Shown here: one piece after another, positions 1 to 64,000 of the stretch
Layout: every line of letters starts with the position of its first letter
Position numbering within the stretch: position 1 is the stretch's first letter
Source of the DNA: Endomychus coccineus
Lineage: Eukaryota; Arthropoda; Insecta; Coleoptera; Endomychidae
Direction: 5' to 3'
NCBI GenBank assembly: GCA_958510875.1
Contig: OY294070.1
Span: forward strand, 21,939,631-22,003,630
DNA length: 64,000 nucleotides
Made by a program: the position numbers and the translations under genes
The notes under the pieces: model-generated
What the model was told of the DNA's origin: nothing
The model's database searches: none
Seen by the model: the letters and a program-made list of their open reading frames with translations, nothing else

Positions 1-183
1 CATAACACATATATGGCAGAAATCTATTGAAAAACATGAGGAATCTCTAGCTGTAGCATTGGATATCTCCAGAGCATTCGACCGAGTCTGTCACCAAAGC
101 CTTCTTGTGAAACTCCCGTCATATGGTTTCCCAATCGGTAAAATTGCACCAACCATCTTTTCTACGATTATCATGAAAGTTAT
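1..183 (+). pseudogene. Jockey-like LINE reverse transcriptase fragment
   Basis: The plus-strand frame reads through an RT core block containing ALDISRAFDRV followed by HQSLLVKLPSYGFP. This is the conserved palm motif carrying the first catalytic aspartate in Jockey-type LINEs. The same block recurs near 48.75 kb (minus) as ALDISKAYNRVWHQSLL and in degenerate form near 20.0 kb, so it belongs to a local family. The fragment enters from outside the window and ends where a TA-flanked MITE begins at 185. There is one likely substitution (W to C before HQSL). It is a dead fragment. Confidence 0.8.
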
Positions 184-1028
184 ACCGGGATATCAAAAAT
201 TATCTTGGTCAAGGGTGGTTGTGGAACCTAGAGCGTGTGTCTCACTTTACGTTTGGAATAATTATGTCACTGTCACACTGTCATCATCAATAACCTACAA
301 ATTTCATACCTACTTATTTCAGTTGTAAAACAATAATGAACTACAAATTATGAAATAATTATGTGAACTTTGAACCTTTTCAGAGGTCGTGATAGCCACA
401 ATCCGGGTCAAAAACAGTTTTGAAATAGTTAATTTTCCGTAAATCGACGTTCACGTGAGAAGCCCGTAGCACGCGACTTAGAAAAGTGCAAACTGGTTGT
501 ACCTAATACGGCTTTACGACGACTTTTCGCGTGCCGTTTTCGCTCCATGTAGTTAGATTTAGTATCGGACCGTGCCCGACGGCCCTTCTTTTTTCGATAA
601 ATGTCCATTAAATAGGAAAATTTAATTAAAACAGTTTGAGCTATTCTCAGATCTCAGTTACGCGCGTCTAACGTGCGACGTACCAAAGGGAATTTTCTCA
701 CGACTAAAATATACACGAAGCGGGTAAAAGCTAGCGGCCCATAGCCAAAAACACTTTCGTTCGTAGCTAATTACATAGGACGTCTGGCGTTCATGCAACT
801 ATGTTTTTAGATAACTCGAACTTTATAATTTCGATAGGCCACGTGAAAATTCCGGATTCCAAAGCGCTAAAGACTTCTGAGTGTTACAATATTCGTATAA
901 AATTGCGAAATTTCGAACTTTTAGAAACTTCAAATTAATTATGACATAATTATTTCAAACGTAAAGTAAAAAACACGTTTTATATTCCACAACCACCCTT
1001 GACCAAGATAATTTTTGATATCCCGGTA
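183..1028. mobile_element. TA-flanked MITE, copy A (842 bp)
   Basis: The element runs from 185 to 1026 and is flanked by TA on both sides. Its terminal inverted repeats begin CCGGGATATCAAAAATTATC and match for about 85 bp. The interior has no coding capacity but is shared with copies C (30.3 kb) and D (41.6 kb, inverted). The same termini bound the transposase-bearing element at 8354-9937, so this is very probably a non-autonomous derivative mobilised by that Tc1/mariner-like enzyme. It lies beside Jockey RT sequence. Confidence 0.9.
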
Positions 1029-2395
1029 TATTAGGTTACCTCTCTTGTATTAAGTTAGTACTTTCTAATATTCGTTCGAAGAAGCTACGATGTTAGCGAA
1101 GCTATAGCTACATTTATTTATTAAATCAGTAAAAATCAAACTTTCAATAGTTATGTTATTTAGGCTAAGAATTTATATTTCAGATTTGAGGTTTGACTTA
1201 TTTGAAATTCATAGCGAAACCATGGTGCAATAACTTATATCTACCACTTTGCTAGTACTTATCAAATAAAAATTATTTATAGTTACTATTCGTAGTAGTA
1301 GTAATTTAAATAACTCATCTTACCGCTTTTGGTGTACCAATTTTCAGGGTCGCATCGTGTATACGTAGTATACCGTAATAGGAACCAGGAAATTCCCTCC
1401 AAAGGTCATATTTAGCGAAAGTTAATCAGCGTATGCAGCTGACATAACATATAAATAATTGTTAAATAGATCGTAATGTATGATTTATCGTTATTATAGC
1501 TTCGGCATACATAAATGTACTATTTAATTGGCTAAGTATGGATTATGAAGAATGTTTCGTGCAAAACTTTGCAATGTGCATAATGGAATGCAAGAAAAAC
1601 TCAATAGTCTTTGGAGGAGATAGTGGTGAAATGTATAATTCAAATTGCATAGCAAAATGTGAAAAAGACACATAACTACACAAAACTGCATACAATTAGG
1701 AAATAATTCTTAAAAATACTATGCATGCACACTAGAAATCACAGGAAGGAAACATTGAAACGTGACGTCACCGAGTTAGGTCGGCACGTGTGCCAGTGCT
1801 ACACTGAATACTACGAGAATTGCGCTAATTCCTCGGACTATTACTCGCATTTTGCCAATTATTACCACAGGATTTTCTTGTGAACTCCAAGAGCCCTCGA
1901 TGATAGATATTCATCTTAATAATAGAATATTTTTTAAACATAATTCAGAACTCACCGCTTTGAGGTAGCTACAAATTGAGTTCACTCGAGGGGCGAACAA
2001 CTCTGGAAGTTTGGTGGACATTGCGATGAAAGTTTTTTTTTGAGAAATTAAATCAATTTCATATTAACTTGAATTAGTTCTAAATAGAGGATTTGTCTGT
2101 TATTTGTGAATAACTATAATAACTATAATCACAGGTCAGGGTGGTTCACATGAACATATTCTTTTAGAAATCAAATCATTTTTATATAACTTAGATTAGT
2201 TCTAAATAGAAGATTTGTCAGTTATCTTTGAATATATGTAACCTGAATCACAGTCAGGGTTTCCCAGTCTATAGGCTTTTGCAGTCAAAAGCGGGATTTC
2301 AGGTATATCAAGCAAATACTAAACAGTAAGAATAATCAACTAGCAGAGTCTTCTCTGTCTCTAATACTGGTTTTGGGAGCTCTAAAAGTAGTCAT
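1029..2395. other. No gene recognised
   Basis: AT-rich sequence with no open frame of note. Around 2090-2240 two short blocks (ending in tagttctaaatag plus a run) are repeated about 120 bp apart. I see no element ends or motifs that I can name. Confidence 0.4.
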
Positions 2396-3665
2396 GTCTG
2401 AACTCTATCACTAATCACTATATCAATAACCATTTTGGAACTCTATCAGTAAACCACTCTATCAATAATCATTTTAGAACTCGTACAGTAAGAATTCTAT
2501 CATTGATCATTTTGGAACGTCACTCTTAAATAATCCTTCCATCAGTGATCATTTTTAATCACTTACGATAATCATGTTGGAACATTATAGGTAATCACTT
2601 TATCAGTAAACATTTTGGAACTCTATCAGTAATCGCTCTATCAGTGATCATTTTGGAACTATATCAGTAATCATTATATCATTAAACATTTTGGAATTCT
2701 ATCAGTAATCAGTATCAGTAATCATTCCATCATTATTCTTTGCGGAGATCTTTCAGTAATCACTTAATCAAAAATCATTTTGGGACTCAATCGGTAATAA
2801 CTATATCAGTAATAATTTTGGATTTATATCAGTAATCATCAATCATTTTGGAATTCAATCAGTAGTGATTATCGGTTATCATTTTGGAACTCTATCAGTA
2901 ATCATTTTTGAACCCGTAGTAATCATCTTTGAACATTATTGGTAATCACTCTATCGGCAATCATTTTGGAACTCTATCAGTAATCATTATATCCTCAATC
3001 ATTTTGGAACATGCCTCGTATTAGTAATCATTCCATCAGTGATCTTTTTTAAACTCTATCAGTAATTAATCATTAAACATTTTGGAATTCTATCAGTAAT
3101 CACTTTATCAGTGATCATTCGGAACTCTTTCAGTAATCACTTAATCAATCATTTTGGAACTCAATCGGTATTCACTATATCAGTAATCATCAATCATTTT
3201 GTAATTCAATCAGTAATGGCTCTACCAGTTATCATTTTGGAACTCTATCAGTAATCATGTTTGAACCCGTATCAGTAATCATTTTTGAACATTATCGGTA
3301 GTAACCACTCTATCAGCAATCATTTTGGAACTCATCATTTTATCATTAATTAATTTGGAACTCTTAAGTAATCACTCTATCAGTAATCAATAATCAATAA
3401 TCATTTTGGAACTCAATCGGTAATCACTTAATCTAATCATTTTCGATTTCTTTCAGTAATCATTAATCATCTCGGAATTCAATCAGTAATGGTATCAATT
3501 ATGATTTTGGAACTCTATCAGTAATCATTTTTGAACTCTCAGTAATCATTTTATTATTAATCATTTTAGAACACTATCAGTAATCACTCCATCGATAATA
3601 ATTTTGGAACTATATCATTCATCACTGGTATCAGTAATTATTGGGGTACTTCATCTGTAATAATT
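2396..3665. repeat. Degenerate minisatellite, ~38-bp unit
   Basis: Roughly thirty diverged tandem copies of a unit of about 38 bp. The unit is built from two half-units resembling TATCAGTAATCA, followed by TTTTGGAACTC. Copies differ by substitutions and by loss or gain of half-units, which suggests an old array. It has no reading frame. It ends near 3665 at unique sequence. Confidence 0.9.
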
Positions 3666-4849
3666 TACCTCATCCTCCAGACAATCTCAAGGAGGCTATT
3701 GCTTGGAATGATGAGTGAGTGTCCCACACCAAGTAAATGAGTGCATAGTCAATCACGGTCGTACAACTCATTAACTGAATATTTATTGAAAACTTTATAA
3801 TTGCTTTGTCATATTGAAGTACATCTCATGTGGAAAATTTCGAATAAATTGCTCAACTAATACTGGTTGTTGCGATTTTTATTCAAATCTTTATATTATC
3901 GAACGCCTGAACCTTGAAAGTGAATATAACCGTGAAAAAAATAACTACATTCATCATATTTATAAATTATGTAGCCAGACTTAATCCTGTCTAAACAGTG
4001 TACAAATATAATTCATTCACGCACTTTACAGGTGCAACTTCGCTGTGGTTTATATCTCTTTCGATAACAAATCAAATCGCCATGAGAAAGAACACGCGAA
4101 TATTAAAATATATCAAATGCCAATGTTTTATGGTACGCCCAACTTTCTGAATCTTAATATATGTTTGATGTGTTTAATTATAACTTACATCTGAAATTAT
4201 TTACCTACAATTTTAATATGCTTAACAAGCAGGTGTCTTTGGCATATAGACCCGTAACTGTAGATTTTAAATCGCATTCATACAGGATGAATCAGTTTTA
4301 AGTAGCAGGAGTTTGATAGTCTATAGAATACCTTATTTTGTGAAAAAATTTCACTATGAAAATGCGTCGAAAATTGCTCCCTTTGGGAGCTACTGTCCTC
4401 TAAAGGGTGAACCCTGAAGATCGATTTTTTTAAATATCTTCGGAACAGTATAAGATAAAATTATGGAATTTGAAATGGTTGTACGATTCCTTAACTGTGC
4501 ATGCTAACTCGTTCTCAGTTAGTTGATTATCTTTCTTTTCGAGAACGTGGTCCTCATCGAATAAATTAAAGTCTTCTTAGTTTTTGATGAAAAAAGGATT
4601 AGGTCGAGCAAGATTTCGATTGCTCAACCATTGCAGGTTGCACCTCCAGTGCAGACTAAAATTATTAAGTACTGATGATTGCTTGTTCTAACTAGATAAT
4701 TTTGCGAACCATGGTTTATTTATTTCACTTCTAAAACTTGACATGGTGTGATCAGGAACGGAAGGGAATTTTAGAGAAGAAATTATGTTATTCGGATTTC
4801 TAATGCTTCACCTAATTTTGGTTGATATAAATTGAGGGTACGAGATGGG
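3666..4849. other. No gene recognised; possible old TE remnant at 4280-4470
   Basis: Mostly unassigned AT-rich DNA. The block around 4280-4470 (tacagg-like start, then a low-complexity stretch with ttcggaacagtataag) has the look of a non-autonomous DNA transposon interior, but I found no matching inverted end. Confidence 0.25.
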
Positions 4850-5045
4850 ACAGTGTATCTCTGCACCTAGAGGCACGACTTGAGAGCCCCCAGCACCAAC
4901 CGGCTGCCTGGGCGGATGTATATGCGCCTATTTCCAGGTTTTCCATGGCACAAGTCAATATTGCGTAGACCTCCTCCGGAAAAACCGTGCAGTAAGCGCC
5001 TAGGGTCACTTTGGCCTTTTTAGGTACACGCTGAGTGTCCACGAG
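4850..5045 (-). pseudogene. LINE RNase H fragment (R1/I-like)
   Basis: The minus frame contains LGAYCTVFPEEVYAILTCA, which matches the second block of LINE RNase H domains. Compare LGRHTSVFQAEVYAMLQC in the LINE at 21.5 kb and LGKHATILQAEIHTI at 60.1 kb. The acidic residue in (Q/E)EVYAI is the catalytic glutamate position. Sequence after ENLEIG no longer resembles RNase H, so only about 35 codons are assignable. Confidence 0.6.
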
Positions 5046-5295
5046 AGTAGTGCATTTTGGTACAGTGACCTAGGCCCCTTAACCTATACGCCGTTCTCAT
5101 GGCCTCAGCTATAATATATAAAGTGCAAAATAATCATATATTCTTTGGATTTTGGCTTTTTATCTGTATTAACATTTGGTTTTTTATTTATATTAATTAT
5201 TGTAACAAATATTAAAGCTTATAAATCATTGATTCAAACCCTGATTTGTGTATATCATGTGATGGTGAACCGCAGTCAATTTTAAGGGATTGACA

Positions 5296-5524
5296 TAAGA
5301 GGGCAAGGTAAAAAGTTCCTGAAAAATGAAACAATTTGGTCAAAACTTATTTTATTTCTCAACATAATCTCTTTGTAGTCCGATACACTTCGCCCAACGT
5401 TTTTCTAATTTTGAATGACATATCAGTCTGAAAATTTCAATGCCTTCTAGTCAAAGATGGTACATCACAAATGCCACATCGGATTTTCGATTGTGGCGCC
5501 ATCTGTTTTATGTTTCAGGGACTC
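5296..5524 (-). mobile_element. Mariner deletion derivative
   Basis: The left end after TA reads agagggcaaggtaaaaagtt, the terminal repeat of the mariner family also seen at 57.9 kb. Just inside, the minus strand encodes the transposase C-terminus (LEKRWAKCIGLQRDYVEK then stop). The element then jumps directly to the 5' untranslated part that precedes the start codon in the 57.9-kb copy. Nearly the whole transposase has been deleted. The right terminal repeat keeps only its inner part (tttcagggact) and its outer ~17 bp are lost. Confidence 0.8.
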
Positions 5525-5786
5525 GTTAAGTCAAGGAAGAGGACTTAAAACAATGCGTCAAATTAGTCGATATGAAAGACATGACGACACATTTCGACTA
5601 CTTCGTGGAAATTGTAAATAAAAAGAGTTTCATTTACAATATTATAAAAACTACATTTCTCGTAAAAAAAAAATGCTGTAGTGACAGTTTTGAATGAAGC
5701 AAGGAACCATCAAATTTATTCATCACGAATAAGAACGCGCTCATCTACGTTCACTCATATTTTCAGTCAGTATTCAGTCAATAGAA

Positions 5787-5874
5787 ATGATAAAAAGAAA
5801 TTGTTGCAAGGATAAAGTGGATAATTTCGAACAGGGTATAATGAGTGAGATATTAAAGATAGAGCAATCTGATG
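5787..5874 (+). other. Candidate initial coding exon (unrecognised)
   Basis: An ATG opens 29 codons (beginning MIKRNCCKDKVDNF, ending IEQSD) that run without a stop into a textbook splice donor, G|GTGAGT, at 5875. The composition (Lys/Glu/Asp-rich with adjacent Cys) looks protein-like, but I do not recognise it. It could be the first exon of a host gene or of a TE gene. No downstream partner exon was identified. Confidence 0.25.
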
Positions 5875-6073
5875 GTGAGTGGCTCATTTTCATTTTGTTG
5901 TAGGATCTTCACTATTTATTTACAATTATGTTGATTTTTGTAAACATGGAAAAATTTGGCATGTTTGAATAGATAATTTAAATACATCTTTTTACGTAAA
6001 AAGTATTATTTTACTTCCACCAATAGCGTGTCTACAGACACATCTTTGGCTATTTTTCATGAAAAATATGGTA

Positions 6074-7373
6074 CGCCACTGACTTTTTTGGAAGCAAAAA
6101 TTATTTTTAGAATCCTTGTTCAATTTACAACACAGAAAGGCTCCTCACTGTTTTTCGTTTGACACATCGTTTGCCAGTGAAAAATTAAAATACCTGATTT
6201 CTGAAAAACGATTAAACAAAAACGAAAATAAGAAATTTAATTGATGGCAACAACAACAAATAAATAAATGAAAGAAAATTAAAGGTAAAATCACAAAAAT
6301 TGCTCGAAAAGTAGTCCACCCACCTCAATACATTTTCGACATCTACTCAATAACGCATTTACTGCAGCAGATACTTCATGCGGATTGTGCCGCATATCAT
6401 TGCAGACTTGCTGAATTCTTAAAACTAAATCTTCCCTTGTTAATAAAAAGTTGCGAGTTCAACCTTGGGGTGGGAAATGTGGACCACAAACATTAACATG
6501 AATAACGCCCAACGAAACATTCACGGAAAATTCATTTTGAAACGATCTTGGCCGAATTCCCCGAGGTTTCTGATATGCCCAAATATGAGTATTATGGTAA
6601 TTTGTTACCCCACGTCTGGTAAAAGAGGATTCATCCGTCCAAAGAATCTTATGGAAAAAGTCAGGATTTTCTTCCATTGAGTTTAAAAGCCACTGGCAAA
6701 ATCTTATTCTCTTTTCAGCATCACCAGGATGCAAATCCTGAACAGGCTGTAGATGATATGCATGTCTGTGGCCATCGTGTAGTGTTCGTAATATTGTAGA
6801 CTTCGGTATGTGAAGGTTCTGAGCTGCCTCCCGAGAGCTCAGCCTCGAATTGTTATCAAAAGTACGAAGTATACGATTATTCTGAATATTATATCGACGG
6901 CTTCTGTTCCGTTGTTTATTAACACGCAGGCCAAAGTTACGAAAATTCTGATGAAAACGCGAGCATCTGGAACTCTTCTATTTGGATAGTGTCTACGATA
7001 TTCACGAACTGCCGCTTCTGAATTTCCATCTCAAAATCCGTAGCAAGAATGTATTCGTTGTTAGAAAAAAGCATGATTCAGATTAATACTTACGCAACAC
7101 TAATAACAATGTTAACAATAACTCGAAATTAAATTACCTGTCATAATTCAATCAACTGTCATAATAAAATGAAAGAACTCTTACAGTAGTAGTTGTTTTT
7201 TTAATGGCCTACTACGACAGATTGAAATTTGTCTGAATTCCAGTTGCTTAAAGAATTTTAATTTTTTACTGGCAAACGATGTGTCAAACAGAAAAAAGTA
7301 ATGAGACTTATTTTGTTGTAAATTAAACATGGATTCTAGAAATAATTTTGGCTTCTAAAAAAATCAGTGAAGT
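6074..7373 (-). mobile_element. Tc1/mariner-superfamily element with ~125-bp inverted repeats
   Basis: Left (about 6074-6192) and right (about 7255-7373) sequences are inverted repeats of each other over about 120 bp. Both carry gtttgacacatcgtttgcca-type sequence. They enclose a minus-strand transposase remnant (6300-6900). The outermost ends, and hence any TA duplication, could not be fixed with confidence. Confidence 0.75.
6300..6900 (-). pseudogene. Tc1-like transposase, internally deleted
   Basis: Reading the minus strand, a helix-turn-helix region (NNSRLSSREAAQNLHIPKST) leads in frame into HPGDAEKRIRFCQWLLNSME. The first DDE block follows as ILWTDESSFTRRG, then YHNTHIWAYQKP and FSVNVSLGVI. 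After CGPHFPPQG a stop occurs and the frame resumes in the C-terminal tail (EDLVLRIQQVCNDM to CIEVGGLLFEQFL). The part carrying the second and third catalytic aspartates is missing, so the enzyme is dead. Upstream of about 6900 the frame is broken by stops. Confidence 0.8.
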
Positions 7374-8353
7374 AGTTTTAAAAATATTATTAAATCTGTT
7401 TTTTTTATAAAAATTTTGACACTCTGTATCTTTGTAACGAAGCATTTTTCGAATATGTTTATAGTACAAACTGATATTATTTTGTAGTTATCTGTCTGCC
7501 TGTAAAGCTTCCGCTTTCGAAACTGGACCATTCTGTATATCATACCATTTTACGATTTATTGTATAAATGCCCAAAACTGGAAAAATTGTAGTTAGCCAC
7601 TCCTGGAATCAATCCATCGATAAGATGAAGTTACTAATAAAGGTATACATAGAGATGGGAGTCTGATAGAATTGTAGTCCAATTAGCATATAAGTGAGTG
7701 ACAAGGAAGTTATCCTTTTGATCAAAGTACCAAGGAATGTTGTTTGTTGATAATGTTAATGCAAAAATCAAAACAAGCATACCTGTAATTAAGCGCAGAT
7801 ATTTGAATTAATCAAATCGTAATATTCAAACGGAACGATCAATTATAGCTCATTAATTAAGCTGGAGGGAGTGTTTAGGAAATTAATCATAATTGACAGG
7901 CCTCGCGATAGTAACGTCTCGTACAAACAAAATGATTAACGCGAATTGAACGACTGTTTTTGCAGTCAAAATAGACATTCAAGTGAGCAACAATTAACGT
8001 GAAGACATTGCGATACAGATGTTGGAATGGAATGAATGATCTGCAAATGTAAGACGTCTAGCCGACAGTTTAAGCAGTTCAAGCAACTACCCTTTTCATC
8101 CGTCGGTGTCAATCAAAACTTATTTAATGATAACTAGAGCTCAGGAAATATGCACTTAAAAAACCTTAAAATATGCACAAAAACAAGTTGAACTAAAATA
8201 TGTTTTCATGCATTTAAATATGAATTTATAAAATTATTGTATTGAAGGTATTTTATTTATCATATGCTAAAGTCACAAAAAATGTTTATTAAAACTACTA
8301 TTAAGCACCTATGGGTACTTACTTATTACTTGTTATTGCTTATTTTCTATTAC
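7374..8353. other. No gene recognised
   Basis: 7400-7560 resembles the tail of an unidentified DNA element (gtatctttgtaacgaagc motif). 7850-8010 is higher-complexity sequence with TAAT-core motifs. No coding region was recognised. Confidence 0.35.
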
Positions 8354-8555
8354 TACCGGGATATCAAAAATTATCTTGGTCAAGGGTGGTCGTGGAATCT
8401 AAAACGTGTGTCTCACTTTACGTTTGGAATAATTATGTCACTGTCACACTGACATCATCAATAACCTACAAATTTCATACCTATTTATTTCAGTTGTAAA
8501 ACAATAATGAACTACAAAATATGAAATAACGGTTTTAGTAACAAGAAAAACTAAA

Positions 8556-9639
8556 TTACAGTAATTGTTGGAAATGTCCCCCGTTTTGTTCGATGCACAG
8601 GTTGACGCGCATCCTCATGCTGTGAAAACCGTTTTGCAGCATTTCTGGCGTTATGGTTGCATATTGCTGAACTATTCTTTGTTGAAGTTCTTGCAAATTA
8701 TTTATCGGAGTTGCAAAAATCTTGTTTTTTAAGTAAGGAAATATAAAATAGTCCATAATTGTCAAACAAGGTGATCTCGGAGGGAACTCAACTTCTGTAT
8801 CAAACTTATCAGCCGGTCATCAAAAAACTCGCGGAGAAAAGCAATATTTTCTCGTGTAGTATGTGATGTAGCACACCGTCATGCTGGAAATAAACGTACC
8901 GAAGTTCATCATCATTTAACTGTTGCACAAATTCAGCCAAAGAGTTGTGTCTGTACCTTTCTGCGTTGACGGTGAAATCGAAAAAAATTGGCCCAATTAT
9001 TCTTCTGCGAGAAACTGCCATCCAAACACCGATTTTTTGAGCATGTAGTGGCGATTCAGTAAATACATGAGGGTTACCGTTGCTCCACATTCGCATATTT
9101 TGAGAATTGATGTATCCCGAAAGGTGGAACCACGCTTCGTCAGAAAAAAAAGTTAAGTCCAGAAGATCGTCGTTCATTAAATTATTGCCAAACCAATGGC
9201 AGTAAGCAAGGCGTCTGGGGTGGTCTGCAGGCAGAATAGCTTGATGTGCTTGCATCTTATATGGATGCATGTTCAAGTCTTTCTTTAAAATCTTCTGACA
9301 TGTTCCATAAGAAAGTCCAATTTCCTGAGAAAGACGTTTCAAAGGTTTTGCAGGCTCTTCTTCCATACGTTGACGAACGTCATTGACAATTTCTTCTGTA
9401 CGAACTCTTGGTCTACCAGCACCTTTTTTATGAGTCACACAACCAGTTTCGCGAAACACTTCAGCACAATTTGTAAGGCACGCATAAAAATTGTCCGGTA
9501 ATATTGCCACGTTTGAGAAGTGCTCTCGAAAATTGTCCAAACACATACGTTGACTGTATTGCCAATTTCCATTAACTAGCGCACCCGTTCGAAAATAGGC
9601 TTCAATCATGAAAATTTTGTGCTGTGTGGTAAGAGGCAT
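8556..9639 (-). pseudogene. DDE transposase with N-terminal HTH (DUF4817-like)
   Basis: It starts MPLTTQHKIFMIEAYFRTGA, matching the DUF4817-type HTH found at the N-terminus of many insect Tc1/mariner-related transposases. A second HTH-like region follows (PLKRLSQEIGLSYGTCQKIL). The DDE domain shows FFSDEAWFHLSGYINSQN (first D), IGVWMAVSRRRIIGPIFF and YFQHDG (second D). At about 8816 a frameshift ends the long frame. The shifted frame continues PPRSPCLTIMDYF to the end at 8556 (VNLCIEQNGGHFQQLL). In the SPxLT motif the third catalytic D is replaced by C, so both the frameshift and the active site are broken. Total length (~360 aa) is close to normal for the family. Confidence 0.9.
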
Positions 9640-9689
9640 GATTCAAAAACTGGATTAGAAAATTTCAGCACAATGACTTAACAGATTCT

Positions 9690-9935
9690 GACTCAACAAA
9701 ACATATTCAAAAATTCAAAGTAAGACACACGTTTTACATTCCACAACCACCCTTGACCAAGATAATTTTTAATTTGTAGTTCATTATTGTTTTACAACTG
9801 AAATAGATAGGTATGAAACTTGTAGGTTATTGATGATGTCAGTGTGACAGTGACATAATTATTTCTAACGTAAAGTAAGACACACGTTTTAGATTCCACA
9901 ACCACCCTTGACCAAGATAATTTTTGATATCCCGG
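9690..9935. repeat. Outer and inner direct copies of the terminal motif (IR/DR-like end)
   Basis: The motif cacaaccacccttgaccaag occurs at the true end (about 9898-9917) and again about 165 bp further in (about 9740-9760), in the same orientation. Each is preceded by aagtaagacacacgtttta. MITE copy C carries a comparable inner copy near 30450-30490. In IR/DR transposons, two such sites per end bind transposase. The left end of this element lacks an obvious inner copy. Confidence 0.6.
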
Positions 9936-9937
9936 TA

Positions 9938-10180
9938 TTACTGGATCTCCAGAAAATGAAAGATCATTTTCACACGATGGAACAGAATATGAGTTCATTT
10001 CAAAATCTTCATGCCACAAAGGAGATTTTCTAATTCGGGATATGTGTTCTGATCATCCAAAATGATTGTCGTCTTCTTTAAAGTCCCTATCACCATGATT
10101 TTCATCGCTCTGAATGTCACACATAGTCATTTCTTCGGATTCAGTTTTGTCTTCATTTTCAACAACAACCATTGTAGATT
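9938..10180 (-). pseudogene. Copia-like integrase/RT hinge fragment, inverted
   Basis: The minus frame reads MVVVENEDKTESEEMTMCD, then after one stop SRIRKSPLWHEDFEMNSYSV. An acidic stretch followed by (R)xRxxPxxxxDFEM is typical of the linker between integrase and RT in Copia polyproteins. The RT itself lies next door on the opposite strand, so this part is inverted relative to it. The assignment rests on motif style only. Confidence 0.4.
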
Positions 10181-10194
10181 TTCACAATTAAGAA

Positions 10195-10932
10195 TATTGG
10201 TTCTGATAAAAACGAAACTAGTTATAAAGCAAGGTTAGTTGCAAAAGGTTATAGTCAGCAATATGGTTATGATATTGTGAGACCTATGCTCCTGTAGAAA
10301 ATATAATAACAATTAGAATCTTGTTGATTATGGCCGTTCAGAAGAATTTTTCTATCTTTCAAATGGATTTAAAAACTGCATTTCTTCATGGGAAATTAGA
10401 TGAAGATATCTAAATGAGTCAACCTCCTGCTTTCACAGATGATTCTGACACGGTATGTAAATTGAATAAATCTTTGTATGAATTAAAACAATCACCACGT
10501 TGTTGGTATAAACGTTTTGACTGTGTGATGATGAGAGAGAATTTTTGCAGGAGTGAATCAGATAATTGTAATTATATCAAGTTTTTTGGGAATATCATTT
10601 TATATCTTTTAGTATTTGTAGATGATATTCTTCTAGTGGGAAACTCTACTGAGGAAATGAAAAAAATAAAAAATATTCTCAACAACGAGTTCAAAATAAA
10701 GTGTTTGGAAAACATTGATATTTTTCCGGGAATTAAAATCATTTTAGATATAAATAATCAATTAATTAAATTGAATCAAAGTCATTACATTTCCAAACTT
10801 CTCCAAAAATTCTATATGATGAATTGTAATGCTGCAAAAACTCCAATAGAGGTCAATTTGAAATTTGGAAATGAAATAAGACCATTATCAAAATATCCTT
10901 GCAAAGAAGTTTTAGGATGTTTAATATCTTGA
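10195..10932 (+). pseudogene. Copia-like reverse transcriptase
   Basis: The plus strand reads SYKARLVAKGYSQQYGYDI, then after a one-base frameshift ETYAPVENIITIRI, QMDLKTAFLHGKLDEDI and, after a TAA in place of Tyr, MSQPPAFTDDSDTVCKLNKS. Next come LYELKQSPRCWYKRFD and the catalytic block LLVFVDDILLVGNS, which keeps the paired aspartates (positions about 10617-10628). NQSHYISKLLQKF and the TPIE region follow. This covers most of the Ty1/Copia RT. RNase H and the LTRs are absent. The frame ends with a stop at 10930. Confidence 0.9.
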
Positions 10933-10989
10933 ATAGTAGACTTATGCGGATAGCTAATCTTGGAGAATCTTGGCTTTCGGATTGATTCC

Positions 10990-11045
10990 GCGTCACAATA
11001 GCTCGACTTGTTGCCGACGTTTTGCCAACCATTACAGGTGGCATC
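10990..11045 (-). ncRNA. Hammerhead-like motif (core defective)
   Basis: On the minus strand CTGAAGA fits the hammerhead core CUGANGA. It is followed by a stem II hairpin (GCCACC paired with GGTTGGC with one bulge, loop TGTAAT) and then AAAACGTCGG. The second core box should be GAAA; here its G is A, which would abolish cleavage. The same kind of sequence (GCC...GGC then GAAACGTCGG) is known from hammerheads of Penelope-like elements. No Penelope coding sequence is adjacent. Confidence 0.5.
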
Positions 11046-11224
11046 TTCAGGGTAGGCTTGAGGCTTGAACTGAAAATCTACCCTGTGGACGACACAAGTG
11101 CATGTTTAAGTTGGGATTGGAAGCATTAGAACTATTTTATTGACTGGTACAGCATTAGGTGAAGAGAGGTTTGCTAAACTATCCTGTATAAATATACTTA
11201 TAGTTGAATTGTTTGTTTTTTTTA

Positions 11225-11852
11225 ATTCTTTAACGGTAACTGAATAAAGTTTTCTTGGAAAGTATTCCAATCATAAAATTAGCTAAATATCTGCCGCATA
11301 CATCTGTCGTTTCATCCACGATGATAAACAAGAAATTGCCCCCTATGTCCCGTTCAATTTTTGGTATACATTTCACATACCATTTATCCATAGTTTGTTT
11401 TGTCAATGTACTCTCCTCCGGTAAAGATATATTAAAATGTTTTTTTTTTAATAATTTTAAACTAGGATGATTAACTTCATACAGAGGAATGTTGGATGCA
11501 ATCATCATCTGGCATAAATCAAATTTGAATGTGTCCTCTTCCGTTGTTTTTTTGAACTACTTAAACTATCCCGCAGAGATGTTTGGACTAACTTAGAGGA
11601 ATTAAATTTTTCTGAATTCCGTTTATGAAGTGGAGTTTCACAATGCTGGTTAATAAAGTACTTTTCAGTACTTGAAATCTGAGAATTTTAAAACTTAAAA
11701 ATAATTAGAATTTTAATACCACTCTGGAATTTAGTTATGGGGGTGGATGAGAGAGGGAGAGAAAAAATAAAACTTACCGATTTGCCGCACGGTTTGCAAA
11801 ATGCGCCATCTCCTTCTAGAGAAAGTTCCGGATATGGTCGAATCCATACACT
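11225..11852 (-). pseudogene. hAT transposase 5' part with a 99-bp intron
   Basis: Exon 1 (11852-11778) encodes VWIRPYPELSLEGDGAFCK ending CKPCGKS, with the first C-x2-C pair of a BED-type zinc finger, and stops at a donor TCG|gtaagt. Exon 2 begins after ttctcag at 11678 with ISSTEKYFINQHCETPLHK, which supplies the His pair. The reading phase is preserved across the intron (11679-11777). Exon 2 continues to a seven-A run near 11550 where one base is missing. It then resumes as FDLCQMMIASNIPLYEVNHP and FIIVDETTDVCGRYLANFMI, the hAT block around the catalytic D. The sequence is lost below 11225. Confidence 0.8.
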
Positions 11853-12224
11853 TTACTTAGAAGGTATCTTTCTAAACAAACTCACGAATCGTCTAAAACT
11901 TTTTAAAATGTGTGTTCTTTACTTTTCCACATACGCAACAAAAGTAAACTCTTATACAGTAACCGTATGTACAACTGATAATTGTTTATTATAAAAGGGC
12001 AATAGTTAATCCTCAAGCCTCGATCAGGTAAATTTTCCTAAGAAACCATTAATGAACAAACCATTGATATTCTAATTATTGACCCGAATTTTATTACAGA
12101 AAGGTTTAGTAATAGAAATAGGTACCATAAAATTAAAAAAAGGCATAAATTTACGAAAAATGGTAATATGTGCAAAAAACACCTAGAATAGGCAAAATAG
12201 GCAAAAAAGGCAGTTTGAGTATAA

Positions 12225-12815
12225 TCCGAGCTTTAATTATCATTATTAAGTGTATTTCTCATTACTTAGTGAATCCCCAGACAAAACTCTTTAACGCTTG
12301 CATTAATACTGGCACATTTCCAAAATATTTGAAACTATCTAAAAGTATTACCGATACATATAAAAGGTTCAAAAAATGAGTTGAATAACATTAGACCTAT
12401 GTCTAATAATTGGAAAGATATTAGAAAAATATCTAACCTGTCAAATTATAGATCACTTCGAGGATAATAATATTTTCACGGAAGAACTATTTGGGTTTCA
12501 AAAAAACAAATCCACAACATTTGTGCATTTTGGCTCAATTTTCTGTGATCTCACAAAAGCATTCGATTGTGTTTCTACCGATATTCTGATGCCTAAACTG
12601 AACAGTTTTAAAATTTCTGAAGCATCATTGTCTTTGATACGGTCTTATTTATCTGGTAGAACGCAAGTTGTCTATATGCATTCTCCAAACTCGTCTAGAG
12701 TGCCGATTACCTTAGGGGTACCTCAAGGCTCCATACTTGGACCTGTACTCTCTTTAATATACATTAATGATATACCGTTACAAGTTCCTGAAGGCAAACT
12801 AATCCTATCGTTATA
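12225..12815 (+). pseudogene. Jockey-like LINE reverse transcriptase fragment
   Basis: Pieces in shifting frames match LINE RT in order. TKLFNACINTGTFPKYLKLS, then FEDNNIFTEELFGFQKNKST, then the first catalytic block IFCDLTKAFDCVSTDIL, SLIRSYLSGRTQVVY and TLGVPQGSILGPVLSLIYIN. The frame from 12523 to 12816 is open, but the expected FADD block never follows because the fragment ends where the tyrosine recombinase starts. There are several frameshifts upstream. Confidence 0.85.
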
Positions 12816-12819
12816 GCAA

Positions 12820-13145
12820 ATGTTCAGTGCAGTCAGTTGGCATTCATACTTTTGCAAAAATTCCATTAAAAATTGCGGAATATTTGAAACTTCCTGATGC
12901 TTCAAGTTACACCGGCCATTGCCTGAGAAGGATTCTGCAACTTTTCTTGCCAACAGTGGCGCTGATATTCAGGTTCTTAAACGGCATAGGGGATGGCGAT
13001 CTAAAATCGTAGCTGAAGGATACGTGGAAGAAAGCATTGGTAATACAATAAAAAATTCTAAGAGGTTATTTAACGATGCTCAACTTGGACAAACCCAAGA
13101 AGCGCCTTTAGGAATTGTGGTGAATGAAAAAAATGTTCAGCAATA
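12820..13145 (+). pseudogene. Tyrosine recombinase C-terminal domain, Crypton-like
   Basis: VGIHTFAKIPLKIAEYLKLP leads to YTGHCLRR in one frame. A single missing base near 12925 shifts the frame to SATFLANSGADIQVLKRHRG, then GWRSKIVAEGYVEESI, ending at a stop at 13143-13145. This contains the HxxR box (HCLR), the H/W box (RHRGW) and the nucleophile tyrosine (EGYV) of tyrosine recombinases in the right order and spacing. Animal TEs with such enzymes include Cryptons and DIRS-like elements; the lack of RT or RNase H of that type favours Crypton. The N-terminal half with the first catalytic Arg is absent. Confidence 0.75.
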
Positions 13146-14030
13146 ACTAGTTGATGCAGGGAGGTCAAAAGTTGTGACCTTTTCTAACTTAAACAACTGC
13201 TTTTTTAATATTTATTGTCATAATACTCAAAATAAACGTTTTCATTTTTTGTTAAATAGTGTTTTAAATGATACTGATGTTCTTATGCAGTAAAATGTCT
13301 CACTACTGTACGATTCTAAGTTCGTCAATGCAATGCATTACTGTACAGAATGCGAAAAATGATTTTACATTATGTAAACGCCGAAACCATAGATAAGTAT
13401 ATAGTGAGGTTAAAAATATCATGATACAAATTCATTCTCTGTACCTTACACAAACATTTCCGCCTATTAACTCAAAACATGTTCATTAAAATTAAAAACA
13501 TTATGATAAAACAACATTCTTCCAACCTTTAATTAAATTCCCTCTTAACAAATTTGTCCTCTAGTCGAGCATGGACTTTATCTGATCTTGATTATTATAT
13601 TGGTACCTATAATGATTTGGAACCGGAAATTGTCTGCTTATGGGTTGTTAGACTTTCTTAGATATTTGTTCGTTTCAAGCGGCGTTCTAGATCTTGTGAA
13701 GATGAAAACAACGCTTCGCAGCTCGATATGTTCATCTATCTCCTATCTATAGCTTGAGTTTTACGAATCGTTAATATACAGGACAAACTGGAAGCAGTTT
13801 TATTGTGCGGTTCCAAGAACATTTGAGACTCTAATTACTCGAACCAGCAACATAATCATAATGTCATCCTTTAGATTTTCAGTTCTGATTTAATAGTTTT
13901 AAGTTTTTATTCTCCGTTGTTATATCATAATTTGAATTTGTTTTTTTCCTTTCTTTTATCTTGAAGAATGTAAGCCAATACTTGGTATTTAGCATGAATA
14001 AATTATTCTATTCTATTCTATTCTATCCCG
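13146..14030. other. Unassigned DNA ending in a LINE-like 3' tail
   Basis: No coding region was recognised. At 14005-14029 an (ATTCT)n tract follows gcatgaataaattattct. Short tandem repeats after an AATAAA-like sequence are typical of some LINE 3' ends, so a LINE 3' untranslated region may occupy roughly 13880-14029. Confidence 0.35.
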
Positions 14031-15029
14031 ATATCTTAAATATTCAGGACAAAGGACATAAAGTTAATAGTCTAGAAACAATGGCAATTTCAAAAATAAC
14101 AAAAGACAATAGTAATTTAATATTAAATCACCAAATTTATGTGTATAATTCAAAATTTTGTAAATAACCTCTCACCCAAACTATTCACTACCCATCCTCC
14201 AATTTCTATCCTGTTTTGAATTGTAATATATAAGGTTCTAATTTTTTATGTAGTTTCAATTGATAACATTATTTGGGGCATTACTTGTTATAAATGAAAT
14301 GTTACAAGTTGTAGTGCAATTCAAGTTGTATTTCTCAAACTGTAAAAAGAATATAAACCACGTGAATGCCGAAACCACAGGTTTAACTTTTCTTCTTTTT
14401 GAAAATTATTCGTTCACTTGAATCAGAGAATGATGGCAGGTGGAGCATGGCAAAGAGTAAATGTTAGTGGATTATTGCTAGTCGGAAGAGAAGTCAAATG
14501 AATAACCGTCATTATGTGGACCCAAATAGTGTTGAATCTGTAACCACTTAATTAAATATGTTATACTAACGTTAAATATCAGATTCTGATAGATTTTTAT
14601 CTCGATTATAATCGCCAGTTCCTTTCATTCATTCTTTATATTTAATTGGAATATTTCCAGCTACTAATTGTATGAATATCTACTGAAATATTTTGAATTA
14701 AAATTATAAACTTCATTGTGGAACAGCATTCTTTCGATATTTAATTGAACTTCCTTTTAACCACTTGTCCTCTATTTGAGCATGATCTCTATCTGATTCT
14801 GGTCATTATAATTCAATGATATCAATCTGTATGAGAAACTACATATGAATCACTTAAACCAATATATTTCAGAAATTCGTAATTGTCTATATCTATATGT
14901 TTGTGTGATTTCAGACGATGGTTAATATTTATTCTTCGATTTCGACATTCCTAACATTTTTGTCAGGACCACCACCATGTTTTTGTGGTCGAAATGTTCT
15001 CTAAGCCGGTGATGTATTGAATCGGGTGT
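14031..15029. other. No gene recognised; contains a diverged duplicate of 13.5 kb
   Basis: The stretch at about 14700-14825 resembles 13493-13620, sharing anchors such as cttgtcctct and gagcatg. It is otherwise AT-rich with no frame. Confidence 0.35.
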
Positions 15030-15190
15030 TCGGTAAATTCTACGAAAATAAATTCTTCGTAAACAATTCTTCGGAAGCAGATCATCGAAAAGTCATTTCT
15101 TCGAAAAACAGTTCTTCGAAAATAATTTCTTCGAATTACCCTTTCTTCAAAAGACAGTTCTTCGAAGATGAAATTCTTCAAAGAATAATG
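15030..15190. repeat. Short tandem repeat with TTCTTCGAA core
   Basis: About nine degenerate copies of a 15-18-bp unit containing ttcttcgaa or a variant. Because TTCGAA is palindromic, both strands show short open frames rich in Phe/Arg/Glu that are not real proteins. Confidence 0.8.
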
Positions 15191-15285
15191 TTAACCACAA
15201 AAGGGTAGGCAGGATACGATTATAAAATATAAATGGGTGAGACAACACAAGAGAAATGAATATAAAAGTCTTTTACTGGAAACAA

Positions 15286-15480
15286 CTATGACTTAATTCG
15301 TGATATCCATTGGGGGCCAAACTGTTCGGCTAATCGTCGGATTCTTTCCTCAGTGTCTTGGTATTTTCTTTTTGAGGATACTAGTCTGGTCAAATTAGAC
15401 GTAAAAAACGTAAAAGCTCGGAAAAAACTGACTGAACCAATCAATTTTTTTTTTGCAAATCGTTCTTGGACGCATACTGG
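15286..15480 (-). CDS. Candidate 3' terminal coding exon (unrecognised)
   Basis: The minus strand holds an open frame ending in SSKRKYQDTEERIRRLAEQF then GPQWISRIKS and a TAG stop at 15286-15288. The last ~30 residues have protein-like composition with a charged, helix-prone segment. Upstream the frame stays open to about 15480 but becomes Phe-rich and less convincing. A plausible acceptor (ctaatttgaccag) would start the exon near 15375. There is no start codon, as expected for a terminal exon. I do not recognise the product, and a TE origin is possible. Confidence 0.3.
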   Translation of the reverse strand, partial: PVCVQERFAKKKLIGSVSFFRAFTFFTSNLTRLVSSKRKYQDTEERIRRLAEQFGPQWISRIKS

Positions 15481-15554
15481 ACGATATTGAATCTGGTCGC
15501 TTGGACATTTTTCAATTGTTAAACTGGAAATTGGCCAATTTTCATGGTCAATTC

Positions 15555-15850
15555 ATTGGAAAATTATCCAAAATTTTGTAAATTTGGTAAGTATTGCCAA
15601 AATTGGCTGTAAAACTACACTCGGGGGTTTTCGAGGTAGCTGATCATGATTCCGAAGTTAGATTTACCATTTTCGAACACTTTAGCTAGAAATTGCCAAA
15701 TTGGACATTTGGCAATTTTTGTTAAAATTGCCTAGAAAATTTCACTCGACGGTTTTCGAGGTCGCTATTCATGATTCTAGAGTAACATTTTTAGTTTATC
15801 AAATATTGATAAAAATGGATAAAAAATTGATTCCGAGGGTTTTGACAATT
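15555..15850. repeat. Diverged copies of the 27-kb satellite
   Basis: Two or three degenerate units carry the signature cactcgggggttttcgaggt followed by gctgatcatgattc and aaaattgcca motifs. The same signature repeats five times at 26.76-27.43 kb, so this is an outlying, older patch of one satellite family. Confidence 0.7.
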
Positions 15851-18143
15851 TTTGAATAAATTTTTATTGACTGATTATTCACTAGTACGGCACTGCTATC
15901 AAAAGTCAGTGAATTTATCCGTGATTGTAAATCATTTGTTTCACATGTAATATCAAATGACGCAAGGTTCGAGAATCAGGACTTTCTGATATATCTGTCT
16001 CTTGCAAATGATAGTTTTGGAATGGTACCCAGTATTTTTTTATGCATCTACTCTATCCTTCATCTCTATAGTTTATAATGAGGCGCTCATTTGAATCCGA
16101 GCGAAATTTTCTAGGCAATTTTAACAAACATTGAGAAATTATGTAATTCGTACTACTTCTGATTGTTAATGTTCTTGTTATGGTCAAAATAGTATATATA
16201 AACTCACTTCTATTCGAATTGATGGATTTCATAATTATCGGATGAAAATTAAGGAAACTAGAGGATCTATTGTTCCATGCAATAGAGGCCGAACGATTGA
16301 TCATAGGAAGCTGTGTATAGGTTTTTCAAATTGTTTGGAAAATTTCCTGTCTGTGTCTGTGTGTTGTAACTTGCTCAACTTCTCTGCAAGCAAAATTTGG
16401 AATAACAGTATACTTGGTATTTCACAAACCCTGATGTTAAGTTACATTTAACACAATTTCTTTGCTATTGCATGTGCGATGAAAAAAATTGTCACACCAT
16501 TCTAAAGCTTAATCTTTGGCGATAGTTATCTTCCATTTTTGTCTTGAAAAATAATTGAGTATTTGTCGTTTGAAATTTCACTTCATCAAATAACAGGTGA
16601 CACCCAAATGTTCTGACTTAAAATAATAAAAATAGTAGCATTTCGGCCATAAATATGGTATCAAATGGAAGCTTATTTATTGCTCTTCCATTTGCAATGG
16701 TTTACTTTTGTCCGCATTCGCTGTTGATTGTAGGAAGGAAAATTAACTCTTATGGTAATTCACCCTCATCATCGGTTCTCATTTTATGCAACTTCTGCCT
16801 GACGAAATTTTGTTGCTCAGCATTATGACAACCAACGCAGACATCCGATGCCACATATACTATTGTCTACGGAGTTTAGTATGGAGTTGTTGTACTCGTT
16901 GTAGCATCCGAAATTACAATTTTATTATTTTTGAATGAAAATTAATATAATTAGTTTTTCTTTAGTTTTCAAGTGTCAGCATTTCAATCAACAATTATAT
17001 ACATTTTTATATTTAATAATAAAAAATGTGTAATGGGCGGTACAATCCCTGTAAAGAGTATGAATGTAACCCGATAGTCATTATAATAAATACACATTAT
17101 TTTATGTTCAAAATATATTATTTATTGATATTCACATCGATGTAAATGGAAGTAATGTTAAACAGAATTGGTCCGAATTGAAGATGTCTACGGATTGTGG
17201 TAAAAGAAAACATCTTCAATTCGGACCAATGAACAAATAATCTAAAAAGAAACGCAAAATGTAAACATATAAACATTTCCGTCAAATGTCAGTATGATCG
17301 GAAATTACACCACAAATAATTATTTGAAAGAAAATTTTGTACTTCCGTATTAGTAGTATTAAAAAAAACATCAAGACGATATTCACTATTATATTTGTTG
17401 CTGTCATCCAACATTCGAACAATGACAATAATAAACTAGATATAACACAACGTCATCAATGTGTAGTACACATGCATAAGTTTTCACTTATACACATCAC
17501 TAATGTTATATTCTTATGACAAGAATTATATTCACAATTTTTAAAACCTTGCACGTAGATTCGATACTAAGTACTCAATGTACAATTAATAAATTCAATA
17601 AGAATATAACTTCCGTCTGCACGAGGACCGAGGATTGAGTAAATGAATAACGTCGAGTATCCGACTCAGATATGCACACGTGTGTAAGCATATAGAGAGA
17701 CTACCTGACGCCTGACCCAAGTAGTTTCGCAGGCGGCAGTACACATAGTGCCTAATATATATAGCTACAGCGTGACGGCACGTGACGGACTCATGGTTTT
17801 ACCCCCATCTGAAATAGCTCAACGCGCCTAAAGAAGTTTTCACTTCAACAAAGAAACTTGTTTCATTTAGCTATAATTCCATCTGAAAAACTGAAAATAC
17901 TACTCGAAACGGGCTACTGCACACGTACGCACAAACAAAAACATCTCAAAAATAGTCTGATACGATTCAGAAATGTTCAAAACAGATATATCCGCGAAAA
18001 TCCGGAAATTTTTTTTGGCTCGATACAATACTTCCCTTACACTATTTACTGCGTATAGTGAGGGAAATGAAAGTTATTGAAGATTATGTTTTCATACACA
18101 CTCTTTGTGAATAAATAGCACCTTAAATTGTGAATTAAAAATT
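15851..18143. other. No gene recognised (one perfect hairpin inside)
   Basis: Apart from the inverted repeat at 17167-17230 I see no structure. Short open frames (16053-16451, 17337-17519, 17858-18058) have no recognisable motif and AT-driven composition. Confidence 0.4.
17167..17230. other. Perfect 21-bp inverted repeat with 22-nt loop
   Basis: attggtccgaattgaagatg plus t (17167-17187) is exactly complementary to 17210-17230. The arms and loop are of small-RNA-precursor size. A perfect stem in otherwise unremarkable AT-rich DNA suggests recent origin or selection. The flanks do not extend the pairing. Confidence 0.7.
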
Positions 18144-18476
18144 CTAATTCATTCTATAGGTACATGGATCTTCATTCATAGGTAGATTCATTCGATTCGG
18201 TTCATTCAATGTTAAACGTTCGCCCCAAGGCTTGTCTGAAGATACATTGCTATTATGTGTATTTAAAGAATACAGAAATAAATTATCGCCCACTTTCTTA
18301 AAGAGCACTGTGGTTTCATACCAAATTATCCCATAACAATTCATGAATGCTATAGAGCGCTGAATTAGCAAAGCGAGCCGTCCAAGCGTCCAATTAAAAA
18401 TGAGACAAGCATTCGCGGCGATACAGGTCGTTCTTAAAGTCGAACTCGAGAACATCGGTTCATTTATCTCGTACAT
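18144..18476 (-). CDS. Unrecognised 110-codon open frame
   Basis: This is the longest minus-strand frame in the region that I could not assign to a TE or a repeat (starts MYEINEPMFSSSTLRTT, ends MNEDPCTYRMN). It shows no clear domain, signal or zinc-binding pattern; one weakly hydrophobic stretch (LALLIQRSIAFMNCYGIIWY) is present. It may be chance. Confidence 0.15.
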   Translation of the reverse strand: MYEINEPMFSSSTLRTTCIAANACLIFNWTLGRLALLIQRSIAFMNCYGIIWYETTVLFKKVGDNLFLYSLNTHNSNVSSDKPWGERLTLNEPNRMNLPMNEDPCTYRMN

Positions 18477-18984
18477 ACTACTTTGATGTCTACGAAATGT
18501 GGATGTAACTTTGCAAGATCAGCATGGAATGTACCATAATTACCCAAACAATTGCCAGTTCAGCGCAAAAATCCTGAAGGTGTCACAAGAAAAAGACATA
18601 GCTACCTGATAAATCTGCTGTTTTTGTAAAAATAGTTCAATTCACAACAAAATTAACATGATGATGAATCAAATGATAGTCAAATTGTTTTCGTTTTTAC
18701 TTTGTTCAAAATGAAAGTTTATTCTTACATTATATCTTCATTCTTCCATTTATCTGTATTTTTGAGTATAGTGAGATGTTTGAGGGTTTTAATAAAAGAA
18801 TAACATATTTCATTATGACATATTGAGTAGGAACCAGACATCATTTGACACGTTGATCTGTTTTTCTGTCTACAACTACCTGTCTTCAACTATTATTGAT
18901 TGTATGGGATACTCATACTACTAATAACTTAACTACATTAATTTTACCACCACACCTCCCCCCGGTAATTATAAAACAATTTTC

Positions 18985-20480
18985 TTTTTTAAAATGAAAT
19001 CAAACTTGTTTCTTCTACACTTTGACTATACGAGTGGGAAAGGGGAAACCTATAATGTTCGAGGAACATTGTGTGAGCCAGCAATGAAATGTTAGGAGGG
19101 AAGTTATGTATTCGAGTTTTTCTTGAAGGTTTGGAGGTTACAGGCATAGGGAAATACCTCGCTAGATGAAGAGAACTGGTAAGGAGTATTTCGGCAGGTC
19201 TCGAGCTTGACAAAGAAGGGGTTTGAGCTCGTTTAGTTGCCTACCTGAAATCCTTCGTGGTGGATCATACGAGATTTCTGATGAACACCGACCATGTAAG
19301 AACATCAATCAAACGAATAGCTCTCTTCTGAATAAAATCCAAGAGCTTCAGCGTATCTTGGAAGCCGAACTCCAAACGAATGTGGAATGTGGACAGTACT
19401 CCAGAACAGGTCGAATCTGTGCTTTGTAGGTTATGAGGAACTGCTGAAATGTAAAAGTAGCTCTTGGCACGGAATAGAAAACAAAGTTTTTGTGAAGCGG
19501 TTTTCGCAATGGACCTTACATGATAGTCCCATGAGAGGGTGCTGCTGGTGGTAAATCCGAGAATGGATATGGAAGACTTCATAGGAATAGTTGTACCTAC
19601 AATTAGTAGATTAGGGATTGTGGGATCCCCCTTCCTGGAGAAGACGCTAGCCTGAGTTTTGGTTGTATTTCAAAATCTTTGCCAGATCTCCATTAATTGC
19701 GTCAACCTGTCTCTGTCCCGTTCTCTGACTTCATTGGATGGTGTAGGGGCTTTAGATAAGAAAGATGTATGAATTGTACCATCACCTGCAAAGCTATGGA
19801 CGGGACAGGAGGTCACTTCCAGCAGATCGTTTATATGGAGCAGAAATAAAGTTGGTGCCAAGATAGATCCTTGTGGAACACCAGCATGGAGGTATTTATC
19901 TGATAGAAAACTCGATAGCAAGCGACAAAGTTGAGGCAGAAAACCATGTGACGGAAGTTCCCCAAGAAGGCTTTTATGCCAGACTCATTCAAATGCTTTG
20001 GAAATATCCAATGCTACAGCTAGAGATTCCCCATGTTTTTGAATAGATTTCTGCTATATATGTGTTACGTGTGCAAGCAGGTCTCCTGTTGATCTCTGCT
20101 GACGAACTGCCGGTCATTCACGATTGCTCTCTAGGTGTTGCATGAGCTCGATGTTGATTGCTTTCTCCACCACTTTAGAGATCACAGATAATAGTGCAAT
20201 GAGTCAATAATTTATTAGAATGGGTTTTGTTTCCTTAGTTCGGATTTGGTTCGAGTCTAGCTGTGTTCCAGCTGGAAGGAAACTTACCAAGTTTGTCTAA
20301 AAAGCTAAACAACCTGCAGCAAACTGGTGTTAATTCAGGCGTATATTCGTTGAGACGACAGGTGGAATTTCGTCTGGCCCCATAGACTTTTTGGTGTTGA
20401 GACCAAGCAGAATGCGCCTAATTGTGCCCTGACTGAAGACAATTTCAGGCATATACATAAAATGACACGCATAATGTTAT
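18985..20480 (-). pseudogene. Jockey-like LINE RT, 3' two-thirds
   Basis: On the minus strand the order is the EN-RT linker (about 20460-20300), VISKVVEKAINIELMQHLES, AVALDISKAFE (about 20000), LLSSFLSDKYLHAGVPQGSI, LAPTLFLLHINDLLEV, then the active site HSFAGDGTIHTS. There the expected FADD is FAGD, a lost catalytic aspartate. LGFTTSSTLSWDYHVRSIAK, LCFLFRAKSYF and the C-terminal IQKRAIRLID and SHSYSQSVEETSL follow. Several frameshifts interrupt it. The second Jockey copy at 24 kb is colinear with it, which confirms the family and identifies the SINE insertion there. Confidence 0.88.
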
Positions 20481-20524
20481 TAGCATTGTCTGTCCAATCA
20501 AGTATCACAAAAAGTTCTGAGAAG

Positions 20525-20720
20525 AACTCATTCTACCCACTGTGAATCGCATTTAAAATATGGTATCATCCTTTGGGGTAATTTGAACGCATATTTCGAC
20601 TACAACGCTAAGCAATTCGTTTTATATGTAATGGTATATATAGAAAATGTTGTAAAAATTATTCAAAGAACTGAAAAATGCTTATACTACCATCTCTTTC
20701 TATCTAAGATGCTTGAATAT
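20525..20720 (+). pseudogene. LINE RT C-terminal fragment
   Basis: HCESHLKYGIILWGNLNAYF is the conserved segment downstream of the RT palm in Jockey-type LINEs (usually SHLxYGIxLWG). It is on the opposite strand from both neighbouring LINEs, so it derives from a third insertion. Only about 40 codons are assignable. Confidence 0.6.
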
Positions 20721-20751
20721 GCGCTCATGAAAATCACAAAAAGGCTTTTTT

Positions 20752-21695
20752 TCTTTTGTTGCGGAGGTGAAGAAAACCCTTTATAAGGAGGTTCTGAGCC
20801 TTTGAGTCTCAAGGTCTACTGTGAGAGTCACCATTCCAGGCATACTCACTAAAAACTTCACCCCCTTTGTAGGCTTGTCTGGCTATTGCCTCCGGTGACA
20901 CTTAGGCCTGCTGGCCCATTGTATCTCGCCTATGTTTTGTTTCTTTACGGTATCCACTCGAATATTTTTGTACCTTGTACGAGTTTGTACAAGTCCTTTA
21001 CAGGGTGGGAACTGAATAATTCTGGTTCGCCGTTAGGCTTTCCCAAGATTGATTGTCTTTTGCGATCCAGTGCCTCGTATTTACACAGTATGTGTGTCAC
21101 TGTTTCTGTATCCTTACCGCAAAGTCTGTATTTCTCCCCATGTTCAGTTTCTGGAATTTCTTCCCAGTATTATTTGTGGTTTTCCATGATCCAGTCTTCC
21201 ACAGACCTTCGTGCTGTACGTTTTGGTACCCTCGTGGTCTGTTCTGGATCAGGAGCGTTCTCCGACCCTCTTTTTACAAGTTCGTCGCCTTTTTTCATTA
21301 CCTGTGGTTCCCTGATGTCCCGACACCCAAATCAGCCTAACGCGGTTTCGGTCTGCCAGTATTTCAAGTTCTTTTTTGTATGTCCATACCAGACGGGAGG
21401 TCACTTCCTGACTTCTCATTGCCTTGAGTGCAGTCTGACTGTCTGTCAATATGTGGATCTGCTCATCATCGATGGCTCTCCGATTGTTTTCCTTCACACA
21501 TTGGAGCATTGCATATACCTCTGCTTGGAAGACAGAGGTGTGTCTACCCAATGAATAGCTCAAGCCAGTCTTTGGGTTTCTTGAATATACTTCTGCACCT
21601 GCACCTTTTTCAGTCTTAGACTCGTCTATATACCAGATATTTTCCTGTAGAATGTCGCCCAGGTTTGTATGTTCCTATTCAGTCCTTTCTGGTAT
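20752..21695 (-). pseudogene. R1/I-like LINE: RNase H domain and 3' region
   Basis: The minus strand reads IWYIDESKTEKGAGAEVYSR (first catalytic D block; the usual DGS is DES), SYSLGRHTSVFQAEVYAMLQ (E block), HILTDSQTALKAMRS (second D) and RLIWVSGHQGTTGNEK (His block). All four RNase H catalytic positions are thus visible. Downstream, 20935-20752 is the 3' region, whose sequence is strikingly similar to the 3' half of the SINE at 24545. The upstream part continues beyond the inserted CXC element at 23604-23850. The long plus-strand open frame here is antisense noise. Confidence 0.85.
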
Positions 21696-23600
21696 TAGTA
21701 CAGTCAAATTAGTCGAAAAAAAGGGGATAGATCGAAAAAATTGCGGGTAAGCTGGATTTTTGATATGTTGTTACTGGTGGTCAAAAACGTAAAATGCCAA
21801 GTTGGCGTATCCCCACCTGTTTCGGAATCGCCGCCATCTTGAAAAAATTTTGGATTCCATTTATCTCGCTTCCCGTTAGTCGGAGGAAAAAAAGTATAAG
21901 GACAAAAAATGTTCATTTTCAGTTTTTCTACATTTCTTGTTCGGGTAAAACTCTCTGTAGTTACTTCCCAAAAAAATAGAGGTCGCCAAAGTCACCAAAA
22001 ATCCGATTTTTCACTTTTTGACCTTCAAAAATTAATGTAATACGAAAAATTCTAAATGAAAGTTGTTTATCTTAAAAAAATGTACAAAAAATATATTCAT
22101 AGTTTATAACAATTTCTCAATTGTTTCTGAGATATAGCGTCTCAAAGTCAGGTGCGCGCCAAAAATTAGCTAAATGTCTGTAGTGAATACATTGTGTTTT
22201 TGACAATATAGTCAAGTTATGTGTATTTGAACTCCTGGTAAATTTAATAACCATATTAAATTTTTTTTTACATTCCATTTGTTTATTTGCATTTTTACAT
22301 GCCGGAATCGATGTACGATTCTCTTTATTAATTTTTAATTCTGAATGTTTTCACTATCCATTCCGCGAATAATCTGTGAATAGTGAACAATGTCAAAGCA
22401 ATTATGTGCTCAATGGAAGATCGCAAAAAATTGTTTAAATAATCAATTTACAACATTTTTGAAAGCAAATGCGGTTTTTACATTTTTTAGAATTGTTTTT
22501 GATAATATTGTATTGGGGAATAAAGGTTAAGTATGTTCAACATTTTGATCTGAAAAAACAGAAGGAATATGAAATAAAATGTTATTTATACTCACTTTTT
22601 GCTCCACGTTGTACAGTTGCATTCATTTTCGTTCATCCGTGAATAAGATACGAAGAAGCGTGTTTGAAAAATTCCAAAAAAATCGAAAAATACCAAAAGA
22701 GGAATTCAAGGTAATAATTTTTGAAGGATTGTATGTTAATTGCACATATACATTTATTTTACATCAAAACACGTTGTTTCAGAACAAAAACCATATTCAA
22801 CTTAAACGTCTTTTTTTTTTTGGCGTTTCTTTTTCTTCGTGTACATCCTCGCCAAAAACACTATCATCTCCCTCCGACATGGATTCCTCTGATTGTACGT
22901 TACGTTGCTCTTGTTCGGATCTTTCTGTTGCGTCGTCTTCCCATAATGTTCCTCCGACTTGAGACGGCGATTCCTCGTATAAATCTTCTTCGTCCGGCTC
23001 GATCATTAGTTCTGGCTTATTGTCACAGTTTTTGCCTTCACAGTTTTTGCAAATGACGGAACAATGAAGACCGGCTTTTCGGCACCCACAAGAAGAACTG
23101 CAATTTTTCGTACATTTGCAAGAAACTAGGTTGAGTAAAGTAGGGGGAGCGCACCTGACTTTGAGACGCTATATCTCAGAAACAATTGAGAAATTGTTAT
23201 AAACTATGAATATATTTTTTGTACATTTTTTTAAGATAAACAACTTTCATTTAGAATTTTTCGTATTACATTAATTTTTGAAGGTCAAAAAGTGAAAAAT
23301 CGGATTTTTGGTGACTTTGGCGACCTCTATTTTTTTGGGAAGTAACTACAGAGAGTTTTACCCGAACAAGAAATGTAGAAAAACTGAAAATGAACATTTT
23401 TTGTCCTTATACTTTTTTTCCTCCGACTAACGGGAAGCGAGATAAATGGAATCCAAAATTTTTTCAAGATGGCGGCGATTCCGAAACAGGTGGGGATACG
23501 CCAACTTGGCATTTTACGTTTTTGACCACCAGTAACAACATATCAAAAATCCAGCTTACCCGCAATTTTTTCGATCTCAAATCCTAATTTGACTGTACTA
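21696..23600 (-). mobile_element. 1.9-kb element with ~455-bp terminal inverted repeats and a CXC-motif gene
   Basis: Left arm 21696-22157 and right arm about 23149-23600 are inverted and nearly identical, differing mainly in the first ~30 bp. The ends read TAGTACAGTCAAATTAG. The flanks TAT (21693-21695 and 23601-23603) could be a 3-bp target duplication; a TA duplication with slightly shorter ends is also possible. It interrupts the minus-strand LINE on both sides. The ~1-kb interior has no recognisable transposase but carries a short minus-strand CXC gene. Arm similarity points to a recent insertion or strong arm homogenisation. I cannot assign the superfamily. Confidence 0.88.
22797..23168 (-). 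CDS. Tesmin/TSO1-like CXC-motif protein fragment with NLS
   Basis: The open frame begins after a TAG at 23169-23171 inside the right inverted repeat. It reads APPTLLNLVSCKCTKNCSSS, CGCRKAGLHCSVICKNCEGK, NCDNKPEL, then an acidic tail (MIEPDEEDLYEESPSQVGG to HEEKETPKKKRRLS) and a stop. The Cys spacing matches one CXC half-domain, a zinc-binding DNA-binding fold in Tesmin, TSO1 and LIN54. PKKKRR is a nuclear localisation signal. Only the C-terminal 123 codons are present and the first ATG is at 23006, downstream of the CXC motif. This looks like the last exon of a longer protein, or the stub left after internal deletion. Confidence 0.75.
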   Translation of the reverse strand, partial: RLKVRCAPPTLLNLVSCKCTKNCSSSCGCRKAGLHCSVICKNCEGKNCDNKPELMIEPDEEDLYEESPSQVGGTLWEDDATERSEQEQRNVQSEESMSEGDDSVFGEDVHEEKETPKKKRRLS

Positions 23601-23603
23601 TAT

Positions 23604-23850
23604 TGATACCCTGAATGTGTTGTTAAAAGAGTATCGCTTTGAAATGTGATCTGTTCTCATGCCTTACACGTCCCTGGTCACGATTTTTACGATGCTCATG
23701 TGTCCTGGCCCAATGTGAACATTCTCCAGTGTATTTTGTATTCTGGAAGAACCAATCCTTGGATTACCAATTGGAGGGGAGGCAACCCCAGTAGTGTCTT
23801 CATTGCTGCAGTGAGCGTAGATTCCATGGCCCCTGTGACCCCCTAGACAT
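23604..23850 (-). pseudogene. Upstream part of the R1/I-like LINE
   Basis: The minus strand reads GNPRIGSSRIQNTLENVHIG then PGHMSI and AVTRD-like sequence, an open stretch that continues the LINE interrupted by the CXC element and lies just upstream of the RNase H domain. I cannot name a domain. Continuity is inferred from strand, position and composition. Confidence 0.45.
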
Positions 23851-23984
23851 GCAAGTCTCTGGACCTTGGTTAGTCTTGTCTTGGCTTTAATTAATACTGA
23901 TATTTATTCCCATTTTACAAGGATTAACATACATATTAGATTACCAAAGTATCGGCTGTCTGAGTCACAAAATGGCGATAGGGG

Positions 23985-24935
23985 TTAGAATTTTTCTTGA
24001 AGGAAGTTATAGGCATAGGGAAAGACCTCACTAGGTAAAGAATTCTACAATTTCGCTGTTTAAAAAAAAATTATGTCTGGAAGGAAGAAGTTCGGCATGT
24101 CTCGAGTTTGACAGTGACGTAGTGACTAGTTTGAGCTCCTCTAGTCCGCTTATCTGGAATCTCTCGTGGTGAAACAACATACGAGATTTCTGATGAACAC
24201 CGACCATGGAAATATCTATAGAAAAGCAAGGATCTCCCACCATTCTACGATCTTCTAGACAGGTCAATGAACTCTTAAGTGTGACATCATCAATCAAACG
24301 AATAGCTCTCTTCTGGAAAGAATCCAAGAGCTTTAGCGTATGTTTAGGAGCCGAACTCCAAACATGTGATCAGTCTCTAGGATAGGCCGAATATGTTCTT
24401 CGTAGATTATGAGGAGCTGCTGGGATGTAAAGTAGCTCTTGGCACGGAATAAGAAACCAAGTTTTTGTGAAACGGTTTTCGCAATGGACCTCACATGATC
24501 GTCCCATGAGTGGGTACTGTTGGTGGTGATTCCGAGCATGGATATTTTTTTTTGTTGAAAAGTGGATGAAACCCTTTATGGGCACCTTATGGGCCTGTTA
24601 CATCCCATGCGGTAGTGTGGGAGTCCCTAAGTCCGAATTTCATCTTCTCAGGTATACCCACGAAACAATCCACCTCGTGCGGTAGGCTCGACTCTGCAAC
24701 CAGGGCAGCCTCGATGACACTTAGGCCTGGCGACCCATTGTATCTCGCGTCACCGCTTTCTCGAGCCTTCGGAAAAATTCCGCAGTCGCTGAGATTTGAA
24801 CCCGCGACCGGTAGCCACTGTGATTAGAAGATCGATGCTTCTACCACTGAGCTACCTGGCATAGATATAGAAAACTTCATAGATATAGTTGTACCTGACA
24901 TTACCATATTAGAGATTGTGGAATCCGTAGTAGGT
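23985..24935 (-). pseudogene. Jockey-like LINE RT, second copy (split by SINE)
   Basis: Colinear with the copy at 18985-20480. It reads LGITTNSTHSWDDHVRSIAK, LGFLFRAKSYFTSQQLLIIY, EEHIRPILE, FQKRAIRLIDDVTLKSSLTC and the C-terminal LEELKLVTTSLSNSRHAELL. A SINE occupies 24545-24860. Beyond it, 24869-24935 rejoins the match (gatatagaaaacttcatag). The element is truncated before the RT active site. Confidence 0.85.
24545..24860 (-). mobile_element. tRNA-derived SINE
   Basis: On the minus strand the element begins GCCAGGTAGCTCAGTGG. An A box (TAGCTCAGTGG, 24844-24854) and a B box (GGTTCAAATCT, 24792-24802) form a tRNA-like RNA polymerase III promoter. A body follows, then an A-rich tail (T run at 24545-24553 on plus). 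It is flanked by atggatat / atagatat, an 8-bp target duplication with one mismatch. The insertion point inside Jockey is confirmed by the uninterrupted copy at 19.5 kb. The 3' half resembles the 3' region of the LINE at 20752-20935, and a headless copy lies at 40469-40719. Confidence 0.88.
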
Positions 24936-24989
24936 CTTCGGCGACAATTTTGTTGATCCTGTTAATTCAGCAGTTTTGGGACCGTTGAT

Positions 24990-25135
24990 CAAAGGACTAT
25001 TTACACACGTTACAGCAGAGAACCAAGTGGTACAAAGATCTTTTACTAGGTTCGCTAGTCGTCTCGCATGAAGATAATGTTACACCGATGAATTGGAAAA
25101 TGGCAAGAATCATGGCAGTGCATCCGGCTCGAAGG
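24990..25135 (+). pseudogene. BEL/Pao polyprotein C-terminal fragment
   Basis: The plus frame reads LLLGSLVVSHEDNVTPMNWK followed by MARIMAVHPARR. This matches the segment after integrase in BEL/Pao elements (usually GxLVLxxxDNxPPxxWxLGRIxxVHPG). The DNxxPxxW core is intact. Only about 45 codons remain, abutting the Jockey copy. Confidence 0.65.
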
Positions 25136-26755
25136 ACCAATTTTATGTTAGGTAGCACTGCTATTTCTTGGGATTGTAAATTCCATTAGCGAAATGCCAC
25201 TCCAAATGGTTATAAGTTTATTAAAAATACAGCAACAAAAACATGAACTATAAAACGTCATAAACAATTCGTTACTTAAAAATTATAACTAAAAACAAAA
25301 CACATGCTAGCGTCCTTACGCATCGAACACTCAGCGTGGACCCCAGCAATAAATATAAATATAAGTTCACAGAACATCATGAATAAACTATCGATTTAAC
25401 AGATGCTGTACATAGGAATAAATAACAATTTGATAAAATTTAAAAATACAAGGGAATGTAATGTCACACTACCGGAGACAATTGAATGCCAACTGTTAGA
25501 TAGAAATATCCTTGGTATGAGGAAGGTAACGCGACACTTATTTAGGGAAATTTTCCAAATATGTTGGTTGCACTAAAATACTAACTGTGACGCCATTTAT
25601 TCATTATCGTGAACATGGTATATACTCCGAAACTCTAGAATTACATTTAATTCCTCCGCGAAGAATTGGTCACGGCACTCACGGTCAGTGTTATATCCTT
25701 TTCACACCAGTTAGTGTCGTATTTCACAATCATACTTTGTATTAAAACAACTCGTTTCATACCAACATGAAGAACAATAAGTATCGCGAACTTTTTGTAT
25801 ACACTGTATACTCTTGCCGTTCATACGTGGACGTTTAATAGCATGTTATTTAATGTGGTAATACGACGAGAAACATAAATAATTTATTAATTATACTTAA
25901 CCCACGGTCGCTAGTATTATAATTGCGAATAATGTATTCGCTTTTAAAGTCCCACTTGTTTATGATCCGAGATAGCTTCGCTCAAAAACAGATGCAATTA
26001 GAAAGCGCAATTTGCATATCGCATCTTTAATAAGCGTTCGCTGCACACCCTCTCGCACTAAGCGTGTGAATTATGACGGAGGATCGTCGACGGAAGACAC
26101 TGTCGAGAAGATTACGCAAGTTAAATATCGTTGCTGCCGGTATCGAATAAATCATCAATTATCGAGTTATTTAATTAGAACCGATTCGACTTGTTTCGGT
26201 TTTAACTTTGCCAGTATGTATCTGGTTATCCAACATGTCTCGACTCATTAACTTGATAGTTATTGATTGATGAATGTGTTTCTATTTGGAATCATATCAT
26301 TGCGATCTCTATTTTTCTCGGAGGAATGTTTCGGGGGAATTGCAGCAATAGAAAAAAAGCAAGTACTGGACACTTTTTTTTGCGATGCTTACAGGAAGCC
26401 GAAGTTCCTAGTTTGTCATTATGCTCAACGGCTCTGGCTGGCTATCCCTCTCTGAACTATAGAACTGCAGAGTGGAGGGGGAGTCACAAGAGCCCCTGTA
26501 CGTACTACTGAGTATTTTAACTCACCGAAGAGAGTATGTAGTCTGGTAAAATTGGCATTTCACATCGTGATTTTGCTACTATTGACCGATTTGGACGTTC
26601 TTGGTGTCAAAGTGTTCGGAAAAGCGCCCCAAATCAGAAGAGTCCATTTTGAACCCGCGCTTTTATTGTCCCCATTTGTTAATTAACAATTAAGCCTCTA
26701 ATTAGTTGTTGATTTGGACCGATAATTAACTAATGTATTTGACAAAAAAATATGA
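25136..26755. other. No gene recognised
   Basis: The sequence at 25850-26260 is of higher complexity than its surroundings, with CpG-containing words and an octamer-like atttgcat. It could be conserved regulatory DNA. Short frames around 26012-26511 show no domain. Confidence 0.35.
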
Positions 26756-27435
26756 AAGGAAATTGGTCGCAAATCGTAACCCAGAATCGGAAAATTCGGG
26801 AATACACGACATTTTCATGGAAAATTACAACCAAAATTTGCAAACGGTGCATCACTAGCGTAAAAAAAATCACTCAGGGGTTTTCGCGGTCGCTGATCAC
26901 GATTGTGTTGTCAGAATCGGAAAATTCTACATATTTGGCTGGAAAACTCGGCATTTTGATGGAAAATTTCAACAAAAATCTGCAAATGTGGAATCACGAG
27001 CGTAAAAAAATTCACCCGGAGGTTTTCGAGGCCGCTGATCACGAATCCGTTGTCAGAATCGGAAAAATCGGGGAAATTCAACATTTCCATGGAAAATTAC
27101 AACCAAAATCTGCAAACGGTGCATCACTAGCGTAAAAAAAATCACTCGGGGGTTTTCGCGGTCGCTGATCACGATTCTGTTGTCATAATCGGAAAATTCG
27201 AGAAAACTCGACATTTCCATGGAAAATTACAACCAAAATCTGCAAAAGATGTGTCACTAGCGTAAAAAAATTGAATCGAGGGTTTTCGAGGTCGTTGATC
27301 ACGATACTGTTGTCAGAATCGAAAAATTCTACATATTTGACCTGAAAACTAGACATTTCAATGGAAAATCACAACTAAAATCGGTAAATATGAAATCGTT
27401 TTCTTTTCGGGGTCGAGAAAACCGAATATGGCGTT
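26756..27435. repeat. Satellite, about five ~135-bp units
   Basis: Each unit begins near tcagaatcggaaaattc, passes through catggaaaattacaaccaaa and tcactagcgtaaaaaa, then tcactcgggggttttcg and ends gtcgctgatcacgat. Units start near 26781, 26912, 27054, 27186 and 27314. Divergence is moderate. The 127-codon plus-strand frame across it is an artefact of the repeat. Confidence 0.9.
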
Positions 27436-27448
27436 AGAATTACTCTAA

Positions 27449-27490
27449 GACCCGACGTTTCGACTCCACGACGTATCCGTCGCACGGGCT
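27449..27490 (-). ncRNA. Degenerate hammerhead-like motif
   Basis: The minus strand contains CGGATACGTCGTGGAGT followed by CGAAACGTCGGGTC. The second part has the GAAA core box and a very short stem III ending in GTC, the usual cleavage triplet. The first box deviates from CUGANGA at several bases and the stem II arms do not pair well. It lies about 240 bp below Penelope RT fragments on the same strand, and such elements are known to carry hammerheads, so it is plausibly a decayed one. Confidence 0.35.
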
Positions 27491-27591
27491 CTCAGTCCAA
27501 AAATCACAGAGGCCCAACCATTAAAGATAGAAAACGAACTCCATTTATCTCTTGTAACTTGAGTCGAAATAATTCTGTTTTTTATTTTCAG

Positions 27592-27660
27592 GTACGTACC
27601 TACATATAGTAGATATTGACGGATTGGAATCGCATGCAGCATATGAAGAATGCAATTTTG
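27592..27660 (+). CDS. Candidate 69-bp internal coding exon
   Basis: Preceded by a strong acceptor (ctgttttttattttcag) and followed by a donor (gtaaga) at 27661. In one phase it is fully open and encodes TYLHIVDIDGLESHAAYEECN plus F. The residue mix, with acidic positions and no low complexity, looks coding, and the length is a multiple of three, so skipping would keep frame. It is not recognised. It sits between satellite and Penelope sequence, so it could be a host exon in a large intron or part of an unknown element. Confidence 0.35.
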
Positions 27661-27728
27661 GTAAGACGTTTATTTGTTTTTGTTGTTTTTTCCATTAGGG
27701 TGCATATATAATCTAATATAATCTGCTA

Positions 27729-28492
27729 CTAACTTGGGGGATTGCAGTGTAAAGAAGTGTTGTGTATGTTGGTATCTGTGTGGGTGGGTTTGTGGTAAAT
27801 AGCAAAGGAATTGGAATTATTTATACGTGACATGCTCCAATCCAAAAAGTTTAATGAGTTTTTGTTAGCTTTCTCTAAGGTGAATTCAATATTGGAATGT
27901 AACTTGTTAATATAGGTAACAAATGGTTTCATTTGGGGGGTAAAGCAGGCGATTACATCGCAACAGAGCGATACTAATATATGTGCTGGAATTTTGGATT
28001 TATTACTAGCAAAGTATTTATGGATCACATACTTGGAGAATCAAATACTAAATTCAAAATTCCAGCACATGTTTTGTATATTGGTATCGCTATGTTGACG
28101 ACGTATTCCCTTGCTTTACAGGTTACGAGGGCAAAGAAGAGGTGAAAAAACATGAAAATTGATCACATTTATTTATTGGGATGGCAGCTATACAATCATC
28201 AACATATCGTTTGAAGAAGATTATATTATAATTTAATCGACGGATTACTTTTTCTTCAAGGAATTCCATGACTATGTGGGCTATGATACTCGATATTGGA
28301 GAACCCATCTAGTTCTTTATAACAATCATCTTTATATTGTAAAAGATTAGCTGTGAATATATATTTTATAGCTGTAAAGAATAAAATAAGATGAAAAAAA
28401 AGGTATAGCTTCTTAAAAGAATTCAACACGAAGCCAAGTTGCAAAAAGCGAATGGAACAAAGCAACATCCCAAGACTCAGTAGAAATGCCAT
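27729..28492 (-). pseudogene. Penelope-like RT fragments with an internal inversion
   Basis: On the minus strand the pieces are FTANLLQYKDDCYKELDGFS and, after a frameshift, MGSPISSIIAHIVMEFLEEK and FFKRYVDDCIAA (the catalytic YVDD, about 28200). Then come IACFTPQMKPFVTYINKLHS, SLNFLDWSMSRINN and FAIYHKPTHTDTNIH, the RT thumb side. Between them, 28040-28150 is on the plus strand and encodes another catalytic block, YWYRYVDDVFPCFTGYEGKE. An inverted duplicate (about 27967-28011 against 28044-28089) marks the junction. The GIY-YIG endonuclease is absent here. Confidence 0.82.
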
Positions 28493-28680
28493 TAAATGGT
28501 AACAGATGGCTCTAAGACAACAGAAGGAGCTTAAATAGGAGTATATGGGCCTAGTACCGAATACTATGAAAGTTTAGGCAAATTCCCGAGTATTTCCCCA
28601 GCGGAAATTTACGCTATAGGAAAATTTGTGCAGTTCATTATAGAAAAAGACTTCCATAGACAAGAAATAGTAAAATAGGT
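28485..28680 (+). pseudogene. LINE RNase H fragment
   Basis: The plus frame reads RNAIKW, then TDGSKTTEGA (first catalytic D), a TAA, IGVYGPSTEYYESLGKFPSI and SPAEIYAIGKFVQF (catalytic E in AEIYAI), up to a TAG. This is the N-terminal half of an R1/I-like RNase H. The second D and His blocks are lost. Confidence 0.75.
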
Positions 28681-28985
28681 TAATACTTTTGAGGGGACAT
28701 TCAAGAGTCCTGAAGTGAACCACACTGCACCCCGCAGGGATGGAGTGGGGGTGAGATTAAAATCTCAAATGAAATCACTAAACCCGATATTAAACCCCTT
28801 TGTTCTACTCAATTTTAGTAAATTGATGTGATGTGATTCTTTGCCGGCGAAGAAATTTCGTTATTTTTTGATAAAGGGAAATATATTTCAAGAGACCATT
28901 GGGTTGGGAGGACGATCGTAGTGGCATCATTAACGTTACCCGATACACACTACGAGGAGGCTGCAAGGTCAGATTTAGTACAATA

Positions 28986-29385
28986 TTATGGCAAGGTGAA
29001 ATCTCCCTGAAAAATAAAAGAGATGGTGCCACAATCGAAAATTCCATGTTACATTTGTGATGCACCATCTTTATCTAGAACGCATTAAAATTTTCAGACT
29101 GATATGTGATTCAGTTTTGTTTTGACACCCGCCGAAAGCAAGCAACTTTGAAGATTTTTGCAAGCATGGAAAAGGTAAATTTCACATCTTGATTAAACAT
29201 TATTTCTTGGGTGGAAAAAGATTATGCAAATCAAAGCATCGCTTGTTAAACATTATGGTGAATCTTCAACAACGATTGGAACTGAAGCGCGATAAGAAGG
29301 AAATTGTGCGCCGTTTCGTAAGAGACCAAAGAACATATAAAACAGTGGACTTGTCCTGGTGAATCGAAGCCGAAAAAAGTCAACT
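28986..29385 (+). mobile_element. Mariner 5' fragment, internally deleted
   Basis: Starts in the terminal repeat (ggcaaggtgaaatctccctg) and runs through the 5' untranslated part to an ATG near 29166. The N-terminal sequence LIKHYFLGGKRLCKSKHRLL-like follows, then KRDKKEIVRRFVRDQRTYKT, and finally the tggacttgtcctgg block shared with the 57.9-kb copy. Internal deletions and frameshifts remove the HTH and catalytic parts. Confidence 0.75.
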
Positions 29386-30026
29386 ATAAATTACAAATTT
29401 ACCATTTTCCTCATATCAAATAATTTTTGAAAAATCCTATTGTAGAGGAGTTTCAACAAAGTGTTTTATGAATAAGTATCATCGTTACCACACATTTTAT
29501 ATTTATAAACGAGGATTTTCAAGCAGATGCGCCCCTTAACGGTCGATAACGTAACTAAGAACTAGAGCACGGTTATGAAATATTATTTCAACAAAGTGGT
29601 CTATTTTCGACAAGCGCATTTGTTTTGTTGCCTTCGATATGCGAACAAATTTTAACGCAAATCGACATAAGTCATTTAGCACCCGAGAGTGCTTAACCTC
29701 TGATTATATAAATAAATGGCGTTCGAACAAATCTTGGATCGAGGGCGACCGATCGCACCATGTAACATTCTATAAATAAAACGAAACAATTGTCTAATCG
29801 CGAGCGAAATTGCATAATGAACTAACTCAGCCAGAAATTCCACGATCAACAGGATATTGTTGAATTATTCGCATTTTTCACATGATGTCGCTAACGACCG
29901 CTTTTATAACGTTGTTTTAATGTGATATTTATTGTTCCGATATTCGGAATTAGACATGCCAGTTAGACCTCGCAATAATTATCCTGGCAATTATTTTTGC
30001 TGGACGCACTTTGGCAATATCTATAG
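29386..30026. other. No gene recognised
   Basis: 29600-29900 is comparatively complex, CpG-containing sequence (gagggcgaccgatcgc, ctaatcgcgagcgaaattgc) unlike the surrounding AT-rich repeats. It is a candidate for conserved non-coding DNA, without direct proof. Confidence 0.3.
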
Positions 30027-31680
30027 CAGGGGTCTCCAAACTACGGCCCGCGGGCCAAATCCAGCCCGCCAGAGTCATCAATTCGACCCGCAACAGCTAA
30101 TGGCTCATTGTTGTTATTGTTGTTGTGATAAGTTGGATGAAAAGACACAGAAAGATAATAACTCGGTTTTATTTACTTGCAAGGTAAAGCTTAATGACGA
30201 GTATAATACGCAGAAAATTTTACTTAAGCATAATAACTAACAAATAATTGAAATGAATCCCAATACCACCATGAACATTATAACATACCGGGATATCAAA
30301 AATTATCTTGGTCAAGGGTGGTTGTGGAATCTAAAACGTGTGTCTTACTTCACGTTTGAAATAATTATGTCACTGTCACACTGACATCATCAATAACCTA
30401 CAAATTTCATACCTATTTATTTTAGTTGTAAAACAATAATGAACTACAAATTAAAAATTATCTTGGTCAATGGTGGTTGTGGAATGTAAAACGAAATGTT
30501 AACTTTGAATCTTTTACAAGGTCGCAATAGCCACAAACGGGGCCGAAAGCTGTTTTAAATTGGTTAATTTTTGATAAATCGAATGACGTTCACGTGAGGA
30601 GCGCGTAGCTCGCGAGTTAGAAAGTGCAAATTTTCGGAACATAGAACGTCTTCACGAGGACTTTTCGCATGCGATTTTCGCTCCATGTCGTTAGTTTATG
30701 AACGGGGCCAACTAAATAGCATAGTCTCGGGCCCCAAAATGTCGATTAAATAGGAAATTTTGATTAAAATAGAAACAGGTACTCTCAGGTCTCAGCTACG
30801 TGCGTCTAACATGCGACGTACCAAAGGGAATTTTCAGGCTACTAAAATATACCCAAAAGCGGCGCCGGCCGCACGGGGCATAAAACGGCCCCGAATTAAC
30901 AAGATCGAGGTAAAAAGTATAAACTCTAACAGACGCGTATCGAGCTCCTCGAGGCATACGTCAAAATGATTACGTTCGTAGCTAATTACATAGGACGTCT
31001 GGCGTTCATACAATTCGAATTTTCATACAATTCGAACCTTCTAATTTCGATAGGTCACCTGAAAATCCCGGAGCCTAAAGCGCTAGAGACTTCTGAGTGT
31101 TATAACATTCGTATAAAATTGCGAAATTTCTCACTTTTAGAAACTTCAAATTAATTAATTTGACACAAGTTACACAACAAAATGGTACTTCGAACAGGAT
31201 CGTATAATGGTGTAAACATCGTCACGAGGCACAACTAAGAAGGATCTGTCTACTCTCTCATTTCTCAATGAGATTTATGTAATTGTGATTTTCCACTGAC
31301 AACAGTTGTGGACCAATTTTACTTGTACCAATTATTAAAAGATATTCAAGATGTTCATCGGTTATCTTAGATCTGTAAACATTCTTTGTATACTTCATTT
31401 TGGAGGATGTTTTCTCACATAAGTAAAAGGTACCAAAAACAGAAAACAGCTGACGAGCAAATTTATGCAAATTATTAAATTTTACCCGTGAGACTCTTAT
31501 AAAGTTCCAACAAAGATGACTTTTGATATTTATTCTTAATTATACTACTGCACTGTAAATCAATAATTTCCGGGGTTATGGTTTCAATGTCAGTATCAAA
31601 AGGATTTTGAAAAATCCTAGTCGTAGGTCTGTTCTATAGTAAAAGGCCGTGGGACTGTATTGAATGTGACAGGTGATAAA
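30027..31680 (-). pseudogene. hAT element 3' part (interrupted by MITE copy C)
   Basis: The low-coordinate end begins CAGGGGTCTCCAAACTACGG followed by cccgcgggcc, a well-known terminus of GTF2IRD2/Charlie-type hATs. At 31258-31620 the minus strand encodes FQNPFDTDIETITPEIIDLQ, KYQKSSLLELYKSL and, after two stops, FARQLFSVFGTFYLCEKTSS, KMKYTKNVYRSKITDEHLEY and LLIIGTSKIGPQ, the hAT C-terminal dimerisation region. The terminus and coding end lie about 360 bp apart once MITE C (30286-31158) is removed. Joining them into one element is inference from spacing and orientation. Confidence 0.72.
30286..31158. mobile_element. TA-flanked MITE, copy C (right end lost)
   Basis: Begins after TA (30286-30287) with the same terminal repeat as copies A and D and follows copy A through its interior (cgttcacgtgaggag, ctaattacataggacgtctg, aaatttc...agaaacttcaaatt). 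It stops at about 31158, about 80 bp short of the expected right end. An inner direct repeat of the terminal motif lies near 30450-30490. Confidence 0.85.
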
Positions 31681-31802
31681 TATTACAATTAAATAGCGTT
31701 TCAACTATTTCTTGTGGGAAATTATATGTTGCACACTAAGGTATCCTCATGTGATCGGAACGTATTTTTACCTGTGAAGAAGTGTATAAGAGTGACTGAA
31801 TA

Positions 31803-32278
31803 AAGTGCGTTGCAAAATGACGACAATTTTATGGAATGCACACAGTATCGTTCTTATTGAATAGCCTGAAAAGGGCAAAACGATCACCGACGTATATTAT
31901 ACAGAGTGTTAGATCGATTGGACGCCGATTTGAGCGAAAGCGGCCCCATTAGACAAAGAAAACAGTGCTCTTCCCCTGGACAACGTATCGGTGCACATGT
32001 CCGCAGTCGTAATGGCAAAATTGTACGAATTGTGCTACGAATTGGTTTGTCATCCACCATATTATCCAGATTTGGTCCCCTGCGATTGTTACCTATTCCC
32101 AAACTTGAAGAAATGGCTGGGCGGAAAGAGATTTGGCTCCAACGATCAGGTCATCTCTGAAACAAACGCATATTTTGAAGGATTGCCGAAATCGGGCTAC
32201 AAGGAGATCATGTTGGGAAATTAATAAGTGTTGACCAAATAAATCTTTTTTTTTTTTCATTTTTCATCTTGCCCTCGT
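31803..32278 (+). pseudogene. Mariner transposase C-terminal half
   Basis: Reads TILWNAHSIVLIE, stop, PEKGKTITDVYY and LDRLDADLSES, then after shifts HMSAVVMAKLYELCYELVCH. The third catalytic block follows as PPYYPDLVPCDCYLFPNLKK, then WLGGKRFGSNDQVISETNAY and FEGLPKSGYKEIMLGN. The D of PDL is retained. The 3' terminal repeat (catcttgccctcgt) ends at about 32278. The 5' half is missing. Confidence 0.85.
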
Positions 32279-34139
32279 TTGTATTATATTAATTTGTTGG
32301 AAAATAATGAATGTAGAAACTCCTGTCCAAAGTCAACGATCAAGAGACGTTTTCCATGAACCTATCATCAAAGGTAACAGAGGATCATTCTAAATTAAGT
32401 TAAAAAAAACATTATTGAATTGGTTAGATACGTGGAAGCTTAGTACGGGCTCAAATAAATCAACAACACCGACACTTACTCAGTTCACGAAATTTTACAA
32501 ATAATTATAAATTGTCCCAATGAGCCTAATTCAAATTACGTATTGTAAGGAAAATGTCAAACAGAACAATTAGGAGAATAAAAGAAAATGGGGTGCAAAA
32601 AGGACTCAGTTCATGTCTGCAACTCCGTTTAAACGAGAAGTTCTTAAATACTGTCGGTATTGCACCATGTGACGTTCAAGTGATCAAGCTTCAAAATAAC
32701 CTCTGACATCTGATGTCACGAACGAGCATTCAGTGGCTCGAGCCACTTAGTAGCAGCTTGCTTGTGTCAATCACTACGCTGGTGGTGAACTATGAAGAAT
32801 AAAAGTAGTGGAGTGGAGTTAAAAAGTTGTTATTTATTATAAAGCTGCTTCATTAATTTCTTTTTTCAAATGAATAGCATTATGACTTAAAATTTGTTTC
32901 GCAGCCCTTAGGTACCACCCGCCACTGGTGCTTAAGCTAATATTGCACTCCAGCTGTTATTCGCTCAATTTTAATCAAAAATGCAACTTGTAGGAGTTGT
33001 AGGTTATTATGTCAAAAAGTCAACAATGCATTAAAGTAGCATTTTCTTCAATTGAATGAATTGAATTTGAAATCTAGGCTATAGTCCGTTCACCCTTTGT
33101 CATATTAGAATAAGTATGAACCTCATAAAACTATCTAACTCATGTAACGATCAACAATGTCTAGCGCTGCAAAATACCAAAGGCGCCAGTCATCTTGTAA
33201 GTTGATATATTATCCCGATAAACTTATTCCGAAGAACGTAGAATTACAAGACATTGTTGACTGGATATGGATCGTGAATGGATTTACATAATAATGATAT
33301 AGGTAGGTATAAAAGCTTCTGTCCCGATGCTGTCAAACCTGTAAGTTAGAGACGATGGAATCCCAAATATTCAAAACAAGTTGAGTCTGATTGGGGAGTG
33401 TATGCGACAAGCGTCATTTGCGGTGGTTATAGTTTACAAACTGTCTTTCCGGGAACATCTTCTATTTGTAAAATAAATAAAAATAATTGAATTGGTTATT
33501 TTCTCAACTTGTTGGACGTGATATTAGAAAAAACTTGTACAATTCAATGGTTAATTCTACAAGATATTTTTTAAACAAGACACGTCACAATCACATGGAA
33601 ATAGCTTAGACAAATGTACGTCATACTTTCCTCAAGCTATGAACTTCAGTAAACGAAAGCAAGAAATAAAGTGCTTGTGTTCTTCAAGCTGCAATATACG
33701 TAGGCTAATCAGTCCTAAATGAAGAGGAGCAACAGGATCTCCGATAGGTTTGTAAAACTGAGATAGATTTGGAAGTGTGGGAAAAAACGAGTAGAAATAT
33801 TATGCTTTATATTTTTAATATATCGAAGATCGACAGTGGATAAAGGAGGGGGGAGAGGGGGATTTGTGGCTCAAGCTGATTTAAAATTTTAGACGAAGTG
33901 TATTTCTTTATGGCTTTTTGAATGTTATAATGGGAGAAATTGGAATTTGGGTTGGGATAAGTTCACAACTTTGACCAAGAAGTTATGACAAATCGTTTTT
34001 GGGCAGGGTGGTGATGAGATAGACCATTGAGGTATCTATCGGAGTGGGTTTTCGATACACAGAAAGTCCCAAAAAACTGTCAGTCTGTCTAACAACTAAC
34101 TAATACATCTAGGAACGGGAGTGAACCTTTTCTATTCAA
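32279..34139. other. No gene recognised
   Basis: No TE protein, repeat array or convincing frame. At 33840-33860 there is a G-rich run (gaggggggagagggggat). Confidence 0.35.
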
Positions 34140-34425
34140 CTTCCATGGTGGAACAGTTATTGGGATGTAATGAATTTGGATGATTAAGGAAGGGAACAAG
34201 ATTTTCGCTACCATGTTGCCAAACAACAAATTTGTTGTTTGGCTAGGAATGGAATCTTACCCCATAGCAACAATACACCGTCATCTGGTGAACGATGGTT
34301 CAATAAAAACTGTTCTTGGGCCGTCGCTTCAAATCAAACAGCGTCGTTTGCGAGGTAACCCCTGTCTGGAGAACAGAACAGAATATGTTGAAGCAATGTG
34401 GGGTGGTTAGAATATAAAATACTCC
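34140..34425 (+). pseudogene. Jockey-like LINE fragment (EN-RT linker)
   Basis: Not recognisable as a domain on its own, but the DNA around 34225-34350 (ctaggaatggaatcttac, atggttcaataaaaactgtt, gggccgtcgcttcaaa) closely matches the reverse complement of 49480-49570 inside the Jockey copy at 48.7-50.2 kb, between endonuclease and RT. It is therefore an isolated piece of that family. Confidence 0.65.
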
Positions 34426-34559
34426 TCAAGAACTGTATAATGTGACATTTTTCTTAACATGTTTTGACTATGCAAAGGAAAACACACACACAATGTATGT
34501 AGAACATCTTGAGCGCCAGCGGGGGGAATGTTGGGAGATATGATAGGCATTGGAATTTC

Positions 34560-35960
34560 TCTTGAATGTCTTGGAATCATAGATGGAAGTTCCGTCCGGT
34601 CTTGCCAATGTATGAGGCATCATAATCTCCACAGCTATGCTCATAGACTCCAGGACTTTTGAATTTACCCCTCTTTAATTTTGAATTATTCATGAAGCAA
34701 TAAAGGGAGTGCGATGTTATTCTAAACGCAACAGATTTTCCTTTTTGTTGAATGGATGCAGCTAAGGCTATTATCAAATATCGGTAATGAGCCGAGGTAG
34801 AATACCTATTTAGGCTCAATTACCAAAAATACATTGTCCAAAGCTGTGGAGTAATACATATAGGAATTATTATGTCAACAAATCAACAATATAAATCTAC
34901 ATATCGGCTTGAGAGCAGATGCGTCTGTAGCATCTTCCTCAAAAGTTTCCATGACAAAATTTGCTATGACCGCAGAAAATAGGGAACTCATGGTAGCTCC
35001 CGAGGATTGCTCGTAATACTTGCTACCGTACAGAAAATATGTGGAAGATATACAAAATCAATTAACAGTAGTAAGTTCATTGGCATGTTTTTCGGTGGTA
35101 ACAGTTGAGAAATTATGGAAAGGGTGTCTGGAATAGAGACATTGGTAAAGAGTGATTCGACATCGTAGCTGACGAGCAAATGACCTGGCTTATCAATCTT
35201 AGGCAAACCATATAATCGGGGGCTTCTTGAACAATGAGGGATTAGACATTTCTTATCTGGATCAGGAAGGGAAGAATGACGGATGGTTTGTGAAACTGAA
35301 CTTCTATAGAGGGGTAGGGATCTTTTGGTAGGAGTTTATAGGAATTAGTTTGTAGATATAGCAGAATTTTGTTATCATAATCTTAACGATTCATGACAAC
35401 AGTGAAGTTTCCTTTACCAGCTTTTAAAATAGCTAAAACAGGATTTGATTCGAGGGAATTAAGAGGTTGGATTAAATGTTTAGAGCAATTTAATTTAGGA
35501 ATGACGAAGAATTTTCGCAGTTTCTAAACGAATTTCATCTTCTGCGGGATGGGAAACTGTATTTTTGGGGGAGAAAACGAAATTAGGAACTTCAGATAAA
35601 ACTGAGTGTTCGATTTCGGAAAGGGTATGTGATGATAAATTAACCACAGTATTCACAAGAGGGGTTGGTGCTGAGGGCATTGGGAGGCAAGAAGCTTATT
35701 GCATTTTTGAATATGACGTTTGGAATTGAGGTTATGAATTTGATCGGCTGGATCATGAGTAATTCGGTCAAGAAACAACCAATCGGATGCTGAAAGGCTA
35801 TTTGAAAGTTGAAGGTGAATGCCTAAGAGGGTAATATTGGTGGAATTAATCTCGCTTCTAGTATACTTAATTCGTTCCCTAATCAAACCAAAACTAGCGC
35901 GTCTAAATATGTTTTTGGATGAATGTGAAGTAAGCCAATAATTTTCAACATTAGCGCGGA
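34560..35960 (-). pseudogene. Penelope-like element: RT and GIY-YIG endonuclease
   Basis: In minus-strand order: an N-terminal region (IRERIKYTRSEINSTNITLL, about 35880), VVNLSSHTLSEIEHSVLSEV with NFVFSPKN (about 35600), the RT palm block PKIDKPGHLLVSYDVESLFT with NVSIPDTLSII (about 35180), YYEQSSGATMSS with FSAVIANFVMETFEEDAT (about 34950), then the endonuclease GVYEHSCGDYDASYIGKTGR (about 34650). The GVY and YIG signature defines the GIY-YIG nuclease of Penelope-like elements. The RT block with YVDD is missing between 34880 and 34800, and several frameshifts occur. Confidence 0.88.
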
Positions 35961-38563
35961 AGTCTACTATTTAAGATAATCAGGCAGTGCATAAGACAAA
36001 ACATACAGGTATCACGTTTAGGGCACTAAGAAACTAATTCCAGACATGATGTTTGAAATATTGTAATAATTGTGACCTTCTCGATGTACAGATATGATTA
36101 ACATTGGGTTGATGAACTGTTAAACATTTTCAGTTTGATAATAGTGCACCTTTTATGCCTACGAACGGACCCACCTCTTTAAAAAGATGCAATTGAGACA
36201 TAGTTTTCCTACCGACTGCGCCACTATACTGTTTACTGTGGATTTCACCCCATCCCTGTGTAGATTATCATATGACAGTGTATTTAAAATTATTGGGAAT
36301 ACAACTCAAATATTTGAACATTATCGTTAAATACAAATGAGTTTGCCAATTTAAGTTCTGGTAACGTTATTGCATATTTCTCAGGAAATATGCAATTTAG
36401 TGAACTGAAACCAATAATATCGAATCATCCAAATCATCTATTTTCAATCGCGAATAATCATATTTATCCACAGTAGATGCATGGTTTGTAATTGTTTCGT
36501 ACAGCACATGATTGAGCTTTTTAAACAGCTTCTCTAATGAATTTTACGATCGGATAATTTCCGTGGCAGCGTATCGTATTTGTAATCACAAACAATAATT
36601 TTTACAACTTTTCCTTGGAGTAAGTGTCACTTGAGTGAATTGGCATACTCCCAAAAAGTCAATTCGTCACGAATTATTAGACTATGAGCTTCAAACGTTG
36701 CACGGTCTAATAACTTCTGTTCGTCATTCTCTGAAGTCGTTAATCATGGTTGAAAAACAAAAATTTTTGGAGATACCCAATTATGATGTCAGTATCTAAG
36801 CTGAAAATTAAAGGGTCGACGGTTTAGAAAGCTTCGCTTAAGGGGTTTTTAATAAAAAGCTCCAGTTGTCTCATACACTAGTTAGTGACGATAAAAAAAA
36901 TATCATTTTGCACTTAATTGCATGGAACCGAATACAAGAAAAAATGATAAACGAAAATTTGAAAGTTTAAATAGTGAATATCACATTGATATTATGTAAT
37001 TGGAATAAACAAGATATCATAATAATATCTATCCACAACTATATAAACTTTCAAGTTAGAGAATTACTATGAAATAACAAAATTGATTTTTATCGATCTT
37101 ACCTTATCAAAAGTCGCACTCAAGATACCCATTTTTACATCCGCATTCAACCTCTTCTCGAATTTCGCGAAACGTGTAACCTCTTGCGTCAATCGTCTGT
37201 TTCTCCAATGACCCGCTACCGCATTGATATACTTAGCTTGGGCTATCAATCTACAAAAGTCGAGGTTGCCTCTTTCTAAGTTAAATATCTCGCAACAGTT
37301 ATCCTTGTAACAAATGACCATTAAATAAATTTATTAACGTCAAAAACGTTACAAACTTTCAAGTTTAATTTTATCAAAATTTAGATTCACAACGAATTAT
37401 GAACTGTCAACAACAACAACAAGTCAAGTTAATATTTATATCGGCAACTAACGATATTGACAAAGATAGCGGGATAGTTATTAAGGAAAATTGTTGGAGT
37501 GAATTGGCTGTAAAAATAGCCAAGCATGAAGTGACAGCGTTTATCAATATTATCATAGTGTACGCGCATCAGCTATCGTCTTCATCGGTCTCTTGAAAAT
37601 AGGGTACATATGCGCCTATATTACAACTCTAGTGAAACCTTATATCTCCTGATTTCTAAATTCCAATCTGTATATTTGGACGCTTATCACGACAAACCTG
37701 ATCCGCTATATTGAATATTGACTTTACTGCATCAAAATATTAGAGCCTATTTTTCTCGATTGAATGCTCAGCTCTATATCACAAGAATAAATATATTAAG
37801 TCTATATAGTCTAACCTCATATCATTGTTCTTTCAACTTGCATGAACTTCCTGGCCCCATTGTTGCTTCGAAATCTCCGAAAAGGAATAAGAATGATCAT
37901 TTGCTCTGATCGCTTTCATCGTTCATTAAAAAACAAGATCCTTGAAAAAATTATATACGATATACAGTTATTGGGTGAAAACGGAATCTACCTTATATCG
38001 TTATATACTGTACCAATTAAGCTTTTATTGCTGAAAAATGCCTCGATACGGTATGTTAAAATCGCATAGGGCGTGGTTGTTTTCGAGTATATTCTTATCA
38101 ATTGCAATCGTTAGGCAAATTGCGCTGCTAATTGAAGCTAAACGGAGAATGTCGTGTTGAATTGCAAGCTCAATAACTATATTACCTAAAGCAATGTTCA
38201 GCGTTTGTTTATCTTTCGCTGAGAGCCACTTATGAAGTAGTAAATTTGAAATGATAAATTGGTGGCATGTCTACACTTGTATTTAGTAAGAATGTTGAAT
38301 ACGTAGATTTTTGTTAGCCTTGGCTATACTTTTCATCAGCAGGAATGCGATAAGTCCAATTATTGTTGTTTGAAATTCAACGACTTAGGCAATATTGAAA
38401 CATTGTGGTTTCTGAAAGGGTAGTGTTGAAACTTGAAACTATTATGTATTGTAGATGCTTTGAATTTTTCAGAATATGAATACCCTACATTTTTTCCGAA
38501 ACTTCATATTTTCCACATTATTTATTTATTTAATGTGATTTGTACATCTACAAATGGTACATA
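35961..38563. other. No gene recognised
   Basis: 2.6 kb without TE proteins or tandem arrays. 36300-36720 and 37070-37330 are moderately complex. A short minus frame at 37067-37321 contains NAVAGHWRNRRLTQEVTRFA, which I cannot place. A weak hammerhead-like sequence on the minus strand at 38305-38340 is mentioned under findings. Confidence 0.35.
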
Positions 38564-39168
38564 TACAGGGTGTCCTCGAACTGCGTGGCTAAAATAAAAC
38601 CGAAGATTCTTTGATTCGAAAAAAATTTGATGAGCCTTTTTACTTTTGCCTCAAGTGTCTTGTTTAGCCGGTAGAGGGCTTCAAAGTTGCAAAAATAATT
38701 TTGTTTTTTCGGTATAACTTGAGAACGTAATGTAGGACTTTTACAATATTTGGCAGGTGAGTTACTGTCAATAATAGCCGTTTTTGAGAGCGGAGCATAG
38801 AGCCTTAGAGACCATAGAAAAGGCTCAAACTTGAGGATGTAACGGGAAAAGTGTCCAGAACTTTTTTGTGGTCAATGTAATTCACTCTATATTTTCTATG
38901 TAGATAGCTTATCTAATTTGAAAACTTTTCTTACTCCTAGAAAATTTTGATAAAATCAACGGATTAGCTTGAAAAATTAATTTTCGAGTCTCTGCAATTT
39001 TGGCTTACCAATTTTACTTGATTAAAATACCTTAGTTGCCTTTGCTTTTCTAATGTCATTTTGGCATTTGAAGAATTTATTCTCAAAACTGTCAGTTTTT
39101 ACTTTGCTTTCCGTAAAAATTTTATAAAATTATGGCTCAAAAATTCACGCAGTTCGAGGACACCTGTA
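38564..39168. mobile_element. ~600-bp MITE with 22-bp inverted repeats
   Basis: Left end TACAGGGTGTCCTCGAACTG (from about 38564) is matched at about 39146-39168 by CAGTTCGAGGACACCTGTA in inverted orientation, with one extra G on the left. Both sides are bounded by TA-rich sequence (tata). The interior has no coding capacity. The family differs from the CCGGGATATC MITEs. Confidence 0.8.
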
Positions 39169-40468
39169 TAACTATTATAATATTGCCATTTGCCAGTTTT
39201 TTTGGTAGAGCTGAATGTTTTCAAGTGCATATTGGTTTGGCGGCGAGAGGCATGGCGTATCCCTGATGAGGATTCTTGTTTGAGATAAGTTAAATAAAAT
39301 TTGAAAGAAATAACATAATAAAATTTATTAAAACATATTAAGAAATAAAATAAAATACGACTCTATTTAAAATGAGTACATTTGGTAAGACATAAATCGA
39401 TAATAAAACGCAATGGTGAAATTTGTTCAGTTAATTTAAAGACATGATGATAAATAGTTTTGAAATCAGTTCACTTAATTCATTAGTTCTCCATTAAATA
39501 AATGTGAATGGAAAAACATTACTTACATTATTCAGATCGATGCGTATACACTCGAGAAGAAAGTTTGAATATCCCACTTTTCCTCTGTCGGCGCTTATAC
39601 AAACTATTGATGAAATCTTGCAATTTAGAATTCACACAGAAAATGAACTTTTCCGGCAGAATAATGAACCCTAATTCTGGCATCACAGTTTTCCTTATTA
39701 TTTGCAACATAAAAGTATCTGAGAATTAAATTAAAAGTAAGTTTTGTAATCAGATAATACATTGAAATAAAATATCTGAAAGATTATAATAGGAATAAAA
39801 ATGATTTACAATAGTGAAGAAAAATATAGAATGGTAAAAATTGGATTTGGTAGAAACGGAAACGTGAAAATATAAAAACCCTCATGCAAATAGATTGTAG
39901 ATCAATACTGAGTGATAATTCAATAATTAATACAGAGTATATGGAGCTTGATAAGCCAAAGTTTTAATATGCAACATGTTGAGTTGAGGAAACTAAAGAC
40001 TTGCGCAATTAAAATTGACCACGAGCTTATTAATGAAGACAGAACGACCATAATTGGTAGAAAGTAACGTGGACATAACATTTGCTTCTGCCGTGTTGTA
40101 TGAGATGGTATGTGATAGCGAAATCCCACAATCTATAACACCGTTCAGCAACGTATGCAAGAAATAAAGATCAGCTTTTTGCCTTCATGATTCCAAGCAT
40201 TCAATACCAGCAAGTCTTATTCTTATTTCGTACGTTAAATTTTTACATGAAAATCTCAACATTTAAAGCAGAAACTTATTTTGCACCATTTCTAAGCGTT
40301 TTATATGACAGTCATAACGTGGCGACCGTATTGTGCAACTGTACTCCAATATACTACGAACCAAACAGTTGTAAACTGATTTTATAGACTTAATATCACA
40401 AATTTTATCTCAGTCTCGTCTCAAAAATCCCAACATTCTGAAAGTTTTAACGGTAATGTTATCTATAC
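39169..40468. other. No gene recognised
   Basis: AT-rich, with short frames on both strands at 39508-39729 that mirror each other and show no domain. Confidence 0.35.
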
Positions 40469-40719
40469 TTTTTTTTTCTGTTAGGAGGTGGTTGAAACAA
40501 TTTACGGGCACCTTATGTGCCTGTAACATCCCATAAGATAGTGTTAGAGTCCCTGAGTCCGGCTTTTAATAACCTCAAACATACTCACTGAACACTCCAC
40601 CTCGTATGGTGAGCTCTATTCTGCAACCAGAGCAGTCTCGTGACACTTAGGTCTAACGACTCATTGTATCTTGCCTCACAACCTTCTCGGGCCTTCGGAA
40701 AAATTCCGCCGTCACTGGA
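40469..40719 (-). mobile_element. tRNA-derived SINE, head missing
   Basis: Matches the body and tail of the SINE at 24545-24860 in the same orientation (cttatg.gcctgtaacatccca, cctcgta.ggtgagctc, gtgacacttaggtc, gccttcggaaaaattccgcc), with a T run at 40469-40478 marking the 3' end. The match breaks off at about 40719, just before the tRNA-like head, where mariner sequence begins. Confidence 0.82.
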
Positions 40720-40945
40720 GAAGGGCCAAAGTGGGTTTATCGGCCAAAAATGTCATAGCAAACGTTTTTTGGGATGCACACGGTATCGTCCATGTCGATT
40801 ACCTTGAAAAGGGCGAAAGATCACCAGCGTATATTATGCAGAGCTGTTGGATCGGTTCGACGTCGATTTGAAGCGAAAGTGACCGTATTTGGTTAAGAAA
40901 AAAGTGCTCTTCCACCAGGATAACGCACTGGCGCACAGGTCCACA
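40720..40945 (+). pseudogene. Mariner transposase central fragment
   Basis: VGLSAKNVIANVFWDAHGIV then HVDYLEKGE matches the block between first and second catalytic aspartates in mariner. In another frame KKVLFHQDNALAHRST carries the second catalytic D (HQDNA). There is one frameshift between the blocks. The fragment starts at the SINE junction and ends by about 40945. Confidence 0.82.
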
Positions 40946-41555
40946 TTCGCAATTGGTTCGTCATCGGTATCGAATTTTGCTGTAACGAAGGGATGACCAG
41001 CTGCAACATAGCCACTGGCTTTCGACGTCACGATCGAGCGTTGAGGCCTTATGTATATAGAGGGTATCGTATCGGTTACAGTGCTTGCCAAAATTTTGAA
41101 AGCAATCAGGGAGTGATGAAACGATTTTCATTAAACTTGGTATGTTCATATTATTCATATTGTGAATTCAAGTATCATCGCGACGAGGTTGTCACTTCCA
41201 CGCTTTTCACACATAGTACCAATATTTTCGACGAGATGAGGTGAAATTGGACGTTAATAAACCATGTGTAGATTGCATGTCAACACTTCGATACAGTCTA
41301 TAAGTGTTATAGTTAACTGCAAGGAGGTTACTTCAAACATAAATTGCTTACGCTCGTCTGCGTTATTTTGGTATCGATAAACGTACTCGCTTTTCAAGCT
41401 TTCAATTCAAAAATCTATCAACATGTGTTTTATATTCAAACCAAGGATTTATGATTGAAAACAACCTCTGAGTTTAATTTAATGTCGTTAACCACAGACA
41501 CATAAATAATCTTCGAGATTTAAAGCGTTTTCACTTTCAATACAATGTAGTCTAG
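40946..41555. other. No gene recognised
   Basis: Unassigned sequence between a mariner fragment and MITE copy D. Short overlapping frames on both strands carry no known motif. Confidence 0.3.
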
Positions 41556-42495
41556 TACCGGGATATCAAAAATTATCTTGGTCAAGGGTGGTTGTGGAAT
41601 CTAAAACGTGTGTCTTACTTCACGTTTGAAATAATTATGTCATAATTAATTTGAAGTTTCTAAAAGTGCGAAATTTCGCAATTTTATACGAATATTGTAA
41701 CACTCAGAAGTCTTTAGCGCTTTGGACTCCGGGATTTTCACGTGGCCTATCGAAATTAGAAGGTTCGAATTATCTAAAAACATAATTGCATGAACGCCAG
41801 ACGTCCTATGTAATTAGCTACGAACGAAATCATTTTGACATATGCCTCGAGGAGCTCGCTGCGCGTAAGTTGGAGCTTATACATTTTACCTCGGTCTTGT
41901 TAATTTGGGGCCGTTTCTTGCCCCGTGCGACCGGTGCCAGTTGTAATAAAGTGTTTTTGGCTATGGGCCGCTAGCTTTAACCCGCTTTGTGTATATTTTA
42001 GTCGCAAGAGAATTCCCTTTGGTACGTCGTACGTTAGACGCGCGTAGCTGAGATCTGAGAATAGCTCAAACTATTTTGATTGAATTTTCCTATTTAACGG
42101 ACATTTATAGAAAAAAGAAGGGCCGTCGGGCACGGTCCGATACTAAATCTAACTACATGGAGCGAAAACGGCACGCGAAAAGTCGTCGTAAAGCCATATT
42201 AAGTACAACCAGCTTGCACTTTCCTAACTCGCGTGCTACGGGCTTCTCACGTGAACGTCATTCGATTTACGGAAAATTAACTATTTCAAAACAGTTTTTG
42301 ACCCGGATTGTGGCTATCACGACCTCTGAAAAGGTTCAAAGCTCACATAACTATTTCATAATTTGTAGTTCATTATTGTTTTACAACTGAAATAAATAGG
42401 TATGACAGTGACATAATTATTCCAAACGTAAAGTGAGACACACGTTTTAGATTCCACAACCACCCTTGACCAAGATAATTTTTGATATCCCGGTA
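41556..42495. mobile_element. TA-flanked MITE, copy D (complete, 936 bp)
   Basis: Runs from 41558 to 42493 with TA on both sides and matching CCGGGATATC termini. The interior is the reverse complement of copy A's interior, so the two copies are inserted in opposite directions. Both ends are intact. The left end lacks the catcatcaataacctac-type segment present at other ends, which makes the ends asymmetric. No coding capacity. Confidence 0.9.
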
Positions 42496-42825
42496 TATTC
42501 ATCTGGTAGAAGTTTTCACTCTTTTCGTCGTTTGGTATAGTGTAACATGAAGTACGGGTACTACAGGTATTTGAAGAGGTCAGGTGTAGTCGAGGAAATA
42601 AAATCGAAAAAGGCCAAAGTAAAAAATAAAGAAGCAGCAGAACCGATTTTGTGCCTAGGGGATAATAATGGTGATCTATCTTCAGCTGGTGACCCCCAGA
42701 TGAAGATAAATCGGAATTATAAAATTTCTTTTTCGTTTATACATTTCTATCCTTTCTAAATATTTGACCGTACACTGGGTTAGAAAAGGTGTAAACTGTA
42801 TTTAAAATATGTTCGGCTAAAACCC
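42496..42825. other. Short unassigned interval with a Lys-rich frame
   Basis: A 70-codon plus frame (42547-42759) starts MKYGYYRYLKRSGVVEEIKS and contains KKAKVKNKEAAEPILCLGDN. N-termini with a YLKRSG-like stretch occur in some hAT-related proteins, but the similarity is too short to assign. Confidence 0.2.
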
Positions 42826-43531
42826 TGAAAACGCGAAATTCACTTTTTTCCATGTTTCTTCAAGGTTGCTTGCTTTCGATGGGTGTCAAAACAGAACTGA
42901 ATGACATATCAGTCTGAAAATGTTAATGCGTTCTAGTTAAAGATGGTACATCACAAATGTCACATTATTATAAAAATTACCTACAAAATTTCATCTAAAA
43001 AACAATAAAAACTAAATTTTCTGCTCCGTTACTAATTTTATATTTTAAATAATTGTTAAAATGTTTCAAATTTGAGAAGTTAAAATAATTAAATAATAAT
43101 CAATAATTTCAATTCTTTCTTATAGTTGAATTAATTTTATCAGAAAATATTATATAGCATTATTTGTTTAACGGTACAACTTTTGCTAATACTTTTATAG
43201 TATAATAAATCCAATTTTATTCAAGCTTTAATGTTAAATACTGCGATCTTGATAGTAAATTATTTTAAATTTCAATTAACTCATAAAAAAAATTATTTAA
43301 AAACAAATGTATTATAAATATAAAATAAAACTTTATTTCAATTAGATGAAAAAATAAATATAAATTTTCAATAATAAAATTAATAAACTAATTAAATAAT
43401 GTTAATAAATAATTTATGTTCAATAATAAAAATATGAAACTTAATTATTATTAATAAATAAATAAACATTCCAAAGCGTTCCTGCTCAACGTTTTTTAAA
43501 AATTATTTTCAGGGACTTTCACCTTGCACTC
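42826..43531 (-). mobile_element. Mariner 5' end, interrupted by AT-rich DNA
   Basis: The minus strand shows the 5' terminal repeat (43510-43531: cagggactttcaccttgcac on plus), then about 520 bp of extremely AT-rich sequence, then the mariner 5' untranslated part and start region (42965-42840: tgtgatgtaccatcttta on minus, ending at the ATG). It matches the copy at 57.9 kb on both sides of the interruption, so the AT-rich block is an insertion or local expansion. The coding part is gone. Confidence 0.72.
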
Positions 43532-45086
43532 GTATATAAAAACAGTATTTACCAGCACTACAAATAATAAGGAATCGTTACTTCCTTATTATTTGTTTCT
43601 GTTACGACCACAACAAACAATGGAATGTGGAATATTGCATAAAGAAGGAAGAAATACTTAGAATCGCTTAGTTGAGAATGGGTTAGTTGCGAATTCCTTG
43701 AATATTTTCATAAATCAAAATAGTATTAATTAATCGTGAATATTGATTAATTGTTTATCAGATTTCCAGATTTTTCTTGGTAACTAGATAACTCGTGTAC
43801 AAGTTAATTATTCTATTATCTTGTTTGTTGGTATGTTCAACTATTCAGCAATATTATATGCACGCATTATTCGCTGATAGATATATTCAATATAACAATG
43901 TCAATTACTCACAATTACTACCTTATATAGATAGGAAATTCATGTATTAAATCCAATAATTGTAACGTCATAATTATCGTAAATTACATATTGAATACCC
44001 AATAATTTATGGGAAAATATTACTTTTAAAGAATTCACGGTCATTTGTTCAATTTATCGATTGCATGGTCGATTAATAGCTCTACCTATCGAAAAACTAT
44101 ACGTTTCCATAGGGTTTTTATTGCTTTGGATGCTGGATCTCTTAACTAGCCACAACTTAGCCACTAGGGCTTTTTGTGCATTCCAGTTGGATTTAGAGCA
44201 CCCACTCCGTAAATGTAGTTCCCTGTACTAATATGTAAGATTCTTCACCGGTTGTCTATTGTACTGTTCAGGGAATATCCTAGACTGCCCGAATATTGCT
44301 TGTCCTTGGGGATCTGATACTTTGCATTCTAACAATAATGCTTCGCAATCTGATAGTATTTCCTGCATTGTTTGCATGAAAGTCGGCAGTGAGGAGACCT
44401 ATTATAGTCTAGGAGATAGAGCGATATGGTGTGACTAAAAGTTAACCCGATGGCACTATTGTTTATTGTTCGAGGACGGTTCAATGGCTCAATTCATCTC
44501 ACATCTAGTTCTCGAGATACAGCCTCCGCAAATTTTTGATTTTTTGACTCCAAGTTAACACTTTCCAAGATGCGGTTACTCGAAAAGCATGCCATTCTTA
44601 TACATTTCCATCATGTGCCATCATTTGTATTTTGTTCGTTCATCGGGCTGGCCAGTTAAAATGGGACGAAAATGTGCTGCAAGTTAACTGAAACGTGTTG
44701 GAAAATGTTTATTGGTGTTTCCAATTGTTAAAATACCATATGCCATCAAAAGTTACCGGTCCAATTCAGAGTAATTGGCCATTATTTGGCCAGAAAATCA
44801 ACATGTACGCCATTTTGTGGCTAAAACTTACGGATTACAAGTTTACATGACGACATCATGTCACATACAATTATTTGAAGTAAAATAATGATATAATATG
44901 AGTGCCATCAATTTTTGCTCATTTCAACCCCCCCCTCCACAACCTCAAAAACGCCCCCAAAAAAATCAGTAATTTCTGTCGGAGTCTTAATAATTTATCA
45001 TATTGGTCTAATTATCCACGTTTTTATATTTTCGCTTTATTTCCACCCCTACAGCCCCTTTTACGGTACCTAACCCTCAAGGAATT
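43532..45086. other. No gene recognised
   Basis: 44400-44900 is moderately complex sequence. 44902-45300 has an open frame driven by C-rich and T-rich runs. No TE motif was recognised. Confidence 0.35.
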
Positions 45087-45825
45087 AACGCCAAACATGC
45101 TGGTCGTGTCCAATAATTTTCAATATAGTTTGGACCAAAAATATACTCTCAATGCCCCCCCCCCCTTCCCTTCAAGACATTATCCCCTAACCAAAATTCC
45201 TATTCGGAACAATACTAGCAAAAATAATATTCTGGAACTTTTTCTTATTATAACAGTATATATTTTATATATTATATATATAGTATATGGGCAATTCTGA
45301 ATTGATGGAGACGGTCAAGGGGGGGGGGGGTCGGCGGAAGTGGCCGGGGCAATTTTTTTACGTTTCTACATCGTATTTGAACTCGCTTACCGGCATTTAA
45401 AGATTAAAATACCCTTCAAAAAGTTTTTTATGAATTTTTTCAATTTTTTGGGTTGTTTTTCAACGGAAATGTCAATGAACGCCAAACATGCTGGTCGTGT
45501 CCAATAAGTTCAATATAGTTTTGTACCAAAGATATACTTATACCATTCTGATACATTAATGCACTCCCCTTCAAGACATCATCCCCCAACAAAAACTCCT
45601 ATTCGGAACAATACTAGACAAATAATATTCTGACAATTGTTAATTAAAGGAGACGGTCAAGGGGGGGCGGGTCTCCGGAACTTACCGGGGCAATTTTTTT
45701 CAGTTTCTACATCGTATTTGAACTCGTTTACCGGTATTTAGAGATTAAAATACCCTTTAAAAAGTTTTTCATGAATTTTTTCAATTTTTTGGGTTGTTTT
45801 TCAACGAAAATGTAAAAAGAAACAG
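45087..45825. repeat. Tandem duplication, ~390 and ~345 bp units, with homopolymer runs
   Basis: The sequence starting aacgccaaacatgctggtcg occurs at 45087 and again at about 45478, and both copies run through ccttcaagaca, agacggtcaaggggggg, accggggcaattttttt and ttgggttgtttttcaacg. The first unit carries an extra ~50-bp AT tract. C runs (about 45157-45170) and G runs (about 45319-45330, 45660-45667) are prominent. Confidence 0.88.
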
Positions 45826-47502
45826 TTTTTGACCCCAGAAATCGACATTTCATAATAAATAATCGTCCAAGAAGTCATTTCCGATCGAAAATTGGCCGCT
45901 GAATCCAAAAATGGTGTCAGTTTCCTTCCATAATCCTTACATAAGGCATCATTTTCTATCCATTGGCTGATTTTGGGCAAAATTTCTTTTTTTTTTGCGG
46001 CGTCATATCGGTGTGAGCAGCCACTTAAAATTTATTTTTGCGAAATCTGCGTGTCTTCATTTCAGCCTTACGATATAATAAGAATTATTCTGAATAAATA
46101 GATTTTAGAGGTCGAAAAATCGAAAAAACTAAAAAAAACGACGAAAAACCGATATTACTGTACAAAAATCTGTCGTCAGGTCGCTGACAAGTCTTTTTTT
46201 GGGACATATGACCTAGGAATCGGATTCTGCGGGAAATTTTACGATAAGAAAACAGTTCCCAAACGTCATCTAACAGTTTTTACACTCTAGTATACCATTC
46301 ATTTTACGCCAAAACACCAGGTAAACGTAATTTTCTTCCAGTTTTTGACCTTTTCCTTGGACAATTTTCGATCGAAAACATGCTATTACATTATTTTTTT
46401 AAAATATTTTCGAGATTATTTTAGAAAAAAGCTTTTTCGTAGCTGTAAATCTAGAGACTTTGTTTTTTTGTAATTTTTGAAGTTTGTTTCTTAAAACTTT
46501 AAATCGACTAAAATCGTGATCAAAATGACTGATTTTGATGTAAAATTTCTAACAATTCTTCAATCCCACATGATGACCCAGAGCCACAAAATTCAACAAA
46601 GCGCAGAAAATAGGAGGTAAAACAACGAAACCTAATATAAATTAGTGTGATTTAGTAATTTTGTGACTTTGGGTCATCATGTGGAATCAGAATGCTTGAG
46701 AAATTTGACTGAAAAGTGCCATTTATTTATTTATAAATAGCAAATCTCGTTCCGCAAATTTCAATTAAATAATATCGCTGTAAATAAACGTATGTAAACA
46801 CTATAAAATATGGTAAGAACAGATTAGTTGAAAAGTTTTACGACGTACTTATAATTATAATTTACATGGTCAGTGCACTTTCATTAAACAGTAATTACCC
46901 AATTTCAACTGTCTCAAAACATCAAACTTCACACGGAAGTGATTTTTCATTGACATGTTCGGTTAGTAATGATACGATGTATGACATTCACATAGATGTC
47001 GAAATAAAAATCGGAAGACGTTGAATAAACGCTGATCACTTTTAATAATATAGCGTGCAACATCAGCAAGGTCTTGTCGCATATCAAGTTATAATTCCAC
47101 AGAATTAATAAAACCGAGAATGCGGACGTAATTTCATTGTTATCGTTTTGTTAAATCTACAGTTATATATAATTTCAAATTTATGTACGATTTTTCCTCT
47201 TATTTTTTATGGGTTCTTGTTGCCAAAGGAATTTTCCCATCCCAGTCGTATAAAATATGATATAAGAAAGTTCCAGAATGTGACTAATAATATTATATGA
47301 CACATTTATTGGAGTATAAGAAATGTTCTTTTCGAAGGACGTAACCTTCTCAATATTAATTATTGTATGTTTGTTTTTTTCAGTGGATAATGTTCTAACA
47401 AGCGTAATTTGAATCTTTTCCTGTAATATATAACGTCTCGTGTGTTCTTGGAACCTAATTTTTATTATTGATAGCTGTAAATAAACAATATTCTGTTCAC
47501 TA
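45826..47502. other. No gene recognised; inverted repeat at 46535-46715
   Basis: Within this stretch 46566-46593 and 46657-46684 form 28-bp inverted arms with two mismatches (ccacatgatgaccca core). Weaker pairing extends outward to about 46535 and 46715. It could be the core of a small palindromic MITE. The remainder is poly-T/A-rich sequence. Confidence 0.5.
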
Positions 47503-48190
47503 TACAGGGGGTTGCCAAATAAGTGCGAAGGTTTTTAGGGGGTGATTACTTGTCGAAAATTAAAGGGCGTCTTTCATGTAAACAAAAGCCTGTCCTTGAA
47601 AAGATACACCCTTCCAAAAATTAGAAAAATAAAATTTTATTTTCTTAAAATTGATGAATGGTTACAGAAATGGAATTTTGTGGGCGTCTTCTACCTATAA
47701 AAGGGCTACCTGTGATTTTTCAGATGGGTTAATCATGCAACCCTATTCCATTTTTTAACACAACTTTTTAAAAAAACTAAATTTTTGAATTTAAAAATAT
47801 GTGTTGAAAAGAATGATTTATTGCGAAACTTGTTCCGTAAAAGCACAACCTGTTTTGAAAGTTATATTGTGCCGTTGAGGAATTTTTCTTACCCATCCAT
47901 TTGAAGCCTTAAAATCTGTCACTATTAAACTTTTGGCTACTTGTAGTTTTTTATTTCCTGCTTCATAAAACTAATTGTAAACAACTTCGTCTATCGCCAA
48001 CCGTCGGTTTTGTGGAATTTCCTTTTCACTTCTGAATTAGACTCTTCTTTAAATAGTTTCTTCGATTCATGCTTATTTTTTATGATGTTGCTAACTTATA
48101 TCCTTCCAACACCAAATTTTCCAGTCAGCTTTCTCGCACTTATACTAAACTTTTCCTTCTCAACAATAATGTCAATCTTTTAGATACAGA
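47503..48190 (-). pseudogene. Tigger/pogo-like transposase N-terminal DNA-binding region
   Basis: The minus strand reads KIDIIVEKEKFSISARKLTG, KFGVGRI, stop, VSNIIKNKHESKKLFKEESN, EVKRKFHKTDGWR, stop, FMKQEIKNYK. Then in another frame FKASNGWVRKIPQRHNITFK follows. This is the CENP-B/Tigger pair of helix-turn-helix domains, with the diagnostic ASNGW and RHNI motifs. The lower end at 47503 (acagggggttgccaaataag after TA) looks like the terminal repeat. The DDE domain is missing. Confidence 0.82.
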
Positions 48191-48344
48191 GGTTTTCTTT
48201 TCATCGATATGATATTATGTGGTAATAATTACAATAATTCTTAACAGCTAAATTTAAACGACCGACGCGGCGGTACAGCAGAAACCAAACAATTTAAACA
48301 ATATTTAGGTGAAACTTATGTCTTTTTCACTATAAATGGTACAT

Positions 48345-48655
48345 GTGATATGTGTACATGTTCAGGATGGCTTGTGCATACTGTATAGTATCAATGGAGG
48401 CTATTCACGTCATTGAGGGATGCATCCCATATGACATACTAGTGGAGGAGAGGGACAACACGTTCCAAGAAATGAAGAAGACGGAAGCGAGGAAAAAAAG
48501 TATGATAGAATGGCAAAGGAGATGGAGTGCACAACGAAAGCAGAATTGACCAAAAAATTGATCAAGGATGTCGAACAATGGAATCATAGAAAACACGGGG
48601 AGCTTGATTTCCACTTGATCCAGTTTCTTAGCGGACATGGCTGTTTTCGACAATG
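48345..48655 (+). pseudogene. R1-like LINE C-terminal region
   Basis: The plus frame reads ACAYCIVSMEAIHVIEGCIP-like sequence (alanine-tyrosine-cys-thr region), YDILVEERDN, IEWQRRWSAQRK, then KKLIKDVEQWNHRKHGELDF and HLIQFLSGHGCF. WQxRW, the VxxW segment and FxLxQFLSGHGCF are hallmarks of the C-terminus of R1-type LINE ORF2. One frameshift lies near 48548. It ends where the oppositely oriented Jockey copy begins. Confidence 0.8.
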
Positions 48656-50245
48656 TTGAGGAGGCAAACCATATGAAGGAAGTTTCCTAAGAAGGCTTTG
48701 GTGCCAAACTCGGTTATATGCTTTGGAAATATCCAATGCTAGAGGGGAATCTCTACCCCATGTTTTCAATAGATTTTTGCCATACATGTGTTACGTAGTC
48801 AAGTAGGTCTCATGTTGATCTCCGCTGACGAAAGTCATATTGCCAGTCATTCACGATTTTGGAGCTCTCTAGGTATCGGATGAGCTCGATTTTGATTGCT
48901 TTCTCCATCGCTTGAGAGATCACAGATAGTAGTGCAATGAGTCTATAATTATTAGGAAGGGTCTACTTTTCTTTTTTTGGACTCTACCTGCCTTCCAGCT
49001 GGAAGGAAACACGAAGTTTGTATGGAAAGGTAAACAACCTACAGAAAACTGGTGTTAATCAGGCGCTTATTCTTTGAGAAGGACAGGTGGAATTCCATCT
49101 GGTCCATAGACTTCTTGGTATTGAGATCAAGTAGGAATCGCCTAATTGTGCGCTGACTGAAGACAATTTCAGGTATAGGGCTATCGATGACAGAAATATC
49201 AAGAGGGTCGTTCTCTTGTGGATCCAAAGTGGAAGTTGCTGCGAACATTCCAGCAAAACGGTTGGCTTTTTCTTGTGGTGTAGTAGCCATCTTTGGTTAG
49301 GGGAGGGTATGAACCAGAATTAAATTTCTACCGATTCCTTTGGCGAAAGTCCAAAACGAACGGAAGCCATTCGGGCATTCGATAAGCGTTTCTTGTTTCA
49401 TTATACATATTTCTGGTTTCACCATATTTTGTTCTGGTCCCTTAGACATGGGTTACCGCACCAACGATGGTATGTTGTTTGTTTTGAAGCGACGGCCCTA
49501 GAACAGATTTGATTGAACCATTGATCACCAGATTTGTTGGTATAGGGTATGTAAGTTTCCATTTCTAGCCTGATAATATCCGAGATCTTAGTGGCACATT
49601 CATTGAGTCATCAGATTAAAAACATACGCCTCTCCAGGGAAACTCAGAGAAAAACATGCGAAGACCGTTTCAGTCGGCTGAGTTGTAATTGATAGTTGTT
49701 AGCACGGATCCGTGTTGGCTCATTGATTAACTGCTCGAGACCATAGACCTGTCGCCCTCCGTCATCTGTCTTGTTTGAGAACTTGAGCCAAGCGAAGTTG
49801 TGAACGTTAAAATCCCCCATGATGACAATTTCAGCTGCTGGATAGTTCTGCTGAATGAGGTCAAGTTTCAGAGAAGGGAATTCAAAGAGTTGATCATGAG
49901 CTGGTGGGTTCATTCTGTGATACTGATAAATAAAGACAACAGAGAATGTTTGTCTGTTTGTGATTATCAAGCTTGAACCACCTTATATTCTTGTGGTTCT
50001 GGATTCTTCTCTCAGTGGCATGAGAGATCATTTCTGGAATGGAGACAGATATCTCTTTCGAATCTGAAACGAGTGTGGAGGTCGTAGCCAGAGCAGAGCA
50101 TATAGGTCGTGTTGGTGGATGGGTTGACCTGCGTCTCAGTTAAGGCCAATATGACTGGCGTGTCTGTCTGTAGGTGGTAATGAACATGTTATATGTTTTT
50201 GCTAAGACTTCGGATGTCTATCTTCTAGTTTATATTTTTTAATGT
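48655..50245 (-). pseudogene. Jockey-like LINE: endonuclease, linker and start of RT
   Basis: In minus-strand order: a decayed N-terminal endonuclease part (50240-49980), YPAAEIVIMGDFNVHNFAWL (the GDFN motif of AP-type endonucleases) with GLEQLINEPTRI (49644-49900), the linker at about 49570-49300, TTPQEKANRFAGMFAATSTL and IPEIVFSQRTIRRFLLDLNT (49290-49060), then PLALDISKAYNRVWHQSLLR and KLPSYGLPP at 48790-48660. It is cut off at the first RT block. Frameshifts separate most pieces. Confidence 0.87.
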
Positions 50246-51762
50246 TGAACCCCCTCCAACACCCCTCGCCCGAAAATCCGCAGGAAGAGGTTTTTCTTCT
50301 GTAGTATTTCACTCTAGGAGGTTTAGTTACAAGTAGCCCTTCTATTGCAATAATTTGTTTCGCAACTGAAAATAGGAAATGTAATGCAAGTGTTTTGGTG
50401 ACCCTGTCCTCTTTAAGGGGGCGACCGATTTTAGGAGGTGGCTGAAAATAGAGGTTTTTTATATTAAATTAGTACCTACCACATTATTGTTGTTTTTTTC
50501 AGTCCATAACTTATTCTGATAATCTTCTTGTTAAAATTTTAATTCGAGTTTTATTCATAATTTATTACTCAAGTTCTTCTAGAATTATGAAAACGGCAAT
50601 AATATGATTCCAAATATTCAGTAAATGGATAAATAACAGTTGAAGTCTATTCCAGGACCCGATTGTAATAATTAGATTCTAGTCCAAACTCGAATACGAG
50701 TTCTTAATGCTCGAAGCCTAGCTTATAAAAGTTATGAGCTGTTTACTAAGCTATTTTATACAATGGTTCATTGAATATCGTTTGAGTATGACAACAGGAT
50801 ACGTGTTTCATCTTTAACCCCAATAAAATAATTCTCAAAGAAACGGTCTTAAGCAGTCATTTATTACCGATAAAAGTCGCTGAGGTCGAAAACATTCGTC
50901 ACAATGGCAATGCCACTTGACGTTTGAATACTCGCATGTGTGCACGTACAATCAAGCAACCCTTCATGCTATATTAGACGTTAATGTTGTACGTATACAA
51001 TGAGGATACTATTAACAATTTAAATTCGTTTCATTGTTCTTCACGACTAGATCTTCAGCGGTTAAGGTGAAGAATTTCAAAACTGGGACATGTCAAATAT
51101 AGACAATTGACCATAGTAGAGAGAAATCCTTAAAGCAGATACTTTATATTTCCTGTTATTATAATTAAGCTTAAACAAAATCTCATGTTCAAACAGTATA
51201 ACAGTGAACACAAATGACTAACATTATTTTTACTTTGATAGGGTAAATGCATTTACTAGACAATTATACATTTACACAAAAATTGATAGCTTCACGAAAA
51301 ACACTCGCGTGGATGAATCAATTCTACTTCTGGTCTATTTATTTTCCTCTGTGACATCTGTCATAGCTGTGATACCATCGAATCTACTCCCAAATAGCAG
51401 CAAGATTTATTATATAAACATACATCGTGATTAAGGTATAGTATAGTTCATATTATACCGGTAATCTTTACTGCAATAAACCAACTAGCTGATTAAACTC
51501 CAATGTGTTGGTCCCAATATCTACAAACCGCAAGAAGTGGGTGCAGGGTGGGCTTGAAAATTTATCTACATATCGCTTTATTTTCATTTTGAATTAAAAA
51601 GACATATTTTAGATTAAAGGTCGAACATTAGTAATCTTACACGTATTATAAGATATCTTAATCTTAATTACATGTTGTATAAAGTTTTTCCAACTGTCTA
51701 CAGAAATTTTGCTTCCTATGTTCCAATACGGATATATTTATTGTGGGGAAATATTATTCCTT
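50246..51762. other. No gene recognised
   Basis: Unassigned AT-rich sequence without repeats or motifs that I can name. Confidence 0.35.
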
Positions 51763-52085
51763 CTAATATTTGATTTGACTTCGTGCCATATTATTTGTTT
51801 CGTCGTTGGTCAGTCTATTTTTCAGGGAACCCAGTGTAGGTATAGATTTTTCTTCATACATTTCATACATTGTCCTCCTAAATAAATCCAAATCATCTCG
51901 TCAGTACTTCTAAATCAGCCAGAGTCATGTCGCTTTTTTCTACGAATAATAGGCTTCAGTCCTATATCTTTTTACCAAAGAAAAAGAAGCAAACGTTTCG
52001 GCTAAAGCATCATTTAAATTTAAATCTCTTTCTTGCAAAGGTTGATATAAATTTCCAATTATTTGTTTAGCATTGGGAGAAAAAT
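51763..52085 (-). pseudogene. DDE transposase N-terminal remnant
   Basis: The minus strand reads NAKQIIGNLYQPLQERDLNL and NDALAETFASFSLVKRY (52085-51960), then after stops RDDLDLFRRTMYEMYEEKSI and PTLGSLKNRLTND, ending at a TAG (51763-51765). The arrangement (xxREIIxxVxxF, then xTGxSxxTVKR, then DDFDxxxIRRxxxxxY...PTLxxL) resembles the N-terminal HTH pair of insect transposases related to Tc1/mariner. The catalytic domain is absent. Confidence 0.45.
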
Positions 52086-52408
52086 TGTTTCTTCTGGAAG
52101 TGACACTTCAAGATGCCTCACTATCAGCAGAAGCCCAAGGATGCCACATTCTAACACTAGTATAACAAAAATCACTTGCCAGAAAACTAATAGGAACTTA
52201 AAATTAAATTTCTGTAATATGACTGAAAATAAAATGAAAACTCTCTTTTTTGACGTTTCGATAATACTTTATTATATTTACCAAAAATTGTCAATTAGTG
52301 TTTCCATGTAATTCAGAAAAGAATAGATAATTTCGATTATTGAAATGCGTCTGCAGCCGACTTGTGTTTTTAAAATCTAATTAAAACATTGGATCGGTTG
52401 TGTGTGAA

Positions 52409-52469
52409 AGAGTAATGTATGACTAATTTTTAATTTAAAATGGATTGATAATTAGCCACACATTACTCT
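52409..52469. repeat. 20-bp inverted repeat upstream of a transposase fragment
   Basis: agagtaatgtatgactaatt (52409-52428) pairs with 52450-52469 with two mismatches. It lies about 60 bp before the Tc1-like transposase fragment and might be related to its terminal repeat, but no counterpart was found on the far side. Confidence 0.5.
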
Positions 52470-52519
52470 CTGGCTTGAGCTAACTTTAAGAAGAATTTTG
52501 CACTTACATATCCATACAA

Positions 52520-53108
52520 AATTCAAACTGTGTTCAAACCACCGCCAAAAAAATCTAATAATGAGCGATGAAGCAAATTTATGCATTTCTGGTCGTGTTA
52601 ACAAGCAAAAAAAAATGTTTGTGTTATTCAAGAGAACGTGCAGCTTGATCAAAAAGTCGTTGTTTCTTGCGCAATATGCTCCGGACGAATCATTGGACCC
52701 TTCTTTTTTGAAGATGCCAAGGACGATGCAGTTGCTGTTAATGAAGAACAATGACACGTGAATTTGTGCAACTACAGTTAGAAGAACTTGGCATGGCAAA
52801 CTTCTGGTTCCAGCAGGATGGCACTACATACGACACAGTGCGTGAAACGGTCGGTCTTCTTAGAGACATTTTTCCTTCCAGGCTGCTCTCAAAAAATAGA
52901 GATGTTGAGTGGGCGCCTCATTCCCCTGATTTTTTTTTGTGGGGATACTTGAAAAATAATGTCTTTATTAATCGCCCACAAACGTTAGAACACTGAAGGC
53001 AAATATTCGTGAAGACATTGCGCAAAGTTATGCTACACGCTCAAAATAGAGTTGGTCATTATTTGGCTTGTCGTGGCGGTCATTTACTCGATGTAGTTTT
53101 TCATAAAG
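52520..53108 (+). pseudogene. Tc1/mariner-like transposase, C-terminal two-thirds
   Basis: NLIMSDEANLCISGRVNKQ holds the first catalytic D (usually FSDEAHFxLxGxVNKQN). After frame changes it continues FVQLQLEELGMANFWFQQDG (second D), VRETVGLLRDIFPSRLLSKN, DVEWAPHSPDFFLWGYLKNN and VFINRPQTLEH. It ends with HYLACRGGHLLDVVFHK. In the third block DLTPL of the usual SPDLTPLDFFLWG is deleted; only one D remains. The last codons run directly into LINE RT sequence in the same open frame, forming an accidental fusion. Confidence 0.82.
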
Positions 53109-53109
53109 T

Positions 53110-53850
53110 TGATTGTATCTACCTCGATTCTGCTAAGGTATTTGATAAAATGGATCACAGTATTTTATTGATTAAAATGTCTAGCTTTGGATTTACAAAT
53201 CATTTGATTGAATTTTGGAATTCTTACCTAAGTTATAGATATCAATATGTAGAGTATAGAGGTTTTAAATCGTATTCATTCCATACCACCTCAGGTGTAC
53301 CTTAAGGATTAGTACTTGGACCACTCCTATTCAATTTGTTTGTCAATGACATTTCTTCTTTACACAGACGATTTAAAACTTTGCTCGGCAGTAAAGCATT
53401 CTTTATGTTGTATCTCACTGCAGCATGACTTGGATGCACTCAGTACTTGGTGTAAAATAAATCTTCTGGAGCTTAGCATTAGTAAGTGCACTGTAATGAC
53501 GTTCACCAAAAAAATTACACCTATTATTGACAATTACAAACTTGTTGACACAGCTCTTGGTCGTTCCTATAGTTTCAGAGACTTGGGAGTTTAGTTTGAC
53601 TTGAAATTGTCATTTGCGTCTCACATGAATCAATTGTTTCTAGCGCCTACAGAATGCTGGGGTCTTTGATCCCGAATTGCCGCCTATTTAACAATAGTGA
53701 TTGAATAACAATATTATATAATTCATTTGTTCGTTCTATGCTCGAATATGCTTCAATTGTGTAGAACCCCCATTATAAAATTTATATAAACAAAATAGAG
53801 CGAGTGAATCGGCGTTTCCTAAAATATTTAGCCTTCAAAGCTGATGACAG
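53110..53850 (+). pseudogene. LINE reverse transcriptase (Jockey-like)
   Basis: Begins within RT at VDCIYLDSAKVFDKMDHSIL (first catalytic D block). It continues FTNHLIEFWNSYLSYRYQYV, SGVP, stop, GLVLGPLLFNLFVND, LLYTDDLKLCSAV (the YxDD active site, here YTDD, intact) and LDALSTWCKINLLELSISKC. Then come FRDLGV, stop, FDLKLSF, and finally RVNRRFLKYLAFK. The 5' end is truncated at the transposase junction. Stops and shifts show that it is dead. Confidence 0.87.
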
Positions 53851-54473
53851 TGGCGTCGTCTGCATAAGCCACCTTTAATAATACCTCTATTCCAGTGCGA
53901 TTTTTCCAGACGCATTCAATAAAGATATTTTCACTACAAACAATGGTAATAAATGCTGGTACTACCTACACGGAACGTAGCGAACTGGATAATAAAATAC
54001 ATTGTTGTATCCCAGCCCGTATATATTTTATTCTGTAACTGTGTGAACAAGATTATGCATTCTTGTACTATCGATTTGCTACTACAGAAATCAATTAGCA
54101 GCTCGCATAGCTTATGAAATAAACGTTAACAAACCAATTACGACTAACTTTAGAACAGAGAATATGTGAGCATTCCGATTAGGAAGTAGTACAAGCTTGT
54201 TGAAATTATTACAACACGTTTCATGTGATTCTCCACAAATCCAAGATATTCGGAGATAAGGATAGCTATAATACTAATGACTATGAAATAATTACCCATA
54301 TCCACTTATGTGCAAAGGACCGTTCAGCAACCGAGTAGCCGAGTAAACTATATTATTAAACAAAATGTACCTAGTTAAATATCATTTACACCCTTGAGAG
54401 TAACCTCTTGTTTGCATTATTATCCGTAAATAGTATTTAAACAGACACATTTTAATTTATAATTTAGTTCACT
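53851..54473. other. No gene recognised
   Basis: Starts with cagtggcgtcgtctgcataa, which resembles a hAT terminus but has no partner or target duplication that I could find. Otherwise unassigned. Confidence 0.3.
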
Positions 54474-54500
54474 CTGATGATGGCTACTTCGTAGCCGAAA
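54474..54500 (+). ncRNA. Hammerhead-like core with intact catalytic boxes
   Basis: CTGATGA (54474-54480) matches the core CUGANGA. A perfect 6-bp stem II (ggctac 54482-54487 with gtagcc 54491-54496, 3-nt loop) follows, then GAAA (54497-54500). Both conserved boxes and stem II are therefore present. I could not define convincing stems I and III, so cleavage activity is unproven. A possible 4-bp stem III partner (ACCT before C) lies near 54396. Confidence 0.5.
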
Positions 54501-54620
54501 GGTCCTGAGTACTTTAATAGTAATTTTAGTGGATAAGGGTGAATATTTCTCATTTATAGAGTTATAGTGTATCCACTTTTATAGTTTATTAAAGATATGG
54601 AAGCTTTACGTCAATATTAC

Positions 54621-56140
54621 CAGTGGCGGCTCGTAGTTACGAAAGAGGGTGGGCACAAGAAAAAACTTCTATTTTTTGTACGTAAAATCCATTCACCTAT
54701 TTTCTTTCATGCTGGAAAAAACCTCTATGACTATGTTGTCAAAATCCGGGATAGACTGGACGAACTTATTTTCTATTGATGAGACCGCCAAAGCGTTCAG
54801 TCGATCTTCTGACATTGTGCTTCTCAGAAAAGTATTAATGGGTTTGAGAGTGGAAAAACATCGTTCACATTCTGCTGTCGACATGGGCGTTGTAAAAATA
54901 ATATCCAACAGTTTGTATATTTCCTTCAAAACCTTTTTTAGGTTGTTGTCTGTTATGAACACTAAAAGTGGCAAAATACCACCTACGTCACACATGTCAT
55001 CTTGCTAATAAATTGCTGAAAGTTCACTTTTTAATTTAACACTGTCCAACATAGGATAAGACTTCACAGTTTCATCAAAATGTATTTCTGGAAATGTATG
55101 TCTATAACTTTTAAAATTTCGAGAATCAAATAATTTTGCTGCACTTAAATCATCCTTAGAACCGCTAATTTGGCTTAAAATAGTGTCACATTCTTCCTTT
55201 GCTATAATAGCTCTGTTATCTAAAGTTGTCGTTTTTTGTCTCTTCCTAGCAGGTTCTTCATAATTGCGTTCTTGATTCTCTTTGTCAGTAGAATTTCTAA
55301 TCCCAATAATTTGCTATTGGAATTGTTCAATTGCCTTTTACAATTGAGCACTGTCAATGCGCCTGATGAAATGAAATATTTTCAACCAGTAGAGAAATTC
55401 CTGGCAATTCAAATGTTCCAATAAACCACTTGCTTCACTAATAGTAACTGAATCCATCTTCGTCAATAATTTTGTCGAAACATTCTGAGATAGAATCCTG
55501 GTGTTCAAATAATGTGTTCACAGTTCGACTTTTGAAAATGCAGCGTGTAGGAACAGCGTGTGGTAATCTACGTTTGACTATTTCATCAAGAAATACCGAT
55601 CGTTTTGGTGATCGAGAAAAAAAGCTTGGGGATGACTGCAAATTTGCAAAAAAAAAAATGACTTTTTTATTGTACTGTGCCGCTCGTTCAATAATTTAAT
55701 TAAATTGATGCGCGTAACAGTGAATATAATGTGCATGTGGAAATGTTCTTTTGATAATTGCTTGAACACCATTTGTCTTACCACTCATCACAGACGCCCC
55801 ATCGTAGAATAGTTTGCAATTCATTCAGCAATTTTTTGCCAATGCATCAGCATCATGTCCACTCGGCTTAAAAAAATTTTTTTGCTGATTTGCTGATGAT
55901 TAGAGGTGTCTGTAGTATCATCGGCCTCCGACGCAATGGAATTTGCAGATTTAATTTCTTTTAATATGCTTGTAATATTGCATCTACCAATTTGTTCTGG
56001 ACAGTTTTTGAGACGCCTCTAAACACTTGAGAACCCGAATCTTTCATATGTATTGCAAGCACAGTGTGTCATTCAGCTGCAAATTGATTAAACCTACATA
56101 AATAACTGGATTTTCCGACACCAAGTCAAAGGCTTTGCAA
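54621..56140 (-). pseudogene. hAT transposase, nearly full-length remnant
   Basis: The 3' end is marked by CAGTGGCGGCTCGTAG at 54621, a typical hAT terminus. Upstream on the minus strand lie HMKDSGSQVFRGVSKTVQNK (about 56040), then a region around YDGASVMSGKTNGVQAIIK (about 55800), FPHAHYIHCYAHQFNLIIER (about 55740), QSSPSFFSRSPKRSVFLDEI, TVNTLFEHQDSISECFDKII and QERNYEEPARKRQKTTTLDN (about 55240). The C-terminal dimerisation block TTPMSTAECERCFSTLKPIN with FLRSTMSEDRLNALAVSSIE spans 54860-54740. Frameshifts and stops are scattered. The other terminus was not found. Confidence 0.87.
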
Positions 56141-57910
56141 AATTTCATACACATAATTAATCAGCGTAAAATATAACTGAATATTACTATTAATCCATAT
56201 TGTGATTATCAAAGTAAGCATTATTATTTATGGAAATAAACACTTAAAATACCGGATTATCAAAATCTTAACATCAATGCGTGATTTTCAAATCTACTTT
56301 CGATAATGTCATTACCACTATTTTAGTAGGATGAATCTCAACAAATAGTTTGGAAGCTTATCTTTCTAATTACTCATCTATGATTATGTGGACATGTATT
56401 TTCTGGTGGATACTTTTATGTAATTTTTCGATATGGGTACTTTTGTCAAAGCACGATGAATTAAAGAGCTTACCAACTTTTGCAGCATCAAATAAAAACA
56501 AATTACTTATTGTATTGAATTCACTCGTTGGTTGAACGAAAACCGAGTTAAATGAATTATTTTCGGTACATCTTGCATATATCTTACAAGAGGTTCATTA
56601 ATGATATAAAAAATAAAACTATTCTGATAACTAAAAGTATCTAATGCAGGTATTAAATATTAAACTTCAGAAGAGGATGATTATAGCTTTGAATCGATAA
56701 CATTTATTTGCATTGAATTAGCGGTTGTGTGGTCAAAATGTCTGTTGTAACTTGAGGCTATTGCACAAGCACATCAATAAATTTTCCTCTACTACCTTAA
56801 ACAACTTCCTTGAAAATTGCACATTAACAATAACACAAAAAAATTGTTTGCAAAACTCTGTTGAATTGTAATATTTATCACCTATCACACTCAATACTGG
56901 CTATGCGACATTACGACGGGAGGGTATTGTCTCTTCACCAAGCTTTTCGTTGAAGACGTTACACTTACGTTTGTAATCAGTATTGTTTGTATTGGCTGTA
57001 ACCCGTTTTCCCGTTCCGCCTCGAATTCTCCTACTCATTATTTAGAGCTAATCTCGTGAGATTATCCATCGTTTATTATAAATTACCTGACACTACTGAT
57101 GTATTAAGATTTATTCCATATGAACGTTATATTATATTATTATTCTATCCATCTTTTCAATATTGATGCCTGCATAAATTCCGGTCTTTAGACTTGCACG
57201 CTGTGCCTCTGGGCAAGGTTATAACATCTCTCGCGTTTTAAATTGTGAATAGACAGATAGCCAAGACAATTTACGTCTTGTGGAAAGGCAGAGAGTGAAT
57301 ATTTACATCGAGTTCCTTTCGTTGATGCAATTAAGATGATTTGCCGAGATTAGAGATATTCTCTTCGCCGTCTTAACCGCGTTCACATATTTCATATCGA
57401 GGATCTGAAAGAAGTGGTTGTGTCTATCTGAAAGCTCATTCGGACGTCAGTGTATGAACTGAAAAAGATTATAAATCGCAGGGAAACTGCCAGTAATGTC
57501 GATTCGCACTAATCAAAATCGATCGCAGGCTCTGTAACGACTGTTCCGAAGATTATGATTAAACGCTATATTCTTACACTTTAAAAAGCCATCTAACACT
57601 TTGATGCTTCATAACAAATTATCCCAATATCTATAATATAGCTAGAAGGGTAACCTTGGAACTTAAATGGGTGCTATGTGTAGCATTTTTTTCTAATTGT
57701 GCTTCGCATGGGAACAAGCTTGAGACGATAGCGAGAATTTCAAGCAGAAGTCTCGGTACAGTCTCGCTATCAGCTAATGAGCTTATGAAAAAACCTGTGA
57801 TCAATTGATCACGTGACTCCACTCACTTTTGTTTAACTAAACAGTTCTCGGACACTCCTGTGGGTGGGTCTAATGTAAATGATTGTAGGAACAGAGAATA
57901 TATTTTAATA
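56141..57910. other. No gene recognised
   Basis: 57190-57540 is comparatively complex, CpG-containing sequence. No frame or repeat was recognised. A hAT 5' end may lie here but was not found. Confidence 0.35.
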
Positions 57911-58480
57911 TACGAGGGCAAGGTGAAAAGTCCCTGAAAAATAAAACAGATGGCGCCTCAATCGAAAATCTCAAGTGACATTTGTGATGTACTATCTTTA
58001 ACTAGCACGCATTGAAATGTTCAGACGGATATGTCATTCAGTTCTGTTTTGACACTCATCGAAAGCAATCAACCTTGCAGATTTTTGTAAACATGGAAAA
58101 AAGTGAATTTCGTCTTGATTAAACATTCTTTCTTGGGTGGAAAATACATTATGCAAACCAAAGCATCGCTAGTTAAACGTTATGGGCAACTCTTCACCAT
58201 CCATTGGAACGATTCACAAGTGTATTACTGATTTTCGTTGTGGCCGTATGACCACAAAGGACGGCGAACGTTCTGGTCGTCCAGAACAGTCGAAACAGTA
58301 GACTTGTCCTGGCGAATCGAAGCCGAAAAATGCCATAGTGGGTTCATCGGCCAACAAAGTCATGGCGATAGTTTTTTGGAATGCACACGGTATCGTCCAT
58401 ATCGATTACCTTGAAAACAGCAAAACCATCACCGGCGAGTATCGGGCTACAAAGAGATTATGTTGAGAAATGACATCGGC
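57911..58480 (+). mobile_element. Mariner, internally deleted (5' end intact)
   Basis: After TA (57911-57912) the terminal repeat reads cgagggcaaggtgaaaagtc, followed by the 5' untranslated part and an ATG at 58093 (MEKSEFR after one A-run change, then HSFLGGKYIMQTKASLVKRY). DFRCGRMTTKDGERSGRPEQ-like sequence follows. It then jumps to VGSSANKVMAIVFWNAHGIV with HIDYLENSKTITGEY, and jumps again to the C-terminus (IGLQRDYVEK and stop, about 58470). The regions with the first, second and third catalytic aspartates are deleted or broken. Confidence 0.85.
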
Positions 58481-59739
58481 CGATGACATAAAAGATCTAA
58501 GCATAAAACCGATTTTAGGAGTCTTTGGCACAGAGTACTGAACTTTCTATTAAACCTGTTCCCATCTCAACCAATTGATTGACGTTCTGTATCTTGACAT
58601 TCCTTTAGTTTTGAAGTGTCAATTCAATATTTATTGAAAAATATAGAAGAAAATAGTGCTGATGAATTAATTTATTTCACATGGACAATGTAATGAAATT
58701 ATCAGTCACACATGTAGAAGATTTAATGAAATGTATCCAGCTTCAACACAAATTAATAGTAGGGAGCTTAGATGAATTAAAATTTTTTTTGTCAATTTTG
58801 GTTCCACATTGGAAGCTGCAAGAAACTTAACCAAGCTTGTAACTAGTAACGAGGAAACGATGTAAATGTTTTGGCATATCTTCATCTCTTCAATAATCTT
58901 TCAGAGAATTTTAGCTTTACCTCGGCTTTGAACATCTATTGAATATCACCCATACTTTTTTATTATAGATACTTATTGACAAATACGCTCAAATTTCCTA
59001 ATATTCATTTGTGTTAAATCTGGATAAATTTTACAAAAAGTGTGACTAATAATTTTATCACATTGACATGTGGAAATAGTATACAGAAATTATATAAATC
59101 ATTTTGGCAAGAATGTGTCTGATGTTTTGAGTTATATTTTGCTTTGGTACAATGGAATTATTGGAGAGCTAGTTTTAGTTGCAGAAACGCTTAGAAAATA
59201 AGTCGGCTGTATTTATCATCACGTAAATAACTTCAATATTTGTTTCAATTCCAAGGAAATGATATGCTTGAATCCATTGATGGGAAATAAATAATACGTT
59301 GCATTGGAATGTATAATAATATTTCCATCATGAATCTACATTTGTATTTCCCCACAACGTTCTCACCAATCAGATATAAACGGTGAGTTATCAGAAATGC
59401 ATTTGCGTACGAAACAGTTGCTCGCAGAAGGTCGTTCAGTCTATAATTCGTGATTTTAATTCTGCCTAATGCCTTACGTCTGAAACTAATTGGAGAAATA
59501 TTGATTCCATGACATATAGGGATTTTGAGATTAGAAAGAAATAAACGATAAAAATTATACAGATGTGAATTATAATAATGTGAGTCAACAGAATAAAATT
59601 CTTTGGAGTTAAGTCATTACTTCAGTAGGACTAGTAATTCCGCTAGAGCTGTGGTTCTGAATGCGTGGGTTGCAACCTGTAAAAGGGAAAATTTCTGAAC
59701 ACTCTAATGGACCTGATAGAACCAGCCTTGAATGCACAG
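58481..59739. other. No gene recognised
   Basis: AT-rich. No element ends, repeats or frames were recognised. Confidence 0.35.
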
Positions 59740-60760
59740 AATAAATGGTGCAGCGATAAGTTTATCCTAGGTGCTGACACGGGAGCCGCTCTACCTGACT
59801 ATGAAAGGTGCGGCAACAAAAGTTGCCCACAAACTCATATCAATAGGACTGTGGAGAGCAAACGGTAGCCACAACTCACCACCAATCAGTGGGGAAACAT
59901 ACCTCATCTACTCGATGAGAACGGATGGGATGACACCACGATACACCTTTGATAAGAAAATTGGTTAAACAATAACCAATCAGCCCTGCCAACCAATGGT
60001 GAAATTTGGTTCACTGTTGAAGCCAGAGACCATGGGCAGATGGGAGCAGAAATATACAGCAAGCGCCCAGGTGAAAGTTTTTCTATATCTTTGGGCAAAC
60101 ACGCCACCATTCTCCAAGCGGAGATACATACAATAACGCGCTGTGTCCGAATAGTGCTGGAAGAAAGAATGCAAACCCACATCAGCAGCCCTTGCTGCGC
60201 AGGGTAGCATGAGAATTACATCGAAGCTGGTGTGGGAGTGCATCAACACGCTAAACAATCTTGGCGGAGACGAAGCCAAGCTCACCCTATTCTGGGTCTC
60301 CTCTGGAATAAGAGGAAATGAAATAGCCGATGAGCTTGCAAAACCTGAGGGCTATAGAAGACCTAATAGGCCCGAACCAGCGATGGGCATCTCGAAGAAT
60401 AAAATCAAAGAGACAGTCCACTGCTAGGTTCGAACACTCGGGAGAGTGAAAACTAGTAAACGGTTGCAGGCAGTCGGAAACACTGATTGGACCGCATATT
60501 AGAGAAGACTGGTCTCAGCAAATGAGGAACATGTCTGAAACCGATGCCAAACTGCTGACAAAGATACTGACAGGACACGAACTGTATTACCTCCACATGA
60601 TGAGTCTTAGTGAAACATTAATGCACTTTCTGTACAGATGCGTAACACTGATCCCCTTGAGACCAAAAGCACTCTCGGTAGAGCTATGCGACACTCAGGA
60701 GATTCAGAAACTAGTTGCGAAGATAGTGCTAAACCTCTTCATGGCATTAATGACCTACCC
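59740..60760 (+). pseudogene. LINE RNase H and C-terminal region (R1/I-like)
   Basis: RTDGMTPRYTFDKKIG precedes a broken first D block (IWFTVEARDHGQMGAEIYSK), SISLGKHATILQAEIHTITR (catalytic E), TSKLVWECINTLNNLGGDEA, LTLFWVSSGIRGNEIADELA (His block, His replaced by Gly-Ile) and the post-RNase H tail LLTKILTGHELYYLHMM to CDTQEIQKLVAKIVLNL. Several frames are used. Loss of the catalytic D and His shows that it is dead. Confidence 0.83.
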
Positions 60761-60769
60761 GGTCCCGGG

Positions 60770-60965
60770 AACCGGGAACGCTAGCGGGAACCGCCCCTCT
60801 GGTAGGTAGGTGAACGCTTGTGGGTTGGAATCACTCCACTAGGTGACACGTTAATCGTTAACCTGGGGGAGAATGGTGAACACTCTCGTGCGGGAAATGC
60901 GCTTTGGTGGCCTGGTAAACACTTGTCAGTGGGAACCGCATACTAGGTGGCATGTGACACGGCAC
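60770..60965. repeat. Degenerate ~45-bp repeats after the LINE
   Basis: Three or four imperfect repeats of the pattern gtgaacact(tgtc)gtggg, then accgc and aggtggc, of relatively high GC content. They follow the LINE C-terminus directly and may be its 3' untranslated region. Confidence 0.45.
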
Positions 60966-61904
60966 ATGCATTATGGGATCTCAATGCCCCCCTTAATTTA
61001 TAATAATACCCATAAGAGGTCCTTTCCAGTATTTCCAATATCACTGCATGGTATTTGAAGATTTTCCCAAACAAATTTTTCAAATTTATGAGGCCACCAC
61101 AATCTGCTAGAAGATAGGTCAGTACACTGCAAATATGCCATATCACTAATTCATATTGTGCAAAAATGAGTAGAAAGTGAATTTGGACGAAATTATCTAG
61201 TGAAAAAGTTACTAGTCGATTTTCCTTCCAATTCAACCAAACCAAGCCTATTGAGGTGAAAAGATGGATAGATCCTAATGATGGGAATTGCCGAAAGTTA
61301 ATCTTAATGCGTAACTAAGTAACCAAAAACAATGAACTTCATATTTGTATTGTCCTAAACTATGGAAAATTCGCATTGAAACTGTGAAACTGGGAAAAAT
61401 TAATTTGAATGATAGGATCCAGAATAAGTCTGTTCATCGTTTCCAATTCATGAACTGAACCATTTTTCGTTTTTCCATTTGCTAAATGAAGGTGGAAAGT
61501 TATTTTTCATGTTTCTACTAAAATTTTCACCCATTTATCAATATCTACATTATTATTTTATTATATTTTTCTTCGTTTAGGAATGGGGTATCGCCAACGG
61601 ACAAATCAATTAAATTGTTCTTAAAAGTACCTTAGTATAAAGATATGTTCAAAAACAATTTTCCAGTGATTATTTCTGATCTGTGTTAAGAATTATTTGG
61701 TATCTTACTTTGAACAAAGGCAATGTAATCAGATGTTCTCCCGTTGCCTTGAATGAAATTTTCAGTCTATCATAATCCCGGCGCATCCGCCCATTCAACA
61801 TCTACCAATACCTAACAAGGGATTATGTTAACATTAAATTAGGTTTTTCCACTTAACGAGGAGGAAAAAATATGCTGAGTGACACTATACCATTGTCGGA
61901 AAAG
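60966..61904. other. No gene recognised
   Basis: AT-rich DNA between two LINE remnants. The minus frame at 60943-61245 has no recognisable motif. Confidence 0.35.
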
Positions 61905-62580
61905 TCTGAATATCTGGCGTAACCATAGATAGAAAACTCCCATTTGTAAAATACAATCCACGAAGCAAGTATGTTTCTACTATGGAGATGCATATCTAGA
62001 AAATCTTGCGCTGTACTAAACAAATGTATTGGCTGTAGGTCATGGTCATCAGACTGGTGCTAAGGTATCGTGTTATAATCTGGTGTACGAAAGCATTACA
62101 GCGAATTACCAGAGCTAAGCTCACTAGCTTACGAAGACAAACATGTCTATTATCGGACCCATCTGTTCCACTTCATCGACTGCTATAGAAATCCCATTTG
62201 AATCATCTTCCACTCACATCTATTTGAGAAGAAAGACAAGATGGGCCACATAGGAACTTACGCAAGGTCATATTATTCTGAGGATGATCTCAGACATCAT
62301 ACTCACAACTACCAACGTCAACATTTCCTTAAAATCATCTAAACAGAAAAAAATTAATGAACTCGGAATAAAACCGACCAGCTTAGGGCCGACTTCGGTT
62401 GGTTCACAGACGGCTCCAAACTCCCCTAGGAGTTGCAACTGGAATATGCAGATGTAAGAATAAACTATATATTAGTTTTGGTTCTCAGACAACTACTTTT
62501 CAGGCCGAGAGGTACATACCATCGAGCTTTATGCACAAGAGCTAGAACAAACGCCACTTGCTCGCAGATAAGGCTTAATT
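61905..62580 (+). pseudogene. LINE RT C-terminal and RNase H remnant
   Basis: GVTIDRKLPF (usually GVxLDxKLxW) opens the segment downstream of the RT palm. Weak matches follow to VIIWCTKALQRITRAKLTSL (usually YGAxVWW...LxxLQR). At 62385-62575 FGWFTDGSKLP carries the first RNase H aspartate and SQTTTFQAERYTIELYAQEL the E block. Stops and shifts are numerous. Confidence 0.65.
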
Positions 62581-62589
62581 AGGTAGGTA

Positions 62590-62735
62590 ATAATAATGTT
62601 CTCTCAATGAAAATGTTCTCTCTGAATGATGTAATTACTCAATGAAAATGTTCTCTCTGAAGGATGTAATTACTCGATGAAAAGGTTCTCTCTCAAGGAT
62701 GTAATTATTCGATGAGAATGTTCTCTCTTTCTCTT

Positions 62736-62778
<43 letters not shown>

Positions 62779-63024
62779 ATCTTTGGAGGATGTAATTATT
62801 CGATGAAAAGGTTCTCTCTCAAGGATGTAATTACTCAATGAAAATGTTCTCTCTGAAGGATGTAATTACTCATGAGAATGTTCTGTATAAAGGATGTAAA
62901 TACTCAATGATAATGTTCTCTCTCTAGTATGTAATTAGTCGATGAGAATGTTCTCTCTCAGGATGGAATTACTCGGTGAAATGGTTCTCTCTCAAGGATG
63001 TAATTAGTCGATGAGAGTGATCTC

Positions 63025-63090
<66 letters not shown>

Positions 63091-63364
63091 TCTCTCTCTT
63101 TATCTTTTGAGGATGTAATTACTCGATGAAAAGGTTCTCTCTCAAGGATGTAATTATTGAATGTTCTCTTTCAGTGATGTAATTACTCATAAGAATGTTC
63201 TGTCTAAAGGATGTAAATACTCAATGATAATGTTCTCTCTCTAGTATGTAATTAGTCGATGAGAATGTTCTCTCTCAGGATGGAATTACCCGGTGAAATG
63301 GTTCTCTCTCAAGGATGTGATTGCTCAATGTTCTCTCTCAAGGATGTAATTAGTCGATGAGAGT

Positions 63365-63434
<70 letters not shown>

Positions 63435-63536
63435 CTTTTGAGGATGTAATTATTCGATGGAAAGGTTCTCTCTCAAGGATGTAATTGCTCAATGTTCTCT
63501 CTCAAGGATGTAATTAGTCGATGAGAGTGATCTCTT

Positions 63537-63582
<46 letters not shown>

Positions 63583-64000
63583 CCGAGGATGGTTATTCGA
63601 TGAAAAGGTTCTCTCTCAAGGATGTAATTATTGAATGTTCTCTTTCAGTGATGTAATTACTCATAAGAATGTTCTGTCTAAAGGATGTAAATACTTAATG
63701 ATAATGTTCTCTCTCAAGTATGTAATTAGTCGGTGAGAATGTTCTCTCTCAGGATGGAATTACTCGGTGAAATGGTTCTCTCTCAAGGATGTAATTGCTC
63801 AATGTTCTCTCTCAAGGATGTAATTAGTCGATGAGAGTGATCTCTTCCTTTCTCTCTCTCTCTCTCTCTCTCTTTATCTTTTGAGGATGTAATTATTCGA
63901 TTAAAAGGTTCTCTCTCAAGGATGTAATTATTGAATGTTCTCTTACAGTGATGTACTTACTCAGGAGAATGTTCTATCTAAAAGAAGTAAATACTCAATG
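62590..64000. repeat. Composite minisatellite with (TC)n tracts, continuing off the window
   Basis: A ~37-bp unit (gatgtaattactcgatgaaa followed by atgttctctctcaag) is repeated dozens of times with variants. At about 62722, 63025, 63366, 63541 and 63847 it is interrupted by (TC)n runs of 25-80 bp. Blocks between the runs share internal variant order, so higher-order units appear to have been copied together. The minus-strand frame here is a GAGAGA artefact. Confidence 0.92.

Follow-up and report, generated by a model that had tools for sequence, protein, structure and literature searches.

Academ transposons have been little studied, and the superfamily is said to go back to Kapitonov and Jurka in 2010, with its AcademX lineage reportedly recognised by Kojima in 2020. 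Academ proteins are described with a cysteine-rich finger, and the nuclease they carry belongs to the XPG kind. To our knowledge, the reason why an Academ transposase has an XPG-kind nuclease is an open question. In published surveys, the target duplications are 3-4 bp for AcademX and 9-10 bp for AcademH and are linked to the encoded helicase and nuclease (PMC10045372), Academ elements in Bemisia tabaci are represented by 1,097 homogeneous copies (PMC9143410), and bivalve Academ elements are long, with a mean of 5,565 bp (PMC10294476). We give a probability of about 88% to the reading that the element analysed here is a non-autonomous, internal-deletion derivative of a 7.7-kb Academ-type (AcademX) DNA transposon that was active very recently in this genome, where the assignment to Academ was set by architecture and target-site duplication (TSD) and compared by description.

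The element lies at 21696-23600 of the window, the 64,000-nucleotide stretch of DNA that was analysed as a whole (C5:21939631-22003630). The original prediction described near-identical inverted arms that were inserted in a LINE and enclosed a short open frame, and these features were confirmed. The 1,905-bp element is flanked by TAT on both sides, and comparison of the flanks placed the left and right TSDs at 21693-21695 and 23601-23603, respectively. The left terminal inverted repeat (21696-22160, plus strand) starts with TAGTACAGTCAAATTAG, and the right one (23146-23600, minus strand), found by self-comparison, has the end sequence CTAATTTGACTGTACTA; both ends of the element carry the outer terminus TAGTACAGTCAAATTAG. 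Within these repeats, self-comparison aligned 432 nt of each arm (21729-22160 and 23146-23577), of which 431 are complementary according to BLAST, with the single mismatch at the inner edge, and a repeat finder gave 100%. In the outermost ~30 bp, the two arms differ past the common 17-nt terminus. The insertion site is an RNase H frame of a LINE at 21252-21674 on the minus strand (PF00075, E 6.4e-9). When the element and one TAT are removed, this frame runs on upstream in the same frame, and the two stops that bracket the join are separated by about 26 codons; the upstream part of the rejoined frame was recognised as LINE by reading. Inside the element, the segment 22161-22796 (minus) is 3' non-coding and subterminal sequence of the parent gene, contiguous with positions 466-1101 of the full-length copy described below, and the hexamer AATAAA, read directly from the sequence at 22753-22758 (minus), may be its poly(A) signal. 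The predicted 123-codon frame is open at 22797-23168 (minus).

We searched the 906-Mb genome, which the nearest named proteins place among the insects. The exact 17-nt terminus gave 79 matches (41 forward and 38 reverse) against none for the reversed control, and the count is therefore not due to chance. Manual pairing of the match list resolved the 79 termini into 37 convergent pairs and 5 singles. The pairs span 887-3,118 bp in 34 cases, 7,721 and 7,645 bp in two, and 10,963 bp in one. As the original prediction anticipated, the arms recur in the genome: the left arm has at least 41 matches, a lower bound from scoring 40 of 78 candidates, and among the matches listed, 20 are 100% identical over 455 bp, 12 of these at full score. 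We read 22 short copies beyond that of the window; selection by the best match to the arm biases this set towards young copies, and 11 of the 37 paired elements are known from length and arm match only. Exactly matching 3-bp flanks were present in all 23 short copies, window included, and the matching duplication is at most 3 bp in every one of them (lengths of 1-8 bp were tried, with none at 4-8 bp, and the printed flanks showed none at 9-10 bp). With the longer elements included, both flanks were read for 26 copies, and 25 of these show an exact duplication of 3 bp. The exception, C5:7077942-7088904, has TAA on the left and TTG on the right.

The commonest size class is the 1.9-kb form, which accounts for 13 of the 37 pairs (1,903-1,910 bp) and has on average 0.065% substitutions from its consensus; the window copy and two others (L009 and L017) show zero differences. 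Such near-identical copies occupy many separate insertion sites. The remaining short copies are further deletion forms, one of which (L021) carries an inverted interior piece. In the 887-bp copy L030 (C1:10036689-10037575), almost nothing is left except the two arms, which stand back to back as a near-perfect palindrome with a clean 3-bp duplication. The exceptional 10,963-bp pair (L035/L036, C5:7077900-7088950) is a broken derivative with unrelated sequence between its termini, in which a coiled-coil-like frame (GHKMEAQIIKLLESLNLK...) is present as two inverted copies. It may represent two pieces or a rearranged copy.

Longer copies sharing both arms, which the original prediction proposed to look for, were found when the genome was queried with P0007, a 983-aa relative from Bemisia tabaci (at least 52 matches; 47 of 3,894 candidates were scored). 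Two stop-free frames of 1,447 aa directly adjoin left-arm matches. One belongs to a complete element of 7,721 bp at C4:464147-471867, which was read through and has the TSD TAT/TAT and terminal repeats of ~435 bp with 97% identity. The second full-length copy, C5:44266597-44274241, is 7,645 bp long with the TSD TGA/TGA; it was read at both ends only, and its 1,447-aa frame is known from the P0007 search. The window element corresponds to positions 1-1456 (99.7%) and 7272-7721 (98.0%) of the C4 parent, with ~5.8 kb lost and GCG common to both sides of the junction at 23146-23151. The window frame opens with 5-6 residues encoded by the inverted arm and then matches the C-terminal 117 residues of the parent frame without a difference (117/117). 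Because of this identity and the deletion junction, the window frame is the cut-off tail of a transposase with its first residues derived from the arm. This supports the original prediction of a non-autonomous element from a family of DNA transposons with a full-length protein that ends in a CXC-like block. Immediately inside the parent's 5' terminal repeat, we noticed a small possible first exon (MSVCLICKKT followed by GTAAGT; L031:188-217), the phase of which does not match the acceptor ahead of the main frame, and an intervening exon may exist.

The original prediction also proposed to look for a nuclease or integrase domain upstream of the cysteine motif. In proteins of the relatives, an XPG/FEN1/Exo1-like nuclease precedes a C-terminal region that is conserved and a block of nine cysteines, where the predicted nuclease fold was seen in the structural model of a relative. 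A Pfam search of the 1,447-aa parent frame (P0019) returned no family at E<=1, and the relatives gave sub-threshold matches to NYN, XPG_I and 5_3_exonuc_N only. By sequence, the match to Exo1 was weak, with an E-value of 0.012, or 0.066 when the parent was included, in which case a surface protein and designed proteins came next at E 0.14-0.44. The conserved segments VTFDQP and IEQTLM provide a candidate D and E for a putative RNase H-like DDE/D transposase domain, and the fold of that region had no match. P0015 was omitted from alignments A2 and A4 due to a middle part out of register, and the alignments exclude P0001 and P0016-P0018.

We filed the family under Academ, AcademX, because of the XPG/FEN1-like nuclease and the 3-bp duplications. 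Like AcademX elements, it has a nuclease in the transposase (of XPG type), TSDs within the range of 3-4 bp and a length of several kilobases. It differs from AcademX in its ~435-bp inverted repeats and the very young swarm of deletion derivatives. AcademH, which shares the superfamily name, encodes a helicase and makes TSDs of 9-10 bp instead of 3 bp; a Pfam search of the main frame (1,447 aa, which leaves the 5' end of the gene outside) gave no helicase at E<=1, and the flanks of the 23 short copies showed no 9-10 bp duplication of the AcademH type. CACTA, PIF/Harbinger and Zator make duplications of 2-3 bp, and they were considered and dropped by description in view of the XPG-type nuclease in the protein of the parent. 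The original prediction could match the element to no named superfamily and regarded it as a candidate for something undescribed. An undescribed superfamily that resembles Academ merely by an XPG-like nuclease and 3-bp duplications would agree with the lack of any Pfam family in the 1,447-aa frame at E<=1 and with the names of the relatives, 14 of 18 being nameless and none called Academ or transposase, in a comparison with Academ that was made by description only. The combination of nuclease and short duplication nevertheless fits the account of AcademX as the nuclease lineage with 3-4 bp duplications (PMC10045372), and Academ is annotated in Bemisia tabaci (PMC9143410), the species of the relative P0007. 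We therefore consider a new superfamily improbable. The family is probably a new member of a described kind of transposon, and the cysteine-rich frame very probably belongs to the named superfamily Academ, insofar as descriptions were compared.

Does the frame in the window have a role of its own? It encodes nine cysteines in CXC-like spacing (CxCx3Cx3CxCx6Cx3Cx2Cx4C), slightly off the canonical CXC spacing, followed by an acidic tail and PKKKRR, as predicted. The CXC modules of LIN54/Tesmin/TSO1 and the pre-SET CXC of EZH1/2 have nine cysteines in nearly the same spacing. In LIN54, a Tyr before the fourth cysteine inserts in the DNA minor groove. The window frame differs from LIN54/Tesmin/TSO1 in having one block rather than two, no Tyr at this position (0 of the 15 sequences compared) and no Pfam match. 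The Pfam CXC/TCR model (PF03638) had no match even at E<=1 in the 123-codon frame or in the parent frame P0019, and it is not among the 18 Pfam families listed for 14 members of alignment A1. The sole Pfam match of the 123-codon frame, VESA1_N (E 0.099), is sub-threshold and was taken as chance, and a PDB search gave no match at E<=1. Foldseek with the predicted model of the frame returned eight matches with E-values of 2.1-3.4, of which seven are PRC2/EZH chains and one is LIN54. The predicted Tesmin/TSO1-type motif thus stood as a likeness that rests on cysteine spacing and eight weak fold matches to a predicted model, and did not stand as a Pfam CXC domain. We tentatively entertain the idea, with the odds against it, that the nine-cysteine tail of XPG-nuclease transposases is a putative CXC/pre-SET-type zinc cluster recognising the element's own long inverted repeats, possibly sharing an origin with the LIN54 and EZH CXC modules. 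Our literature search found no paper on such CXC-type recognition of a transposon's own inverted repeats.

No ATG is present upstream of the cysteine block within the 123-codon frame. For lack of this start codon, we regard the frame as a gene remnant, the cut-off tail of the transposase, and its translation in this form is very doubtful. By analogy with the KP product of the P element, a small repressor, the short element might instead be retained for its CXC frame, which would encode a small repressor or end-binding protein. The cysteine block is indeed kept in all 13 copies of the 1.9-kb form, the commonest class, but amplification of one deletion product accounts for this retention, and 7 of the 23 read copies have no intact block yet carry proper 3-bp duplications. 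The tail is thus not needed in cis for mobility, and taken together with the missing ATG, a retained repressor seems very unlikely. From the window alone, one could also suspect a fragment of a host CXC gene caught between foldback-type inverted repeats, and gene models of Phaedon (P0001) and Aromia (P0017) hold the block. However, the identical block forms the C-terminus of a long frame in a full-length copy that has the ends of the window element, which rules out a host CXC gene as well as a parentless foldback element and leaves the captured fragment a negligible chance. This case shows that insect-like genomes can contain CXC-like frames that are fragments of a transposase.

The deletion derivative of an Academ-type transposon, which we favour, has parallels elsewhere. 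P, hAT and Tc1 elements undergo internal deletions by incomplete repair after excision, and their derivatives keep the ends, lose the interior at short microhomology and are amplified in one form, as seen here, whereas the parent enzyme here is of the Academ type. Transposase from the full-length copies would act in trans on the ends common to the short copies, and incomplete or interrupted repair after excision could have produced the internal deletion. Strand transfer might be the task of a putative catalytic domain of DDE/D type that precedes the nuclease, and the cysteine block may serve as a putative zinc-bound tail binding DNA or protein. With two full-length and 34 short same-ended copies (by length), many of them near-identical, the genome offers a natural system for transposition in trans, and the same set of copies is suited to probing what the nuclease and the cysteine tail do.

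This genome may harbour several intact families of the Academ-like kind. A second one (42-43% identical to P0007) has at least 10 stop-free matches with open frames of 962-1,499 aa, for example at C2:78906401-78909205 and C5:73848760-73851564, and a third group (35%) has at least 4 matches with 953-aa frames. Decayed Academ-like frames occur at C5:22057814-22059286, ~54 kb past the end of the window. The gene models P0001 (Phaedon cochleariae) and P0017 (Aromia moschata) combine an Academ-like tail with DUF4806 or, by name, adenylate cyclase, reflecting either chimeric annotation or gene capture. Further frames of mobile elements lie in the window itself: a Tc3-type HTH at 6459-6977 (minus) that stays below the Pfam cut-off, a 277-aa frame at 8809-9642 (minus) that looks like a transposase by eye and has no Pfam match, a Copia-type RT (RVT_2) at 10414-10932 (plus) and a LINE-like RT (RVT_1) at 12385-12816 (plus).
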